Shown here piece by piece: positions 1 to 64,000 of a stretch of DNA of 64,000 nucleotides. The DNA comes from Pelagibacterium flavum (GTDB lineage Bacteria; Pseudomonadota; Alphaproteobacteria; Rhizobiales; Devosiaceae). A program made the position numbers and the translations under genes. The stretch covers positions 2,473,001 through 2,537,000 of the forward strand of contig NZ_CP107716.1 of the NCBI RefSeq assembly GCF_025854335.1, in the 5' to 3' direction. The notes beneath the pieces were generated by a model, which was given only the letters and a program-made list of their open reading frames with translations, ran no database searches and was not told the DNA's origin. Each line of letters begins with the position of its first letter. The stretch's first letter is position 1.

Positions 1-266
1 TCTATGGCGTCGATGGCCATCAGGTCAGTCATATCATCGATCCTCGGACCGGGAGCCCGGTTTCGGGCCGGACGGTATCGGTTTCCGTAGTGGCCAAGAG
101 CGCTGCAACCGCAGATGGCTGGGCGACGGCCCTGATGGCAATGGAGCACGATCAGGCCGAGGCCCTGGCCACCGAGCTGGGCCTGGATGCGGTTTTGCTG
201 GTGCGCGACGGTGGGGCAATTCGGACCATTATGGTCGGGGCCATTGGCGATCATGTGCTGGGTTGA
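1..266 (+). CDS. apbE: FAD:protein FMN transferase ApbE, C-terminal part
   Basis: The window opens inside this gene; about 87 codons are visible, frame starting at base 3, stop TGA at 264-266. ApbE covalently attaches FMN to Thr residues of the NqrB and NqrC subunits of the Na+-translocating NADH:quinone reductase. Visible family motifs are HIIDPRTGSPV and SAATADGWATAL, the C-terminal signature region of ApbE (known for the family). The next gene is nqrM, 9 bp downstream, which is the usual tail of an nqrABCDEF-apbE-nqrM operon, so the nqr genes should lie just left of the window. Identity is confident; the missing N-terminus cannot be judged. Confidence 0.9.
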   Translation, partial: YGVDGHQVSHIIDPRTGSPVSGRTVSVSVVAKSAATADGWATALMAMEHDQAEALATELGLDAVLLVRDGGAIRTIMVGAIGDHVLG

Positions 267-275
267 GGAGGCTTC

Positions 276-443
276 ATGCTGATCCTGTTTACTCTTGTGG
301 TCTTTTTGTTGGCGTTTGGCGGCCTGGCATTGGGCGTCGTGGCAGGGCGCCCGCCGATCAAGGGATCGTGCGGCGGCCTCGACTGCATCGAGGGCATCGA
401 ATGCGGTGTGTGCCGACGAAAAAGCGGAAGGAAGGCGCCTTGA
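276..443 (+). CDS. nqrM: Na+-NQR maturation protein NqrM (DUF539)
   Basis: A 55-aa protein with one N-terminal membrane helix (about residues 2-24) followed by GRPPIKGSCGGLDC and a second pair of cysteines (ECGVC). This is the NqrM layout: a membrane anchor plus four Cys, needed for assembling the iron centre of Na+-NQR between NqrD and NqrE. A GAGGAGG ribosome site lies just before ATG 276. The gene follows apbE directly and its stop overlaps the TTG start of the CBS gene. It is too short for many gene callers. Function is by family; the Cys pattern is directly visible. Confidence 0.88.
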   Translation: MLILFTLVVFLLAFGGLALGVVAGRPPIKGSCGGLDCIEGIECGVCRRKSGRKAP

Positions 444-829
444 AGGGACAGATTTCGATCGCGCAGTTCATGGTTACCGATGTCAGGACGCTCTCGCCGG
501 AAAACGAGATCGGGTTTGCTGCAGGATTTCTTATGGATGAAGCCATTGCGGGAGCACCGGTGGTCGATGGCTCGGGTGAGCTTGTGGGGATACTCACCAA
601 GAAGGACTGCTTTAAAGCCGCGCTGACCGCCGCCTATTACGGGCAGTGGGGCGGGACCGTCGAGCGCTACATGACGCGCAATCCCGAGACCCTGGACGCG
701 GCCACAGATATCGTTTCGGCTGCAGAGCGGTTCATCGCCCGGCCTTACCGCATGTTCCCGGTCCTCGATGAGGAGATGATGGTGGGAATACTGACCCGGT
801 CTGATTTGTTGCGCAGTTTTCTTGTTTGA
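440..829 (+). CDS. Tandem CBS-domain protein at the end of the nqr locus
   Basis: 129 aa made of two CBS motifs (about residues 8-60 and 75-129), e.g. APVVDGSGELVGILTKKD and FPVLDEEMMVGILTRSDLL. CBS pairs bind adenosine nucleotides and usually sense energy state. The start chosen is TTG 440: it overlaps the nqrM stop as TTGA, and GGAAGG lies 8 nt upstream. An in-frame ATG at 401 would lie deep inside nqrM. The coupling suggests co-expression with apbE and nqrM; a role in regulating NQR is inference only. Confidence 0.8.
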   Translation: MKGQISIAQFMVTDVRTLSPENEIGFAAGFLMDEAIAGAPVVDGSGELVGILTKKDCFKAALTAAYYGQWGGTVERYMTRNPETLDAATDIVSAAERFIARPYRMFPVLDEEMMVGILTRSDLLRSFLV

Positions 830-1194
830 TCTCGTCCGCAACGCAACTAGGGATGCTGTGAACGACTACTGGACAGCAATGGGGACGATGTCGCCAAACG
901 ACATCAATACCACTTTGAGTCGTCTGGACCCTGGCCACCATCCTGATGGATGCGACCTGACGTGCGGTCGCCATTGCAGCAAAGGCGACGCCACCACCGG
1001 CTTGGGCCAGCTTTTTATCCAATGAGATCGCCCCTGACCATTTTGAGATGTATCGTGAGCGGCACGTGGAGGCCATGCTGATAGCCCTGCATTCGACTGA
1101 AGTCGTGTGGTAGGCTTAACATCAGCAGATCACCCGCACAGCGATGCCGGGGTTGCTAGCTCGGGCGAGCACACCCGACAAGAAAGGACAGACT
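830..1194. other. Intergenic, no recognised gene
   Basis: No convincing gene. One short open frame ending near 1112 reads like a coding tail (about DHFEMYRERHVEAML) and may be the remnant of a lost gene, but I do not recognise it. An AGAAAGGACAG ribosome site for the SDR gene is at the right edge. Confidence 0.4.
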
Positions 1195-1947
1195 ATGACT
1201 TTCCAAAACAAGGTTGCCTTGGTTACCGGCGCAGGCTCCGGGATAGGCGAAGCGATTGCCAAGGAACTGGCGAGCCTCGGCGCCAGTATTGTCGTGGCTG
1301 ATATCAGCGAAGCAGGAGCCCAAAGAGTAGCTGACGAAATTGCAGCTGCTGGCGGAACGGCGAGCCCGTTCGTCGCGGACAGTGCCTCGCCGGACGGCAA
1401 CGAACGGGCTGTTGCGTTCGCACTCAGCACTTATGGCAAACTGAACTACGCGGTGAACAATGCCGGAATTGGTGGAAACGCTGCTCCTACCGGTGAAGTC
1501 GATCTTACAGATTGGAATCGCGTGATCGACATCAACCTCAATGGTGTTCTCTACGCCATGCGCTACCAGATCCCTGCCATGCTCGAAGCAGGCGCCGCAG
1601 AAAGTGCCATTGTCAACATGGCCTCTATCCATGGCATGGTCGCGGCAATCGGCAACAGCGCCTATACGGCGGCAAAGCATGGTGTCGTCGGGCTGACGAA
1701 AAACGCTGCGGCAGAGTATGGGCCGCAGGGCCTGCGCATCAATTGTGTCGGCCCGGCCTATATTGACACCCCACTTCTAGCAAACCTGCCTCAGGATGTC
1801 CGAGAGCAACTGGTGGCACGCCATCCGCTCGGCCGCCTTGGAAGGGCAGATGAGGTGGCGAAGGTTGTGCGGTTCTTGTTGTCCGACGATGCATCGTTTG
1901 TCAGTGGCAGCTATTACCTCGTCGACGGAGGATACACGGCAATCTGA
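1195..1947 (+). CDS. Short-chain dehydrogenase/reductase (classical SDR)
   Basis: 250 aa, the usual length for a classical SDR. The NAD(P)-binding motif TGAGSGIG is at about residues 10-17, NNAG at about 92, the catalytic Ser in IVNMAS, and the catalytic YTAAK. C-terminal FVSGSYYLVDGGYTA is the family end motif. The residue after beta-2 is acidic (VVADIS), which suggests preference for NAD(H). ATG 1195 follows AAAGGACAG; an upstream in-frame start at 1144 lacks a ribosome site. The substrate cannot be inferred: the gene stands alone. Confidence 0.92.
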   Translation: MTFQNKVALVTGAGSGIGEAIAKELASLGASIVVADISEAGAQRVADEIAAAGGTASPFVADSASPDGNERAVAFALSTYGKLNYAVNNAGIGGNAAPTGEVDLTDWNRVIDINLNGVLYAMRYQIPAMLEAGAAESAIVNMASIHGMVAAIGNSAYTAAKHGVVGLTKNAAAEYGPQGLRINCVGPAYIDTPLLANLPQDVREQLVARHPLGRLGRADEVAKVVRFLLSDDASFVSGSYYLVDGGYTAI

Positions 1948-2360
1948 CGCGATTGTAAGCGAACTCGGAGACAAGGACCAGTTCGCCCTCTGCCACGCTC
2001 AGCCCGGGGCGATCCCTTTTTCCTGACCCTTATGGTGTGCAAGGAGGCACTTGCTGTATTCTTGGCTGGCGGATGGGACACGGCGAAGGATTTGAAGTCT
2101 GCGTGGATTTTACGTAGAAGGTCAGCGAGTTCCATGCCTCGACAAAGGCGCGTGCGACGCTTTCGGTTCGTTGAGTGGACTGTAGTTCATCGGATTTCCT
2201 GTTCGGAGGGTGGAGATACAGCGTACCCCACCAGAAACCTGACGCAAATCAACCTGTGCTATCACCAGCCGCCCAGAGCCATCATTGAGAACCTTTAAAT
2301 GATCGCTTTTGGATTCTGCAGAACCATCCTTGCAACGGCTGACCTGCGTTCGTCATACCG
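1948..2360. other. Intergenic, nothing recognised
   Basis: 413 bp between the SDR and the convergent MpaB-family gene. Short open frames exist on both strands but none has a ribosome site plus recognisable sequence. I see no clear terminator or repeat. Confidence 0.4.
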
Positions 2361-3218
2361 TCACGAATGCCCGGCCGCCCCGGCGTTGAACTCTCCGGTG
2401 GCTTGCATCCGTTTTGTGGCTTGGAGGGGCGGAAGCGCCGACATAGGAAAAAGCGATGCCATCCTACCAGATGCACGCACCAGCATCGTCTCTCCTCGCC
2501 GCAGTCCGCGATCGCGCAGTCGCCCAAGCGAGCGCACTGGCTCGGGGGTCATGCTCACTGCGGCACGTACGAGCAGGCGCTGCGCACCGCGCAATGGTTT
2601 TGGCAACAAGGGCGTGGTTTCCATGAGGTCAAGAAACTCGCTCATGATCGGATGGTCCTCCAGAGTCGGAGCCGTTTTCGCGAGGAGCGCTTCCCAACCC
2701 AGCCAGTCGTTCGGTGCACCGCTTGCTCCGTATAGGCCCGCAGCCGTTTCACCCTCTTTGAATGCTGAGGACCTTTGCGCGGCAGTGAGCTGGTGAACGT
2801 ACAGGTGATAGGCCTCGGTGAACCCCCATGTCGCGGTAGCATGAACCCAGTCGAGCAGTCGCGGGTCGTTGGCATAATAATCTTGTCCATCCGGCGTCTT
2901 GCCACGGACGCGGTCATGCGCCCGCACCACGCGCCCAATCATGCGCTCGGCTTCGTGACGAGGCGCGTAGACGGTGACCATCGCAGCGTAACCCGTCCGA
3001 TGCAGCCGTGAGAGAGGGTCTTGACGGAAGCTGCTATGCTCCCAGACACCGGTCCGCACTGACGGCTCTGCCAATTCGAGAAGTACGGCCGCGACCCCGC
3101 CGATAAACAGCGACACCGGGTTGGCAAAGATTTGCCAGGACACGCCATCCGCTGGCACCAGTGCCGGGGCACCCTGAGGCTTGCGGAAGTCGATCTCCAT
3201 GCCTTTCGGCGTAGCCAT
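2361..3218 (-). CDS. Oxygenase MpaB family protein (DUF2236)
   Basis: About 285 aa from the ATG at 3218. The core reads NPVSLFIGGVAAVLLELAEP, then DPLSRLHRTGYAAMVTVY, DPRLLDWVHATATWGF and a His/Tyr-rich stretch; these are hallmarks of the DUF2236 family that includes MpaB and the rubber oxygenase Lcp (haem b). The conserved Arg and His residues around those blocks are present. Start is uncertain: ATGs at 3221, 3218 and 3200 and a longer frame to 3377 are possible; 3200-3221 fits family lengths. Isolated gene; substrate unknown. Confidence 0.8.
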   Translation of the reverse strand: MATPKGMEIDFRKPQGAPALVPADGVSWQIFANPVSLFIGGVAAVLLELAEPSVRTGVWEHSSFRQDPLSRLHRTGYAAMVTVYAPRHEAERMIGRVVRAHDRVRGKTPDGQDYYANDPRLLDWVHATATWGFTEAYHLYVHQLTAAQRSSAFKEGETAAGLYGASGAPNDWLGWEALLAKTAPTLEDHPIMSEFLDLMETTPLLPKPLRGAQRLLVRAAVSMTPEPVRSLGRLRDRGLRRGETMLVRASGRMASLFPMSALPPLQATKRMQATGEFNAGAAGHS

Positions 3219-3741
3219 CATCTTCTTGATAGCGTCCAAATAAACCACCCATTGTTCTGCAATGACAACCACTTCCCACAACATCGGTATGGGGGAGAGG
3301 AGTTCAAGAGCGAAGCGCGATGCGCAATGCCAAAATTCGCCGTTGGGCTCTGACTCCGCCGCAGTGGGGCATGGCAACCTGGCCCTCTACCCGTCGCTGC
3401 AGTTGAGCCGGTGAACAATAGAATTGGTTCGTAAGCCAAATGTCGGCTTTCTCCGATTCCTCGCCAAAACCTGCCAGTCTGGTAGCGGCCCCGATTGCAC
3501 CGTTTCGTTGGCAATGGAAATTTCCCACGGGATGACCGGCATGGGGTGGAAAACGGACTGTCGGGTTTTGGCGTGGCGCCGCCGAAAGCGGCCTCGGCTT
3601 GTTTGCCCCGTGCTTGCAGGGTGCCACATAGGCTTCTTTGTCGACAAAGTTTTGGCGGCATATCCAGAACCCTCATATCGATATTTGACATATCAACGTC
3701 GACGATCTAGGCATCAATCATTGTGTGTTTAGAGGACTCCT
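3219..3741. other. Intergenic with degenerate dispersed repeat
   Basis: No gene recognised. Bases 3441-3497 resemble 57666-57720: both contain GCCA(A/G)AACC(T/G)G(C/T)CAG followed by TCTGG and CGGCCCC. This looks like decayed intergenic repeat material. The right part holds the promoter region of the XRE gene. Confidence 0.4.
3685..3713 (+). promoter_or_regulatory. Candidate sigma-70 promoter for the XRE-sulP pair
   Basis: TTGACA at 3685-3690, 17-bp spacer, TAGGCA at 3708-3713. The -35 is perfect, the -10 weak. It lies 28 bp before the XRE start codon. Only one upstream promoter was seen for the two genes. Confidence 0.35.
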
Positions 3742-4002
3742 ATGATCACTGGGCCACAGATGCGCGCCGCGCGCGCCATGCTCGGTATCGACCAGAAGAC
3801 ACTGGCGGAACTAGCCGGGCTTTCCGTTCCGACAATACAGCGCATGGAAGCCAGCAATGGAAATGTGCGTGGTGTCGTAGATAGCCTGACCAAGGTGGTC
3901 GCGGCACTCGAACTTGCTGGCGTCGAACTCATCGGAGAAGGATCCGCCAGCACGGCAAGCGGACGAGGCGTGCGCCTGAAGGCGCCCCCACCCAGACACT
4001 GA
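3742..4002 (+). CDS. XRE-family HTH regulator, SulP-linked
   Basis: 86 aa. HTH at about residues 10-60: IDQKTLAELAGLSVPTIQRM. A ribosome site (AGAGGACT) precedes ATG 3742. The C-terminal tail ELIGEGSASTASGRGVRLK matches the small XRE proteins often found beside alphaproteobacterial transport genes. The sulP start is 76 bp downstream on the same strand, so it probably controls that transporter. Target sites are not identified. Confidence 0.85.
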   Translation: MITGPQMRAARAMLGIDQKTLAELAGLSVPTIQRMEASNGNVRGVVDSLTKVVAALELAGVELIGEGSASTASGRGVRLKAPPPRH

Positions 4003-4077
4003 TCCCTCAACCCCGCGACGGCGACCGCCGACGACATGCCGACGATCCCGCCGCAATCCTCAAAGGTGCGGCCGAAG

Positions 4078-5829
4078 ATGGAAGACCAGACCACCAGACA
4101 GAGCGACGCTCCGAGCTTCGCCGAGCTCTTCACCCCGAAACTCGTCACTGTCCTGCGCGAAGGCTACGGGCTGCCACAATTGCGCGCCGACGCCATCGCC
4201 GGACTGACCGTCGCCATCGTGGCGCTGCCGCTGTCCATGGCCATCGCTATTGCATCGGGCGCAACTCCGGCGCAGGGCCTCTACACCGCCATCGTGGGCG
4301 GGTTCCTCGTCTCGCTCCTCGGCGGCTCGCGCTTCCAGGTCGGTGGCCCAGCCGGCGCCTTCATCGTTCTGGTGGCCAGCACCGTCGCGCTCCACGGAAT
4401 GGATGGGCTGATCCTCGCGACGTTCCTGTCGGGACTGATGCTGGCCGCTGTCGGGTTCCTGCGGCTCGGCACCTTCATCAAGTTCATTCCCTTCCCGGTG
4501 ACCGTCGGGTTCACGGCGGGCATTGCGGTGATCATCTTCGCCAGTCAGATCAGGGAGCTGTTCGGGCTGGCGCTGGAGCATGAGCCTGGCGAGCTTCTGG
4601 AGAAGCTTCCCGCCTTGTGGGCGGTCCGGGACAGCGTAACGCCTGCTGCGGTCCTCCTGTCCGTCGCGACAGTTGCGGTCATCCTCGGCTTGCGCCGCTG
4701 GCGTCCACACTGGCCGGGCATGCTCATCGCGGTCGGGCTGGCTGCGGCGGGGGCCGCCCTCCTGGGGCTGCCCGTAGAGACCATCGGCACGAAGTTCGGC
4801 GGCATCCCGTCGTCACTGCCGGCCCCGAGCCTGCCGGATCTGTCGATGGAGAAGATCATGGCGGTTCTTCCGGCTGCGATCTCCTTCACCCTTCTTGGCG
4901 CCATCGAGTCGCTTCTGTCGGCAGTCGTCGCCGACGGCATGACCGGCCGCAGGCACCGCTCGAACTGCGAGCTAGTCGCTCAGGGGGCGGCAAACATCGG
5001 CTCGGCGCTCTTTAGCGGCTTCTGCGTGACGGGAACCATCGCACGCACAGCGACCAACGTGCGTGCCGGCGCGCATGGGCCGGTCGCGGGGATGCTGCAC
5101 GCGGTGTTCATTCTTCTCTTCATGCTCGTGGCGGCGCCACTCGCCGCCTACATCCCGCTTGCGGCACTGGCGGGATTGCTGGCCGTGGTGGCGTGGAACA
5201 TGATCGAGAAGCCCGCCATCGCGATCCTGCTGCGCTCGGGCTGGGGTGAGGCGACAGTGCTTGGCGCCACCTTCTTCCTGACCATCTTCCGCGACCTGAC
5301 CGAGGCCATCGTCGTCGGCTTCGCGCTCGGGTCGGTCCTGTTCATCCACCGCATGAGCCGGACGACCGAGGTTGCCACCAATACCGCCTTCGTCGGCCGC
5401 GATGAGGCGGACACCGTGCGCCCGCGCGAGGCCTATGACGAGGAACAGGCGGCGGACCCAGATGTCGTCATCTACCGCATCAGCGGGGCGCTGTTCTTCG
5501 GCGCGACGGCTTCGATCGGTTCGGTTCTCGACCGTATCCAGGACACCCACAAGGCGCTGATCGTTGACTTCTCCGAGGTGCCGTTCCTCGACTCGACCGG
5601 CGCCAACATGATCGAAGGTCTGGCGCACAAGGCGCATCGACGCGACGTCACGCTCTGGCTGACAGGTGCAAGCCGGGACATCCGGCGCGCGTTCATCACC
5701 CATGGTCTCAGGAAACCGCTGGTGCGCTATGCGGCGAACGTCGAGGATGCAATCACCAACATTGAAGCTGCGCAAGCTACTAAGGAAAGTGAAAGACAGG
5801 ACAGTGCCGCCGTCCTTGCCTCTCAGTAG
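4078..5829 (+). CDS. SulP-family anion transporter with STAS domain
   Basis: 583 aa from ATG 4078 (AAAGGTG upstream; an ATG at 4036 is also in frame). About 12-14 membrane helices fill residues 30-430, including the family stretches AGLTVAIVALPLSMAIAIA and GGSRFQVGGPAGAF. The cytoplasmic STAS domain follows (about 450-560), with VDFSEVPFLDSTGANMI holding the conserved Ser/Thr position. SulP proteins carry sulfate, bicarbonate or dicarboxylates by proton or sodium symport. The substrate is not decided by the sequence. Likely co-transcribed with the XRE gene. Confidence 0.93.
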   Translation: MEDQTTRQSDAPSFAELFTPKLVTVLREGYGLPQLRADAIAGLTVAIVALPLSMAIAIASGATPAQGLYTAIVGGFLVSLLGGSRFQVGGPAGAFIVLVASTVALHGMDGLILATFLSGLMLAAVGFLRLGTFIKFIPFPVTVGFTAGIAVIIFASQIRELFGLALEHEPGELLEKLPALWAVRDSVTPAAVLLSVATVAVILGLRRWRPHWPGMLIAVGLAAAGAALLGLPVETIGTKFGGIPSSLPAPSLPDLSMEKIMAVLPAAISFTLLGAIESLLSAVVADGMTGRRHRSNCELVAQGAANIGSALFSGFCVTGTIARTATNVRAGAHGPVAGMLHAVFILLFMLVAAPLAAYIPLAALAGLLAVVAWNMIEKPAIAILLRSGWGEATVLGATFFLTIFRDLTEAIVVGFALGSVLFIHRMSRTTEVATNTAFVGRDEADTVRPREAYDEEQAADPDVVIYRISGALFFGATASIGSVLDRIQDTHKALIVDFSEVPFLDSTGANMIEGLAHKAHRRDVTLWLTGASRDIRRAFITHGLRKPLVRYAANVEDAITNIEAAQATKESERQDSAAVLASQ

Positions 5830-6112
5830 TTTGTAGGCGCTGAACAATGGCTGCTTTCGATCAGAGACAAAAGCTGCGGGAAGGGTAAAGGTGGCGTCGG
5901 CGGCTGCCATCACGACGGCAAGGGCAAGAGCGGGGTGGCAATCTGCCCGACCGCTTCTGGGCGCCCAAGCCGGGAAAGCGGCCGTTCAGCAGGCTACTGT
6001 GTTGATTTCCGCTGAGAAGTGACCCGGTTCAGGGAGATTTTTCCACTGAGAAGTGACCCATGTTTGAACGCTATCCTGCTCGTTTTGGGCGGGAGATTTA
6101 GGAGTGTTGGAC

Positions 6113-7639
6113 ATGGCGTTTTTGAGCGTTATCCGGCGCTGGCATTTCCGGGACGGTTTATCGATCCGGGAGATTGCGCGGCGCACGGGCCTGTCCCGGA
6201 ATACCATTCGCAAATACCTTCGGACCGATACGGTTGAGCCGAAGTTCCAGGTTCCAGATCGGCCAAGCAAGATCGATGCTTTTGCCGAGAAGCTGTCAGG
6301 CTGGCTGAAGGCCGAGAGCCGCAAGCCGCGCAAGCAGCGGCGCACCATCAAGCAGATCCATGCTGATCTGGTGAGCCTCGGTTTCGAAGGCTCTTATGGT
6401 CGTGTGGCGGCCTTTGCCCGTCGATGGAAAGAGGAACGCCAGCGCGAGCAGAATGTGAGCGGCAGGGGCGTTTTCGTTCCTCTTGTTTTTGAGCCTGGCG
6501 AAGCTTTCCAGTTTGACTGGAGCGAGGATTGGGCACTGATCGGGGGCGAGCGGATCAAGCTCCAGGTCGCCCATACCAAGCTCTGCTACAGCCGGGCCTT
6601 TATTGTGCGGGCCTATCTGCTCCAGACCCACGAGATGCTGTTTGATGCCCACAACCATGCCTTCCGAGTTCTGGGCGGCGTCCCGCGCCGGGGCATTTAT
6701 GACAACATGAGGACGGCCGTGGACAAGGTTGGCCGTGGCAAGGCACGTCAGGTCAATGCCCGGTTCTCGGCCATGGCCAGCCACTTCCTGTTCGAGCCCG
6801 AGTTCTGCAATCCCGCTGCCGGTTGGGAAAAGGGTATGGTGGAAAAGAACGTGCTCGATATGCGGCACCGGCTTTTCCAGCCCTTGCCACGTGCAAACTC
6901 GCTCGATGAGTTGAACGTCTGGCTCGAGCAGCGCTGTGTGGCTCTATGGGAAGAGATTGCTCATGGCGCGGAACCGGGTTCGGTTGCCAATTCCTGGTGC
7001 ATCGAGACGCCGTATCTGATGACCGTGCCGCGGGCCTTTGACGGGTTCATCGAACATACCAAACGGGTCTCGCCCACCTGCCTGGTTCACCTCGAGCGCG
7101 TTCGCTATAGCGTTCCGGCCTCGTTCGCCAACAGACCGGTCAGCGTCAGGGTCTATCCGGACCGCATTGTCGTTGTCGCTGAAGGCCAGGCGATCTGCGA
7201 GCACAAGAGGATTATCGAGCGGCATCATGGGCAGGGTCACACCGTTTATGACTGGCGCCATTATCTGGCGGTGATCCAGCGCAAGCCCGGTGCCCTGCGC
7301 AATGGTGCACCCTTTGCCGACATGCCCGATGGATTCCGGCAACTTCAGCGCCACCTTCTGGGCAAACCCGGTGGCGATCGTGAGATGGTCGAGATCCTGG
7401 CTCTGGTTCTCCATCACGACGAACAGGCGGTGCTGGCCGCGGTCGAGATGGCGCTGGAGGCCGGGGTGCCCACCAAGACCCATATCCTCAACCTGTTGCA
7501 CAGGCTGATCGATGGCAAGCCGGGAACGGTGCCGCCAGTCAGGGCACCGCAGGCCCTTGTGCTGGGCAAGGAACCGCAGGCCAATGTCGAGCGCTACGAT
7601 ACCCTGCGCGCGGACAAGGAGGTGCGCCATGCGTCATGA
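6113..7639 (+). CDS. istA: IS21 transposase IstA
   Basis: 508 aa. The N-terminal HTH reads [20 protein letters not shown], followed by the rve-type DDE domain: FDWSED (first Asp), YDNMRTAV (second Asp) and a Glu near [10 protein letters not shown]. The C-terminal beta-rich part contains [18 protein letters not shown], typical for IstA. ATG 6113 is 8 nt after TAGGAG; a GTG at 6104 is the alternative. The frame overlaps istB by 11 nt. It appears intact and potentially active. Confidence 0.95.
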
Positions 7640-8420
7640 TCCGGCAAGCGCGGCCCTGATCATCATGCTCAAGAGCCTCAAGATGGCAGGCATGGCCCAG
7701 GCAATCAGCGAACTCACCGAACAGGGATCTCCGGCCTTTGAATCGGCCGTTCCGATCCTCTCACAATTGCTCAAGGCCGAGATGGCTGAAAGAGAGACGC
7801 GATCCATTGCCTATCAGCTCAAGGTGGCGCGCTTTCCAACCTACAAGGACTTGGCTGGCTTTGATTTTGCCAGTAGCGAGATCAATGAGGCCCTGGTGCG
7901 CCAGCTTCATGCCGGCGCCTTTATCGACAAGGCCGACAACGTGGTGTTGGTGGGCGGGCCGGGAACCGGCAAGACCCACATCGCCACGGCACTGGGCATT
8001 CAGGCCATCGAGCATCACCGCAAGCGGGTTCGCTTCTTTTCGACCGTCGAACTGGTCAATGCGCTGGAGCAGGAAAAGGCCCAGGGCAAGGCCGGGCAGA
8101 TCGCCAACCGGCTCATCCATTCCGATCTGGTGATCCTTGATGAGCTCGGATATTTGCCCTTCAGCGCTTCAGGAGGAGCATTGCTCTTCCATCTGCTGAG
8201 CAAGCTCTATGAGCGCACCAGCGTCATCATCACCACCAATCTCAGCTTTGCCGAATGGGCCAGCGTATTCGGCGACGCCAAGATGACGACCGCGCTGCTC
8301 GACCGGCTGACCCATCACTGCCATATCCTCGAGACCGGAAACGACAGCTTCCGGTTCAAAAACAGCTCGGCCCAAACCGTCAAAACCAAAAAGGAGAAAA
8401 CACCCGGCTTGACCACCTGA
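7629..8420 (+). CDS. istB: IS21 helper ATPase IstB
   Basis: 263 aa DnaC-like AAA+ protein. Walker [12 protein letters not shown] and Walker [14 protein letters not shown] are intact, and sensor region [10 protein letters not shown] follows. It stimulates transposition by IstA and target choice. AAGGAGG lies just before ATG 7629, inside the end of istA. It is full length for the family. Confidence 0.95.
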
Positions 8421-8571
8421 CCAATCCCAAATCATATCCATGAGGCGGGTCAATTCTCGGTGAAAATACCGGGTCACTTCTCAGCAGAAATCAACAGCCA
8501 TTGGTCAGAGTCCTTGCTTTCGCCGCACCGGCGTCTTACGTTTTAGGCATCGATTACATGAGGGTATGACC

Positions 8572-8784
8572 ATGGCCGAGACCGCGACCCTGTCCTCGAA
8601 GTTCCAGATCTCGATCCCCAAGGCGATCCGCGCGGCGCAGCACTGGGAGGCCGGGCTGACCTTTGCCTTCATCCCGAAAGGCACGGGCGTCCTGCTGGTG
8701 CCTGTGCCCAAGCGGGAGGCGCTGAAGGGGCTCGCGCGCGGCGCGTCCGCCACCGATTATCGCGACCGGACGGATCGGCTCTGA
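8572..8784 (+). CDS. vapB: AbrB/SpoVT-fold antitoxin (VapB-like)
   Basis: 70 aa with the swapped-hairpin AbrB motif near the N-terminus (LSSKFQISIPKAIRAAQ) and a C-terminal toxin-binding tail ending DYRDRTDRL. ATG 8572 sits 8 nt after GAGGGT; ATG 8566 is closer than ideal. Its stop overlaps the vapC start (TGATG), the usual order in which the antitoxin precedes the toxin. It is expected to bind its own promoter with VapC. Confidence 0.85.
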   Translation: MAETATLSSKFQISIPKAIRAAQHWEAGLTFAFIPKGTGVLLVPVPKREALKGLARGASATDYRDRTDRL

Positions 8785-9164
8785 TGATCCTCGTCGACAC
8801 GTCGGCGTGGATCGAATGGCTGATCGGCTCACCAACGGGTGAGAAGATGTCCGGGCAATTGCCCGAACAGGCCGAGTGGCTTGTCCCGACCATGGTCCAG
8901 CTCGAGCTGGCGAAATGGCTGACCCGCGAGGTCGGCGAGGACAAGGCGGATCAGGTCATCGCGTTCACGCAGGTCTGCACTGTCGTTCCGCTCGATACCG
9001 AGATCGCGCTCGCGGCGGCGGAGGCGTGCCGGGAGCATAAGCTGGCAACCGCCGACGCCATCATCTTCGCAACTGCACGGGCCCAAGGCGCGACGCTTCT
9101 GACCTGCGACGCGCATTTCGAGGGGCTGCCCGGCGTCTCGCTGATCGAGAAGATCAAGACCTGA
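8784..9164 (+). CDS. vapC: PIN-domain ribonuclease toxin VapC
   Basis: 126 aa PIN domain. The acidic metal-binding residues are visible: D in LVDTSAW, E in QLELAKW, D in TADAIIFATA and D in LTCDAHF. VapC toxins cleave RNA (often initiator tRNA or 23S rRNA). ATG overlaps the vapB stop. Its 3' end overlaps, by 11 nt on the opposite strand, the end of the phage tail-chaperone reading frame. The toxin looks intact, so the pair is probably functional. Confidence 0.88.
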   Translation: MILVDTSAWIEWLIGSPTGEKMSGQLPEQAEWLVPTMVQLELAKWLTREVGEDKADQVIAFTQVCTVVPLDTEIALAAAEACREHKLATADAIIFATARAQGATLLTCDAHFEGLPGVSLIEKIKT

Positions 9165-9833
9165 CACCGCTGCCGCCATTCGCGGCCAGTTCCTCGTTCA
9201 GCTTGGCGACCATCACCGCTTCGAGGACGGGCAGCAGTTCGGCCATGGCGAGCGGCGGCACGCCGAGCGCGTCACCGAGCGCCAGCGCCGCCGACATGTC
9301 CCAGCCGATCACAGCGCCGGGCAGCACACGCAGCTGGCCGCCGAGACGGCCGACCAGGTCCCAGACCTGCCAACCCTCCGGCGTTTCCGGACGGTTCAGC
9401 CGCGTCGGGCAGTCCGGGCAGGTTTGCGCGCAGGCTTCGCAGTAGCGCTCGCCCCCGCCGAAGGACCATTCGGCGAGGGCGCGGAGGCGTTTTTTTCCTG
9501 CTCCAGAAGCAGGCCCTTCGAGACGTAGGTCAGCTGGAACGCCTCGAAGATCGGCCAGATGTCGAGCAGCGCGTCGATGGCCTCCGGGCTCGGGTCGATA
9601 GGCTTGCTGTCGGCGTTGCCGATGCCCTCCCAGGCGAGCACCGCCCGCCGCGCCAGCGCCTTGGCGAAGGCGACGGCGCGTTCCTCGTCGGAGGCATTGT
9701 CCGGCATGGCCTCGACGGCCGGATCGCTCCGGGTCGCGACCATCAGGGCGGTGGTCAGCGGGCGCAGCTGCACCCGCACGCCCGGGGCAAGGTCGTGCCA
9801 GCGGGGCGCGTTGGTCAGGTCGAGCGTGAGCAT
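9154..9833 (-). CDS. Phage tail assembly chaperone, frameshifted GT-type product
   Basis: Long product predicted by -1 frameshifting from the gene starting at 9833. After residue 115 the -1 frame continues about 110 residues with coding character: a Cys-rich stretch (CEACAQTCPDC), then PEGWQVWDLVGRLGGQLRV and a C-terminus ending AANGGSGVRS. This matches the lambda G/GT arrangement, in which the T extension binds the tape measure protein. Slip site GAA AAA AAC lies at 9489-9497. No tape-measure gene follows; vapBC lies there instead. Confidence 0.72.
9396..9833 (-). CDS. Phage tail assembly chaperone, zero-frame G-type product
   Basis: 145 aa. Reads DLTNAPRWHDLAPGVRVQL at the N-terminus, and DALLDIWPIFEAFQLTYVSK before the slip site; the last 30 residues are low-complexity Ala/Pro/Arg, as expected when the zero-frame tail is only a terminator. 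The start codon overlaps the tail tube gene stop. In lambda-like phages this short form coats the tape measure protein during tail assembly. Family call rests on position next to the tube protein and on the frameshift structure. Confidence 0.7.
   Translation of the reverse strand: MLTLDLTNAPRWHDLAPGVRVQLRPLTTALMVATRSDPAVEAMPDNASDEERAVAFAKALARRAVLAWEGIGNADSKPIDPSPEAIDALLDIWPIFEAFQLTYVSKGLLLEQEKNASAPSPNGPSAGASATAKPARKPARTARRG
9489..9497 (-). promoter_or_regulatory. Programmed -1 frameshift slippery site
   Basis: On the minus strand, zero-frame codons 113-115 read GAA AAA AAC, giving the slippery heptamer A AAA AAC (run of seven A, 9490-9496). The -1 frame is open afterwards for 110 codons, the 0 frame for only 30. 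Confidence 0.7.
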
Positions 9834-10774
9834 CAGTACACCTCAATGTCATTGATCAGGGTTGCGGTGCACATCCGGCCAACGACGCTGTCGCGCGCCG
9901 CCTGCCAGTCGAAGGTGGCCTGAACGCCCTGCGGCCCCGAGATCTCGATGCGCGGGCGCGGCAGGTAGACGGCGTGCACGGTGAAGGTGAAACTCTCTCC
10001 GGAGGGTAGCGAATAACCGAACTCGAGTTCGCAGGCCTCGCCGTTGATGGCCTGCGTCACCAGCGTGCTGTCGGCGAAGCGCACCTCAATGGAGCCGGTC
10101 AGTGCCGCGATGGACGGGTCCGCGCCGTCGATGCGACCGTCGTTCCGGATGGTCTCGATCCGGTCGAGGTTGTTCGCGTAGGTGATGTCGGCCGAGACCA
10201 CATTGCCAAGCGGGGAGCCATTCCGGGTCATCGCGCCGTTGAAATGCCCAAAGCGTTTCAGTTCGAGCGCGGCAGGAGTTCCCGCGCTGGTGGTCGTGCC
10301 CACCGTCTCGCCCTGCGCGACCAGCCGCGCCGTCGCGGTCAGCAACCCCGAGCGCTGCATCTGCCAGGTGATCTGGTCGAGGACGCAGCCCGAATACATC
10401 GCGTAGCGCGGCACCTCGGGCATGCCCGTCTCGATCGACATCGAGGGCAGCGTCCAGGACCCCGACTGGAACTCGTGGCTGTATGGGGCTTCCGCGCCGG
10501 TGGTCGTCGGCGTGCCGAAGGCCGCCTTCAGCCAGAAGCCGAAGGCCTCTGCGTCGAGCGGCAACACGACATCGCCGTCGGCCGTCACCGCGTCCTTGAT
10601 CGGCGCCAGCGGATCGCGTCCGTAGCCGAGCAGTTCCGAGTTCAGCAGCGGCTGCTCCGCGCCGAGCGAGGTGCTGGCGAAGGGCATGCGGGTGAAGCCG
10701 CTGGCGGGCGGCGTTCCATAGGTGGTCTCGAACGCAAGCGCCATCAGCGCCCGCGCCCCCTGGGCTCGTGCCAT
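9833..10774 (-). CDS. Phage major tail (tube) protein
   Basis: 313 aa. N-terminus ARAQGARALMALAFETTYG and later GFTRMPFASTSLGAEQPLL, with a beta-rich body and an Ig-like C-terminal half (about ISGPQGVQATFDWQAARD). This matches the tail tube proteins of Rhodobacter/Rhizobium siphoviruses. It is followed by the G/GT chaperone with a stop/start overlap and preceded by the tail terminator, the standard order. Full length, no lesions seen. Confidence 0.85.
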   Translation of the reverse strand: MARAQGARALMALAFETTYGTPPASGFTRMPFASTSLGAEQPLLNSELLGYGRDPLAPIKDAVTADGDVVLPLDAEAFGFWLKAAFGTPTTTGAEAPYSHEFQSGSWTLPSMSIETGMPEVPRYAMYSGCVLDQITWQMQRSGLLTATARLVAQGETVGTTTSAGTPAALELKRFGHFNGAMTRNGSPLGNVVSADITYANNLDRIETIRNDGRIDGADPSIAALTGSIEVRFADSTLVTQAINGEACELEFGYSLPSGESFTFTVHAVYLPRPRIEISGPQGVQATFDWQAARDSVVGRMCTATLINDIEVY

Positions 10775-10798
10775 GTTCGTCTCCTATGATCGGTTGGG

Positions 10799-11215
10799 TC
10801 AGGCCAGCTGGTCGGCCGTGGAATAATGCAGCACCACCGGGATGACGGCAGCCTTCAGGCTGGCCGCGCCCTCGACCGGCAGATCGACCGGGCGCGGCGC
10901 TTCCGCCTCGACCCAGTCGCAGAGGCCGCCGAGTGTGCGGTCGATCGAGAGCGCAGCCCCGATGCTGGCGATCAGCGTGTCGAAGTCAGCGTCACGGTCG
11001 GTGCCCTGCACGACCGCCTCGATCTCGGCGCGGTGCTGATAGTGGTAGGCGAGCGGCGACAGCGTCACTTCGGGCTCTCCCGGCTCGCCATCGCGCAGGA
11101 TCAGCAAGCCATTGGTCGGTACGCGCTCGGGCAGGACGTCGCCGCGCAGGGCGGTGGCAGGCAGCGCCGAGAGCCGCGTGTGCAGCGCGGCGAGGATGGT
11201 TTCGCGAGGGGTCAT
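10799..11215 (-). CDS. Phage tail terminator-like protein (DUF3168-like)
   Basis: 138 aa. N-terminus MTPRETILAALHTRLSALP, middle VTLSPLAYHYQHRAEIEAVV; typical of small proteins that cap the tail tube and meet the head connector. ATG 11215 overlaps the merR stop (ATGA), so at present its translation is coupled to merR. In related phages it would follow the DUF6441 gene directly; here the mer genes stand between them. Confidence 0.75.
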   Translation of the reverse strand: MTPRETILAALHTRLSALPATALRGDVLPERVPTNGLLILRDGEPGEPEVTLSPLAYHYQHRAEIEAVVQGTDRDADFDTLIASIGAALSIDRTLGGLCDWVEAEAPRPVDLPVEGAASLKAAVIPVVLHYSTADQLA

Positions 11216-11637
11216 GGATTGGCGGACCTGGAAATTGCGTCGAGCACCGGACAGTCCGGAACCTCGGCGCCCGAACACTTGGATGCGGTCTCGGTGAGGA
11301 CGATTTCGATGCGCCTGAGATCCGCGATCCTCGCGCGGACATCGGCAAGGTGGCGCTCGGTCCGCTCCTTGACCTCTGCGCAAGTTGGCGCGGCACCGTC
11401 TTCGAGCCCCATGAATCCGCGGATGTCCTCCATCGAGAACCCGAGTTCGCGCGCGCGCAGGATGAAGCGCAGGCGCGTGGCATGCACAGAGGAGTAGATG
11501 CGGTAGCCTGCGCCCGTCCTGGGCGGGTCGGGCAGCAGGCCAGTCTTCTCGTAATAGCGAATCGTCTCGATGTTGCAGTCGGTCGTCCGAGCTAGGTCTC
11601 CGCGTGTAAGGCCGCTCTCGCTCTCGTGATCGGTCAT
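11212..11637 (-). CDS. merR: MerR-family metal-responsive regulator (mercury type)
   Basis: 141 aa. Winged HTH at residues 10-45 (CNIETIRYYEKTGLLPDPPR), dimer helix, then metal ligands: Cys in TCAEVKER, and two more in KCSGAEVPDC. Three Cys in these positions are what MerR uses to bind Hg(II). Divergent from merA, with a dyad promoter between them. It represses and, with Hg(II), activates by twisting the promoter. Its stop overlaps the start of a phage tail gene, which is unusual. Confidence 0.85.
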   Translation of the reverse strand: MTDHESESGLTRGDLARTTDCNIETIRYYEKTGLLPDPPRTGAGYRIYSSVHATRLRFILRARELGFSMEDIRGFMGLEDGAAPTCAEVKERTERHLADVRARIADLRRIEIVLTETASKCSGAEVPDCPVLDAISRSANP

Positions 11638-11651
11638 CGGCCAGTTTCCCC

Positions 11652-11682
11652 TTGAGCCTGTAGTTGCTACAGACCTTACACC
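11652..11682 (+). promoter_or_regulatory. MerR-type promoter/operator upstream of merA
   Basis: TTGAGC (11652-11657), 19-bp spacer, TACACC (11677-11682). The spacer holds the perfect dyad CTGTAG-TTG-CTACAG (11658-11672). An overlong 19-bp spacer with a central dyad is the hallmark of MerR-family targets. The dyad differs from the classic Tn501 mer operator. About 185 bp lie between this site and merA, in which I recognise no gene such as merT or merP. Confidence 0.65.
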
Positions 11683-11868
11683 TCTCATCAATAGCAGACG
11701 AGAGGTACGCGACGGGGAGCTTGCAGACGACCGAACGGACAGCCCGACCGCGGATCGCCCGGCCCGAAAGGGATGGCTCGCAGCGGGTGCCTGTTGGGCG
11801 CCTTTTACAGGTCTAGGCTGTCTGACGGCGGCAGCGGCGACTGAACACTCGAACGGACGGATGACCCC

Positions 11869-13290
11869 ATGAAAGACGACTGCGCCCCGAAAGACGATTT
11901 CGACCTTGCCGTGATCGGTGCCGGCTCGGCCGGGTTCTCGGCCGCGATCACCGCCGCCGAAGGAGGCAAGCGGATTGCCCTGATCGGTCATGGCACCATC
12001 GGCGGGACCTGCGTGAACGTGGGCTGCGTGCCGTCCAAGACGATGATCCGTGCCGCCGAGGCTGTCCACGGCGCGCAGTCGGCGCATCGGTTCCCGGGCC
12101 TCAGGGGCGAGGCGCAGGTCGCCGACTGGGCGGCGCTGGTCGCGGCCAAGGACGATCTCGTCTCGACGCTGCGCCAGAAGAAATATGCCGACCTGCTGCC
12201 GGGCTACGATGGCGTGACTTATCTCGACGAGGGTCCGGCACGTCTGGTCGAAGGCGGCGTCGAAATCGGCGGGCGCAAGATCACAGCCCCCAAGGTCATC
12301 GTCGCCACCGGCGGGCGGCCCGCCGTGCCCGACATCCCCGGTATCCTGGACGTCCCGACGCTCGACAGCACGTCGCTCCTGGAGCTGGAGCGGCTGCCCG
12401 AGAGCCTGATTCTCCTCGGCGGCGGCTATATCGGCGTGGAACTCGCGCAAATGATGGCGCGGATGAGCACACGCGTCACCATCGTCTGCCGCTCGCGCCT
12501 GCTGCCGCGGGCAGAGCCGGAGGTCTCTAGGGCACTCGCCGAGGTCTTGCGTGCCGAAGGTCTCACGATCCTCGACGGCGTGACCTATGACGCCGCGCGG
12601 CGCGACGGCGACCGCGCCGTTCTGACGGTAACGGTTGACGGCAACGTACGCGATCTGACCGCGGATCACCTTGTCCTGACCACCGGGCGCGCGCCCAACA
12701 CCGAAGGGCTGGGTCTGGCCGAAATGGGCATCGAGACCGATCGACGCGGCGCGATCAAGGTTGGCGACGACATGGCCACGACACGCCCCGGCATCTATGC
12801 GGCGGGCGATGTGACGGACCGGGACCAGTTCGTCTACATGGCCGCCTATGGCGCCAAGCTCGCGTCCCGCAACGCCGTGCTGGGCGGGGCCGAGCGCTAC
12901 GACAACGCCGCGATGCCCTGGGTGGTGTTCACCGATCCGCAGGTCGCCGGCGTCGGCCTGACCGAGGCGCAGGCGCGCGCGGCGGGTCATGACGTCAAGA
13001 CCAGCGTGCTGACCCTCGACAACGTACCCCGCGCGCTCGCCGCCCGCGACACGCGCGGCCTGATCAAGCTGGTCGCGGACCGGGCGACCGACCGCCTGCT
13101 GGGCGGCGTGATCATGGCGCCGGAGGGCGCCGACAGTGTCCAGACGCTTGTCCTGGCGTTGAAGTTCGGCATGACGACAAAGGCGCTCGGCGAGACGATC
13201 TTCCCCTATCTCACCACGGTCGAGGGCCTGAAGCTCGCCGCGCAGACCTTCGACAAGGATGTCGCGAAGCTGTCGTGCTGCGCGGGGTGA
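11869..13290 (+). CDS. merA: Mercuric reductase MerA (no N-terminal HMA domain)
   Basis: 473 aa FAD-disulfide reductase that reduces Hg(II) to Hg(0) with NADPH. FAD motif VIGAGSAGFSAA (about residue 15), redox pair in GTCVNVGCVPSK, NAD(P) motif GGGYIGVELAQ, and the second FAD block GIYAAGDV. The C-terminus ends LSCCAG: the vicinal Cys pair that hands Hg(II) to the active site, which separates MerA from lipoamide dehydrogenase. There is no N-terminal HMA domain, as in many alphaproteobacterial MerA. No transporter genes are nearby. Confidence 0.95.
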   Translation: MKDDCAPKDDFDLAVIGAGSAGFSAAITAAEGGKRIALIGHGTIGGTCVNVGCVPSKTMIRAAEAVHGAQSAHRFPGLRGEAQVADWAALVAAKDDLVSTLRQKKYADLLPGYDGVTYLDEGPARLVEGGVEIGGRKITAPKVIVATGGRPAVPDIPGILDVPTLDSTSLLELERLPESLILLGGGYIGVELAQMMARMSTRVTIVCRSRLLPRAEPEVSRALAEVLRAEGLTILDGVTYDAARRDGDRAVLTVTVDGNVRDLTADHLVLTTGRAPNTEGLGLAEMGIETDRRGAIKVGDDMATTRPGIYAAGDVTDRDQFVYMAAYGAKLASRNAVLGGAERYDNAAMPWVVFTDPQVAGVGLTEAQARAAGHDVKTSVLTLDNVPRALAARDTRGLIKLVADRATDRLLGGVIMAPEGADSVQTLVLALKFGMTTKALGETIFPYLTTVEGLKLAAQTFDKDVAKLSCCAG

Positions 13291-13340
13291 CCCGAGCCGT
13301 CGGTTTCGTGGCTGCCGAGCAAGATTGCGCATCGATGCGA

Positions 13341-13979
13341 TCACAACCTACCCTCCACCCAGTTCGCCACGATCAGCCCCGGCACGCCGTCCAATGCCCG
13401 GTCCGCATCCCGCGCCAGGTCCAGCCGCTTCGGCAGCTTCACCTGCGGCACCAGCAGGAAGATCGGCGCGGTGACCTTGCCGCGTCCGGTCTTCGAGCGC
13501 GACACTACCGCTTGGCCCTTCGTGTTCAGCCGGCTCTCAGCCACCAGCAGACTCGGGCCCGTCCGGCGATAGACGAACCGTAGCCGCAATCCCCGGCGTC
13601 GTTCCCATTCGCCGGGGGTGATCCGGCCGCCGCGCAGGGATTTGCCCGCGGCGGGCAGCGGGATCGCCAGCCAGAACCCGTTCTTCGAGCGGATCAGCGG
13701 GCCGGTGTCATGCGCACCGACGATGACCGGCGCCTTCGACCAGACCAGCGCCGCGGCGTCGAGGCTTTCGCCCGACCTCGGGAAGTTCTGGCTGCGGATC
13801 GAGTTGGCGAGCCGTGTGCCGAGCCCCGCGCCGGTGATCTGCAGCCGCCACGCCGACTTCAGCCCGGTCCCGGCCTCGCGCATGGCAGCCGTCACCGCGC
13901 GTTCGCCCGCCGCGACCTCGGCCGCCATCATCGCGACGATGTCGGGATCGATGTCGAGCTTCAGCTTCATGGCCGTCAT
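13341..13979 (-). CDS. Phage head-tail/minor tail protein (DUF6441)
   Basis: 212 aa from ATG 13979 (ATG 13970 is also possible). N-terminus KLKLDIDPDIVAMMAAEVAA, then AMREAGTGLKSAWRLQI, and near the end FLLVPQVKLPKRLDL: the DUF6441 pattern of phage tail-completion clusters, gp10-like by position. The start overlaps the end of an upstream frame (ATGA). Downstream come merA and merR, not the expected tail terminator. Confidence 0.75.
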   Translation of the reverse strand: MTAMKLKLDIDPDIVAMMAAEVAAGERAVTAAMREAGTGLKSAWRLQITGAGLGTRLANSIRSQNFPRSGESLDAAALVWSKAPVIVGAHDTGPLIRSKNGFWLAIPLPAAGKSLRGGRITPGEWERRRGLRLRFVYRRTGPSLLVAESRLNTKGQAVVSRSKTGRGKVTAPIFLLVPQVKLPKRLDLARDADRALDGVPGLIVANWVEGRL

Positions 13980-14017
13980 GCGGGCCTCAGATCGACGGTC
14001 CAGACCAGCCGCTCGCG
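13976..14017 (-). pseudogene. C-terminal tail of a truncated phage head-tail connector gene
   Basis: In the frame overlapping the DUF6441 start by four bases, about 13 residues RERLVWTVDLRPA can be read before the stop. This resembles the end of head-tail joining proteins. The sequence upstream is not phage but a DUF3489 fragment on the opposite strand, so the phage operon is cut at about 14017. Confidence 0.5.
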
Positions 14018-14374
14018 GTCGCGGACACCGACGCAGGGTTCGCCGCCATCGGCATCGAGACCGAGGACGCGAACACCGCGCCTGCGGGCGCGACGGATGC
14101 GCCGACCGAGGAGCCCGCGCCGGACACCCCCACTGAACCGAAGGCTGCGCCCAAGACGCGCACACCGCGCGAGGGAACGAAGCAGGCCACCCTGATCGCC
14201 ATGCTGCGCGCGCCAGAGGGCGCGACAATCGAGGAGATCATGGGCGCGACGGGCTGGCAGTCGCACACGGTGCGCGGCGCGATGGCCGGGGCGCTGAAGA
14301 AGAAGCTCGGGCTCGAAGTGACCTCGGAGAAGGTCGAGGGGCGCGGGCGGGTCTACAGCTTGCCGGGCAACTGA
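14018..14374 (+). pseudogene. DUF3489 protein, 5'-truncated
   Basis: The open frame has no start codon and joins phage sequence at the left. It keeps the linker (TDAGFAAIGIETEDA), an Ala/Pro-rich hinge, and the whole C-terminal DUF3489 winged-helix-like domain: REGTKQATLIAMLRAPEGAT, then GATGWQSHTVRGAMAGALKK and a VYSLPG end. Complete relatives begin about 70 residues earlier with another HTH-like domain. It marks a recombination junction. Confidence 0.7.
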
Positions 14375-14452
14375 CGCAGCGCCGAACGCCGGTCTCTATG
14401 CCGCCGTCCCGCGTGGGGCGGCGGCTTCTTTGTGTAGCGTCGCCTCCGGCCA

Positions 14453-14550
14453 ACGTGAAACGACGGGCTTCACGCACGATAGTCATATCTCTCGCGTGAT
14501 AATTATACTTCACGCACGATATTGCATTTTCATGCGCAGCCCCTATCTTT
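14453..14550. repeat. Cluster of TTCACGC/GCGTGAA repeats (operator or iteron-like)
   Basis: CTTCACGCACGATA occurs exactly twice, at 14468-14481 and 14508-14521, 40 bp apart. Inverted GCGTGATA lies between them (14494-14501), CGTGAAACG stands at 14454-14462 and TCGTGTGAAG just before the next gene. Spacing of about four helical turns on an AT-richer background suggests a regulator-binding array upstream of the 14581 gene. Confidence 0.5.
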
Positions 14551-14580
14551 CGTGTGAAGCGGGATGAAAGGCAGACACCT

Positions 14581-15249
14581 ATGGCATTTCGAGCAGACGA
14601 GGCGGCACAGGACGGCTACGAGCGGGCGCGACGGATCTTGGTCCTGACGCCCGGGGTCGAAGCCGACCAGCGAGAGAAGGCGGACGGCGCGCTGCAGGAC
14701 CTGATCGACGCGCATGGTCCGGTTGTGCGCGGGTATCCAACGTGGCATCCCTTGGTGCCGCAGGAAAATCCCCAGATGCCGGTGACGGACCCCAGCGACC
14801 GTTGCGGTTATCAAGGTCTGGACCACACGATCTATTTCGCACACGCGTTCGTTTCGTGCCCCTACGGAGATGGCTCAAAGATCATCGAGTCTGTCGAAGC
14901 GATGGAGCCCCATCCCTGCGCCACGATTACCGCCGAGCGGCTGGACGTTCCCTTTTACAATTCGGGTACTACGCCGATCCTCGTTCGCTGCGACTGGCAC
15001 GAAGCTTTTCCCGAGCGCCACATGGTGCCCAAGAAGCTCGCCGTGCCGCTGATGATTCAGCAAGAGATGCGCATGTGGCACCGCGCTGAAGTCGGCGAGC
15101 GGTGGGATACGATGCGTCCCTACCTGCTCGGTGATCCCCATGGGTCGCGCTCATCGCTGTTCGTCAATCAGGAGACGGCGATGGCGATGAAGCGCGTCTA
15201 CATGGCTATGGTGGAGTCCGGCATGTTCGGGCCGCTGCGAATGGACTGA
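14581..15249 (+). CDS. Conserved hypothetical protein
   Basis: 222 aa, soluble, no membrane segment. AAAGG lies upstream of ATG 14581; an in-frame GTG at 14554 is less likely. Notable stretches are GYPTWHPLVP, FAHAFVSCPYGDGSKIIESV and DWHEAFPERHMVPKKLAVPL, with several conserved-looking His, Cys and Trp residues. I do not recognise a characterised domain. It stands between a repeat array and a ruined recombinase, so it is probably island cargo. Confidence 0.65.
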   Translation: MAFRADEAAQDGYERARRILVLTPGVEADQREKADGALQDLIDAHGPVVRGYPTWHPLVPQENPQMPVTDPSDRCGYQGLDHTIYFAHAFVSCPYGDGSKIIESVEAMEPHPCATITAERLDVPFYNSGTTPILVRCDWHEAFPERHMVPKKLAVPLMIQQEMRMWHRAEVGERWDTMRPYLLGDPHGSRSSLFVNQETAMAMKRVYMAMVESGMFGPLRMD

Positions 15250-15740
15250 CGCGTCGTTCATCATCGCAGTCCGCGCGGTCGATGTTCGGGGCTATCCAGG
15301 CGAACACGACGCGGTCATCGACCGCGAGACGTGGGATCGCGTCCACGCTATTCTGGAAGAAAGTCGTCGCAAGCGCGCCGCTTACACCCGTGCCGAGACG
15401 CCCGCGCTGCTGAAAGGACTGCTGTTCGGGCCGGATGGCGCGGCCTTCTCGCCTACAACCGCGCAGGTCCGACAGCACTCTGGTCAAGGCACTCGCCCGC
15501 GCGTTCCGGTGGAAGCGGATGCTGGAGTCGGGCGAGTACGCCACCATCGCGGAACTGGCCGAGCGCGAGGTGATTGCGCCCTCCTACATGACCCGCGTCC
15601 TGCGGCTCACGCTGCTCGCACCGGAAATCGTCGAGGCGATCCTGGACGGAAAGCAGGGGCCGGAGGTGACGCTGGTGCGGGTGCTCGAGCCGTTCCCACT
15701 GAGCTGGAGCGATCAAAAAGACACCTTCTCCGGTCGTTGA
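15250..15740 (+). pseudogene. Large serine recombinase, C-terminal fragments
   Basis: Two pieces in different frames. The first (about 15276-15440) reads YPGEHDAVIDRETWDRVHAI and ALLKGLLFGPDGAAFSPT, the recombinase domain of large serine recombinases. The second (about 15478-15740) reads LVKALARAFRWKRMLESGEY, then SYMTRVLRLTLLAPEIVEAI, the family C-terminal end. The zinc-ribbon region between them is deleted and the catalytic N-terminus is absent. Relic of an integrated element. Confidence 0.7.
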
Positions 15741-15787
15741 ACATCGCGCTTCTGACATCCTGCGCAAACGCTACTATTGCTTCGTTG

Positions 15788-15800
15788 GGCCAAATTGGCC
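15788..15800. promoter_or_regulatory. Palindrome upstream of phd, candidate operator
   Basis: GGCCAAATTGGCC is a perfect 6-1-6 palindrome 31 bp before the phd start. Phd/YefM antitoxins bind such short dyads to control their own operon. Function inferred from position. Confidence 0.45.
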
Positions 15801-15831
15801 AAAAGTGGCGAAGGAATAGGCGGGGAGTCGC

Positions 15832-16029
15832 ATGCAGACCCTGAGCGCGAAAGACGCGAAGTATGGCTTCGGACGGTTGATCGACCTCGCCCGCGCCGAG
15901 CCGGTGGCGGTGGCGAAACATGGGCGAACTGTCGTGGTGGTGATGGCAGTCGAAGAGTACGAGCGGTTGAAGGACATTGAACTGGGTCGCGAAGATAGCC
16001 GCCCAAGCACCAAAGGGACGGCAGAATGA
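15832..16029 (+). CDS. Phd/YefM-family antitoxin
   Basis: 65 aa with the family N-terminus SAKDAKYGFGRLIDLARAEP, then VAVAKHGRTVVVVMAVEEYE. Phd folds bind DNA and neutralise a Doc or RelE-type toxin through a C-terminal tail. The next frame begins at the stop (ATGATG), but it is a 41-aa ORF that resembles no toxin, and hsdR follows. The antitoxin may be an orphan or an expression regulator for the hsd operon. Confidence 0.8.
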   Translation: MQTLSAKDAKYGFGRLIDLARAEPVAVAKHGRTVVVVMAVEEYERLKDIELGREDSRPSTKGTAE

Positions 16030-16151
16030 TGGATCAAGCTACTTCCAGCCAGATCGCCTCCGACGCCCGCCTTACCAAGTACTCCCTCGGCTCGCGATTG
16101 CATTTCACGCCGGGGACTTGGACCCACCCAGCAAAGAAAAAGAACCGATGA
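16026..16151 (+). CDS. 41-aa ORF linking phd and hsdR
   Basis: Starts ATG 16026 inside the phd stop (ATGA) and ends TGA overlapping the hsdR ATG 16148 (ATGA). The chain of two four-base overlaps suggests translational coupling from phd to hsdR. Sequence: MMDQATSSQIASDARLTKYS, then a basic end THPAKKKNR. I recognise no family; it may be a remnant of the toxin gene or only a coupling leader. Confidence 0.4.
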   Translation: MMDQATSSQIASDARLTKYSLGSRLHFTPGTWTHPAKKKNR

Positions 16152-19100
16152 GCCCCGCGATGGCGACTACTAAACCCGAGCGCGATCTTGAAGATGCCCT
16201 CGTCACCAAGCTTCGGGACCTCAAGTACGAATACCGCCCCGATATCCGCGATCGCGCCACACTGGAGCGAAACTTCCGTGAGAAGTTCGAGACCCTGAAT
16301 CGGGTAACGCTGACCGATGGGGAATTTCAGCGGCTACTCGACGAGATCATCACGCCCGATGTCTTTACCGCCGCCCGCACCTTGCGCGAGCGCAATAGCT
16401 TCACCCGTGATGATGGGACGCCGCTCAACTACACGCTCGTCAACATCAAGGACTGGTGCAAGAACTCTTTCGAGGTGGTGAACCAGCTTCGCATCAACAC
16501 GGACAACAGCCATCATCGATACGATGTCATTCTGCTGATCAACGGCATCCCGGTCGTTCAGATCGAACTGAAGACCCTCGGCATAAGCCCGCGACGCGCC
16601 ATGGAGCAGATCGTCGAGTACAAAAACGACCCTGGAAACGGTTATACAAAGACGATCTTGTGCTTTCTTCAGTTGTTTATCGTTAGCAACCGGGACAGGA
16701 CATTCTACTTCGCGAACAACAATGCTCGCCACTTCGCCTTCAATGCCGAAGAGCGCTTTTTGCCGGTCTATGAGTTCGCCGATATCGACAACAAGAAGAT
16801 TGTCCATCTCGATAGCTTCGCCGAGTCCTTCCTCGTCAAGTGCACACTCGGCCAGACGATCAGCCGCTACATGGTTCTGATCGCAAGCGAGCAGAAGCTC
16901 CTGATAATGCGGCCGTATCAGGTCTACGCGGTGAAGGCGATTGTTGACTCGATCGCGCAAGACTGCGGCAATGGTTACATCTGGCACACCACCGGCAGCG
17001 GCAAGACGCTGACTTCCTTCAACGCGTCAACGCTGCTGAAGGACAATCCGGACATCGAGAAGTGTCTCTTCGTCGTGGACCGGAAGGATCTCGATCGACA
17101 GACGCGCGAGGAGTTCAACAAGTTCCAGGAAGGCTGCGTCGAGGAGAACACTAACACCTCCTCCCTTGTCCACCGTCTGCTTTCCGACGACTACGCCGAC
17201 AAGGTCATCGTATGCACGATCCAGAAGCTCGGCCTCGCGCTGGACGAAAATAGCAAGCGTAACAAGCAGCAGAAGAAGGATGGCAAGAAGAGCTTCAAGG
17301 AACAGCTGGAGCCCCTCCGTGAAAAGCGCATCGCCTTTATCTTCGACGAATGCCACCGGTCGCAGTTCGGCGAGAACCACAAGGCTATTAAGGAGTTCTT
17401 CCCGCGCGCCCAGCTCTTTGGTTTCACCGGAACTCCGATCTTCGATCAGAACGCCGCGCAGCAGAAGATCGAGGACACGCAGGCCAGCATGAAGACGACG
17501 GAAGACCTCTTCCAGCAGCGTCTTCACACCTACACAATCACGCATGCGATCGAGGACGGCAACGTCCTTCGCTTCCACGTTGACTATTACAAGCCGCAGG
17601 GCAAGACAGTGCCCAAGCCGGGCGAACCGCTGGCCAAGCGGGCGGTAATCGAGGCAATTCTCGCCAAGCACGACGCTGCTACCGGGCAGCGCCGGTTCAA
17701 CGCCCTGCTTGCCACGTCGTCGATTAATGATGCCATCGAGTATCACACCCTCTTCAAGACCATGCAGGCCGAGAAGTTGGCCGCTGATCCCGGCTTCCAA
17801 CCGCTGAACATCGCCTGCGTCTTCTCACCGCCCGCCGAGGGCAACGCGGACGTGAAGCAGATCCAGGAGGACCTGCCGCAGGAGAAAGAAGACAACGCTG
17901 TCGAGCCCGAAAAGAAAAAGGAAGCCCTGAAGGCAATCCTCGCCGACTATAACGCCAACTACGGCACCAACCATAAGATCGGTGAGTTCGACCTGTATTA
18001 TCAGGACGTGCAGAAGCGCATCAAAGACCAGCAATGGCCGGATGCCGACTTACGCAAGGCTTACCCCAACCGGCCGCACCACAAAATCGACATCACGATC
18101 GTCGTTGACATGCTGCTCACTGGCTTTGATTCGAAGTTCCTGAACACCCTCTACGTCGACAAAAACCTGAAGCATCACGGGCTGATCCAGGCTTTCTCGC
18201 GCACGAACCGGGTACTGAACGCGACCAAGCCGTATGGAAATATCCTCGACTTCCGCCAGCAGCAGGCGGCCGTCGATACCGCCATCGCCCTCTTCTCGGG
18301 CGAGGCTGCCGCCGAAAAGGCCCGTGAACTCTGGCTGGTGGATAAGGCGCCTGTGGTCATCCAGAAACTGGAAACCGCGGTGCAAAAGCTCGACACCTTC
18401 ATGAAGTCGCAGGGCCTCGAATGCGCCCCCGACGCGGTGCCCAACCTCAAGGGCGACGCGGCCCGCGCGGCGTTCGTCGAGCATTTCAAGGAGGTCCAGC
18501 GGCTCAAGACCCAGCTTGACCAGTACACAGACTTGACCCCGGAAAACGCCGCAGCGATCGAGCAGGTTCTTCCGCGCGACAACCTGGTTGGCTTCCGCGG
18601 CGCGTATCTGGAGACCGCCCAGCGGCTTCGGGCACAGCAGGGTAAGGTTGCCGACAAGCCGACGCAGGAAGCGGACCAACTCGATTTCGAGTTCGTCCTC
18701 TTTGCCTCGGCCGTGATCGACTATGACTACATCATGGGCCTGATCGCCCGCTATTCCGAGGCAACCCCCGGCAAGCAAAAGATGAGCCGCGAGGAGCTGA
18801 TCGGCCTGATCCAGTCCGACGCCAAGTTCATGGACGAGCGTGAGGACATCGCCGCGTACATCGCCACACTGAAGGCGGGTGAGGGTCTGAGCGAGAAGGC
18901 CATCCGCGACGGCTACAGCCGTTTCAAGGCCGAAAAGAACGCGGCGGAGCTGGCGGGCATCGCGGGCAAGCACGGGCTTGCGACCGAGGCGCTGCAAGGC
19001 TTTGTCGATACCATCCTGCAACGCATGATCTTCGACGGCGAGGCGCTGACCGATTTGATGGAACCCCTTGGCCTGAACTGGAAGGCGCGACGGGTGAAAG

Positions 19101-19189
19101 AGCTGGACCTCATGGCCGACCTGCTGCCGCTTCTGCTGAAGCGCGCTGGCGGCCGTGAAATCTCGGGGTTGAGCGCCTATGAGCAGTAA
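16148..19189 (+). CDS. hsdR: Type I restriction enzyme, R subunit
   Basis: About 1,013 aa. PD-(D/E)xK nuclease: D126 in RYDVILLINGIPVVQIELK with E140-x-K142. Motor: Walker A TTGSGKT (281-287), DECH box (400-403), FGFTGTPIF motif III, and late helicase motifs (DMLLTGFDSKF, then QAFSRTNR). HsdR with HsdM and HsdS forms the translocating nuclease. ATG 16148 overlaps the small ORF; the 3' end overlaps hsdS by 11 nt. It looks intact, but hsdS is interrupted, so restriction is probably off. Confidence 0.95.
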   Translation: MSPAMATTKPERDLEDALVTKLRDLKYEYRPDIRDRATLERNFREKFETLNRVTLTDGEFQRLLDEIITPDVFTAARTLRERNSFTRDDGTPLNYTLVNIKDWCKNSFEVVNQLRINTDNSHHRYDVILLINGIPVVQIELKTLGISPRRAMEQIVEYKNDPGNGYTKTILCFLQLFIVSNRDRTFYFANNNARHFAFNAEERFLPVYEFADIDNKKIVHLDSFAESFLVKCTLGQTISRYMVLIASEQKLLIMRPYQVYAVKAIVDSIAQDCGNGYIWHTTGSGKTLTSFNASTLLKDNPDIEKCLFVVDRKDLDRQTREEFNKFQEGCVEENTNTSSLVHRLLSDDYADKVIVCTIQKLGLALDENSKRNKQQKKDGKKSFKEQLEPLREKRIAFIFDECHRSQFGENHKAIKEFFPRAQLFGFTGTPIFDQNAAQQKIEDTQASMKTTEDLFQQRLHTYTITHAIEDGNVLRFHVDYYKPQGKTVPKPGEPLAKRAVIEAILAKHDAATGQRRFNALLATSSINDAIEYHTLFKTMQAEKLAADPGFQPLNIACVFSPPAEGNADVKQIQEDLPQEKEDNAVEPEKKKEALKAILADYNANYGTNHKIGEFDLYYQDVQKRIKDQQWPDADLRKAYPNRPHHKIDITIVVDMLLTGFDSKFLNTLYVDKNLKHHGLIQAFSRTNRVLNATKPYGNILDFRQQQAAVDTAIALFSGEAAAEKARELWLVDKAPVVIQKLETAVQKLDTFMKSQGLECAPDAVPNLKGDAARAAFVEHFKEVQRLKTQLDQYTDLTPENAAAIEQVLPRDNLVGFRGAYLETAQRLRAQQGKVADKPTQEADQLDFEFVLFASAVIDYDYIMGLIARYSEATPGKQKMSREELIGLIQSDAKFMDEREDIAAYIATLKAGEGLSEKAIRDGYSRFKAEKNAAELAGIAGKHGLATEALQGFVDTILQRMIFDGEALTDLMEPLGLNWKARRVKELDLMADLLPLLLKRAGGREISGLSAYEQ

Positions 19190-19258
19190 GGGGAAATCAT
19201 CTGCCGACACGGCCGATGGGGCTATGCTGGTGCCGAGGCTGCGGTTTCCGGAGTTTCA

Positions 19259-20189
19259 GAGCCCAACCCGAAAAGAGTTGAGCAGTTTCAGCAGGTTGTG
19301 ATTCAGTTCGGTTGCGAGACTGAACGGAGAACACAATGGCCTGGACCGAAACTGCCCGACACGAGTATGCGCGACGTGGGCGTCGTTATTCAAGCGATCT
19401 GACCGACCAGGAATGGGCGATCATCGCGCCCCTCATGCCGCCTGCGCGATCTATCGGTCGACCGAGGACCACGAATTTGCGGTCCGTGATGGATGCTGTG
19501 CTCTACATGGCCTCGAGCGGTTGCCAATGGAGCCTGCTGCCAGGAGAGTTTCCGCCACCATCGACGGTGCAGCGCTATTTCTATGACTGGCGTGACAGCG
19601 GTTTGCTCGCCATCATCAACCATCACCTGGTGATGATAGCCCGCGAGTGCGAAGGGCGTGAGGCTTCACCCTCGGCGGGCGTGATCGACAGCCAAAGTGT
19701 CAAGACCACCGAAAGCGGCGGGGTCCGGGGCTATGATGCAGGAAAGAAGATCAAGGGTCGCAAGCGCCATATCGTCACCGACACGCTGGGCTTAATGGTA
19801 GGGCTGGTCGTCCACAGTGCCGATGTCCAGGATCGGGACGGTGCTGCCACCGTGCTCCAATCGATCCGTTCGAGCTTTCCCTGGCTGCGTCATGTCTTCG
19901 CCGATGGTGGCTATGCTGGCCCCAAATTACGCGGTTCATTGGCCAAGATAGGCCGCTGGGATCTGCAAATCGTCAAACGCTCCGACACTGCCAAGGGGTT
20001 CGAGCTCTTACCGCGCCGCTGGGTCGTCGAGCGCACCTTTGCCTGGTTGGGACGCTGTCGGCGCTTGGCCAAAGACTGGGAAAGATCGGTCGCCAGCGCC
20101 CAGGCGTGGATCTTCATCGCACACATCCGAATCCTAACACGGCGGATCGCAAGGCACTGCAATTGCTCATAGAGTTTCGAGTCGGGCAC
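19259..20189 (+). mobile_element. IS5-family element (IS1031-like) inside hsdS
   Basis: 931 bp. Ends are GAGCCCAACCC (left) and, read inward from the right, GTGCCCGACTC; imperfect similarity continues to about 28 bp. It is flanked by TCA on both sides (19256-19258 and 20190-20192), a TNA-type 3-bp target duplication. One transposase gene fills it. The perfect duplication suggests a recent insertion. Confidence 0.92.
19336..20172 (+). CDS. IS5-family transposase
   Basis: 278 aa. The N-terminal DUF4096-like domain (SSDLTDQEWAIIAPLMPPA) precedes a DDE domain: GVIDSQSVKT, FADGGYAGPK and RRWVVERTFAWLGRCRRL carry the Asp, Asp and Glu. ATG 19336 follows GGAGA. Same strand as hsdS. Intact. Confidence 0.94.
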   Translation: MAWTETARHEYARRGRRYSSDLTDQEWAIIAPLMPPARSIGRPRTTNLRSVMDAVLYMASSGCQWSLLPGEFPPPSTVQRYFYDWRDSGLLAIINHHLVMIARECEGREASPSAGVIDSQSVKTTESGGVRGYDAGKKIKGRKRHIVTDTLGLMVGLVVHSADVQDRDGAATVLQSIRSSFPWLRHVFADGGYAGPKLRGSLAKIGRWDLQIVKRSDTAKGFELLPRRWVVERTFAWLGRCRRLAKDWERSVASAQAWIFIAHIRILTRRIARHCNCS

Positions 20190-21398
20190 TCAGACTGCAA
20201 ATGGTTGGAAGGAGGTTTCGCTCCAGAAACTTGCTCGACCTGTTACTGATCGGGCCACAACCGGAGATGCCGACAACGTTCTAAGTCTTTCGGGGGAGCA
20301 CGGCCTTGTGCTGCAAAGCGATTATTTCGGAAAGAAGATCGCTGGTGACAGCACTGATCGCTATCTAAAGATTCGCAAAGACGACTTTGTCTACAATGAC
20401 CGGACGACCAAAGCGTCAAGCTTCGGAACGATCAAGCGGCTTTCCAACTATCCGAACGGAATCGTCTCACCCATTTATAAGTGCTTCCGGTTCGAACCTA
20501 ACGAGAACCCGGATTTCTGGGAATGGTACTTCGAGTCGGGGAGCCATAATCCAGCCTTGGGTGGGCTGGTCAACGAGGGTGCCCGAGCAGGCCGGTTCAA
20601 CATCTCCGTCACTCAGTTCTTGTCGACAAACGCTTGGCGGCCAGACGAGGCCGAACAAAAAAAAATCGCCGACTGTCTGGACTCGGCAGACGCGCTGATC
20701 GAGGCGCAGGGGCGAAAGGTGGAGGCGCTGAAGGCCCACAAGAAGGGCCTGATGCAGCAACTTTTCCCCCAGGAAGGCGAAACCCAACCCCGCCTCCGCT
20801 TCCCAGAGTTCGAGGGGTCGGGGGAGTGGGATGAGAAGTCGATCGGCGACTTTGGTCAGGTGGTTACCGGAAGCACACCCAGCACAGCCGATCCCACCCT
20901 ATACGGAGGCGGCATTCCGTTCGTGTCGCCAGCCGATATCTCCGAGCTACGATATGTCGATGAAACCAAAACCACTCTGACCGCAGCCGGATTCGAGAAA
21001 ACTCGCCCAATCAAGGCACGCAGCGTTCTTTTCGTAAGCATCGGTTCCACGATTGGGAAGATCGCGCAGAACGTTCGGCATTGCGCGACGAACCAGCAAA
21101 TCAATGCGGTCATTCCTAACGCAAAGCACTCGGATGGCTTTGTCTATTTCGCCTTGTCAAATGCTTCTGAGCGCATCGCGTTGCTTGCCGGACGGCAGGC
21201 CGTTCCAATCATCAATAAATCACTCTTCTCTTCGGTTCGGTTACTAGTCCCAAGTCTTCCTGAACAAAAACGCATCGCCGACTGCCTCACCTCCCTCGAT
21301 GATCTCATCGCCGCAGAGAGCCAAAAGCTCGGCACCCTCAAGACCCACAAGAAGGGGCTGATGCAACAGCTTTTCCCCTCGGTCGTAGAGGATGACGC

Positions 21399-22520
21399 AT
21401 GAATCATTCTGAAATCGCCACCACCCTCCGCGATGCCAAAGAAAAGATCGTCCTGCTCTATGCATTCAACGCTACTGGCAAGACCCGACTGTCGGTTTCA
21501 TACAAAGACGCGACCAAAAACAAAAAGGGTGCTCACACAGGTGTTTACTATAACGCCTATAGCGAGGACCTGTTCGTCTGGCAGAACGACCCCGAGAACG
21601 ACGGAACGCCTATTCAGCTAGATATCCGCAAGTGCAGTCTGAACAAGTTCCACAGCGCACTGACCGAAGACAACGTCCGCGACAAACTGAACCGCTTCAA
21701 GCCAGGCTATCGTTTTGAGTTCATTTACTACGATGACCCACAGGATGGCATCCAAGCAGTGTCGTTCTTCCAGGAAGTGCCAGATCCCAATGACGCCAAC
21801 AATGTCGCAAAAGTCACCTACAAGATTTCGCGTGGCGAAGAGCGAATTTTTATCTGGTGCTTCTTTCTCGCACTGTTCGAAGTTGATGGATGGGCAGACC
21901 AGCAAGCAGCCCACTTCTTCATCGATGATCCTGTCTCAAGTCTGGATGATCATAACATTTTCATTACTGCGTCGACGCTATTCGATCTAATCGAGGATCA
22001 CTTCGAGAAGCGCAAGATCATCATCACCACGCATCACCTCGGATTTTTCGCGATCCTTGCCGACTGGCTCAAGAAGGGTGAGAAGGCCGACAAGTTCAAG
22101 AAGCATTCGAAGGTCGGCATTCTCAGTGCCAAGAATGGTGAGCTGGCGTTGGAGAGTCCGAACAACGACGTTCTCCTTTATCACTTGCGCCTCTTGCAAC
22201 TACTTGAACAGGCGTGGGCAGCGAACGAGGTGCGGGCGTTCCACTTTGCGCTGCTGCGTCAAGTTCTGGAGAATGTGGCGTCCTTCCTTGGGGTGGGCCA
22301 GTTTGGATATGTACTGATGCAAATCGGGATCGATGATCCCGACGATACCGCACGCGTGATCAATACGCTCTCCCACAAAAAGGTATATTACTTCGAAAGT
22401 GAAATATTAGAGAAGGACTCTCGGGATCTTTTTGACAAGATTTTTCTTGGCCTAAAGAGCAAGTACAATTTTGTTCTTCATGCTTCAGAACCGGCCCCAG
22501 CTCCCGCGCCCGCCCCTTAG
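21399..22520 (+). CDS. PrrC/RloC-like ATPase with candidate anticodon-nuclease (HEPN) domain
   Basis: 373 aa, start overlapping the hsdS stop (ATGA). ABC-type ATPase: Walker A LYAFNATGKTRLS (residues 20-32), signature-like ISRGEERIFIW (143-153), Walker B FFIDDPVSSLDD (173-184), H-loop TTHHLGF. The C-terminal helical domain has R287, E291 (LRQVLEN) and H326, and R319-x6-H326 (RVINTLSH). PrrC uses an Arg-Glu-His triad with R-x3-E and a later His, and its nuclease is classed as HEPN. PrrC is also encoded inside a type I hsd locus. The C-terminus ends in an Ala-Pro repeat. Nuclease function is inference from motifs and context; no catalytic residue appears missing. Confidence 0.75.
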   Translation: MNHSEIATTLRDAKEKIVLLYAFNATGKTRLSVSYKDATKNKKGAHTGVYYNAYSEDLFVWQNDPENDGTPIQLDIRKCSLNKFHSALTEDNVRDKLNRFKPGYRFEFIYYDDPQDGIQAVSFFQEVPDPNDANNVAKVTYKISRGEERIFIWCFFLALFEVDGWADQQAAHFFIDDPVSSLDDHNIFITASTLFDLIEDHFEKRKIIITTHHLGFFAILADWLKKGEKADKFKKHSKVGILSAKNGELALESPNNDVLLYHLRLLQLLEQAWAANEVRAFHFALLRQVLENVASFLGVGQFGYVLMQIGIDDPDDTARVINTLSHKKVYYFESEILEKDSRDLFDKIFLGLKSKYNFVLHASEPAPAPAPAP

Positions 22521-22534
22521 AAAGCACCCGTACA

Positions 22535-24157
22535 ATGAACGACCACAACCAAAAGCAGCTGGGCAAAACGCTCTGGAATATCGCCGACCAGCTGCGCGGC
22601 GCGATGAATGCGGACGACTTCCGCGATTACATGCTCTCTTTCCTCTTCCTGCGCTACCTTTCTGACAATTACGAGATGGCTGCGAAGAAGGAGCTCGGGC
22701 GCGACTACCCCGATCCCAACGCGATCGGCAATGGCGGGCGCTCGCCCCTCTCTGTTTGGTATGCGGAGAACCCCGATGATGTGGTTGCTTTTGAAAAGCA
22801 GATGCGTCTCAAGGCGCACTACGTCATCAAGCCGGAACACCTCTGGACCAGCATCGCCCATATGGCGCGCACCCAGGACGACGAACTGTTGAACACCCTG
22901 CAGACGGGCTTCAAATATATCGAAAACGAGTCGTTCCAGAGCACTTTCGGTGGGCTGTTCTCGGAGATCAATCTCGGCTCTGACAAGCTGGGCCGGACAT
23001 ACGCTGATCGCAACGCCAAACTCTGCGCCATCATCACCGAAATCGCCAAAGGGCTTGCCGACTTCTCCTCGGATGTGGATGCGCTTGGCGACGCCTACGA
23101 ATATCTGATCGGCCAATTCGCCGCCGGTTCGGGCAAGAAGGCGGGAGAGTTCTATACCCCGCAGCAGGTGTCAGACATCCTATCCGCGATCGTTACGCTA
23201 GACAGCCAGGAGCCCGCAACCGGGAAGAAGGAGCGGCTCGCCAGTGTGCTCGACTTCGCATGCGGTTCAGGCTCGCTGCTTCTGAACGTGCGCAAGCGCA
23301 TGGGTCCGCACGGTATCGGCAGAATCTACGGGCAAGAAAAGAACATCACCACTTACAACCTCGCCCGCATGAACATGCTGTTGCACGGCGTGAAGGACAC
23401 GGAGTTCGAAATCTACCACGGCGACACGCTGAACAATGACTGGGACATTCTGCGCGAGTTGAATCCGGCCAAGAAGCCCTCCTTCGATGCCATCGTGGCC
23501 AACCCGCCCTTCAGCTTGCGCTGGGAGCCGACCGAGGCGATGGGCGATGATGTGCGGTTCAAGAACTATGGGCTAGCGCCCAAGTCTGCCGCCGACTTCG
23601 CATTCCTGCTGCACGGGTTCCATTACCTGAAGGATGAAGGCGTGATGGCCATCATCCTGCCCCACGGGGTGCTGTTCAGAGGTGGGGCGGAAGAGCGCAT
23701 CCGAACCAAGCTGCTGAAGGATGGTCATATCGATACAGTGATCGGCCTGCCTGCGAACCTTTTCTATTCGACGGGCATTCCGGTCTGCATCCTTGTTTTG
23801 AAGAAGTGCAAGAAGCCCGACGACGTGCTCTTCATCAACGCCGCCGAGCACTTCGCGAAGGGCAAGCGCCAGAACCAGCTCACCGATGATCACATCGGCA
23901 AGATCATCGAAACCTACCAGTTCCGCAAGGAGGAGGACCGCTATTCCAAGCGCGTGAGCATGGAGCGCATTGCTGAGGAGGGCTATAATCTCAACATCTC
24001 GCGTTACATCAGCACGGCGTTGGCTGAGGAGCAGCTAGACCTAGTCGCTACGCAAAAGTTGTTGAGTGAAATCGAAGGACAGATCCGGGGATCAACTGAG
24101 AGGCACAACGCGTACTTAAGGGAACTCGGGCTTTCCCCTCTACCGGGGCAGGAGTAA
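22535..24157 (+). CDS. hsdM: Type I restriction-modification DNA methyltransferase, M subunit
   Basis: 540 aa. N-terminal HsdM domain (WNIADQLRGAMNADDFRDYM), then the N6-adenine methylase: SAM motif I DFACGSG (240-246) and catalytic NPPF (323-326), preceded by AGEFYTPQQVSDIL. It is 14 bp after the PrrC-like gene, so the operon order is hsdR, hsdS, prrC-like, hsdM. Without intact HsdS it should not methylate the original target unless the 20308 internal product works. Confidence 0.95.
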   Translation: MNDHNQKQLGKTLWNIADQLRGAMNADDFRDYMLSFLFLRYLSDNYEMAAKKELGRDYPDPNAIGNGGRSPLSVWYAENPDDVVAFEKQMRLKAHYVIKPEHLWTSIAHMARTQDDELLNTLQTGFKYIENESFQSTFGGLFSEINLGSDKLGRTYADRNAKLCAIITEIAKGLADFSSDVDALGDAYEYLIGQFAAGSGKKAGEFYTPQQVSDILSAIVTLDSQEPATGKKERLASVLDFACGSGSLLLNVRKRMGPHGIGRIYGQEKNITTYNLARMNMLLHGVKDTEFEIYHGDTLNNDWDILRELNPAKKPSFDAIVANPPFSLRWEPTEAMGDDVRFKNYGLAPKSAADFAFLLHGFHYLKDEGVMAIILPHGVLFRGGAEERIRTKLLKDGHIDTVIGLPANLFYSTGIPVCILVLKKCKKPDDVLFINAAEHFAKGKRQNQLTDDHIGKIIETYQFRKEEDRYSKRVSMERIAEEGYNLNISRYISTALAEEQLDLVATQKLLSEIEGQIRGSTERHNAYLRELGLSPLPGQE

Positions 24158-24628
24158 CCCGAGCTCGGCAAAAGTTCGATTTCTGTTCCATGCGGTAAAA
24201 TGCCCCTCACGTCGAAGTGCCGGGACATGCCACCATAATTTTTTAAAAATATCAGATGACTACGAGAAATTCACCAAATCGACGCAGGCAACAGGTCCGG
24301 AGAATATTTGCCCCGAGAGACCGCTTCCGGGCCACCTGGCACCGGGGCCAGTGTTCAGCCCCTTCCGCATAACCCTCGAATACAACGAGAAAATCCGGCC
24401 GCAGCCGGATCGGGAGAACGCTTTCGCAGGGCAAGTGGCGGAGGGAATGGACCTGTCGTCGAACCTTCTCTTCCTTTTCTCAACCGCAGACTGCTTGGAG
24501 TGATGCACGTGACAAGGGAGTTATCCAACTCCCGAGGAATGTGGAGGGACAACGGAGCCTTAAACGCATCCGAGCGATCCAAAACCCGTGGGGCACCGCT
24601 CCGTCGTAGATGCGCCGAATGCGACTGG
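24158..24628. other. Junction region with no intact gene
   Basis: About 470 bp between hsdM and the first recognisable hglS sequence. The frame upstream of hglS is open but not homologous to it. It contains a small hairpin (ATCCGGC-CGCA-GCCGGAT near 24395) and one copy of the 38-bp repeat (24433-24470). Confidence 0.5.
24433..24470 (+). repeat. 38-bp imperfect direct repeat, copy 1 (candidate att relic)
   Basis: Starts AAGTGGCGGAGGGAATGG and ends GAACCTTCTC. 32 of 38 bases match the copy at 57984-58021 in the same orientation. On the minus strand it ends CCTCCGCCA, reminiscent of a tRNA 3' end, though no tRNA fold is visible. Confidence 0.5.
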
Positions 24629-25564
24629 GGTACCCCTGGCGTGCGCGCTCTGATCGACCAACACGAGGCCGAAGGAGGGTTGAGCGAACCGGATGCCGAA
24701 GCGTTCATCGCCGAAGCGCTCGAAACTTTCCGCTGGCATTCGGACGCTACCGTATCGGAGGCGACTTATCAGAAGCTGCACGATGCACATCGCCTTATCG
24801 CAGATGTGGTATGTTTTAAGGGCCCCCACATCAACCATCTGACCCCTCGCACGCTCGATATAGACGCGGTGCAGAACATGATGCCCGAACGCGGGATTAC
24901 ACCCAAGGCAGTAATAGAGGGTCCTCCCCCGCGCACCTGCCCCGTACTTTTACGTCAGACGAGCTTTAAAGCGCTCGAAGAACAGATAGCTTTTCGCGGG
25001 AAAGACGGCGATAGGGTGACCGGCCGGCACACGGCGCGGTTTGGCGAGATTGAACAACGCGGCGTGGCGCTGACCCCCAAGGGACGCAAGCTTTACGACG
25101 AATTGCTGGATAGAGCACGTGGACTTGCCCAGCCCAAGGCGGACGGTTCTAACACGGCAGCTTATATGGCAGCCCTGTCGGAAGTTTTCATCCCCCTGCC
25201 TGACGACTACGCTGCATTGCGCATGGAGGGGTTTGCCTACTTCCATTACTTCCTTACCGAAAAGGGCAATGTGGCAGCGGACGAACTTCCAGGTGATATC
25301 GAAACGCTCGTGGCGAGCGGACATGTGGGCTTCGACCCACTGGTCTATGAGGACTTTCTGCCGGTTTCGGCGGCAGGCATCTTCCAGTCCAATCTTGGAG
25401 ACAACCTCACAAGCAACTCGATAGCCAGTTCGAACAGGGCCGCCTTTGAGGATGCGCTGGGCATGGCCGTGCCCGACGAGTTCTCGATCTACCAGTCCCT
25501 GCAGGACGCTTCGATCGACGCGGTTTTGGCGCGGGTCAGGTCGGCACATGCGCGAGCGAGCTAG
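24629..25564 (+). pseudogene. hglS: 2-oxoadipate dioxygenase/decarboxylase HglS (DUF1338), 5'-truncated
   Basis: About 310 residues match the C-terminal two thirds of HglS/YdcJ: FIAEALETFRWHSDATV, then HLTPRTLDIDAVQ, FGEIEQRGVALTPKG and YEDFLPVSAAGIFQSNLG. HglS turns 2-oxoadipate into D-2-hydroxyglutarate in D-lysine catabolism. The N-terminal about 150 residues, which carry the first metal-binding His (HSTAFRP-like motif) and the substrate Arg, are replaced by unrelated sequence. The protein should be inactive. Its stop overlaps the start of the D-2-hydroxyglutarate dehydrogenase fragment. Confidence 0.82.
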
Positions 25565-25874
25565 GACTGACTTGGCACCTCATTTGTCGCCAACGCAGAC
25601 CAGCCTCACCCGCTTTATCCGAACGCTAGAAGATTCGGGGTTCACAGGCGCCATCGAGACAGGGTTTGCGGCCCGCGAAGTGCTCGCTACCGATAATTCG
25701 GTCTATCGGGTCCGACCAATGGCTGTGCTAACCCGCGCCAATGATCGCGACGTCAGCATCGCAAGATTCGCTCAGCGGAGTTGTTGTTGGCGGCGTTGGC
25801 GCACTGGCCTGCCAGAGATTGCTGTGATCGGTATCCTGCAGCATTTTAGCACCCTATCAAGACACCCAAATTGA
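25548..25874 (+). pseudogene. D-2-hydroxyglutarate dehydrogenase (YdiJ-type), N-terminal fragment
   Basis: ATG 25548 overlaps the hglS stop by 17 nt. About 70 residues match the N-terminus of large FAD-linked oxidases of the YdiJ type (RFIRTLEDSGFTGAI, AAREVLATDNSVYRVRP, AVLTRANDRDVSIA). Similarity ends near 25760, before the FAD-binding GGGT motif, and the frame closes at 25874. The natural gene is about 1,000 codons. With hglS it forms the broken end of a lysine to 2-oxoglutarate pathway. Confidence 0.7.
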
Positions 25875-25915
25875 ATGATCGTCGCGTCTCGCTCAAACGC
25901 CGAAAGAGTATGACG

Positions 25916-26998
25916 TTATGCAGGTTGGTGCGACGCTGAGGGTGCCGACGGCTCACTTGGGAAAATATGCAACTTTTCGGGTGGCATGGTGAGGTGCACG
26001 GTCGCTCCGGGCAGTAAAGCTATCTGGTGCTGAGTTTCGATTTGGACTGAGGTTCCACCTACCTGTATTGTCAGTAGCCGAGCATTGCCCATTTCCTCAA
26101 CTAGCTGAAGTTCGCCCGCAAGCGTTCCCCTGCCCGGGTCACCAAGCGCTACATCGTGGGGACGAATTCCGACGAGCAATGGTGCGCCCGAAGACATTCC
26201 CGAGGGTTGAGTGCCCAACGCAATGCGAGTCTCAGCGATCCTGACAAAACACTCGTCGTCCATTGTCCCCTCGAAGATGTTCATGGCCGGTGAGCCGATG
26301 AACTGGGCAACAAAGGGACTGGCCGGAGAGTTGTAGAGCTCGAGCGGCGTGCCAATTTGCTCGACCTTGCCGCCGCGCAAAACCACGATCCGGTCTGCCA
26401 ACGTCATCGCCTCAATTTGATCGTGTGTGACGTAGATCATCGTCGTTCCGAGCCGTTGGTGCAGTCGCTTAATCTCACCTCGCATGCGGACGCGCAGTGA
26501 AGCATCAAGGTTCGACAGCGGCTCATCAAAAAGAAAAACTGAGGGCTCGCGCACCACGGCGCGCCCCATGGCTACACGTTGGCGCTGGCCGCCCGAAAGC
26601 TCGCGCGGCAGCCGGGCGAGGTACGGGGTAAGCCCCAGCATCTCTGCAGCCTCCGACACGCGGCGCTCAATTTCCGGTTTCGGGGTCCCAACCATGCGAA
26701 GCGGGAAACCGATATTGTGGCCGACGCTCATATGAGGATAGAGCGCGTAGTTCTGGAAGACCATGGCGATGTCGCGGTCGCGTGGAGGAAGAGCGTTGAC
26801 CACTTCTGAGCCGATTGAGATTGAGCCAGCGGTGATGGGTTCAAGACCCGCTAGCATGCGCAGAAGCGTTGACTTGCCGCACCCCGAAGGCCCGACAAAG
26901 ACCACGAACTCTCCGTCAGAAATAGAGATATCCACGTCGTTGAGAACGTCGATTGCATCATAACGCTTCGTGATGGATTTGAACTCTACACTTGCCAT
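25916..26998 (-). CDS. ABC transporter ATP-binding protein (MalK/UgpC type)
   Basis: 360 aa from ATG 26998. Walker [10 protein letters not shown], signature [14 protein letters not shown], Walker [12 protein letters not shown], switch His in VTHDQIEAM; the C-terminal TOBE/OB part (about 240-360) is that of carbohydrate importers. It is last in the operon after SBP, MalF-like and MalG-like genes, 7 bp after the permease. A longer frame to 27133 only overlaps malG-like sequence. Provides energy for a sugar or sugar-acid importer. Confidence 0.93.
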
Positions 26999-27005
26999 AA
27001 TCAGC

Positions 27006-27851
27006 CTATCGGATTGAGCCAGACAAAGCACCGGACACGATCCAGCGTTGCATGACGAAAAAGACAACCACAACCGGTATCGCAAAGACGAGCGAGGCCG
27101 CCATTTGCAATTCCTGCAGCGTAAAATACTCACCCCGGAAAGAAGCGATGCCGTTGGCGGCAGTCCAGAGCTCCTGAGATGTCACTAGGGTTCGAGAGAA
27201 CAGGAAATCGTGCCAACTGGTCACGAAGCCGTAGATGAAAATCGCTGCCAAGCCAGGAACTGCGAGCGGCAATGCAACATGGAAAAAGGCGCCCGCATGG
27301 GTACAGCCATCTATGCGCGCCGCACTCTCAAGATCGGTGGGAATGGAATCAAAGAAGCCCTTACTCATCCAGATTGCGAGCGGAACGACGAGAGAAATAT
27401 GGCCAACGACCATCCCTTGCATGGTATCGAGCAGCCCCCATGCGCGAAACAGCATGTAAAGGGGTACAATAATGCTGGTCGCTGGCATCATTTGGGTGGT
27501 CAGGACGGCAATCAGCAATAGGTTTGCTCCACGGAACCGCAGACGGCTGAGCGCATAGCCGCACGTGGTGCCGAAGGCGAGAGAGATCGCCGAAGCGAGC
27601 GTCGCCACAAGAATCGAGTTCCAAATCCAACGGGCCATCGGACGATCGGCAAAGAGGGTAACGAAGTTCTCAAGCGTGGGCGTGGTTGGAAAAAAGGTCA
27701 TCACTTGTCGACCGAGCCCTGTGGGTGTCAGTGCTATCACCAACATCCAATAGAGTGGGAACAGCGCAACCATGGCGAGTGCAACGATAGCGATCGTGCG
27801 CAAAGTGACAATCAGCAGGGGAGTAAACGGTGCAGCGCGACCCAGGATCAC
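27006..27851 (-). CDS. ABC sugar transporter permease (MalG type)
   Basis: 281 aa, six predicted helices. The EAA loop that docks to the ATPase reads [20 protein letters not shown] (about residue 190). The start overlaps the end of the MalF-like gene by four bases. Binding-protein-dependent transport family, subfamily CUT1. Confidence 0.93.
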
Positions 27852-28777
27852 ATCACGTCTCCATGGCCGGTGCGCGGCAAAAGCCGCAGGTAACCCAGCA
27901 CAAGCATTGCCGAGGCGAGGACGGCTAAAATGCCCAACGTCGCGGCATAGCTAAAATCAAGGCTACGGAAAGCGGTATTGTAGGTCAGGACTGTGAGGGT
28001 TTCGGTCGCCCCTGCTGGCCCACCACCGGTCAGGATGAATATGATGGGAAAAGACTTAAACCCCATGATCATGAGGAGAATGACAATGACCGCGATAATG
28101 AAGCGGAGATGGGGCAAAGTGATATGCCGAAACTGCTGGAATGCGTTGGCCCGATCGATCCGTGCGGCTTCATATAGTTCATCAGGTATGGCTTTGAGGC
28201 CGGCGAGAAAAAAGATATAGGCGACCGGAAACTCGTTCCATACTTGGGCTACGATGAGCGCGGGGAGCGCGGTCTGGCGTTCGATTAGCCAATTCTGACC
28301 GTCAATGAACGGCACGAAGTCGAGGAGCCTGTTGATTACCCCAAAATTGCCATCGTACATGACGCCCCAGATCAGAGCAGTGACCACGGCAGGCACCGTC
28401 CAGGGCAAAAGGAACGCGACCCGTGCCAGGCCAGAGAACCATACGACACGTCGGGTAAGCAGCGCTGCGGTCAGCGCCATTCCCACAGAGCCGATCACGG
28501 TTCCGACCATATAGAGAGCCGAGAACCCCAGCGCCGCGTAAGCTTTGGGGTCTGCAACGAGGCGCAGATAGTTGTGAACGCCGTACGTTCCAGCGGCGGC
28601 GGGTCGGCGCAAAGCGATGCTATCAAAGCTCAGTCTAACGGCCTCCAGCATGGGCAGCCCTATGACAAAACCCAGCATCAAAAGCGCAGGTAGGATCATA
28701 ATAAACGGGAACGCCGGACCGTCGAACAGTACGCTTATCGCAGACGATCGCCTAAAAGCATGTTTGACTGATGTCAT
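27848..28777 (-). CDS. ABC sugar transporter permease (MalF type)
   Basis: 309 aa, six or more helices, EAA loop YEAARIDRANAFQQFRHITL near residue 215. Long N-terminal cytoplasmic start before the first helix. Separated from the binding-protein gene by 69 bp that contain a strong hairpin (28798-28831), so its expression is likely reduced relative to the binding protein. Confidence 0.93.
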   Translation of the reverse strand: MTSVKHAFRRSSAISVLFDGPAFPFIMILPALLMLGFVIGLPMLEAVRLSFDSIALRRPAAAGTYGVHNYLRLVADPKAYAALGFSALYMVGTVIGSVGMALTAALLTRRVVWFSGLARVAFLLPWTVPAVVTALIWGVMYDGNFGVINRLLDFVPFIDGQNWLIERQTALPALIVAQVWNEFPVAYIFFLAGLKAIPDELYEAARIDRANAFQQFRHITLPHLRFIIAVIVILLMIMGFKSFPIIFILTGGGPAGATETLTVLTYNTAFRSLDFSYAATLGILAVLASAMLVLGYLRLLPRTGHGDVM

Positions 28778-28797
28778 GGGGGAGCTCGCTTAAGAAA

Positions 28798-28831
28798 GGC
28801 AGGGCGGAGGGCAGTTGCCCGACGCCCTGCC
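28798..28831 (-). terminator. Hairpin between binding-protein and permease genes
   Basis: On the minus strand GGCAGGGCG pairs with CGCCCTGCC (9 bp), with an inner GGGCA/TGCCC stem, followed by TTTCTTAAG. Likely partial terminator or mRNA 3'-end stabiliser giving excess binding protein. Confidence 0.6.
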
Positions 28832-28846
28832 AGGGGAAGATGCCGC

Positions 28847-30097
28847 CTACGAACAGCAGTCCTCGAGCTGTTGCTGAGCTATAGCGAGCGCTTCTTCGGG
28901 CGGGACATTGTCGCGCAGAGTAAGCAGGACCGCATCGACGACAATGGGCCAGATCTCGTTGAACTGGTCGGCATGGCCAGGAATGGCAATGGGATGGGCC
29001 GACCCGCTGCTTTCAACGTAGGGAATAAGGTAGGGCCGCGCTGCGAGTTGTTCATCGCTGAGCGCATTGACCCCGTAGGGAATGTAAGGGCTGTAGTCAC
29101 TGAACTGAGACTGAAGGTCGTCGCTTGCCGCCATGGAAATGAACTCCCATGCTGCCTCTGGATTGTCGCTGTCGGCGCTTATTGCCAGTGCCATGTTGAC
29201 CCCGCCGGTAGCCGGGCCGTCCCAAGGATGGCCAGCGGTCTGGTAGCAGTCAAAATTTTCCGGGTTATTTTGTTCGATGAAAGGGAACTGCCACTGGCCA
29301 TCGATCGTCATGGACGAACCGCCTGTGGCAAAGAGAGCCCGCAGGTCCGTCTCGCTCATACCTTGAGGCACGACGCCGGAATCGTAGATCGCCTTAAAAT
29401 ACGTCAGTGCGTCAATCGCAGGCTGACTGTCGAGAGTAAAATTTCCGTCTTCATCGGAAAAGGACCCACCATGAGCCAGTGTCAGCATAAGCAGGGTTTC
29501 GTAGGTAGGGTCTTCGTTGGCGTTGACCAGGTTCATCCCGTAACGGGTAACGCGGCCGGATTCGTCAGTTTGGGTCAGTGCCTCGGCATATTCCATTATC
29601 TCATCAAGACTCGTCGGAGGGCCGTCGAGCCCGGCCTCTTCAAAGTGGCATGAATTGTAGATTAGCTGGAGGGTGCGGCCGGTGATCGGCAGAGCATAGG
29701 TTGTGCCATCAACCGTAAGGCTATCCCAGCCGCCAGGAACGATCGCATCACGCAAGTCAGACTGCTCTATGAACGAGTCCAGCGGCAACACGTATCCTGC
29801 GGCGAGAAGTTCGCCCAGATTATTGGGATTGACGGTGAGCACGTCAGGACCTGCTCCGCTTGCGGCCTGGATTAGAAGCTGCTCATAATAATGACCCGCT
29901 GACACGCTGCGCGGAACCACCGTGCCTTCTGCCTCGGTATTATATTTTTCGACTAACAGTTTCCACCAATCCCCCATGCCTGGCGCGTCGTAATCGACAA
30001 CCATAAAGTCGATTTCCTGAGCGTTGGATACGAGCGAAAGCGGCGCGATTGCCAGCGCCGCCAGAATGGCTAGTGGAGCTTTGATGCGAAATTTCAT
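28847..30097 (-). CDS. Extracellular solute-binding protein (family 1, sugar ABC importer)
   Basis: 416 aa from ATG 30097, preceded by AGGGGAA. Signal peptide: MKFRIKAPLAILAALAIAPL then cleavage near SNAQEID. Body has the SBP family 1 pattern, e.g. NPNNLGELLAAGYVLPLDSF and a Trp/Asn-rich C-lobe, and ends with CCS. It delivers the substrate to the MalFGK-like complex. A longer frame to 30196 has no ribosome site. Substrate unknown; the neighbouring sugar-acid enzymes suggest a sugar or its acid. Confidence 0.92.
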   Translation of the reverse strand: MKFRIKAPLAILAALAIAPLSLVSNAQEIDFMVVDYDAPGMGDWWKLLVEKYNTEAEGTVVPRSVSAGHYYEQLLIQAASGAGPDVLTVNPNNLGELLAAGYVLPLDSFIEQSDLRDAIVPGGWDSLTVDGTTYALPITGRTLQLIYNSCHFEEAGLDGPPTSLDEIMEYAEALTQTDESGRVTRYGMNLVNANEDPTYETLLMLTLAHGGSFSDEDGNFTLDSQPAIDALTYFKAIYDSGVVPQGMSETDLRALFATGGSSMTIDGQWQFPFIEQNNPENFDCYQTAGHPWDGPATGGVNMALAISADSDNPEAAWEFISMAASDDLQSQFSDYSPYIPYGVNALSDEQLAARPYLIPYVESSGSAHPIAIPGHADQFNEIWPIVVDAVLLTLRDNVPPEEALAIAQQQLEDCCS

Positions 30098-30310
30098 TGA
30101 CGTTCCCCTTCGTTTCCGGGCGGGATGGGCCGCGGCTTGCGTCCTGTTTCCCGAACCTTGAGACCGAGTATCCGATCTAGGCTTGACCTTGCTCAAACTC
30201 CTTTTTGGAATGACTAGCCCACCCTTGGAGCGGTTAAAAATGCGCGCAACGCAAAGTTACCTGACGAGAGCTCGTCCGGCCAAAACGACAAAGCTGCCAA
30301 TCCGCTGTGT

Positions 30311-31216
30311 TCACGCCGCCCGGATCTGCCGGACGGGGGTCCTCGTTTCGGATGTCAACCACTGAGCAAAACCGGTAATTGCCGGGTCGCCCACCAGTCG
30401 CGCCGGCACAGCGAGTTGATATCCGCGTTCGTTTAGGTCAGTGCCCTGGAACAGGGCGACCAAATCATGAGCCTTTAGTTCGCGCGCAATAAGAGCTCGC
30501 GGCAGGATCGCCACTCCATGTCCGGCAATGGCCGCTGCGATGGCCAACTCAAATCCCTCAAACGTGATGGTTGCGGTTTGCACGGGCTCAGAGCCTGTCA
30601 TGGCAAACCATGCTGCCCACAGGCCCGTCATGTCCGACTGTGAAAGACGTCGGGCACGCGAAAGGTCAGATGGTGCTTGAATTGCGAGGTGGTCTCGCAG
30701 GGCCGGCGAGGCAACCGGGGTCCAGTCGAGATCGAAAAGCGGGTAAACAACAACGTCCTGTTCGTGGGGACGTCCTAGATGGATGTGGCAGTCGGCGATC
30801 CCCTCGGCCTCCGAACCGGTTGCTATTTCGAGCGTGATGTCGGGATGGGCGTCGCGATATCGTTGTAGGCGTGGGACGAGCCAACGCGAGGCAAATGAAA
30901 GCGGAGAGGCCAGGACAATGCGATCACGACCGCGGGCGCGGGTCCGCAGCGCCTCGGTGTTAACCTCAAGGTCTTCTAGCAATTGGCGAATCTGGGCGAG
31001 ATAGGCCCGGCCCATATCGGTGAGGCAGACCTGATGGCGGGTGCGGGCGAGCAAGGGAACGCCCACAACCTGCTCGAGCTGGCGCACTCTTTTGCTGACC
31101 GCGCCCTGGGAAAGGCAAAGGTCTTCGGCTGCGCGCGAGAAGCTAAGATGGCGGGCCGTTGCCTCAAAGGCCACGAGTCCAGCGACTGAAGGTATCGAAC
31201 GACGGGGAAAATCCAT
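30311..31216 (-). CDS. LysR-family regulator (GcvA type)
   Basis: 301 aa. N-terminal HTH LSFSRAAEDLCLSQGAVSKR at residues 25-44, then a PBP2-type sensor domain with ASPLSFASRWLVPRLQRY. It is 30 bp after the cyclodeaminase-family gene on the same strand, so it is probably the last gene of that operon. Likely regulates either it or the sugar transporter downstream. Confidence 0.9.
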   Translation of the reverse strand: MDFPRRSIPSVAGLVAFEATARHLSFSRAAEDLCLSQGAVSKRVRQLEQVVGVPLLARTRHQVCLTDMGRAYLAQIRQLLEDLEVNTEALRTRARGRDRIVLASPLSFASRWLVPRLQRYRDAHPDITLEIATGSEAEGIADCHIHLGRPHEQDVVVYPLFDLDWTPVASPALRDHLAIQAPSDLSRARRLSQSDMTGLWAAWFAMTGSEPVQTATITFEGFELAIAAAIAGHGVAILPRALIARELKAHDLVALFQGTDLNERGYQLAVPARLVGDPAITGFAQWLTSETRTPVRQIRAA

Positions 31217-31246
31217 GTGTCACCTCCGGGCCGACGGCCGGCCTCC

Positions 31247-32221
31247 TCAGGTACTCGATGTGGTTGAAAAGGGGCGGCCGTAATGCCTATCCATGAGATA
31301 TTTGGCCACGTAATAGTCGATGTGGCTCCCGCCCCCGTTTTTCATCATGGTGATATCGCTTTCTGACGTTCTGCCTTCCGCCTTGTTCTGGCAAAGCTCA
31401 AAAAGATCGCCGCGCACATCGTCAATGGTGATCACACCGCGCTCAAAAGGCCCTAAAAACTCGCCTGATCGTGTCGTCGTCTGCCGGTGATCTACGAAAA
31501 CCTTGGCCCGCGTCAGCACGTCGTCATCAGCTTCGCGCATCTGAGGGGTAAATGAGCCGACAAGATCAAGGTGAGCGCCAGGCTTTAAGAGTTTGCCCTT
31601 GATGTGAGGCTCCGAAGCCATTGTCGCCGACGAGATTATGTCCGCCTCCAATATAGCATCATCAAGATCGTCAACGATTTCGGCCTGGATGCCTTTGGCC
31701 GCCAACTTGTCGACGAGCGCCTCCGCATTCGCCGTGGTTCGATTCCATATTCGGACAGTCTCGATTCCTGGCCGAGCACTTAGGTGAGCTTCTATAAGAT
31801 AAGGCGCCAACCCACCTGCCCCGACCATCAGGAAGGACTTGGCATCGGGTCGCGACAGCATCTTAGATCCTAGAGCCGAGTCCGAGGACGTCTTGCGAAA
31901 GATCACCGCTTCTCCGTCTATGAGCGACTCGATGACCCCCGTCTCGCCATTGATAAAGGCATAGATGGAATTGACCGTGGGCAAACCATGGCGTTCCTTA
32001 TTGTTTGGAAAGGAAGTGACCATCTTGGCAAGGATGCCCTCGCCAGGCTCCCATGCGGGTAGAATGATGAAGATGTCGGGTTGGCCAGTTGGGTTCGGCT
32101 CTTGGTAAATGAGCCGATCGGACTGTTTAGGCATTCCGCCCATATGTGCCTTCTCAAGAGCATCAATCAGCCCAGGGAAATCGAGGAGTTCATGGACGCG
32201 TTCAGCATCGACCATCAGCAT
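31247..32221 (-). CDS. Ornithine cyclodeaminase/mu-crystallin family protein
   Basis: 324 aa. Rossmann fold with VGAGGLAPYLIEAHLSARPG and WNRTTANAEALV; N-terminal part KMVTSFPNNKERHGLPTV is the family active-site region (Lys and Arg). Family members are ornithine cyclodeaminases, ketimine reductases, or alanine and opine dehydrogenases. Next to RidA and a PLP aminotransferase, a ketimine or imine reductase role fits, but this is inference. 14 bp after ridA. Confidence 0.88.
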   Translation of the reverse strand: MLMVDAERVHELLDFPGLIDALEKAHMGGMPKQSDRLIYQEPNPTGQPDIFIILPAWEPGEGILAKMVTSFPNNKERHGLPTVNSIYAFINGETGVIESLIDGEAVIFRKTSSDSALGSKMLSRPDAKSFLMVGAGGLAPYLIEAHLSARPGIETVRIWNRTTANAEALVDKLAAKGIQAEIVDDLDDAILEADIISSATMASEPHIKGKLLKPGAHLDLVGSFTPQMREADDDVLTRAKVFVDHRQTTTRSGEFLGPFERGVITIDDVRGDLFELCQNKAEGRTSESDITMMKNGGGSHIDYYVAKYLMDRHYGRPFSTTSST

Positions 32222-32235
32222 AAAATAAGGTCCTT

Positions 32236-32709
32236 TCAGTTTTTTAGTTCGACGACCGCGTCAATTTCGACGCAGACGCCCAAGGGAAGGCTCGAAACGC
32301 CGACAGCGGCGCGAGTATGGCGCCCGGCTTCGCCGAAGAGCTCGATCAGGAGGTCGGACGCACCGTTGACTACCTGTGGGTGAGCGGTGAAATCTGGCGT
32401 CGCACAAACGAAGCCGCCGAGCCGGACAATCTGGGCCACACGGCCGAAATCGCCATCGATTGCCGCGCCGAGCTGGGCGAGGATCATGAGCGCACAATGG
32501 CGTGCAGCGTCCCGAGCGGTTTCCACCGAGACGTTTGCTCCAACAATGCCGCAATAGGGGCCGGGAGACTCATAAGCCCCTATGGTCGGCGGCAATTGCC
32601 CAGAGATAAAGCAATGACCGCGCGAGACCAAGAATGGTACGTAGCTGCCTTTGGGGGCGACGATTGCGGGAAGTTGCAGGCCGAGGGCCTCCAGGCGATC
32701 GTGAATCAT
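32236..32709 (-). CDS. RidA-family (YjgF) protein
   Basis: 157 aa. Typical core SRGHCFISGQLPPTIGAYES, with VETARDAARHCALMILAQLG and the end CVEIDAVVELKN. The variant resembles the Rid2/RutC-like group with ATRAAV-like GRHTRAAVGVSSLPLG. RidA proteins hydrolyse reactive enamine/imine intermediates, products of PLP enzymes such as the aminotransferase of this operon. Overlaps the transporter ATPase gene by four bases. Confidence 0.88.
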   Translation of the reverse strand: MIHDRLEALGLQLPAIVAPKGSYVPFLVSRGHCFISGQLPPTIGAYESPGPYCGIVGANVSVETARDAARHCALMILAQLGAAIDGDFGRVAQIVRLGGFVCATPDFTAHPQVVNGASDLLIELFGEAGRHTRAAVGVSSLPLGVCVEIDAVVELKN

Positions 32710-33812
32710 TTTACTGTCTCTTTTTGATCGACAAGAATGGCAACGGCTTCCTGCGCGACGTAGACATCAAGTATGCCGTCGCCCTCCAGTGCGCTACCGG
32801 GCCTAACTTCCAAGGTGAGCGATGTCCCGTTCGCGGTCTGGCAACGCAGGTGAATTCGACCTCCGAGAAAGGTTTGCTCGCGGGCTCGGGCAGACAACGC
32901 GAGTTCCCCCAAGCCTGGACCAGAGCCCACAATTACGTCCTCTGGGCGGATGACCAACGTCACGAGGTCACCCGTTGCAGCGGACTTCCCACCGGTAATG
33001 CAGTCGGTCGGGACCACCCAATTTTGGCCTTCGACCTCAAGATTAAGCCGCGCGCCGTCAATGCCACAGACTCGGGCCGGCAGCATGTTGGCCGCGCCTA
33101 CGAAGCCGGCCACGAACGCAGTTGCTGGGCGCGCATAGATGGCACGGGGCGTGCCGAGCTGCTCAATTCTTCCATCCTTCATCACCGCCACGAGATCGGA
33201 CATCGACATGGCCTCATCCTGATCGTGCGTGACAAAGACGAATGTCTTGCCGGTGGTTCTCTGGATGGACTTGAGTTCATGTTGAAGCTCAAGCCGAAGC
33301 TTGAGGTCGAGCGCGCCCAGTGGCTCATCCAGCAGAAGTGAAACCGGATCAGGCGCCAACGCACGAGCCAGCGCAACACGTTGACGCTGTCCGCCTGAAA
33401 GCTCGCCAGGTTCGCGATTGCCGACATCGGGAAGCCGGATGAGTTCAAGCATGGCATCAACGCGCGCCTCAATCTCGGAACGAGTCATACCTTTCATCTC
33501 GCAGCCGAATCCGACATTGCGTCGGACGCTCATGTGGGGAAAAAGGGCATAGTCCTGGAACACCATATTAACGGGTCGGATATGGGGGGGAAGCGCCGTG
33601 ACGTCGCGGCCTCCAACCAAAATAGAACCGGAGTCGGGGGCAAGAAACCCGGCGATGGACCGCAGCAGAGTGGACTTTCCGCAGCCTGACGGCCCGAGAA
33701 GTGTAATGAAAATGCCGCTCTCGACGGTGAGCGAGACGTTGTCGATCGCGCGGAATTCCGCGAACGATTTAACGACGTTGCGCACTTCGATGGCTGGTAC
33801 AGATTTAGACAT
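32706..33812 (-). CDS. ABC transporter ATP-binding protein (PotA type)
   Basis: 368 aa from ATG 33812. Walker [13 protein letters not shown], signature [15 protein letters not shown], Walker B LLLDEPLGALDLK and a C-terminal TOBE domain. Belongs to the polyamine/opine/iron type importers. Start overlaps the end of the PotC-like permease by 8 nt. Confidence 0.93.
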   Translation of the reverse strand: MSKSVPAIEVRNVVKSFAEFRAIDNVSLTVESGIFITLLGPSGCGKSTLLRSIAGFLAPDSGSILVGGRDVTALPPHIRPVNMVFQDYALFPHMSVRRNVGFGCEMKGMTRSEIEARVDAMLELIRLPDVGNREPGELSGGQRQRVALARALAPDPVSLLLDEPLGALDLKLRLELQHELKSIQRTTGKTFVFVTHDQDEAMSMSDLVAVMKDGRIEQLGTPRAIYARPATAFVAGFVGAANMLPARVCGIDGARLNLEVEGQNWVVPTDCITGGKSAATGDLVTLVIRPEDVIVGSGPGLGELALSARAREQTFLGGRIHLRCQTANGTSLTLEVRPGSALEGDGILDVYVAQEAVAILVDQKETVK

Positions 33813-34635
33813 TCTTGTCGTCTCCTGGCGCCGCAAGACGGCCTTGTTTTGCAGGGGCGGCACGCTTGCGGCTGAATCGTTCGGCATAGAGTCCCAGCGC
33901 GATGGTCGCGACGAGGACCAGCGTCGAGATCGCCGCAAGGCCAGGATCGAAACCGAAGCGCAGCCGGGCAAAGAGCAAAACCGGAAAGGTCGGATCGAAA
34001 CTGCCCAGGAAAAAGGACCGAGTAAAATCCTCGAACGAAAGCAGCATGCAAAACATGAAGGCGCCAAATAATGCCGGGGCTAGATAAGGAAGCACCACCC
34101 GGAAAAACACAATGAACTCATCTGCTCCCAGATCTCGAGCAGCGTCGGCAAGATTGGGGCTCATGGAATTAAGGCGCGTGAGCAGCATGACAACAACGAA
34201 AGGCACCGATGACACCGCATGGCCAAAGGCGATCGCGACCAAACCAGTCTGGATACCGAAATTGCCGATAAACATGCGTAGCGCGATGGCGCTAACTACG
34301 ATGGGAATAAAGGCGGGCATGACGATGATGGTGATCAGCATCGCGCGCCAGACACCGTGGAAACGCGCGACCATAAAGGCCATCGGTGTTCCGATCCCCA
34401 GACCGAGGACGGTCGATAAGACGGCGACCTGGAGAGAGACCCAGAGGGAAGCGAGTATTTCCCGGTCATCGATAACCGATCGATACCAATCCGCGGTCCA
34501 TGACTGAATGGGAAAGGCGACGAAGTTAGAATCCCTAAAGCCCATTGCAGCCATCACGAACAGGGGCACAAAAAGCCAAGTGACGAAGAGCCAAAAGTAA
34601 ACTGGCAGGGCTATCTTGCCCAAGTGGTGCATCAT
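33805..34635 (-). CDS. ABC transporter permease (PotC type)
   Basis: 276 aa from ATG 34635, six helices. EAA loop DAARDLGADEFIVFFRVVLP at about residue 180. An extended frame to 34857 is non-homologous and lies inside the preceding permease. Overlaps both neighbours, as expected in a tight operon. Confidence 0.92.
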   Translation of the reverse strand: MMHHLGKIALPVYFWLFVTWLFVPLFVMAAMGFRDSNFVAFPIQSWTADWYRSVIDDREILASLWVSLQVAVLSTVLGLGIGTPMAFMVARFHGVWRAMLITIIVMPAFIPIVVSAIALRMFIGNFGIQTGLVAIAFGHAVSSVPFVVVMLLTRLNSMSPNLADAARDLGADEFIVFFRVVLPYLAPALFGAFMFCMLLSFEDFTRSFFLGSFDPTFPVLLFARLRFGFDPGLAAISTLVLVATIALGLYAERFSRKRAAPAKQGRLAAPGDDKNV

Positions 34636-35558
34636 GACCGCCTCCCTGGCCTTTTCTGCAGCACGGCCATGAACACACCGACATACGCAAGCGCGGCAAA
34701 GATCAGGATCATCGAGAACGCGCTCCCCAATGGCCAAGAATCTCCCGCTCGTCCAAAGATCTGACCGATAGTGGAGGCAAAGAGTGTGTTGGATGGGCCG
34801 CCAAGCAACACCGGCATCGCATAGAGTCCAACGACCAGCAGGAAAACGAGCGTGCAACCGGTGACAATTCCATCTCGTGCCAGCGGTAAAATGATACGCG
34901 AAAACCGTCGAACGCCAGTCGCTCCAAGGTCGGCGGCCGCTTCAAGTAGCCGATCGTCGATCTTTTCCAGTGCGGAATATAAAGGGAGGAGCATGTAAAG
35001 TGAGGTCAGGTAGAGCACGCCGATTGTCAGCGAAATGTTGTTGTAGAGCAGCTCAAATGGCGGGCCCGAATAGCCTATAAGTGACAGGAAGGAATTGACC
35101 GCTCCGCGATTGGAAAGCATCAGCATCCAAGCGAACGAACGAATGATTTCGCTTATCCAGAACGGGGCGATCACCAGTAGCAATAGCCTCACCCGCCGCA
35201 TGCGGGGCGCTACCTTGGCGATGTAATAGGCGACTGGAAACATCACCAAAAGGGTGAGTGCGGTCACGAGAGTGGCGAAGACAAAGGATCGGGCAAAAGC
35301 CGACAGATAGAGGGGGCGCTCAAAGAAAGCCAAATAGTGCCGGACTGTGAATTCCGGGGCTGTCCCGGCGTCCACCGGATATGATTGGTAAAAGCTGATT
35401 ACAAACATCTGTACCAGCGGTGCGATGTTAGCAAGCACGATCCAGGCTAGAGGTATCGCTGAGATCATCGCTAGCCGCGCAAGCGGGGAGCGCGCTAGCA
35501 ATTCGGTCAGCGACCGATAAGCGGCAAAGCGTCGAGCCCAGATAAAAAATGCGGTCAT
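34632..35558 (-). CDS. ABC transporter permease (PotB type)
   Basis: 308 aa, six helices, EAA loop EAAADLGATGVRRFSRIILP near residue 205. N-terminal region carries a cytoplasmic extension of about 30 residues. Follows the binding-protein gene after 65 bp with a hairpin (35587-35611). Confidence 0.92.
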   Translation of the reverse strand: MTAFFIWARRFAAYRSLTELLARSPLARLAMISAIPLAWIVLANIAPLVQMFVISFYQSYPVDAGTAPEFTVRHYLAFFERPLYLSAFARSFVFATLVTALTLLVMFPVAYYIAKVAPRMRRVRLLLLVIAPFWISEIIRSFAWMLMLSNRGAVNSFLSLIGYSGPPFELLYNNISLTIGVLYLTSLYMLLPLYSALEKIDDRLLEAAADLGATGVRRFSRIILPLARDGIVTGCTLVFLLVVGLYAMPVLLGGPSNTLFASTIGQIFGRAGDSWPLGSAFSMILIFAALAYVGVFMAVLQKRPGRRS

Positions 35559-35586
35559 GGACGACCCGGTCTTTCAAGAAATGCAT

Positions 35587-35611
35587 GTCCCGGACGCTTA
35601 CCGCCCGGGAC
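35587..35611 (-). terminator. Hairpin between PotD-like and PotB-like genes
   Basis: GTCCCGG pairs with CCGGGAC (7 bp, 11-nt loop), and the minus-strand transcript then reads ATGCATTTCTT. Likely attenuates the permease genes relative to the binding protein. Confidence 0.5.
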
Positions 35612-35623
35612 GCGACGATACGA

Positions 35624-36724
35624 TTAGGAGGCGCGGATTTCTTCGGCCGCGGTGTCGATCAGATCGAAGATGAATGGAGCGGTCTCGACGTCGACCCAAG
35701 AAAGCCGTGAACGCTCCTCGGCTCCGAGGGCCAGCACGGCCCGCTCCTCGGGGGTGAGGTGCTCGCCGGTGCCCGCGATCACCGATTCATATCCGGTGGA
35801 CCGAACGATCTCGGCCCCGTTCTCGGGCGAGGAGAGAAGCGCATTAAGGAAGGTGTAGGCGTTGTCCATGTTGGTCGCATTGCGGGTGATGTTGAACCCG
35901 TAGGCGTAGGCAAGGCCCCCTTCCTCGGGAATGGTGTAGCCAGCGGGGAAACCTTCGATAATCAACTGGGCGGACGGGCCCGAACCGGCCTGAGCCAGCG
36001 AAACGTCGCCATTCACAAACATCTGCTGGATCTCGGTCGCCGCGTCATAATAGCGGCGCACCTGCCCCTTGTGCTCAATGAGGAAATCCCGGGTCGCGTT
36101 GACCGCTTGCTGAGCCTGCTCGGGATCATCCATGTACGATGCTGCCGAACCATCATAGCCAAGATAGTTCATCGCGATCTGGAAGAAATCCTGGATCTGG
36201 TAAGTGGTGCGCCCAGCATTGGCGGGATCAAACATCACATCCCAGCTCGTTGGTTTATCGAACTGCTGGGAATCATAAAGAAGGCCGGTTGTGACAACAA
36301 CGAGGGGAACGCCCCAGCGTTCACCGTTCCGAGACACCCAGGTTGCCTCGGCATACTCTGGCTCAATTCTGTCCCAAGCGGTCATTTTGTCCATGTCGAT
36401 GGGTTCGAGAAATCCGGCATCGACGAACTGATAAAACCGGTGGCCGGCGCAGCACACAATGTCAGCACTGTAGTTGCCGTCTTCAGCCGCCATCAGATTA
36501 AACTGCTCACCTTGGTCGGATACCAGCCGGATGTTAAGCCGAATGCCGCTTTCTTCCTCAAAACGTTGACGGAAGTCATCGGTGATAAATCCCGAATAGG
36601 ACCAGACGTTGAGTTCCCCCGTCTGAGCAAAGGCGGGACGTATGATCGCAGGAGCTGCAAGGGCCGCGAGCCCCGTGGCGCCAGCACCGCGCAGTAGTGT
36701 GCGCCGGGTCAGATTGCTTTTCAT
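35624..36724 (-). CDS. Solute-binding protein (PotD-like), Tat-exported
   Basis: 366 aa. Twin-arginine signal LTRRTLLRGAGATGLAALAA, cleavage after AFAQ. Mature part ELNVWSYSGFITDDFRQRF and VSLAQAGSGPSAQLI fit the PotD/spermidine-putrescine type binding proteins, which bind amines and amino-acid derivatives. Its start overlaps the end of the aminotransferase gene, so the catabolic enzyme and the importer are coupled. Confidence 0.92.
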   Translation of the reverse strand: MKSNLTRRTLLRGAGATGLAALAAPAIIRPAFAQTGELNVWSYSGFITDDFRQRFEEESGIRLNIRLVSDQGEQFNLMAAEDGNYSADIVCCAGHRFYQFVDAGFLEPIDMDKMTAWDRIEPEYAEATWVSRNGERWGVPLVVVTTGLLYDSQQFDKPTSWDVMFDPANAGRTTYQIQDFFQIAMNYLGYDGSAASYMDDPEQAQQAVNATRDFLIEHKGQVRRYYDAATEIQQMFVNGDVSLAQAGSGPSAQLIIEGFPAGYTIPEEGGLAYAYGFNITRNATNMDNAYTFLNALLSSPENGAEIVRSTGYESVIAGTGEHLTPEERAVLALGAEERSRLSWVDVETAPFIFDLIDTAAEEIRAS

Positions 36725-37983
36725 TGTTCCACTCCGAGTGAAGGTTGCAGGGGGCTTTTGTTATCGTTCTTATTGGCGTGGGACAGGCTCGCACCCTTGT
36801 TGCCGGTCATCGCATCGAGCGCCTCAATCAGCGCATCGAGTTCTTCGACTGTGTTGTAAGCGTGGATCGACGCCCGAACCATGTGGGTCGTGCCCCCGGA
36901 AATGAGCGCGAAGCGTGTGAGTTGGCAGGCCGATACGGACGTGTTGATCGAATGGACCGAGCGCAGGCGAGCCACAATCTCGGGCGAACTCAGCATCGCG
37001 TGCGAGAAAGTGACAATGCCACTTTTTTCGGTGCCGCGGTCATGGACGGTGATGCCACTCAAGTCCGAGAGCGAAGAACGTAGATGTTCCGAAAGCATGC
37101 GGATGCGGTTCCACATCGGTTCAATGCCGACGTCGAGCGCATACCGAGCGGCGCAGCCGAGACCGATCTGACCAGCAATACTCGCCTCCCACAGCTCGAA
37201 CCGGCGCGCATCGGCTGCGATCTCGTACTCGTTTACTCCAGACCAACTGGCCGAGCGAATATCAAGAGCGTGAGGCACCAGGCGATCGAGCCAGTCACGG
37301 CGCACCCACAAAAAACCCGTGCCGCGCGGGCCACGCATATACTTTCGGCCCGTCGCAGACAGCATCGTGCAGCCTAGGGTCGATACATCCAGCGGCATCT
37401 GGCCTGCCGACTGGCAAGCGTCAAGCAGAAAGGGAATGCCATGCGCGGCGGCGATTTGGCCAACCATTGCCGCGGGATTGATCAAACCGTCATTGGTCGG
37501 CATATGCGAGAGGCAGATGAGCCGAGTGCGCGGGCCAATCATCGCCGCGAGCGCAACCAGGTCGATGGTTCCATCTTCAGCGTCTGGTACCAGCTGGAGC
37601 TCAATGCCCTGGCGTCGTTGGGCATGCAAAAAACTGACCATGTTAGCATTGTATTCTGACCGTGCCGTCAGGACGACGTCGCCGGGCTTCCAGTCCATTG
37701 CATGGAAAACCGCGAGCCAAGCGCGAGTTGCGCTGTCTAGAAAGGCGACCTCATCTGGGTGCCCACCGATCATCGCTGCTACGTGGAGATAGAAGCCCTC
37801 GATCGCGTCTGCTGCCTCGACTGCTGCCTCATAGCCGCCAATGCGACTCTCAAGATCTAAGTGTTCCTTTATAGCCTCAAGCACCGGGGACGGCATCAGC
37901 GAAGCACCGGCATTGTTGAGATGCATAACATCACCCGCGCAACCCGGAGTGGTGGTCCGCATGGCCTGAATATCAAGTTCCAT
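36721..37983 (-). CDS. Aminotransferase class V (PLP-dependent, CsdA/epimerase-like)
   Basis: About 420 aa from the ATG at 37983 (a frame extends to 38079). N-terminus has HLNNAGASLMPSPVLEAI; PLP-binding residues appear in LDACQSAGQMPLDVSTLGC (Asp) and Schiff-base Lys in SATGRKYMRGPRGTGFLW. This is the isopenicillin-N-epimerase/cysteine-desulfurase superfamily; no conserved active-site Cys loop is obvious, so a desulfurase is less likely than a lyase, epimerase or aminotransferase. First gene of the operon, divergent from a LysR gene. Confidence 0.87.
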   Translation of the reverse strand: MELDIQAMRTTTPGCAGDVMHLNNAGASLMPSPVLEAIKEHLDLESRIGGYEAAVEAADAIEGFYLHVAAMIGGHPDEVAFLDSATRAWLAVFHAMDWKPGDVVLTARSEYNANMVSFLHAQRRQGIELQLVPDAEDGTIDLVALAAMIGPRTRLICLSHMPTNDGLINPAAMVGQIAAAHGIPFLLDACQSAGQMPLDVSTLGCTMLSATGRKYMRGPRGTGFLWVRRDWLDRLVPHALDIRSASWSGVNEYEIAADARRFELWEASIAGQIGLGCAARYALDVGIEPMWNRIRMLSEHLRSSLSDLSGITVHDRGTEKSGIVTFSHAMLSSPEIVARLRSVHSINTSVSACQLTRFALISGGTTHMVRASIHAYNTVEELDALIEALDAMTGNKGASLSHANKNDNKSPLQPSLGVEQ

Positions 37984-38148
37984 AAGCCTGCTTGTTGATT
38001 CTGTTACGCTTTCCGTGAGCAGCGTAAAGTTTTTTTCTGGTGAAGAGAGCGCTGTACGCCCTGCATCACCGCATGACATGGGTAGACTGGCACCAAATTT
38101 TGCGCCACGAAAGAGTGATAAAATTCATTGTGAGTATGAATTTGGCTC

Positions 38149-39069
38149 ATGTCACTACGTCGTCACATTCCCTCTGCTAGCGCGCTTTTGGCCTTTGAGG
38201 CCGCCGCGCGACTAGGATCTTTTTCGCGCGCGGCAGAGGAACTCAATATCACTCAGCCAGCGGTCAGCCATGCCATTGCCGCCATGGAGAGACATCTGGG
38301 CCAGAAGCTGTTCATACGTTCCGGCCCGCGCCTCATATTGACGGAAAACGGAGAAAAGCTTGGACGTGTGACGACCCGATCATTCGGCGCGATTCAGGAG
38401 GTGTTCGAGGACATTGAAGGCCGCGATCCTACGCGAGAAACTGTGATGCTCTCGATCTCCTCGGGCATGGCGACCCATTGGCTCATGCCCCGCTACGATC
38501 GCTTCCGGGACCATTTCCCCCAAGTGGACTTGCAGTTCCAGCTTATCCCCGGCAGCGTCGGCGGTCCGCTTTACAATTGCGATCTGGGTTTGCGGGTAGC
38601 TTCGGGGGAGGATTCGGCAGAGCTTGACGGTATGTTCACTCCAGAACGCATCCTCGCGGTCTGTTCACCAGCCTACCTATCCGATTTCGGAAAGTTCGAA
38701 TCCCCGCGGCGTCCTCAGACATTGATCGCCCTGCCCGACCACTGGTTCGGTTGGCCCGAGTTTGCCCATGAAGCACGATACCGGCTGACATCTGATGGCG
38801 ATCGGTTGTCGTTTTCCGACTATTCGGTCTGTGTCCAGGCGGCGCTGAGTGGGCAAGGTGTGGCATTGGGGTGGACTTCGGTTACTTCTCGGCTCCTAGC
38901 TGACGGCCTCCTGGTACCGGCAAGCGATACCGTGGTTGTCACCGGGCGCAGCTATCACTTTGTGACCTCGAGCCAGAGGGCGACACGGCCGATCGTTCAG
39001 GCGGTCCGCGAATGGCTGATCAAGGAGATGCACAAGGACGAGGCGGAACTGGAAGAGCTACTCGCATGA
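38149..39069 (+). CDS. LysR-family regulator (GcvA type), divergent
   Basis: 306 aa. HTH at residues 22-42 (SFSRAAEELNITQPAVSHAI), sensor domain with SSGMATHWLMPRYDRFRDHF. It is back-to-back with the aminotransferase operon across about 165 bp, the usual arrangement for a LysR that controls its divergent neighbour. The intergenic region is rich in TGA/ATT but I did not find a firm T-N11-A site. Confidence 0.92.
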   Translation: MSLRRHIPSASALLAFEAAARLGSFSRAAEELNITQPAVSHAIAAMERHLGQKLFIRSGPRLILTENGEKLGRVTTRSFGAIQEVFEDIEGRDPTRETVMLSISSGMATHWLMPRYDRFRDHFPQVDLQFQLIPGSVGGPLYNCDLGLRVASGEDSAELDGMFTPERILAVCSPAYLSDFGKFESPRRPQTLIALPDHWFGWPEFAHEARYRLTSDGDRLSFSDYSVCVQAALSGQGVALGWTSVTSRLLADGLLVPASDTVVVTGRSYHFVTSSQRATRPIVQAVREWLIKEMHKDEAELEELLA

Positions 39070-39179
39070 TGCCGCGCTAGCTATTCCCCGAAGTCCTACG
39101 GGTCGGAAGAGAATTCGGTTGGCCGAAGAGAGCGCCGGTCCGACAATGGCCGGATAACCAACCTTCCGGAAGGTCTCCT

Positions 39180-40334
39180 ATGAAAGTCAAATCTGCCCGC
39201 GTCCACGTGGTTCCCTGCGGCAATCGCCGTGCCGTCATTATCGAACTGGAGACCGATACAGGGCTCACTGGCCTCGGAGAGGCCGGGATGGCATATGGTG
39301 CTGGCACGACCGCAGCGGCCGAGCTTGCTGCAGAAATGATCGAGCGGTTCGTCATTGGGGAGGACGCAAGTCGGATCGAACGCATCTGGAACACGATTTA
39401 CGACACCGCCTTCTGGACGAAGGGCGGCGGCGCGATAACCTTCTCCGCTTTGAGTGCTATCGAGCACGCGCTTTGGGACATAAAGGGCAAGGATCTGGGC
39501 GCGCCGGTTCATTCGCTGATGGGCGGACCTGTCGACGATCATGTGGCGGTTTATGCCAATGGCTGGTGGATTGGGTGCGACGATGCCAAAAGCTACGCGC
39601 GTGCGGCAGCGCAAACTGCAGCCCGTGGCTTTAATGCGCTTAAGCTGTATCCACTTGGGATGGCGGATCCGATCACAGTGGTCAAGCATCCGGTGCGCCG
39701 TGCTCTCGACGCTTCAGCCCAACGGTTAGTCGTAGAAAGATGTAAAGCCATTCGCGAGGCGGTGGGTTCGGACGTCGCGATCCTGCTCGATTTCGGAGGC
39801 GGGCTGAGCCATCACCAGCTCATGACAATTCTTGAAGCGATCGAGCCTCTAGATATCGGATTTGTCGAGGAGCCGGTGGACCCTGCCCTGCCCGAAGCCA
39901 TGGCGCGCGTGGCAGCACGCACCTCGATCCCCATCGCAGCTGGTGAGCGCACCTATACCCGATACGGCTTTCATGCGCTTTTCTCCGCCGGGGCGATTAG
40001 TATAGCTCAACCGGATGTGTGCAATACGGGTGGACTGATGGAAACAAAAAAGATCGCGGCTATGGCTGAGGCATATAATTTGCGCGTCGCCCCCCATAAT
40101 TATGGCAGTCCACTCGCCACAGCGATATCCCTCCATGCCTGCGCCGCGATCTCGAACCCACTAATACTTGAAATCTTCCCTGACTTCGAAAAAGAACCCG
40201 GCTATCGGCCCGTGATCGAAGAACCGTTCGAGGCCAAAACTGTCGACGGAAAACTCGCGTACCCCACCGGACCAGGTTTAGGGGTAAAAGCGGACCGAAA
40301 ATCGCTCGAGGACACGCTCTGGCGTGCGATCTGA
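39180..40334 (+). CDS. Enolase-superfamily protein (mandelate racemase/acid-sugar dehydratase)
   Basis: 384 aa. N-terminal capping domain, then barrel: Lys in GFNALKLYPLG, metal ligands D in AILLDFGGG, E in GFVEEPVDP and E in IAAGERTY, and the catalytic His in RVAPHNYGSPL. The His base places it in the mandelate-racemase subgroup, which holds galactonate and similar dehydratases. AAGGTCTCCT lies before ATG 39180. Beside a DHDPS-type aldolase gene, a sugar-acid pathway is likely; the exact substrate is not determined. Confidence 0.92.
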   Translation: MKVKSARVHVVPCGNRRAVIIELETDTGLTGLGEAGMAYGAGTTAAAELAAEMIERFVIGEDASRIERIWNTIYDTAFWTKGGGAITFSALSAIEHALWDIKGKDLGAPVHSLMGGPVDDHVAVYANGWWIGCDDAKSYARAAAQTAARGFNALKLYPLGMADPITVVKHPVRRALDASAQRLVVERCKAIREAVGSDVAILLDFGGGLSHHQLMTILEAIEPLDIGFVEEPVDPALPEAMARVAARTSIPIAAGERTYTRYGFHALFSAGAISIAQPDVCNTGGLMETKKIAAMAEAYNLRVAPHNYGSPLATAISLHACAAISNPLILEIFPDFEKEPGYRPVIEEPFEAKTVDGKLAYPTGPGLGVKADRKSLEDTLWRAI

Positions 40335-40448
40335 ACGGAACGGGCCGATGCTTGACTTGGCGAACTTACCAAGAGACCGCTATCCGCAGATGAGGATATG
40401 ACGTATCCAGCTTCGTAAAAACACAGCCGCGAGTAGCGGTCGATTTGC

Positions 40449-41324
40449 CTATTTCCGGCTTTCTCGCCAAGCCATCAGGTTGTCAATGGCCGCATCCAGT
40501 CCTGGAACCGCACTCCAATCTCGCGGCTGAAAGGGTGGTCGTGCCCCTCCGGTCTGGTGCCCCATCCGCGCCAATACGTACTTTGTGCCATCGATGATCG
40601 ATGGGTAGACCCGCTCGATCATGTCATTGGCTACGCCCTGCAGACGCAATGCCTCGGATTGATTGCCTGCCTCCCATTCGGCACGAATGGCTACAAAGAC
40701 GTCTCCCATAAAATTATAAGTCGTACCGATGCCCCCGTCGGCGCCCATGGTCAGCCCGGCGAGCAGAATCTCATCGAAGCCGTTAAAGAAGATCTTGTTG
40801 GGATAGGCGCGTTTCAGCTGATCGAGCATGTAGAGATCGGCCGACGTGTATTTTACGCCTGAGATCTTCGGATTTGCGAGAAGGCGATCACAGAGCTCCC
40901 GCGAAAGTCCTAGTCCCTTCTGGGGAAAGGAGTACACGATGAGCGGGAGCGCTGATGCTTCCGAGATCGCAGTATAATGGGCGAACAACTCATCTTCCGA
41001 AAATCCGTAGTAAAACGGGGAGATTGCGGAAACAGCTGAGTATCCTGCCCTGTCGGCCACTTCTGCCAATGATTGAGCGTCCCGAGTAGCGACAGTACCG
41101 ACGTGAGCAATCAGCTTTAGCCCAGGGTTGTGCTCAGCAACTGCTTTTAGAACCGCTTGCCGTTCCGAAACCGATTGAAGCACTGCCTCTCCGCTACTGC
41201 CGCCGACGTAGACCCCGTCTAGTCCCTGTTCTTTTTGGAATTTTAGGAGTCCCTCAAGAAGGGTGGGATCGAACTCGCCGCCCGCGTTATAGGGCGTGAC
41301 CAAAGCCGAATATAGTTCTCGCAT
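40449..41324 (-). CDS. DHDPS/N-acetylneuraminate lyase family aldolase
   Basis: About 291 aa from ATG 41324. GGSSGEAVLQSVSER carries the carboxylate-binding motif GxSGE, the catalytic Tyr is in PLIVYSFPQ and the Schiff-base Lys in ISGVKYTSADLYML. Most like N-acetylneuraminate lyase or 2-keto-3-deoxy-sugar-acid aldolase. Convergent with the dehydratase gene. The left end of an IS21 element lies only 43 bp upstream of the start, so the native promoter is probably lost. Confidence 0.9.
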   Translation of the reverse strand: MRELYSALVTPYNAGGEFDPTLLEGLLKFQKEQGLDGVYVGGSSGEAVLQSVSERQAVLKAVAEHNPGLKLIAHVGTVATRDAQSLAEVADRAGYSAVSAISPFYYGFSEDELFAHYTAISEASALPLIVYSFPQKGLGLSRELCDRLLANPKISGVKYTSADLYMLDQLKRAYPNKIFFNGFDEILLAGLTMGADGGIGTTYNFMGDVFVAIRAEWEAGNQSEALRLQGVANDMIERVYPSIIDGTKYVLARMGHQTGGARPPFQPRDWSAVPGLDAAIDNLMAWRESRK

Positions 41325-41447
41325 CTGAGAACGGCGGTGCAAAATTAGTCCACGGTAGCGGCTGGATTGTCCTGCTGCGGGCGGCTTAAAAGTCGTCCAC
41401 CTATTTTCCTTCTGCAATTTGTGCGGGAGGGACGAGGGATCTACACC

Positions 41448-42941
41448 GTGGACTTATATTTGAAGGTTCGTCTGGCTTGCGATGGCGGCATGAGCCAGCG
41501 CGAAGCAGCCAGGCATTTCGGCATCTCGCGCGATACGGTTCGCAAGATGATGGCGTATTCTGTTCCGCCGGGCTATCGGCGGCAGGCGCCGGTGCGACGC
41601 CCGAAGCTGGACGCGTTCATCGCGATCATTGATCGGTGGCTTGACGAGGACCGGGCGGTCCCGCGCAAGCAGCGTCATACGGCCAAACGCGTTTTTGATC
41701 GCCTTCGTGACGAACATGGGTTTGCCGGCGGCTACACGATCATCAAGGACTACATGCGCGAGCGGGACCGGCGCGGTCAGGAAGTATTTGTGCCGCTGGC
41801 CCATCCTGCCGGACATGGACAGGCCGATTTCGGGGAGGCTGTGGTTATCATCGGCGGGGTGGAACAGAAGGCGCACTTTTTCGTGCTCGATCTGCCCCAC
41901 AGCGACGCCTGCTATGTCCGGGCTTATCCGGCAGCTGTGGCTGAAGCATGGGTGGACGGCCATATCCACGCGTTCGCCTTTCTGGGCGCAGTGCCGCAAT
42001 CGATCGTCTACGACAACGACCGCTGCCTGGTGGCAAAAATTCTTCCTGACGGCACGCGCAAGCGGGCAACGCTGTTCAGCGGGTTTTTGTCCCACTACCT
42101 GATCCGGGACCGTTATGGCCGCCCCGGCAAGGGCAATGACAAGGGCAGTGTTGAAGGACTTGTGGGCTATGCCCGCCGCAACTTCATGGTGCCGATCCCC
42201 CGATTTGCAACCTGGGACGCGTTCAACCTGTGGCTCGAGGAGCAGTGCCGCAGGCGCCAGGGCGATCGGCTACGCGGGGAGAGCGAGACGATCGGCGAAC
42301 GGCTGCAACGCGATCTGGCGGCGATGCGGCCGCTGCCGGCATCGCCCTTCGAGGCCTGCGACCAGGCCAGCGGCCGGGTCTCCTCCCAGGCGCTGGTGCG
42401 CTACAGAACCAACGACTATTCCGTCCCTGTTGCCTATGGCCATCAGGACGCCTGGATCCGTGGCTATGTCGATGAGGTGGTGATCGGCTGCGGCGGGGAG
42501 ACCATCGCCCGTCATCCGCGCAGTTATGGGCGCGAAGACATCGTCTTTGACCCACTGCATTACCTGCCGCTGATCGAGCACAAGATCAATGCGCTCGACC
42601 AGGCGGCCCCGCTCCAGGGCTGGGAACTTCCCGAGGCGTTCGCCACACTGCGTCGCCTGATGGAAGCGCGGATGGGCAAGCAGGGCCGGCGCGCCTATGT
42701 GCAAGTGTTGCGTCTTCTGGAAAGCTTCGATCTGGCCGACCTGCATGCGGCCATAAAGCAGGCGCTGCACCTGGGCGCCATAAGCTTCGATGCCATCAAG
42801 CATCTCGTCCTGTGCCGGGCCGAACGCCGGCCACCCAGGCTCGACCTTGCCATCTACCCCTATCTGCCCAGAGCCAGTGTCGAGACGACCTCGGCCAAGG
42901 CCTATATGGGTCTGCTGGACCGCGAGGAGGAACTGGCATGA
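41448..42941 (+). CDS. istA: IS21 transposase IstA
   Basis: About 497 aa from GTG 41448 (GAGGG upstream; the frame is open to 41367). HTH MSQREAARHFGISRDTVRKM, DDE domain with QADFGEA (Asp), YDNDRC (Asp) and a Glu in GSVEGLVGYARRNF. C-terminal RTNDYSVPVAYGHQDAWI matches IstA. It overlaps istB by four bases. Intact. Confidence 0.94.
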   Translation: MDLYLKVRLACDGGMSQREAARHFGISRDTVRKMMAYSVPPGYRRQAPVRRPKLDAFIAIIDRWLDEDRAVPRKQRHTAKRVFDRLRDEHGFAGGYTIIKDYMRERDRRGQEVFVPLAHPAGHGQADFGEAVVIIGGVEQKAHFFVLDLPHSDACYVRAYPAAVAEAWVDGHIHAFAFLGAVPQSIVYDNDRCLVAKILPDGTRKRATLFSGFLSHYLIRDRYGRPGKGNDKGSVEGLVGYARRNFMVPIPRFATWDAFNLWLEEQCRRRQGDRLRGESETIGERLQRDLAAMRPLPASPFEACDQASGRVSSQALVRYRTNDYSVPVAYGHQDAWIRGYVDEVVIGCGGETIARHPRSYGREDIVFDPLHYLPLIEHKINALDQAAPLQGWELPEAFATLRRLMEARMGKQGRRAYVQVLRLLESFDLADLHAAIKQALHLGAISFDAIKHLVLCRAERRPPRLDLAIYPYLPRASVETTSAKAYMGLLDREEELA

Positions 42942-43705
42942 GCAGCGATGCTCCCGAACTCCTGCTTGCCAGCCACCTCAAAGCGCTCAAGCTGCCGACC
43001 TTCCTGCGCGAGCACCACAAGCTTGCCCGCCAATGCGCGCTCGAGGACGTGGATCATGTCCGCTATCTTGCCCGACTTGTCGAACTCGAACTGATCGACC
43101 GGGAACGGCGCATGGTCGAGCGTCGCATCAAGGCCGCCCGGTTCCCGGCCGCCAAAAGCCTCGACAGCTTCGAGTTTGCCGCCATCCCCAAGCTCAACAA
43201 GATGCTGGTGCTGGAACTGGCGCGCTGCGAATGGATCGAAAGGCGCGAGAATGTTATCGCGCTCGGACCCAGTGGCACGGGCAAGACCCATGTTGCGATC
43301 GGTCTTGGCCTGGCAGCCTGCCAGAGGGGATTGTCCGTCGGCTTTACCACCGCAGCCGCCCTGGTCAGCGAGATGATGGAGGCGCGCGACGAACGTCGCC
43401 TTCTGCGCTTCCAGAAGCAGATGGCTGGCTACAAGCTGCTCATCATCGACGAACTGGGCTTCGTGCCGCTGTCCAAGACCGGGGCCGAGTTGCTGTTCGA
43501 GTTGATCTCGCAGCGTTACGAGCGCGGCTCCACCCTGATCACCAGCAATCTGCCTTTCGACGAATGGACCGAGACCTTCGGGTCCGAGCGCCTCACCGGC
43601 GCGCTCCTCGACCGCCTGACCCATCACGTCAGCATCCTCGAGATGAATGGTGACAGCTATCGCCTCGCCCAAAGCCGGGCACGCAAAGCCAGCCGCACGT
43701 CCTGA
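42938..43705 (+). CDS. istB: IS21 helper ATPase IstB
   Basis: 255 aa. Walker A GPSGTGKTHVAIGLG, Walker B LLIIDELGFVPLS, sensor LITSNLPFDEWTETFG. ATG 42938 overlaps the istA stop (ATGA). Full length and intact. Confidence 0.95.
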   Translation: MSSDAPELLLASHLKALKLPTFLREHHKLARQCALEDVDHVRYLARLVELELIDRERRMVERRIKAARFPAAKSLDSFEFAAIPKLNKMLVLELARCEWIERRENVIALGPSGTGKTHVAIGLGLAACQRGLSVGFTTAAALVSEMMEARDERRLLRFQKQMAGYKLLIIDELGFVPLSKTGAELLFELISQRYERGSTLITSNLPFDEWTETFGSERLTGALLDRLTHHVSILEMNGDSYRLAQSRARKASRTS

Positions 43706-43713
43706 AAAACGCA

Positions 43714-43774
43714 ATGTTGGGGGTATCGAACACCGCTCGGGCTACGCCCTCCCGGCGCTCGATACCCCCAACAT
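43714..43774 (+). terminator. 16-bp perfect inverted repeat after istB
   Basis: ATGTTGGGGGTATCGA (43714-43729) pairs with TCGATACCCCCAACAT (43759-43774), loop 29 nt with further G/C pairing. No T-run follows. Could be a transcription barrier or structured site inside the element. Confidence 0.6.
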
Positions 43775-43828
43775 CAAGTGGCCTGGTTTTGCGCCGCCCA
43801 ATGGCCGACTTTTACCCCGCCGTTGACA

Positions 43829-43917
43829 GACTTTTCGTGCTCGACAAAATCGCTCGGAAGCGCCCACGTACTCCGCCGACAGTTGGCGACATTTTCAAAT
43901 CGGATAAAGAAAGATGA
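43829..43917 (+). pseudogene. C-terminal stub of a gene cut by the IS21 element
   Basis: Frame open from the IS end to a TGA that overlaps the next ATG (ATGA, 43914-43917). It reads LDKIARKRPRTPPTVGDIFK and ends SDKER. The tight coupling to the next gene suggests this is the end of an upstream operon member whose body was removed. I do not recognise the family. Confidence 0.5.
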
Positions 43918-44852
43918 CCAAGGGAAGCCATAGAAGCCGCTGCAACGACCTGCTGGCCGGACTATCCGCATATGAGGCCGATCATGGCCCTCTTCCCGGC
44001 ATCAATGATCCCGCGGCGAGGGTTACATTGGTCGCTCAGATGATATCGAGCCTGAGGCGCATTGAGTACGTGCGCATCTTTCGCCAGCGCCCTGCGATGT
44101 CGCCGCTACGCATTGAGCCGCAGTCCGATCTGTTCGACCCGTTGAAGGGTGCCTTCTTCCTAGATAGTAAGGGCTCGCGCGACGAGGCCGTTTGGCTAGC
44201 CTTCATCGGCACTCATTTCGGGAAGCACCAGACCGACGCGTGGAAACTAGCGGCTAATGTGATGGGATCGTTCGGCGCCGGTCCTACCTGGACCTTGTCT
44301 AACTATGCCGGCGATCCGGCCGGTTTTGATGCCATGCTCCTCGCCCATCAGGCTGAGCTTGAGGACAAGCTGCTCTCGGGGCGGTTTTCCAATCATCGTC
44401 AATATCAGAGCAAGCAGGCGGAAGTGATCTCAAGAGTGTTTGCCACGTTTTCCGATTGGCTACTCTCCCCTGGCGGTATCAATGCCAGAGTCCGGGCAAT
44501 TCATGAGAAGGTTGGTCAAGAGCCCTCGGTGGTTTTCTCGCAGCTCTATAAGTCGATGAAGGAGGTTTACGGATTTGGCAGACTGGGGAAATTCGATTTC
44601 TTGACCATGATCGGGAAACTCGATTTGGCGCCGATCGAACCGGACAGCGTTCACTTTGTTGGGGCAACCGGCCCATTGTCGGGTGGGAAGCTGTTGCTGC
44701 TCGGGTCGACTGAGGCCAAGGCTATGCCAAAAAGCATTGAAGCCAGGATAGACACCCTCGATGACTATCTCAATGTCGGCAAGCAGGTGCTCGAAGATAG
44801 CCTGTGCAACTGGCAGAAAAATCCAACGACGTTCGTTTATTTCCGAGGTTAA
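43914..44852 (+). CDS. Alpha-glutamyl/putrescinyl thymine pyrophosphorylase clade 3-like protein
   Basis: 312 aa. Family-like stretches: YVRIFRQRPAMSPLRIEPQ, SDLFDPLKGAFF, FIGTHFGKHQTDAWKLAANV, FSNHRQYQSKQAEVISRVF. This is the aGPT-Pplase group, DNA-glycosylase-fold proteins linked to phage thymine hypermodification, of which clade 3 is seen in chromosomal conflict loci. Starts inside the stop of a truncated gene and ends in a TTAA shared with the convergent ImmA-type gene. Recognition is from memory of the family pattern; activity is unknown. Confidence 0.65.
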   Translation: MTKGSHRSRCNDLLAGLSAYEADHGPLPGINDPAARVTLVAQMISSLRRIEYVRIFRQRPAMSPLRIEPQSDLFDPLKGAFFLDSKGSRDEAVWLAFIGTHFGKHQTDAWKLAANVMGSFGAGPTWTLSNYAGDPAGFDAMLLAHQAELEDKLLSGRFSNHRQYQSKQAEVISRVFATFSDWLLSPGGINARVRAIHEKVGQEPSVVFSQLYKSMKEVYGFGRLGKFDFLTMIGKLDLAPIEPDSVHFVGATGPLSGGKLLLLGSTEAKAMPKSIEARIDTLDDYLNVGKQVLEDSLCNWQKNPTTFVYFRG

Positions 44853-45526
44853 CCAGCGAGCTCGGGGATGTGCGGGTTATCACCCCACTTGTAGCGATGG
44901 CGGAGGTGGTTCAAGGCCCCTTGACGCACCACACCCGCCTTTTCTAGTTGGCCCACGATGATGCCTGGGGTGACATTGGCCGCGCGCGCGATGTCCCGCA
45001 CTGCTTGCGTCCGATATCCATGTGAAATCAGCATTTCGCGCAGTTCTTCCGGGAAAAGAAGGTCCTGGGCAAACTTGTTTGCTTCGTATTCCTGCTTTTC
45101 GGTATCCGATCCCATCACGGGACGACCGTCACCGTCGATATGCGGCTCCCCATGCAGCACGACGTGGCCTGCTTCATGGAAGAAGGTGAACCAGAAATGA
45201 TCTTCGGCCATATAGCGGAAGCTCAGCAAAATGACTGGATTGCCGTTTGAATTGAACCATGAGGCGCCGCTAGCCCGACAGCCCTCAGGTGTACGCGTTG
45301 TCGCGACGGCCACGCCAACGGAGCGACAGGCCTCTACGAGGCGAGGCAAGAAGGAAGCTGGCCGCTTGAACGCGGAAAGCTTTTTCAATCCAGGCAAGAT
45401 TGCCTGAAAAGCATCGCGATCAAATTTCGGCAGATCAAGGCTCTCAATCGCCAGCTCTCCGGCACGCAGCCAGACGAGCGTCGCCATGCCGTCGGATTCG
45501 AGAGTAACAGACGTGCGAAAGGCCAC
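44849..45526 (-). CDS. ImmA/IrrE-family metallopeptidase part of a split HTH-ImmA gene
   Basis: 225 aa in this frame. Zinc peptidase motif FTFFHEAGHVVLHG (HExxH) with the third ligand Glu in EYEANKFAQDLLFP. The frame is open upstream without a start until it meets the HTH frame (offset +1), and homologues have HTH and peptidase in one chain of about 370 aa. So ATG 45526 is probably not the natural start. Such proteins cleave or counteract partner regulators or act as antitoxin-like parts. Confidence 0.85.
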   Translation of the reverse strand: MAFRTSVTLESDGMATLVWLRAGELAIESLDLPKFDRDAFQAILPGLKKLSAFKRPASFLPRLVEACRSVGVAVATTRTPEGCRASGASWFNSNGNPVILLSFRYMAEDHFWFTFFHEAGHVVLHGEPHIDGDGRPVMGSDTEKQEYEANKFAQDLLFPEELREMLISHGYRTQAVRDIARAANVTPGIIVGQLEKAGVVRQGALNHLRHRYKWGDNPHIPELAG

Positions 45527-45962
45527 TGCTCCGAATCCCAGAGGAATATCGCTGTCCCCATTCCTGGAGCGTGGAACAGCCGAAGAATTTTAAAATCTCG
45601 TCCTTCAGCTTGTCCTTGGCTCGAATTCCTTTGGACACCCAGCCATACTTCCGCATTGACGACGTGGGCATTGAATCCAGCCAGGAAACTTCAGCATTTG
45701 GGGAGTTTTGGCCGTCGAGACGGGCCATATCGAGCACGTATGCTGCGTCTCGCGAAAGCCAGAAGCGTGCAGTCGACCCAAGGTTCTCGGCAAGAGCCTT
45801 CGCGTTTTCTTCGGTCAGACGGCGCTCGCCGGCGACAAGGTTGTTGAATTCGTGGTCGCTTAGACCCAGGGCGTCCGCGAGTTCGCTCGCGTCCATTTCC
45901 TTATTGTCCATCAAACGCAGGATGGTATCACCCGGTGGTGACGACCAATTTGGCTCGCTCAT
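45444..45962 (-). CDS. HTH (HigA-like) part of the split HTH-ImmA gene
   Basis: 172-aa frame of which about 135 residues are meaningful. HTH: ASELADALGLSDHEFNNLVA, followed by RRLTEENAKALAENLGSTAR and FFGCSTLQEW. After that the family pattern continues in the +1 frame (IPLGFGAVAFRTSV). The run GGGG at 45556-45559 (minus strand) lies at the switch point; removing one base gives a single 370-aa protein. Start overlaps the RelE-like gene stop by four bases. Confidence 0.8.
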   Translation of the reverse strand: MSEPNWSSPPGDTILRLMDNKEMDASELADALGLSDHEFNNLVAGERRLTEENAKALAENLGSTARFWLSRDAAYVLDMARLDGQNSPNAEVSWLDSMPTSSMRKYGWVSKGIRAKDKLKDEILKFFGCSTLQEWGQRYSSGIRSSGLSHVCYSRIRRHGDARLAACRRAGD

Positions 45963-46351
45963 ACCAGCACCTCTCCATTACTGAGGATGCGCAGGAGCTT
46001 GACGCGATGGACGTTTTGCCACGAAGACCCGTCGATCGCACCGACACCCACCGGCTCAATCTGTAATACCGCCGAATCTCCCAACGGATAGTTTAGGCCA
46101 AACTCGGTCCCATCCATAATGGTCGGCTCGTCCGGCATTTCGCCAAGGTACATGGCATTCCTCATATCGGCGATCAGACCGTGAAAGGACCGAGCAAGGT
46201 CATTCCCAAGCATCTGCTGCGCCGTCTCGCCGTCGTTGGTCGCCGACTTAATGGCCGGCGTCAGATAAGTCAGCTCCAAGGCAAATCGTCCGCCGGTAGA
46301 CCCGGGATTAACGCTCTTCACGACTTCGCCGTTGCTAGTAGTGAGGACCAA
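45959..46351 (-). CDS. RelE/HigB-like protein upstream of the HTH-ImmA gene
   Basis: About 130 aa; TTG 46351 start is uncertain, and the frame stays open about 40 bases further upstream without an ATG. The layout matches HigB-type killer proteins by pattern: MLGNDLARSFHGLIADMRNA, then a beta hairpin, then SSWQNVHRVKLLRIL at the end. It precedes the HTH gene with an ATGA overlap, the toxin-then-antitoxin order of higBA. The catalytic residues are not obvious; the fold is inferred. Confidence 0.5.
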   Translation of the reverse strand: MVLTTSNGEVVKSVNPGSTGGRFALELTYLTPAIKSATNDGETAQQMLGNDLARSFHGLIADMRNAMYLGEMPDEPTIMDGTEFGLNYPLGDSAVLQIEPVGVGAIDGSSWQNVHRVKLLRILSNGEVLV

Positions 46352-46795
46352 GCCGGGGAAGGGAACAAGTCGAATCGTTCGTCAGGCAACCAAATATCGA
46401 TTATCGAGTGCTACTCTGGAGTGCAACCCTTGGAGAGGGTCTGGCCTGCCACGGGAGAACTCTTCAACCACGGCGATAGCCCTATGGAACTCGTCGTCGG
46501 TACCGCGCCAGACGTGCGCCCAGGGTCTCGACGCATCTGTGTAACCACCAGACATAGTCGCACGTTTAGCGAGCCATCACCTCTTCAGGGCTCAATCCTG
46601 GCCGTTGCCACCGGTGCAGAGCAGGCGAGGCTCTAGGCAAGGGCTTTAGCAAAGCTATTTCATATCATGTGTCGCCTGTCAGTCTGGAGATTAGACGATC
46701 CTGAAGCAGGCGACTTGGCATCATGGGATGGGGTGGTCGGCGGTGCTGATGGCGAAAAACCCAAAGTCCCCGGATAAAGCCGTTGACAGCAGATG
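46352..46795. other. Intergenic, no gene recognised
   Basis: About 440 bp between divergent loci. It must hold the promoter of the RelE-like/HTH operon and, at TTGACA 46783-46788, a possible -35 box for the amidohydrolase operon. The short frames seen have no recognisable product. Confidence 0.4.
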
Positions 46796-46829
46796 TTCTT
46801 TTTGCAGAACTTGAGTTCTGTAAAAAGAA
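46796..46829. promoter_or_regulatory. Large palindrome, probable operator of the ureide operon
   Basis: TTCTTTTTGCAGAAC and GTTCTGTAAAAAGAA are inverted repeats (14 of 15 match) around TTGA. The core CAGAAC-TTGA-GTTCTG is perfect. It lies just before the GGAGG ribosome site of the amidohydrolase gene. Likely bound by the IclR-type regulator encoded at the operon end. Confidence 0.65.
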
Positions 46830-46843
46830 TGACGGAGGTTTCG

Positions 46844-48079
46844 GTGGGCAGTTTCGCAATAGATCCTGATTACGTGGAGAAGCTGATCCTGGAGATGGCC
46901 CAGTACGGCTCGGATGGCGGGACCGGGGTGTCGCGTACAGTCTATTCGCCCGAATGGGTGGGGGCGACGCGACAGTATGCTAAATGGTGCCGTGAGGCCG
47001 GGCTTGAGGCGCGTGAGGACGCGGTCGGCAATGTGTGGGGACGCCTACCGGGCTCCCAGGGGGGCAAGGCGATTGTAACTGGCTCGCACATTGACACTCA
47101 GACCCCTGGCGGACGCTATGATGGCACTCTCGGGGCGCTGGCTGGTATCGTGGCGCTCAAGGTGCTGCGCGAAACCTATGGCCAGCCCAGGCGCACTTTG
47201 GAATGCGTCGCCCTGTGTGAGGAGGAGAACAGCCGCTTTCCGACTGCCCAATGGTGGGGGTCGCGCGCCGTCACCGGCCGGACCAGACCGGAAGATGCTG
47301 ACACGGTACAGGCCTTTACCGGAGAAAGCATAGCCGAGGCGATGAGGGAGGTCGGGCTTGATCCCAAAAGGGTCGAAGAAGCCAAGCGTGACGACATCGA
47401 GTATTTTATCGAACTTCACATCGAGCAGGGGCCGATCCTAGAGCAGGCCGGGTTGCCAGTGGCGGTGGTTACCGGCGTCACTGGCATCCGCCATTATCTC
47501 GTTACGCTCAAGGGGGAGCAGAATCACGCCGGCGCGTTCCCGATGGATCTGCGCCGTGATCCGATGGCAGGATTTGCCGAAATCGCGTCGGGCGTCATCG
47601 ACACTGCCCATCGCTGGGGGCGTCCTGCGGTGACTACCGTGGGACGTGTCATATCCGATCCCAATGGTATTGCGGTCGTTCCCGGTTCGGTGGAGTTCTC
47701 CATCGACGTGCGTCACCCCGATCCCGCGCGGGTGGATGCGCTCTATGCTTCCCATGAGCGGCAGATGCAGGAAGTGGCAGCGCGCCGCGGGTTGGACCTG
47801 TCTTGGGAAATTCTCAATGACCAGCCGCCCTGTCCCTCCGATCCCGATATTCTCGCACAACTCAAGGCAGCGGCTGACACGTACGGCGTTCCTTATATGT
47901 CCATGGCGAGTGGCGCCGGACACGACACTCAGCAGATGGCGCGGATAGCCAAGGTTGCCATGATATTCGTGCGGTCCAAGGACGGCCGCAGCCATACCCC
48001 CGACGAATTCTCCAGCATCGAGGACATCGTGGCGGGGATAAAGGTACTTACTGAAACGCTATATCGCCTCGCCTACTAA
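46844..48079 (+). CDS. M20-family amidohydrolase (allantoate/N-carbamoyl amino acid hydrolase)
   Basis: About 411 aa from GTG 46844, which has GGAGG five bases upstream; ATGs at 46829 and 46793 lie in the palindrome and lack a ribosome site. Metal ligands: GSHIDTQTPGGRYDG (His, Asp), CEEENSRFP (Glu), IEQGPILE (His region), and the late His in GAGHDTQ. This is the hydantoinase/carbamoylase family. With the adjoining PuuE-type gene an allantoate amidohydrolase role is likely. Confidence 0.88.
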   Translation: MGSFAIDPDYVEKLILEMAQYGSDGGTGVSRTVYSPEWVGATRQYAKWCREAGLEAREDAVGNVWGRLPGSQGGKAIVTGSHIDTQTPGGRYDGTLGALAGIVALKVLRETYGQPRRTLECVALCEEENSRFPTAQWWGSRAVTGRTRPEDADTVQAFTGESIAEAMREVGLDPKRVEEAKRDDIEYFIELHIEQGPILEQAGLPVAVVTGVTGIRHYLVTLKGEQNHAGAFPMDLRRDPMAGFAEIASGVIDTAHRWGRPAVTTVGRVISDPNGIAVVPGSVEFSIDVRHPDPARVDALYASHERQMQEVAARRGLDLSWEILNDQPPCPSDPDILAQLKAAADTYGVPYMSMASGAGHDTQQMARIAKVAMIFVRSKDGRSHTPDEFSSIEDIVAGIKVLTETLYRLAY

Positions 48080-48089
48080 GGAGTTCCAC

Positions 48090-49001
48090 ATGGCCGATGT
48101 TTCTGAATATCCGCGCGACCTCATCGGGTATGCGGACCGACCGGTCGATCCCAGATGGCCGGGCGAAGCCAAACTGGCAATCCAGATCGTCATTAATTAC
48201 GAGGAGGGCGGGGAGAACTCCGTTCTGCACGGGGACACGGCGTCTGAGGCGATGTTGGCTGAGGACCCGTCCGTTCCCTTTTTGGGCGCGCGCAATATCA
48301 GCGTGGAGTCTCAGTACGAATATGGCAGCCGTGCTGGCTTCTGGCGCCTCCACCGCATGCTGACCGAGCGCAATCTGCCGGTCACGGTGTTCGGCATCAC
48401 GACGGCCCTGGCTAAGAACCCCGTCGCTGTCGCTGCCATGAAATCGGCCGGTTGGGAAATCGCCTCTCACGGACTCAAATGGATCAACTACGCTCACATG
48501 CCTGAGGCCGAGGAGCGCGCGCAGATTGCCGAGTCCATCCGCTTGCACGAGGAGGTAGTCGGTGAGCCGCCACGAGGCTGGTACACCGGTCGTATGAGCG
48601 AGAACACCCGTAGGCTCCTGCTGGAATTAGGTGACTTCGCCTACGATTCCGACTCATTTGCGGATGACCTGCCTTACTGGACAACGGAGAATGGGGAGCC
48701 CCAGCTCGTCGTCCCTTACGCGCTGGACAGCAATGACGTCCGTTATCTGAACGGCTTTGGGCTGCAGGCACCCGACCTGTCGACCTACCTGATCCGGGCG
48801 TGCGATCTGTTACGCCGCGAAGGTAGCGTAGCGCCCAAGATGATGAGCGTTGGCCTGCACTGCCGCATCGCCGGTCGCCCTGGCCGGGCGGCCGATCTGG
48901 AGCGCTTCCTCGACCATATCACCACTCTCGACGACGTGTGGGTAACGCGCCGGATCGACATTGCGGAGCACTGGCGGGCGCATCATCCGCCGATCGTCTG
49001 A
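48090..49001 (+). CDS. puuE: Allantoinase, PuuE type (polysaccharide deacetylase fold)
   Basis: 303 aa. N-terminus YPRDLIGYADRPVDPRWPGE and VINYEEGGENSVLHGD are hallmarks of the metal-independent PuuE allantoinase; further GSRAGFWRLHRML and EIASHGLKWINYA. Allantoinase opens the hydantoin ring of allantoin to allantoate, the likely substrate of the preceding amidohydrolase. 10 bp after that gene, with AAGGAG upstream. Confidence 0.88.
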   Translation: MADVSEYPRDLIGYADRPVDPRWPGEAKLAIQIVINYEEGGENSVLHGDTASEAMLAEDPSVPFLGARNISVESQYEYGSRAGFWRLHRMLTERNLPVTVFGITTALAKNPVAVAAMKSAGWEIASHGLKWINYAHMPEAEERAQIAESIRLHEEVVGEPPRGWYTGRMSENTRRLLLELGDFAYDSDSFADDLPYWTTENGEPQLVVPYALDSNDVRYLNGFGLQAPDLSTYLIRACDLLRREGSVAPKMMSVGLHCRIAGRPGRAADLERFLDHITTLDDVWVTRRIDIAEHWRAHHPPIV

Positions 49002-49079
49002 CCCCGCCGATTGACGCCCGCCTCGTAACATGTTCCAAATACAGTACGTAGTTTTATATGCAGCACGGAGAGCTCTATA

Positions 49080-50063
49080 ATGTCGAAACTTGCCCGCACT
49101 ACAGCTGTCTCAGCCCTTGCGCTGGTGGTTGCGTTTTCCGGCGCCAGCGCCCAAGGAGCAACATTCAGGTTAGGTCACGTCTTCGATGCGACCCATCCCT
49201 TTCATGTTGCCGCGCTAGAGGCCACGGAGCAATTTGAAGCGTGCACTGACGGCGAGCATCGCTTCGAGGTCTATCCGGCCTCGCAACTGGGCAGCGATGC
49301 CCAGATGCAGGAGCAACTTCTCATAGGCGGGCTGGATGCCCAGCTCGCAGGCTTCATCTTTGCCGCGAATTCTTATCCCCCGCTGGCTGTTTCTGCGGCC
49401 CCCTTCGTCTTCCGCGACCGCGACCACGCCATGCGGTACATGGACAGCGAACTGTTCCGCGAGGCTTGGACCGGCTGGGAGGAAGCAACCGGCCAGCACA
49501 TCCTGTCCTCCGCATTTTTCGGTTTCTTCCATGTGACCTCTAACCGGCCGCTTGAAACGCCCGAGGACATGGCTGGACTGCGGGTGCGGGTGCCCAATAT
49601 GCCCATCTACATGGCCTTCCCTGAGGCGGTGGGCGCAGCTCCGACACCTATAGCCCTGCATGAGGTCTATCTGGCCCTGCAGCAGGGGGTTGCCGAAGGC
49701 TCGGTCAACGGTCTCAGCATGACCTACGCCAACCGCTTCTACGAAGTGCAGGAATATGTGAACCTGACGGGTCACATGGTGGACTACACCCTGTTCATCG
49801 TCTCGGACATGGCTCTGCAGCAGCTAGACGAAGCTGGACAACAATGTCTGGACGAAGCTGCCGCTCTTTGGGGACAACGCGGAAGCCAGCTACTGTACGG
49901 ACTTGAAGAGGGGCTGCGGGAGGAGCTTGAAGGAAGCGGTGAGCTCACCTTTGTGGAGGTGGACCGAGAAGCCTTTGCCGAGATCGCGGTGGAGGCCCAG
50001 GCCGCTTTCGCCGAAATGCAGGGCGCCTCGCCCGAAGCACTGCAGGCAATCCTTGATCTTTGA
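49080..50063 (+). CDS. TRAP transporter solute-binding protein (DctP type)
   Basis: 327 aa. Sec signal KLARTTAVSALALVVAFSGA with cleavage after ASAQ. Body: FRLGHVFDATHPFHVAALEA, EVYPASQLGSDAQMQEQL, and RVPNMPIYMAFPEAVGAAPT with the Arg that binds the substrate carboxylate. It precedes the QM membrane genes. Expected ligand: ureido or carboxylic acid processed by the upstream enzymes. Confidence 0.93.
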   Translation: MSKLARTTAVSALALVVAFSGASAQGATFRLGHVFDATHPFHVAALEATEQFEACTDGEHRFEVYPASQLGSDAQMQEQLLIGGLDAQLAGFIFAANSYPPLAVSAAPFVFRDRDHAMRYMDSELFREAWTGWEEATGQHILSSAFFGFFHVTSNRPLETPEDMAGLRVRVPNMPIYMAFPEAVGAAPTPIALHEVYLALQQGVAEGSVNGLSMTYANRFYEVQEYVNLTGHMVDYTLFIVSDMALQQLDEAGQQCLDEAAALWGQRGSQLLYGLEEGLREELEGSGELTFVEVDREAFAEIAVEAQAAFAEMQGASPEALQAILDL

Positions 50064-50079
50064 CTATCGCGAAACACCC

Positions 50080-50101
50080 GGGGGCCGGCAGCCCGGCCCC
50101 C
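50080..50101 (+). terminator. Strong hairpin between DctP-type and DctQ-type genes
   Basis: GGGGGCCGG pairs with CCGGCCCCC (9 bp, 4-nt loop), followed by TTCGTT. Stem of only G-C pairs. Probable partial terminator giving excess binding protein. Confidence 0.65.
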
Positions 50102-50129
50102 TTCGTTGCAGGCTGTAAGAGGTGCCAAG

Positions 50130-50594
50130 ATGCGCCGTTTCCTATCCTCCATCGCTGATATCCAGATCGAACGGCTCATCGGCGTGGTCGCGTTGCTGGC
50201 GATATTCGTGGTCATGCTGACAGGCGTCGTGCTTCGCTACGGATTCTCGTTCAGCCTCACCTGGTATGAAGAGTTCGGGCGTTACGGCCTCATCCTCATA
50301 ACTGGCCTTGGCATCGGAGCAGGCATCAAGAACCGCTCACACATTGTCATCGACAACGGCTATCTGCCCGTATCGCTTCGGGAGGCCGCGACGCTTCTTT
50401 CGTCTCTGGTCACCCTAGCCTTCCTGTGCGCACTTGCTTGGTACGCCTATGCGCTGGCAGGCGCTCTGAGGGCGTCGCGCAGTCCAGCGCTGCAGCTGCC
50501 AACAGGGTGGTTCTACACGGCCATCGCCATCCTCGCGCTGCTGGGTGTAGCGCGCGTCATAGAGCGTGCCCTGCGGGCGAAATCCGGTTCTTGA
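50130..50594 (+). CDS. TRAP transporter small permease (DctQ type)
   Basis: 154 aa, four helices; LTWYEEFGRYGLILITGLGI is the conserved DctQ stretch. ATG 50130 has AGAGGTG upstream; TTG 50106 is in frame but less likely. Followed by the large permease after 8 bp. Confidence 0.9.
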   Translation: MRRFLSSIADIQIERLIGVVALLAIFVVMLTGVVLRYGFSFSLTWYEEFGRYGLILITGLGIGAGIKNRSHIVIDNGYLPVSLREAATLLSSLVTLAFLCALAWYAYALAGALRASRSPALQLPTGWFYTAIAILALLGVARVIERALRAKSGS

Positions 50595-50602
50595 GGTCGT
50601 CC

Positions 50603-51874
50603 ATGTTCCTGCTGTTCGCCAGCCTTATTTTTCTGATGCTCATCGGGACGCCAGTGTTCGCCGCGATTGGCGCAGCCTCCTTGCTTTACATGTTTGCCAA
50701 TGGGCTTAATCCGCTGGTCGGGGTGCAGCGGATGGTGGCGGGAGTGGACAGCTTCACGCTGTTGGCCGTGCCATTTTTCATCTTTGCCGGGCTGTTGATG
50801 AATGCCTCGCAGGTCACAACGCGGCTCTTCAACTTCGCCAACTCAATGGTGGCGCACTGGCGGGGCGGGCTGGGCCACGTCAACGTCTATGGAAGCCTGA
50901 TCTTCTCGATGATGAGCGGTTCTGCCATGGCCGATGCCGCTGGACTAGGGTCGATTCAGCTCAAGGCGATGAAGGAACGTGGCTACGATACTGGCTTCGC
51001 TGTGGGCACCACAGCCGCGACCACCATCCTTGCTGGCGTCATTCCACCGAGCCTGGCCCTCGTGGTCTATGGCTTTGTGGCGAACGTTTCTGTGGGGCAG
51101 TTGTTTCTCGCGGGCATTCTGCCAGGCTTGCTCTGCGCGCTGTTTTTGCATATTGCAATCTTCGTCTACGCTACCACACGTGGCATGCCGGCCGAGCCGC
51201 GCCATTCTTGGCTGCAGCGGGGCCAGGCGTTGATCCAGGGCGTCCCGGCGCTGCTGCTGCCTGTAATCATCATAGGTTCGATCGCCGCAGGAATCGCTAC
51301 GCCTACGGAGGCGGCGGCGATAGCCAGCGCTTATGCACTGATCCTCGGGGTCGTGTTCTACAGAACCCTCGATCTGCGCGGCATTGGCAAGGTTCTGGTG
51401 GAAACCTTCGAGTTGACGGCGACCATCCTGATCATGGTTGCGGCCTCCATGCTGTTCGGGTGGATTCTTGTTTACGAGAACGTGGCGCGCGATCTTACGC
51501 AACTCCTCGTGGGTTTCGCGGACGAAACATGGCAGCTCACGATCATCCTGGTGCTGCTTCTGCTAGTCTGCGGAATGTTTCTAGATAACCTCGTCGTCAT
51601 CCTGATAACGACGCCCATCCTTATGCCGGTCGTACTGCAATATGGAATCGACCCCACGCAGTTCGGCATTATCATGGTGATGACAGTTATGATCGGCCTC
51701 ATGACCCCGCCCATCGGGATGGCGCTGTTCGTGGTGACGCGCATTGCCGGCATGCCATACATGAAAGGATTCATGGCCACACTGCCGTTTCTCGTGCCGG
51801 TGCTTCTGGTAATCCTGCTGGTGATCACGGTCCCGCAGATTTCGCTTGCTCTGCCGCAGTGGTTGATGCGTTGA
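50603..51874 (+). CDS. TRAP transporter large permease (DctM type)
   Basis: 423 aa, about 12 helices. Family motifs VPFFIFAGLLMNAS, SMMSGSAMADAAGLGSI, TILAGVIPPSLALVVYG and LMTPPIGMALFVV. The preceding in-frame codons (from 50426) lie within the dctQ-type gene and are not part of it. Uses the Na+ gradient, in keeping with a sodium-pumping NQR in this strain. Confidence 0.94.
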   Translation: MFLLFASLIFLMLIGTPVFAAIGAASLLYMFANGLNPLVGVQRMVAGVDSFTLLAVPFFIFAGLLMNASQVTTRLFNFANSMVAHWRGGLGHVNVYGSLIFSMMSGSAMADAAGLGSIQLKAMKERGYDTGFAVGTTAATTILAGVIPPSLALVVYGFVANVSVGQLFLAGILPGLLCALFLHIAIFVYATTRGMPAEPRHSWLQRGQALIQGVPALLLPVIIIGSIAAGIATPTEAAAIASAYALILGVVFYRTLDLRGIGKVLVETFELTATILIMVAASMLFGWILVYENVARDLTQLLVGFADETWQLTIILVLLLLVCGMFLDNLVVILITTPILMPVVLQYGIDPTQFGIIMVMTVMIGLMTPPIGMALFVVTRIAGMPYMKGFMATLPFLVPVLLVILLVITVPQISLALPQWLMR

Positions 51875-51879
51875 GTGGG

Positions 51880-52728
51880 TCACCCGACGGCGGGAAACCC
51901 CGCCGGCGGCAGACCGCCGATCGCGCGATGGATTTCCCCCACGGCTTCGATGAGAGCCTCTGCCACCGTGTCCTGACGCTGAGTGATGTCCGGCGTGAGC
52001 CCTACGCAGTCGAGGATGTAGACGACTTGCCCACTGAAATCGAAAATGGGAAGCGCGATGGCGGAGATGCCAACGGTGAACTCGTCGATACTGAGCGCGT
52101 AGCCGCGCTCACGCGTCAGTTCAAGCTGGCGCCACACCTCTTGCATGCTGGTGGCGGATTGGGACGTATAGGAAACGGGCGTCCAGTCCGCCAGCCAGGC
52201 CTCCACTTCGCTGACTTCCACCCACGACAGCAGCGCCTTCATGTGGGCGCTCGTATCACGGGGATAGTGGTGTCCTACAGGATAGGAGATTTCCAGTTTG
52301 CCCGGGGCGTTGGCTTTTCCGACTACTACGAAGCCGCCGTCTGGGTGTGGCTCGGAGAGAATGCAAGACGTGTCCGTCTTGAGCGGCAAATCCTGAACGA
52401 TGCTGTTGGCCACGAAGAACGGGGACGCTTCCAGGGTGATGGAGGAGACATCGCGCAGGATGCCCGTGCCCAGTTCGTAGGTCTTGAGGTCGGGGTTGAA
52501 GTGCAGCCAGCCGTGATGGACCAGCGTGCGCAGGATCGAGAAGCAATGGCTCTTGGTGATTCCGGTATTCTCGATTATCGCCGAGAGAGTGACGGCGCGT
52601 GGCTGCTGGTTGATAAAGGACAGTATCTGGATGGCTTTATGGACCGCGGGCACCAGGCTTCGCGCCGTCGGTTCGGTGTCGTCCAGCGTCCAGCGCTGGC
52701 CGTGATTTCTCAGTTCTTCATACCGCAT
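51880..52728 (-). CDS. IclR-family transcriptional regulator
   Basis: 282 aa from ATG 52728 (open frame to 52893). Winged HTH at about residues 22-75 (VHKAIQILSFINQQPRAVTL, then SHCFSILRTLVHHGWLHF), ligand domain behind it with LDCVGLTPDITQ. Convergent with the TRAP operon, 5 bp from its end. IclR regulators control purine, ureide and aromatic catabolism; the palindrome at 46796 is a good candidate target. Confidence 0.88.
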   Translation of the reverse strand: MRYEELRNHGQRWTLDDTEPTARSLVPAVHKAIQILSFINQQPRAVTLSAIIENTGITKSHCFSILRTLVHHGWLHFNPDLKTYELGTGILRDVSSITLEASPFFVANSIVQDLPLKTDTSCILSEPHPDGGFVVVGKANAPGKLEISYPVGHHYPRDTSAHMKALLSWVEVSEVEAWLADWTPVSYTSQSATSMQEVWRQLELTRERGYALSIDEFTVGISAIALPIFDFSGQVVYILDCVGLTPDITQRQDTVAEALIEAVGEIHRAIGGLPPAGFPAVG

Positions 52729-52944
52729 AGGGGACAACGGCGTCTTCCTGGGCGGGCGATCGTCTGGCCCGGCCTCTATCAGTGGGCGAGATAAGCTGTG
52801 CAGCAGATGCCGAGCGGTTTGGCCCATTTTCAACCGCCGGGCAAGCCTATTGTCAGATTCGTTAAAGAAAACCCATCCCGCCTGAACTGCCACAAGCGAG
52901 GCGTTTTGTGCGGTCTGCTGCCGGCATGACCGGCGCTAACCAAG

Positions 52945-52965
52945 GCGGGCTTCTGCGTAGCCCGC
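52945..52965 (+). other. Small stem-loop upstream of ridA-like gene
   Basis: GCGGGC pairs with GCCCGC around a 9-nt loop, 28 bp before the next start codon. Function unknown; could be a leader structure. Confidence 0.3.
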
Positions 52966-52992
52966 ATTTCCCAACTGAGAGGATAAATAACG

Positions 52993-53334
52993 ATGAAGCA
53001 CCTCAATCCTGGCAAGCGCATGAGCGGCGCGGTGATCGCCAACGGTACCCTGTATATCTCCGGTCAGGTTGCCGATGATGTCAACGCGTCGCTTGAGGAG
53101 CAGACACGGCAGGTCCTGGCCAAGATCGACCACTATCTGGAGGGGGGCGGCACTAGCCGGTCCAAATTGGCCATGGTCAATATCTTCCTGCCCAACATCA
53201 TGGATTTCGAAGCAATGAATGCGGTTTACGACGCATGGGTCGATCAGCAGGCCGCACCCGCCCGCGCTACCATTGAAGCCCGACTGGCCAATCCCTCTCT
53301 GCGTGTGGAAATCAGCGCAATCGCAGTCGTCTGA
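52993..53334 (+). CDS. Rid-family protein (YjgF/RidA-like)
   Basis: 113 aa: MSGAVIANGTLYISGQVADD, then VLAKIDHYLEGGGTSRSKL, and the end PSLRVEISAIAVV. Close to Rid5/Rid-type proteins of catabolic operons, AARATIEARLA holding the conserved Arg. GAGAGGAT precedes ATG 52993. Divergent from iclR. It probably clears reactive intermediates of the ureide pathway. Confidence 0.88.
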   Translation: MKHLNPGKRMSGAVIANGTLYISGQVADDVNASLEEQTRQVLAKIDHYLEGGGTSRSKLAMVNIFLPNIMDFEAMNAVYDAWVDQQAAPARATIEARLANPSLRVEISAIAVV

Positions 53335-54097
53335 CGTAAGCGCTCCCGGCAGTGCTGGTAGCGCGGTAGTTTGGGGAGCTATTGCCGTGCTTCAGGCTGC
53401 CGGGCGTACATGTGAACGTTCGGTCGCGGACCGGCGATATCGTGCCATTGCCCCGCGGGCTGCGCCGCATTGGCGTGACGCGTTTAGGAGGGTATAGAGC
53501 GTGGTGACGGCTGGACATAACCCGGTCGCGAATAGGCTGTTGCGCAAGCACGCGAGACATCTTGGTACGGGCGGGATAACGCCTGAGGTTAGCTTTAACG
53601 TCCGCGACCTCGTCAAGATCAGGATCCGCGATCTGGCTGCCGGACCGGAAATTCGGACCCGTGCGATCGCCGTGCAGCAGAAGACAGCTCGTCCAGTCCA
53701 TTTCGAGATCACCACCGAAGTGAGAGCCAGCCTTCTGGCTTGGCTCGAGTGGCGCGGAGGCACCGTCGACGACTTTGCACGGCTTATCTACATCGTGGCC
53801 AGGACCAGACAGGCAGCAAGCGCGGCCCCCAAAATGCCTCTTGGTGAAACGGAACAAGAGGCAGGTACGGGCAATCGCTAAAGTGCTCCTGAACGGTTGA
53901 GATGGGGGCGTTTGCCGACCGGCGGCTGCGGGGTGGAAAGGAGACATGCAGCTTTCATTCGTCCAGACGGATTTTAAGACATAGGGACAGGGTGTGTCAG
54001 TCCGCCCTGAAACTACCTCGGGCGAAAACGCTGGCAGTCCTAGGCAACAGCGGCCACGCCTGTCATAATTATTGAAGGTCGTACCATCATCCGTCCC
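53335..54097. other. Gene-poor stretch with integrase relic
   Basis: About 760 bp between ridA-like and the DUF4238 gene. The only recognisable coding sequence is the tyrosine integrase fragment (53600-53780). The rest shows no gene, repeat or promoter that I can support. Confidence 0.45.
53600..53780 (+). pseudogene. Tyrosine integrase fragment
   Basis: About 60 residues match the catalytic-domain start of a common alphaproteobacterial integrase: RDLVKIRIRDLAAGPEIRTR, VQQKTARPVHFEITTEVRAS, LLAWLEWRGGTVDDFA. The sequence then diverges before the His-x-x-Arg and Tyr motifs. Relic of an integrated element within the repeat-bounded interval. Confidence 0.7.
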
Positions 54098-56518
54098 TCA
54101 CTTTGAGTGGGACCAGCGCTCAACGAACGTCGCCATGGGCACGCCGTCAAGGTGATTCTCCGAACTCGACATCAGCAGCAATCGATTGATGTGATTGTCC
54201 TGAAGTCCCCCCAGCCGGAACATGCTCGTGACCTTGCCCACGGTATGAGGTACTCGGTTCTTGTCGAAAAGCGCGTCCGCCACCGATTTGTTTCGATTGA
54301 AACGGGCCGCCAGTTGCGCCTCATAGTTCGACCTTGTCGTGTCGGGTGTGGTTGTGCGCAGGTATCGATACGCGCCGTTGAACACTGCGGTGATGCCTGT
54401 GAAGGCGCCCTCATCCTTGACAGTTATGAGTGGCTCGAAACCAATGGGAAAACGGAGTGGAGACGCATGGACCGCTGCGCGCAATTCCTTAAGCGCGGGG
54501 GCAGTGCCCAGGTACCTTCGGTTGAGCGCCAACTGCAATTCCCGCCATCGGAATGGGCTATCGGTCAGAATTTGCGCACCGGTAGCCTGCGCTAGGTACA
54601 TTGTCATCTCGAAGTTAGGCGCCATTTGCATGGCGTTCAATTGGCCTCCAGCGCCAAGGGTGCGTTCCTGGAGAACGGCCAGCGGATCATCGAGCCTCTC
54701 CTGTTCCAAATAGCGCAGCAGCGCAGCTGTGTCGGTCGGAAGATCGGCCTCCGGCAGTTCTGCTAACCGCGACAGGTGTGCCTCATCTGGCAATCCCAGC
54801 ATCATTCGACGCATGTCTTCATTGACGATCTCTTCCAATCGAACATCGTCCTTGAGTTCCATACTCATCCAAGGCCGTCTCGCCTCAGCCATCCTCATTG
54901 TCTGGTCCCGCAGATGAAAGTCGAAGTCCCACGGATCAGGAATGAGATGAACCAAGCCCGCCTGCACCAAGGGAACGATGTTCAAGAACGTCATGAGCGA
55001 CTTGAGCACCTCCCCTCGATATGCGTGCGGGTCTTCGGTGGGGCGCATCTCCTTTTTCAAGGACATCGGATTGACGAAGGGATGTTGAATGAGGATTTCT
55101 CCGAAATACAAAGGCGCGCCCAAGGCGAACTCAGGGATGAGCTTGGGATGCAGTGACCCGGTAAATACCGACCGGAACGTACCGTCTGGTTTCGGTAACA
55201 ACGCCAGCAGATCAGTCTCTCGGGGCCAGAGCGACGAGTACATGTCGTACAACGTCGCGATCTTCTCGTCGGTCATGCTGCGGCGGATTTCTTCCCAGTC
55301 CTTGCCGTCGAGCTCAAGGAGGTTCTCGATGCCCATCAGGAACATCAGGTTCCGTTCGCGAATGCTCTTTTCTGTCCAGCTGGTCCGTAAGTGCTGCGGT
55401 CTGGTCTTGCAGCATGCAGAAAATGACAATCCGGATCCGCATGGGCAAAGCTCCCGGTTGCCGATCGGTTGAGCGGGTGCAGGCTTAACTAGCCAAGGCC
55501 GCGGGCCTTCGCGCCGACCAAACTCATCTTGGTAGTCCACCCGACCGTCTTCATATCCGACATACATCTCCCCTCCGAAATGGAAGAGCCCATCTTCCGG
55601 AGGAAGGAGGGTGGACCGTAGGTCCCGCCACGACTTGGTTACCGTTTCCTCCGGATACAACCACTCCTTTCGTCCAGCTGCGATGTACCTGTGCGCTCTG
55701 GCCTTTGCGATGAAGTTGATTTCGGTCACCTGCTCGTCGGTGAGGTGCCGCGTGCGGATAAAGTTGATCGTGTTCACGAGGGCGTTGTGGAAGCGGCGCG
55801 CAAACGTGCGTTTCTCAAGTGGATTGGCCGCGTGATTTTTTGCGTACTCGAGGTTGGTGAGGATCAAGCAGTGGTCTTGGCCGAGGGGGAAGATGGTTTG
55901 CGAACATTTCAACGCGATCGAGGGGTCGCACGGATATTTATTGAGGCGGTCCCGAGGCGGAACAGCATAATTGTAAACCGTCACGGGATGATCGGTCACG
56001 ATGAACTTTGTGTTCGCTTGTTCGGCAGAGACGATCTCCCGGACACCTGTAGTCCAGGTGGTGACATTGAGCATCCTGAGGCTCTGCATTTCCATCATCA
56101 GCTGATTTTGAGAGAGCTCAGGATATTGCGTCCTCAGCCAGGCAAGTCCTTTGGGCGTGCGCAGCTTCTGGACGTCGAGGTATTCGAAGAGGGTTTCGAA
56201 ATTGGCATGCCATGCCGCTTGATCGGACCCCTCAAAGGCCCGGATCGCATCTGCACCTCTGGTGTCGATATCACCGAACAGCCGACGTTCGATCTCATCG
56301 CTTACCGCAGTGCCGAAGAAGGTGGAGTAGAGATCCTTCTTTACGAAGGCTCGCACAGTAGGTGTCCGATGCAACGATTGGCCAGGAACATGGGTTCCAT
56401 CACCCCTCCGATGCATCTCAGGCGTTAGGTCGAGGTACGCGAGCTCGTTTTGCCCATCCAACAGAAACCGCCGTTGGTGCCATTGGGGCACGTAGTGGTT
56501 GTTCCTGGTGATCGACAT
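54098..56518 (-). CDS. Large protein with DUF4238 and SEC-C zinc motif
   Basis: 806 aa. Residues 1 to about 270 match DUF4238 (NNHYVPQWHQRRFLLDG; FIVTDHPVTVYN; YIAAGRKEW). A SEC-C zinc motif follows at 358-370 (CPCGSGLSFSACC), usually a protein or nucleic-acid binding finger. The C-terminal 430 residues are helical and unknown to me, with EDPHAYRGEVLKSLMTFLNI and LTDSPFRWRELQLALNRRYL. No signal or membrane helix. Stand-alone gene between relics and an IS. Role unknown; a defence function is possible but not shown. Confidence 0.75.
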   Translation of the reverse strand: MSITRNNHYVPQWHQRRFLLDGQNELAYLDLTPEMHRRGDGTHVPGQSLHRTPTVRAFVKKDLYSTFFGTAVSDEIERRLFGDIDTRGADAIRAFEGSDQAAWHANFETLFEYLDVQKLRTPKGLAWLRTQYPELSQNQLMMEMQSLRMLNVTTWTTGVREIVSAEQANTKFIVTDHPVTVYNYAVPPRDRLNKYPCDPSIALKCSQTIFPLGQDHCLILTNLEYAKNHAANPLEKRTFARRFHNALVNTINFIRTRHLTDEQVTEINFIAKARAHRYIAAGRKEWLYPEETVTKSWRDLRSTLLPPEDGLFHFGGEMYVGYEDGRVDYQDEFGRREGPRPWLVKPAPAQPIGNRELCPCGSGLSFSACCKTRPQHLRTSWTEKSIRERNLMFLMGIENLLELDGKDWEEIRRSMTDEKIATLYDMYSSLWPRETDLLALLPKPDGTFRSVFTGSLHPKLIPEFALGAPLYFGEILIQHPFVNPMSLKKEMRPTEDPHAYRGEVLKSLMTFLNIVPLVQAGLVHLIPDPWDFDFHLRDQTMRMAEARRPWMSMELKDDVRLEEIVNEDMRRMMLGLPDEAHLSRLAELPEADLPTDTAALLRYLEQERLDDPLAVLQERTLGAGGQLNAMQMAPNFEMTMYLAQATGAQILTDSPFRWRELQLALNRRYLGTAPALKELRAAVHASPLRFPIGFEPLITVKDEGAFTGITAVFNGAYRYLRTTTPDTTRSNYEAQLAARFNRNKSVADALFDKNRVPHTVGKVTSMFRLGGLQDNHINRLLLMSSSENHLDGVPMATFVERWSHSK

Positions 56519-56718
56519 CGAGATAGTGACCCCGCCCTCGTCGCGCTTTTCTGCGCTCAGCCTAGCCCATAGTTCTCAGACTCGGGCGTCATCTCTAGAT
56601 TTTGGATGGGAGGTTAAGGCTTCTGAGACGCTGAAGACAAACTCAATATGAAGGAACCACCGCGGCAGATATTTTTTGAAGTAGCCGCAGCAAATGCCGC
56701 GGGATACCCCACGCTAGC

Positions 56719-57503
56719 CTAGGTCCTGTTGACAAAGTCTTTTAGCCACCTGCGGATGGCTGCAAGGTTGAGGAAGCTTGCGAATGACAGAGCCGTTTTC
56801 TCATACCGGGTGCCGATGCGACGCATGTGCTTGAGATACCCGAACATGCGCTCGATGCGGTTGCGGTCTCTGTAACGGGAGAAGTCGCAGGGAATATGAA
56901 CCTTGCGATTGGCCTTTGGCGGGATGACTGGCAAGATGCCCTGTAGCAGCAGGGCTTCTCGAACAGCATCGCCGTCGTAGCCCTTATCGGCCAGAAGTGC
57001 CTTTGGCTTGTTGACCGGCAGGGCCATGAGTTCGCCGACCGCGCCATAGTCCGAGGCTTGCCCGCCTGTCAGGACAAAGCCAAGAGGGCGTCCCTGATTG
57101 TCACAGCGGGCGTGGATTTTGCACGTAAAGCCGCCGCGTGATCGACCAAAAGCCTCCTTGTGAGTCCCCCTTTTGCGCCGGCTGCCGATACATGGCCCCG
57201 AACTGTGGTGCTGTCGATCATATGCTGCCAGTCATCGGTCAGCCCCATCTGGACCAGCGTTTCAAGGATGGCATCCCAGACGCCCTGTTCGGCCCAGCGC
57301 CGGAACCGGACATAGACAGAGTTCCACTTGCCGTAGCGCTCATGCATGTCGCGCCAGGGGCAGCCAACCCGCAGCACATGCAGCATGCCGTTGAGAAAAC
57401 GCCGATTATCATGAGCAGGGCGGGATTTCCGTCCGCGCTCTGTGGGCAAGAACCCTTCGATTACTGCCCACTCTTCATCGGTCAGATCGCCGCGTGCCAT
57501 CAT
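56719..57503 (-). CDS. IS5-family transposase, two frames joined by -1 frameshift
   Basis: First frame (57503-57069): LTDEEWAVIEGFLPTERG, MLHVLRVGCPWRDMHERYG, DSTTVRGHVSAAGAKGG. It switches by -1 at AAAAGGGGG (57166-57174) to GTHKEAFGRSRGGFTCKIHA and then the second frame (LADKGYDGDAV, RNRIERMFGYLKHMRRIGTR) with the DDE residues. Slippery A/G runs are known in this group. The stop codon TAG (56719-56721) lies outside the element and is supplied by target DNA. Confidence 0.88.
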
Positions 57504-57572
57504 CGCTCCCCATAAAGAGGAGTGTTGAATCAGACTTCACCTGATTTGGGAATCCACTTTGTCAACACGACC
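56722..57572 (-). mobile_element. IS5-family (IS427-group-like) element
   Basis: 851 bp. Ends GGTCCTGTTGACAAAGT and, inward from the right, GGTCGTGTTGACAAAGT: 16 of 17 match. Flanked by TA (56720-56721 and 57573-57574), within a CTAG-like context. Contains the frameshifted transposase. Confidence 0.9.
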
Positions 57573-58162
57573 TAGGTCTTCTCTGTGGGGAGCGAAGACT
57601 TTTGCTGGCGGCTTTCACGATCGTCTCATCTCTGGCCAATGGCCGAAATGGGGTCGGTAGCTGAACGGCGACTTTCTTCGTTTATTTGCCAGAACCGGTC
57701 AGTCTGGAATCGGCCCCGGAATTGCCGGGCAGCAATGCGCCACATTCGGTCATTCAGCACGCTGAAAACTGGCCGGACTGCTAAGCGCATAACCGGGTCA
57801 ACGCTCCAACCAATAAACCATAAACTACCCATCACCTCATTGAGGAAGGCAAGAGGTTTGGAGAATTGCGCCGGTGAGAGAGCTACTGATGAGCTCTCCG
57901 GTCAAAGGTAGGTGAACAGCGAGCGGTGCAATACCGTGGCCATCATCGCCATCGGACATGAAATAAGAAGAATTTTATAGCGAAAATGGCGGAGGGGATG
58001 GGTCTGACGTCCAACCTTCTCCAGTATAAGTCATTGATTTTATTTGATGCGCACAGCTGCTACGCTGGAAGAGCGGGAGTCCGTCCGCAAAGGTTGGCTC
58101 TATCGTGATGTCGGCAACGATGAGCGGCAGTCGGCTGCCTTGATCTTGGAGAGCACCCCCGA
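57573..58162. other. Intergenic with degenerate repeat and att-like copy
   Basis: No gene. 57666-57720 resembles 3441-3497. The 38-bp repeat copy 2 lies at 57984-58021, followed by the AT-rich CATTGATTTTATTTGAT. The left part looks like decayed intergenic mosaic. Confidence 0.45.
57984..58021 (+). repeat. 38-bp imperfect direct repeat, copy 2 (candidate att relic)
   Basis: AAATGGCGGAGGGGATGG at the start and CCAACCTTCTC at the end; 32 of 38 match the copy at 24433. The interval between copies is about 33.5 kb and contains the integrase fragment. Confidence 0.5.
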
Positions 58163-58504
58163 TCATCCACCAGCCGCCCTCGGCGCCAACAGGATGACGG
58201 CCGCACCGGCGAGGCAGATTGCGGCACCTGTCAGGTCCCAAGTGTCCGGGCGCTGCTTCTCGATGAGCCACAGCCAGAGGAGCGAGGCTGCGATATAGAC
58301 CCCGCCATAAGCTGCGTAGGCCCGCCCCGCAAAATCGGAGGGGGCAAGGGTCAGGAGCCAAGCGAAGACGGCCAGGCTCAGGAGGCCGGGGACCAGCCAG
58401 AGCGCGCTCGCGCCTTGCCGCATCCATGCCCAGACCGCAAAGCAGCCCGCAATCTCGGCCAGAGCGGCACCGATGTAGATGGCGAGGGTGCCGGGTGCTT
58501 TCAC
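58163..58504 (-). CDS. ynfA: YnfA-family (UPF0060) membrane protein
   Basis: 113 aa, four helices: [77 protein letters not shown]. YnfA proteins resemble small multidrug efflux transporters. The GTG start (58504) overlaps the MerR stop as GTGA; a frame to 58546 has no homology. Co-expressed with a metal-type MerR, so a link to metal or cation stress is plausible. Confidence 0.87.
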
Positions 58505-58941
58505 GATGCCGCCTCGCTCTCCGGATGCTGGTGATCGGTTGCGCATAGCGAATGGTCGCCCAGAACTTCAATGACCCGGCAATCGGCAATCCGACCGCCT
58601 GCACATTGCACGACCATGCGCTCAAGTTCGCCTTTCAGCGCAGTCAGGCGCGCAAGGCGGCTTTCAACCTCGGCCAGCTGCGCCCTGGCGATGACATCGG
58701 CGGCTGCGCAGGATTGATCGGGTCTGTCAGAGAGACTCAGAAGGTCTCGGATAGCGTCCAGCGGAAAACCGAGCTCCCGCGCATGGCGGATGAAGGCTAG
58801 CCGATCCAGTGCCGACTGCCCATAGAGCCGCTGGTTCCCGGCACTGCGATCTGGCTCCGGCAGGAGCCCGATCTGCTCGTAGTAGCGGATCGTCGGAACC
58901 TTCACGCCGGCCGCTTCGCCCAATTTTCCGATGGTGAGCAT
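58501..58941 (-). CDS. MerR-family regulator (ZntR/CadR/PbrR-like)
   Basis: 146 aa. [23 protein letters not shown], long dimer helix, metal loop with Cys in [22 protein letters not shown] and a C-terminal CATDHQH: the pattern of Zn/Cd/Pb sensors. Divergent from the P1B-ATPase gene, with the MerR-type promoter between them. It probably activates the ATPase gene on metal binding. Confidence 0.88.
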
Positions 58942-58952
58942 CAGATTTCCTC

Positions 58953-58983
58953 TTGAAGCTATAGCTACTAGAGACCTTAGGTT
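58953..58983 (+). promoter_or_regulatory. MerR-type promoter of the P1B-ATPase gene
   Basis: TTGAAG (58953-58958), 19-bp spacer, TAGGTT (58978-58983). The spacer holds CTATAG and CTAGAG half-sites. It resembles the site at 11652 in layout. Expected target of the neighbouring MerR. Confidence 0.65.
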
Positions 58984-59033
58984 CCCGACTCAGCAAATAC
59001 AATGTTGCCCGCTGGGCGGGTTGGAAGGGCGTG

Positions 59034-61265
59034 ATGACGGCGAACGACAGTGCAACCTACGAATGGACGGTTTCCGGGATGGACTGTGCGTCGTGCGCCG
59101 GCAAGGTCCGGGGTGCGGTCGAACGCCTGCCTGGCGTGAGCGACGTCGATGTGGCGCTAATGACCGAGCGGCTTCGGCTGACTCTGGATGAAGGGCAGAC
59201 CCCTCGCAACCAGATCGAAGCAATCGTCAAGCGGCTCGGCTACGGGATCGCGGCGAAAGGATCGAGCCCCGATCGGAAAGGCTTCGTGCTGCCGGACGAT
59301 GAGCAAGCGTCCCGTGCGGACGGCTCGCGAGATGCCGCAGGACTCGAGCCCAACGCTGGATCGACAGGGCCCGAGAGCGGTCCCGGGCCCGGTTCGCGTT
59401 GGTATCAGACCGCGAAGGGCAGACTGGTGATCGGCACCGGTCTCCTCCTCGCGGCGGCATGGGCCGTGAAACTGCTCGCCTCCCAGGATGTGGCAACGTG
59501 GGCATTCATCCTCGCGACGCTCATTGGTGTCGCCCCTATCGCACGCCGCGCCGTCGCGTCCGCCAGAGCGGGGATGCCGTTCACGATCGAGATGCTGATG
59601 ACAATCGCCGCCAGCGGCGCGCTCGTCATCGACGCCGCCGAGGAAGCGGCGCTCGTCGTCTTCCTCTTCGCCGTCGGGGAGGTTCTCGAAGGTGTTGCGG
59701 CGAACAAGGCCCGCGACGGGATCCGGGCGCTCGCTCGTCTGGTACCGAAGACCGCGATCCTGGAGATCGGCGGCCGGACTCGGGTGATACCAGCCGACCA
59801 GCTGCAGGTGGACCAGATCGTTCTGGTGCGCCCGGGAGACCGGGTCCCGGCAGATGGCGAAGTTATCGAGGGCACCTCGGGCGTCGATGAGAGCGCCGTC
59901 ACGGGCGAGAGTGTGCCGAAGCTGAAGGAACCCGGTGCCTCCGTCTTTGCCGGCTCCATCAATTCCGAGGCGGCGCTGCGTGTTCGGGTCACCAAGTCGG
60001 CCGAGGACAACACCATTGCCCGTATCATCCGGCTGGTCGAGGAAGCGGAAAGCGCCCGGGCCCCGACCGAGCGCTTCATCGACCGTTTCAGCCGCATCTA
60101 CATGCCGGCCGTCGTCGGAGTTGCGGTGCTGGTGGCCATCGTCCCGCCCCTAGCGTTCGGGCAAGGCTGGGATACGTGGATCTACCGGGCGCTCGCGCTT
60201 CTCCTGATCGGATGCCCCTGCGCGCTGGTGATCTCGGTACCGGCTTCCATCGCCTCTGCGCTTTCTTCAGGCGCGCGTCGCGGGCTGCTGATGAAAGGAG
60301 GCGCCGTGATCGAGGCCGCGGCGGCCACCACGCATGTCGCATTCGACAAGACCGGAACCCTGACCCACGGACGGCCGCGCGTCACGGACGTGGTGCCGAT
60401 CTCGGGATCGGAGACAGAGGTGCTGGCGCTGGCTGCCGCCGTCGAAGCGGGGTCGAGCCATCCTCTGGCGGAGGCGATCCTGTCCCGCGCGGAAGCTGCG
60501 GGAGCGCCGTTCCTGGCCGCGACCGCCGCCAAAGCGCTTCCGGGCAAAGGGGCCGAAGCAGTCGTTGAGGGTGAAACCGCCTGGGTGGGCTCTCCACGGT
60601 TCGCCGGGGAGCGCGGTGTGTTGGACGACCACGCGCTCCGGGCGGTGGTCGGCATGGAAGATGAAGGCAAGACAGTCGTCGCGGTCTTCCGCCGGAGCCA
60701 GTTGGTCGGACTCGTAGCGCTCCGGGACGAACCCCGAGAGGATGCCGCCCGCGCGGTGCAGCAACTCAAGGCGCTTGGCATCGCGTCTGTGATGCTGACC
60801 GGCGACAACCGGCGCACGGCAGCAGCCATTTCCGCTGGGCTGGGCATTGAGCATCGCGCCGAACTGATGCCTGAAGACAAGGTCGCGGCGGTCCGCGAGA
60901 TGATGGCCACGGGCCATGTCATGATGGTGGGCGACGGCATCAATGATGCCCCTGCACTCGCCACCGCCCACATCGGCGTGGCCATGGGCTCGGGAACGGA
61001 TGTCGCGCTCGAAACCGCGGACGCCGCGATCCTGCGCAATCGCGTGACCGATGTGGCCGGCAAGATTCGCCTTGCTCGCGCAGCCATGGCGAACATCAGG
61101 CAAAATGTGGCGATCGCGCTCGGCCTTAAGGCGGTGTTTCTGGTGACGACGATCCTCGGCATTACCGGGCTGTGGATCGCGATCCTTGCAGATACCGGCG
61201 CGACGGTGCTCGTCACACTGAACGCGCTGCGGCTTCTTGCGTTTGATCCGGAACGTGAGGCCTGA
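59034..61265 (+). CDS. Heavy-metal-translocating P1B-type ATPase (Zn/Cd/Pb)
   Basis: About 743 aa. N-terminal HMA domain with GMDCASC (residues 15-21), His/Glu-poor linker, six to eight helices with the CPC motif (LLIGCPCALVI, about 394), phosphorylation site DKTGTLTHG (about 438), hinge GDGINDAPAL and the ZntA-like DVALETADAAIL. CPC plus a ZntA-like C-terminal part fits export of Zn(II), Cd(II) or Pb(II) from cytoplasm to periplasm. GTG 59031 directly precedes ATG 59034. Controlled by the divergent MerR. Confidence 0.94.
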   Translation: MTANDSATYEWTVSGMDCASCAGKVRGAVERLPGVSDVDVALMTERLRLTLDEGQTPRNQIEAIVKRLGYGIAAKGSSPDRKGFVLPDDEQASRADGSRDAAGLEPNAGSTGPESGPGPGSRWYQTAKGRLVIGTGLLLAAAWAVKLLASQDVATWAFILATLIGVAPIARRAVASARAGMPFTIEMLMTIAASGALVIDAAEEAALVVFLFAVGEVLEGVAANKARDGIRALARLVPKTAILEIGGRTRVIPADQLQVDQIVLVRPGDRVPADGEVIEGTSGVDESAVTGESVPKLKEPGASVFAGSINSEAALRVRVTKSAEDNTIARIIRLVEEAESARAPTERFIDRFSRIYMPAVVGVAVLVAIVPPLAFGQGWDTWIYRALALLLIGCPCALVISVPASIASALSSGARRGLLMKGGAVIEAAAATTHVAFDKTGTLTHGRPRVTDVVPISGSETEVLALAAAVEAGSSHPLAEAILSRAEAAGAPFLAATAAKALPGKGAEAVVEGETAWVGSPRFAGERGVLDDHALRAVVGMEDEGKTVVAVFRRSQLVGLVALRDEPREDAARAVQQLKALGIASVMLTGDNRRTAAAISAGLGIEHRAELMPEDKVAAVREMMATGHVMMVGDGINDAPALATAHIGVAMGSGTDVALETADAAILRNRVTDVAGKIRLARAAMANIRQNVAIALGLKAVFLVTTILGITGLWIAILADTGATVLVTLNALRLLAFDPEREA

Positions 61266-61405
61266 GATCAGATCATCGGCAGGGCGATGGTTCCGCTGCC
61301 ATGCCGCAGGGCCGAGCGCTGAGAACATAAACCTCGGGGTACTGTTCCGCCGCGAGTGCTCAACATGCTGCAACTGGAATCGGGCTTCTGCTCGGTTTCG
61401 CGCTG

Positions 61406-61762
61406 GTGGCCGCCATCTGGTCGCGCACCACTACGGGGCTATTGGCCGTCCGGGGCGTGAAGCCGAACTCGAAAGAGAGACCGCAGGCGGCGATCATGGT
61501 GGCGTTCGTCGGGCTGCTCGCGCTCCACACGATTGAAATCCTGGCTTTCGCCGCAGTCTACAGGGCGCTGCAGGGCTGGGGCGTGGGAGGCTTCGACGGC
61601 AGCTACGACCCATGCTGGAGCGGCCTGATCTACTTCTCCGGCGTCAACTTCGCCACGCTCGGGTACACGCAGATCGAGGCAACCGGGCCGATACGGATGG
61701 TCAACATGATGCAGTCGCTCGGCGGCTTCATGGTGCTGACCTGGTCGGCGACGTTCCTCTAA
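61406..61762 (+). CDS. Putative two-helix ion channel-like protein
   Basis: About 118 aa from GTG 61406; the frame is open upstream, adding a hydrophobic stretch (GIGLLLGFALVAAIWSR) so the start is uncertain. Pore-like segment LIYFSGVNFATLGYTQIEAT resembles the filter region of potassium-channel-like proteins (TLGYT), followed by a helix LGGFMVLTWSATFL and an early stop. Relatives continue about 20 residues. It may be truncated. Confidence 0.55.
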   Translation: MAAIWSRTTTGLLAVRGVKPNSKERPQAAIMVAFVGLLALHTIEILAFAAVYRALQGWGVGGFDGSYDPCWSGLIYFSGVNFATLGYTQIEATGPIRMVNMMQSLGGFMVLTWSATFL

Positions 61763-61815
61763 CTCGGTCTGCGAACTGGCCTGGCGCGAGTAGCAGCCGA
61801 CGACCATGGGGAATG

Positions 61816-62277
61816 TCAGTTTGCCTCCGACACCCTCTCTTGGTATCGGCGCTCGCGCTCTGGCCATGTGCTCTTGATGTAGTCGAGAACGGCGCGGATG
61901 TCCGCGTCGCTCAGCACGTCTGCGAAGCCGGGCATGTCGCTCTCGTATCCGCCGCCGACCACGGCGGCGGTGCCTTCCCTAACGATGCGGAACAGGACAT
62001 CGTCAGGATGGTGCCAGGTGTGGCCGCTGGCGTCGTGGGGTGGCGCCGGCAACCGGCCGGACGGAAGCGGCGAGCGCCAGCCCGGCTGGCCCTCCAGTTC
62101 CGCGCCGTGGCAGGCGGCGCACTGATCCGCATAGATCTGGCGTCCTTGCGCGATGATGTCCGCCGACGCCACGGCGGTGGATGCGGTACCGGCATAACGC
62201 CAGCCAGCAAAGACCGCGAGGATCACACCTCCGACGACCAGACCGATCACGACAGTATTTCGGAGAGCTTTTTTCAA
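61816..62277 (-). CDS. Membrane-anchored c-type cytochrome
   Basis: 153 aa. One N-terminal helix (VVIGLVVGGVILAVFAGW) acts as an uncleaved anchor. Haem-binding CAACHG at residues 53-58, with Met ligand in ESDMPGFADVLSD. Class I cytochrome c, close to those near copper-oxidase genes. Convergent with the ion channel-like gene. Confidence 0.9.
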   Translation of the reverse strand: MKKALRNTVVIGLVVGGVILAVFAGWRYAGTASTAVASADIIAQGRQIYADQCAACHGAELEGQPGWRSPLPSGRLPAPPHDASGHTWHHPDDVLFRIVREGTAAVVGGGYESDMPGFADVLSDADIRAVLDYIKSTWPERERRYQERVSEAN

Positions 62278-62358
62278 GACGTCTATCGCCGATCACTGCG
62301 GAATAACATTCGCGTTTGGTCGAGACCACGTTGTGCCAGCGGCGAGGCGCCTGCGACA

Positions 62359-62757
62359 ATGGACATTCTCGTGAGCAATGCCTATCTTTGCAGCATGCTC
62401 GAACGTGTCGTCACCATGCTTGCCATACTCGCGATCACCGTGGTGACGACGGTGACCTCCGCGCATGCGACACGCATGAGCATGAATTCCGGTGTGGATC
62501 ACGCGATGCATGTCGCCGACATGATGCACTCTCCGGTCATTTCGGGCTTCGACTGTGACGCTGGAGAGCACTGTGGATCGGCCGATGCCGAGATGTGCGA
62601 GTTCGTATGCGCAGGCCTCTCTGCCTTCCTGACGTCGGCAGGCGAGGAAGCCGGGCACGCCTACGGCGCCGCCAGTCATGACGTCCCGTCCGCGGCAATC
62701 CACGTCAGCCGTGCGCCGGGACTGAACGAACGACCTCCCAAGCTCCGTCTCCTCTGA
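62359..62757 (+). CDS. Secreted Met/His/Cys-rich small protein of metal island
   Basis: 132 aa (ATG 62359) or 120 aa (ATG 62395). Hydrophobic signal VTMLAILAITVVTTVTSAHA, then MSMNSGVDHAMHVADMMH and Cys pairs DCDAGEHC and CEFVC. No known domain recognised. Similar small proteins precede copper oxidases in alphaproteobacteria; it may bind Cu or Hg in the periplasm. The multicopper oxidase starts 72 bp later. Confidence 0.65.
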   Translation: MDILVSNAYLCSMLERVVTMLAILAITVVTTVTSAHATRMSMNSGVDHAMHVADMMHSPVISGFDCDAGEHCGSADAEMCEFVCAGLSAFLTSAGEEAGHAYGAASHDVPSAAIHVSRAPGLNERPPKLRLL

Positions 62758-62829
62758 GCGCGCCCGGGCAGACGCCCGAGGCGCCCCATCGGTATTGATG
62801 AACGGGACGGAAGTCCCGAGGAGACGACC

Positions 62830-64000
62830 ATGAACATGCTTTCTCGACGCGGCTTTCTTGCCGCAAGTGCGGCCGCCATTGGCGCTGCACACTTGCCCCG
62901 CATCGCCTTCGCGCAAGGGGTGGCGCCGATCAGCCTCTCCGCTGCGACGCGCACGCTCGACATCGACGGTCGCGCTGCCACGGTCTTCGGGCTTGCCGGC
63001 CCCGGCGGTCAGGGACTGATCCTCGACCCCGGCCAGAGGTTCCGGGTCGATCTGACCAACGACCTGGACGTCGGTACCATCATCCACTGGCACGGACAGA
63101 TCCCGCCCAACGCGCAGGACGGTGTGCCGGACATGCCGATGCCCCTCCTCGCACCGGGTGAAACCCGATCCTACGACTTCGAGGCACGGCCCGGCACGCA
63201 CTGGATGCACAGCCATGTGCCCACCCAGGAGATGCAGCTGCTCGCCGCGCCGCTGATCGTGCGCTCGGCCGAGGACGTTGCTGCCGACCGGCAAGACGTC
63301 GTGATGTTCCTTCATGACTTCTCCTTCAAGGCCCCCGAGGAGGTTCTGGCCGAGATCGGCGCAGGTCATGGCGGCGGGCACGGCGCGGGCCATGGTGCCG
63401 GTGCATTGCCCGATCAGGGCGCTCCCATGGGAGGCATGGGGGCGATGCAGGGCATGGATCACGGGGCCATGGGCCATGGCGCCACGGGCGGCATGCCGAT
63501 GGGCAACATGCCCCGAATGGGCGGGATGATGGGTATGGGCGGCCAGATGGGCGGCATGGCCATGGACCTGAACGACTATGACTGGGACGCCTATCTCGCC
63601 AATGACCGGACCCTGTCGGACCCGGAGGTGGTCCAGGTCGAGCGCGGTGGCCGTATCCGGCTTCGGGTCATCAACGCCGCTGCGGCGACGGTATTCTGGA
63701 TCGAGACCGGCGGTGCCGAGGCGCGGCTGGTCGCGGTAGATGGGCACGCGGTCGAACCTCTCGCCGGCACGCGGTTCGGTCTGGCAATGGGCCAGCGTCT
63801 GGACATCGAGATCGACCTGCCGCACGAAGGCGGCGCCTGGCCGATCCTCGCCCTGCGCGAAGGCGCGCGCGAGCGCACCGGCCTGATCCTCGCCACGCAG
63901 GGTGCCGAAGTGCGGCGTCTCGATGCAATGGCGGATGCCGAAGCGCCCGCGTTCGACACCGATCTGGCGCAGGAGGCGCGCCTCATCGCGCTGGACGCTC
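62830..64000 (+). CDS. Multicopper oxidase (CopA-like), 3' end outside window
   Basis: 390 codons are visible. Tat signal LSRRGFLAASAAAIGAAHL. Type 3/2 copper ligands HWHG (86-89) and HWMHSH (124-129). A Met/Gly/His-rich insertion at about 178-246 (GHGGGHGAGHGAG, then MGGMGAMQGMDHG) is like CopA and CueO Met-rich inserts for Cu(I). Periplasmic Cu(I) oxidase of copper tolerance. GAGGAGACG precedes ATG 62830. The C-terminal copper sites lie beyond the window. Confidence 0.93.
   Translation, partial: MNMLSRRGFLAASAAAIGAAHLPRIAFAQGVAPISLSAATRTLDIDGRAATVFGLAGPGGQGLILDPGQRFRVDLTNDLDVGTIIHWHGQIPPNAQDGVPDMPMPLLAPGETRSYDFEARPGTHWMHSHVPTQEMQLLAAPLIVRSAEDVAADRQDVVMFLHDFSFKAPEEVLAEIGAGHGGGHGAGHGAGALPDQGAPMGGMGAMQGMDHGAMGHGATGGMPMGNMPRMGGMMGMGGQMGGMAMDLNDYDWDAYLANDRTLSDPEVVQVERGGRIRLRVINAAAATVFWIETGGAEARLVAVDGHAVEPLAGTRFGLAMGQRLDIEIDLPHEGGAWPILALREGARERTGLILATQGAEVRRLDAMADAEAPAFDTDLAQEARLIALDA

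What the first reader, a model, noticed from the sequence alone, without database searches (positions are those of the whole stretch)
21399..22520. PrrC/RloC-like suicide anticodon-nuclease candidate inside the hsd operon
The gene between hsdS and hsdM is coupled to hsdS and encodes an ABC ATPase (Walker A, B and H-loop visible) with a C-terminal domain holding R287-x3-E291, H326 and an R-x6-H HEPN motif. E. coli PrrC sits in a type I locus and uses a similar Arg-Glu-His set to cut tRNA-Lys when the restriction enzyme is inhibited. Gene order here is R-S-prrC-M, unlike prrABCD. Notably, hsdS is broken by an IS while this gene is intact, so the guard may now lack its keeper.
Basis: partly seen in the sequence, partly recalled or inferred. 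Interest (0 to 1): 0.78.

Follow-up and report, generated by a model that had tools for sequence, protein, structure and literature searches.

The report
PrrC tRNA nuclease, split hsdS neighbour
The gene is an ordinary member of the PrrC family, bacterial self-sacrifice enzymes that cut a tRNA when a DNA-restriction enzyme is disabled; here a mobile element has recently split the neighbouring restriction gene, so this copy may be silent or left without its restraint.

The parts
15977..19189 (+). hsdR, restriction subunit of a type IC system (ORF as listed; true start perhaps the ATG at 16148)
   Evidence: EcoR124_C PF12008 8.6e-69, HSDR_N, SWI2_SNF2; TIGR00348 3.4e-107; PADLOC REase_I from residue 66 on
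19179..19258 (+). 5' stub of hsdS (26 whole codons; ATG overlaps the end of hsdR); 19256-19258 is the left copy of the 3-bp target duplication TCA
   Evidence: read; IS border from the comparison of copies
19259..20189 (+). IS5-family insertion sequence, 931 bp
   Evidence: five copies in the 3.93-Mb host genome, this one included; the other four match at 100% over 932-938 bp; ends and 3-bp duplications (one copy read by eye); transposase NF033580 1e-75
19336..20172 (+). IS5-family transposase ORF (278 aa)
   Evidence: PF01609 4e-40, NF033580 1e-75
20190..21402 (+). 3' piece of hsdS with the right copy of the target duplication (20190-20192); internal GTG at 20308 would give 364 aa that keep both 'HKKGLMQQLFP' regions and the second target-recognition domain
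   Evidence: PF01420 1.7e-24 at 173-344; PADLOC Specificity_I 7.6e-84, profile 60-411 of 411
21399..22520 (+). prrC, 373 aa: ABC-type ATPase domain (about 1-250) and C-terminal nuclease domain (about 254-361) with R287, E291, H326; Pro/Ala tail 362-373
   Evidence: PADLOC PrrC 5.2e-102 over 2-363; PF13166 1e-14; triad 86 of 86; models
22535..24157 (+). hsdM, type I modification subunit (540 aa)
   Evidence: PF02384 2.6e-103, PF12161 4.3e-23; TIGR00497 5.9e-116

Best explanation
The gene encodes a PrrC-family anticodon nuclease. In the ancestral R-S-prrC-M operon the protein would be made by translation coupled to hsdS, bind the type IC restriction enzyme and stay latent; a phage antirestriction protein that disables the enzyme would change that contact, the ATPase domains would switch, and the Arg287/Glu291/His326 site would cut a tRNA in the anticodon loop (most likely tRNA-Lys UUU), stopping translation and phage growth. 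In this strain a recent IS has split hsdS, so restriction is probably dead, and PrrC is probably made poorly or not at all because hsdS translation no longer runs into its start. Shown here: family, motifs, operon, conserved overlap or close spacing with hsdS, recent IS. Inferred from the family: nuclease activity, target, latency, trigger. Inferred only: the present silence.
For: PrrC profile 5.2e-102 over residues 2-363. Triad in register with E. coli R320/E324/H356, taken from locus L095, whose 396-aa PrrC has R320, E324, H356 and D287 at the published positions (published positions from passages of PMC3014915 and PMC2610378), and invariant in 86 of 86. Type IC partners. Order R-S-C-M in 75 of 80 named loci; the other five lack hsdR upstream, four of them at contig ends and L074 with 7.5 kb of sequence held. 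A start 4 bases into the hsdS stop (ATGA or GTGA) in 48 of 86 loci, and a spacing between -13 and +20 bases in 83 of 86 (the script took the start nearest to -4, which favours that value). PrrC170, order HsdR-HsdS-PrrC-HsdM, defends against T1 and T7, its PrrC overexpressed alone arrests growth and tRNA sequencing points to tRNA-Lys (PMC11555353, passages). The host has one tRNA-Lys(UUU) among the 30 tRNA loci scanned, anticodon loop CTTTTAA. Core PrrC without Hsd proteins is reported highly labile, half-life under 1 minute at 30 C (PMC3014915, passage).
Confidence: 0.88

Rival explanations
1. It is a PrrC-family nuclease but cuts a tRNA other than tRNA-Lys(UUU), because the region that contacts the anticodon loop differs from E. 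coli PrrC.
For: The Gly-Asp287-Ser stretch of the E. coli contact peptide is missing in 84 of 86 aligned proteins, the window's included. A review states that substrates may vary because this sequence varies (PMC3014915, section 33).
Against: PrrC170, also of R-S-PrrC-M order and only 35% identical to E. coli PrrC, still targets tRNA-Lys (PMC11555353, passages). A plasmid protein of the same order (L094) has only one of the three residues and is 95% identical to L171 of K. quasipneumoniae, the PrrC170 species; whether L171 is that locus was not tested. The host tRNA-Lys(UUU) has the CTTTTAA anticodon loop.
Confidence: 0.25
2. The truncated HsdS started at GTG 20308 is made and still holds PrrC latent with HsdM and HsdR, so the guard keeps a partial keeper.
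For: The 3' piece is open from GTG 20308 for 364 aa, keeps both conserved regions and the second recognition domain, and ends in the ATGA overlap with prrC. Two related loci have an hsdS of about half length beside an intact prrC (L058, L074).
Against: About 65 N-terminal residues are missing (26 stub codons, one split codon and 38 codons before the GTG, by coordinates). Nothing shows the GTG is used, and no promoter-like site on the + strand was found in 15700-24400 (sigma-70 consensus only, and the two sites found equal the shuffles).
Confidence: 0.15
3. It is an AAA_13 ATPase with a non-nuclease C-terminal domain.
For: The only Pfam match is AAA_13, and NCBIfam has no match.
Against: The dedicated PrrC model matches almost the whole protein and the triad is invariant in 86 of 86. 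Of the seven best VIA rows for the C-domain four have HEPN in the title; the other three (Csm6', 7bxo, 5yep) I recall as HEPN-containing.
Confidence: 0.03

Closest known systems
PrrC170 system of Klebsiella quasipneumoniae (PMC11555353, passages)
   Same: Order HsdR, HsdS, PrrC, HsdM as stated in the paper; ABC ATPase plus nuclease; a K. quasipneumoniae plasmid locus (L171) has hsdS-prrC-hsdM with hsdR upstream
   Different: L171, used as a stand-in and not shown to be the PrrC170 locus, is 35% identical to the window protein; L171 and L094 carry two extra genes between hsdR and hsdS
E. coli PrrC of EcoprrI (prrABCD)
   Same: ABC motifs, Arg-x3-Glu and His triad, type IC partner, prrC directly behind hsdS
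   Different: Order M-S-prrC-R; 33% identical; has the 284-294 tRNA-contact peptide with D287 that the window lacks
RloC
   Same: ABC ATPase plus a C-terminal Arg-x3-Glu ... His anticodon nuclease (PMC2610378, passages)
   Different: RloC has a zinc-hook/coiled-coil insert and is rarely linked to a type I system; the window protein has neither insert nor CxxC
HEPN RNases (HepT, Csm6 and relatives)
   Different: The usual R-x4-6-H motif is not conserved in this set: R319 in 27 of 86

Membership tests
PrrC | Match to the PrrC family profile over most of the protein | tested here: met
   PDLC02360, 5.2e-102, residues 2-363, profile 20-351 of 372
PrrC | ABC-ATPase motifs in the N-terminal two thirds | tested here: met
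PrrC | Catalytic triad equivalent to R320, E324, H356 | tested here: met
   R287, E291, H326; invariant in 86 of 86; numbering checked on L095
PrrC | 15-residue PrrC box in the N-terminal domain | tested here: inconclusive
   The passages read (PMC3014915) do not print its letters; a strongly conserved block at 50-64 (YYNAYSEDLFVWQND) matches YYNAFTEDLFYWDND in L095 and is the likely box
PrrC | Linked to a type IC restriction-modification locus | tested here: met
   hsdR with EcoR124_C domain, hsdS, hsdM in the same operon
PrrC | tRNA anticodon cleavage held latent by the Hsd complex | not testable with these tools
   needs expression and tRNA analysis
PrrC | E. coli-type tRNA-contact peptide 284-294 (reported to vary in the family, so not a defining feature) | tested here: not met
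   TEKYGDSNKSFSY of L095 aligns with ESPN---NDVLLY; the same gap in 84 of 86
RloC | Zinc-hook/coiled-coil insert in the ATPase domain | tested here: not met
   373 aa, no CxxC in the sequence, longest helices about 18 residues in the model
HEPN superfamily | HEPN fold of the C-terminal domain | tested here: inconclusive
HEPN superfamily | Conserved R-x4-6-H motif | tested here: not met
   H326 in 86 of 86 but R319 in 27 of 86. PMC3710099 (passages) says the motif's Arg is needed in PrrC; which residue it means was not seen

The most novel reading that the evidence does not exclude
After the IS destroyed hsdS, this PrrC is still made and has become a free-standing or HsdR/HsdM-held suicide nuclease, so the strain is a natural case of a guard that survives its keeper and a test of which Hsd subunit is enough to hold PrrC latent; its target tRNA may also differ from tRNA-Lys.
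Probability: 0.12. Interest if true: 0.5.

Novelty: new member of a known kind. Interest (0 to 1): 0.22.

Why it matters
As a family member it is ordinary: PrrC is known in this gene order and one such system has been tested (PMC11555353, passages). The mild value is as a natural experiment. If prrC is expressed in this strain, the fact that the cell lives with a split hsdS would show that full-length HsdS is not needed to hold PrrC latent. If it is silent, the common hsdS-prrC overlap or close spacing would look like a built-in safety: losing the keeper also stops production of the guard.

Tried and rejected
Rejected: RloC (no zinc hook, 373 aa). Rejected: unusual gene order (searches show two common arrangements). 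Rejected: R-x6-H as a conserved signature of this set. Judged unlikely: a keeper from the second type I locus of the host (L170, M-S-x-R); its HsdM, HsdS and HsdR are distant from the type IC subunits (best phmmer bits 151, 18 and 122), though trans action is not excluded.

Led nowhere: PDB sequence search with the protein and with the 58-row alignment, no match. Whole-model Foldseek and VIA mainly tested the ATPase part. The promoter and terminator scan found nothing above shuffles. The paper search for PrrC with insertion sequence and restriction gave 10 papers; only titles and abstract starts were seen, and none speaks there of an IS-split hsdS beside prrC. RtcB repair ligase: no match in the host. 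In the host's relatives, 0 of 11 same-genus genomes have a PrrC match.

The survey of broken partners is biased: the 80 loci were the best-scoring of 416 found by a PrrC pattern, so intact prrC was selected for (80 of 80 intact). In them one or more hsd genes fail an 85% coverage test away from contig ends in 6 of 80 (L021, L024, L045, L056, L058, L074). L045 is a 6.4-kb contig whose hsdR may simply be cut by its end; L058 and L074 have an hsdS of about half length that may work; draft-assembly errors are possible. L039 has an in-frame stop in hsdM but passes that test. In one search I examined 23 loci: L007 and L008, L097-L103 and L113-L126; L009, L104-L112 and L127-L139 were left out as mostly much longer ORFs or weak matches. 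Among the 23, prrC itself looks damaged in L116 (one TAG) and L126 (181-aa open frame).

Full report
What was checked. The ORF at 21399-22520 on the + strand is real and intact, 373 aa with an ATG start. Its start overlaps the stop of the hsdS remnant (ATGA, 21399-21402), and hsdM begins 14 bases after its stop.

Family. PADLOC's PrrC model covers residues 2-363 at E 5.2e-102; the next models (PDC-S06, LmuB) are at 4.5e-13 or weaker and match only parts. Pfam sees AAA_13 in part (1e-14), and NCBIfam has no match. A search of about 5.8 billion proteins gave 4231 with E <= 0.001 among 7071 candidates; of the 120 listed, two bear the source name 'anticodon nuclease' (P0086, P0090) and others 'AAA family ATPase' or none. 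No solved structure matches by sequence.

Active site. I aligned 86 PrrC proteins: 80 from named genome contigs, two from unnamed relatives (L007, L008), three from plasmids (L094-L096) and the window. Arg287, Glu291 and His326 are invariant in 86 of 86, as are the Walker A Lys and Thr, the Walker B Asp-Asp-Pro and H212. The E. coli reference is the 396-aa PrrC of L095, on an E. coli IncY plasmid: it has R320, E324 and H356, and residues 284-294 read KYGDSNKSFSY with D287, the positions given in PMC3014915 (passages and section 33) and, for the triad, PMC2610378 (passages). The Arg of R-x6-H is shared by only 27 of 86; E. coli PrrC has an Arg there too (R349), and PMC3710099 says that the Arg of the HEPN motif is needed in PrrC without the passages showing which residue is meant. 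The Gly-Asp287-Ser of the E. coli tRNA-contact peptide is absent from the window protein and from 84 of 86 in all. PMC3014915 says that this sequence varies among PrrC proteins and that substrates may vary with it.

Operon. hsdR carries the EcoR124_C domain, hsdM matches TIGR00497, and hsdS is a Methylase_S protein, so I take this as a type IC locus. Of 80 related loci, 75 read R-S-C-M, 4 read S-C-M and 1 reads C-M in the script's table; of the five without hsdR, four lie at contig ends and L074 does not. In a second set of 23 loci from sampled genomes, 12 have hsdM behind prrC, 10 have hsdR behind it, and one shows M-S-C with nothing scored behind. So there are two common arrangements, and R-S-prrC-M is one of them. 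PrrC170 of K. quasipneumoniae is stated to be HsdR, HsdS, PrrC, HsdM; it acts against T1 and T7, its PrrC overexpressed alone arrests growth and it targets tRNA-Lys (PMC11555353, passages). The spacing between hsdS stop and prrC start is -4 in 48 of 86, another overlap in 7, a gap of at most 20 bases in 28, far in 2, and in 1 no hsdS was scored; the script chose the start nearest to -4, which favours that value.

The break. The IS occupies 19259-20189 with TCA on both sides. Of its five copies in the host chromosome the other four match at 100% over 932-938 bp, and all five show a 3-bp duplication (L004 read by eye). The two hsdS pieces lie in one reading frame across the duplication (by coordinates), and hsdR, prrC and hsdM are open, so the system looks intact until a recent insertion. 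Other loci with intact prrC and a damaged or shortened partner exist (6 of 80 by one test, with the biases told under Tried and rejected).

How it most likely works. Shown: family, motifs, operon and the close hsdS-prrC junction. From the literature on E. coli PrrC: latency in the Hsd complex, activation when an antirestriction factor disables it, and cleavage of tRNA-Lys (PMC3014915 and PMC3874165, passages). Inferred for this protein: the same cycle. Among the 30 tRNA loci scanned, of 46 matches, there is one tRNA-Lys(UUU), with loop CTTTTAA, and one tRNA-Lys(CUU). Inferred for the present state: without hsdS translation running into the ATGA junction prrC is probably poorly translated, and core PrrC is reported to be very labile without Hsd proteins, though active when induced alone (PMC3014915), so the likelier outcome is a silent orphan rather than an unleashed toxin. 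A truncated HsdS from GTG 20308 remains possible.

Host. The window is from a 3.93-Mb single-contig genome that carries no name here. None of 11 same-genus genomes has a PrrC match, and named relatives at 66% identity or more come from several phyla (for example Rhodobacter, Lysobacteraceae, Nitrospira, Cyanobium and Verrucomicrobia records), which fits horizontal transfer.

Verdict. A sound observation and a correct main interpretation; a new member of a known family with a recent, so far uninformative, IS insertion next door.

Noticed in passing
L016:11089-12096, with similar ORFs in L021, L024, L026, L036, L068: A RhuM-family gene (PF13310, 5.7e-106 in L016) sits between prrC and hsdM; the other five were recognised by eye from similar sequence. 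PMC3710099 already reports RhuM-like genes with PrrC (passages).
   Followed up: partly
L059:4653-5657, L063:8702-9688, L041:3359-4111, L069:8041-8487: Other genes inside R-S-prrC-M operons: a YhcG/DUF1016 nuclease (L059; L063 looks alike by eye), a BRO-N protein (L041) and a PD-(D/E)XK protein (L069).
   Followed up: partly
L024:5669-10004 (Cyanobium sp. ATX 6A2): hsdR with two in-frame stops (TAG, TAA) and hsdS with one (TGA), beside an intact prrC: a possible further case of PrrC outliving its partners.
   Followed up: partly
L171:2931-6718, and L094:2913-6697 by position: On enterobacterial IncA and IncC plasmids two genes lie between hsdR and hsdS of a PrrC locus; in L171 they are a large AAA ATPase (annotated TrlF family) and a Schlafen/AlbA_2 protein.
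   Followed up: no
L095:5223-12237: A complete M-S-prrC-R system on an E. coli IncY plasmid whose neighbours include phage-type genes such as terminase.
   Followed up: no
L170:6186-13112 (G000:C1:694185-701111): A second type I locus in the host, order M-S-x-R, all long ORFs, distant from the type IC subunits.
   Followed up: partly
window 11212-14228: An ORF that looks like mercuric reductase (11869-13290) with a MerR-like ORF on the other strand, both by eye, and a DUF6441 gene (13341-14228, -) lie upstream of the hsd operon.
   Followed up: no
window 22482-22517: The protein ends in a Pro/Ala-rich tail that many close relatives share at varying length and others lack.
   Followed up: no
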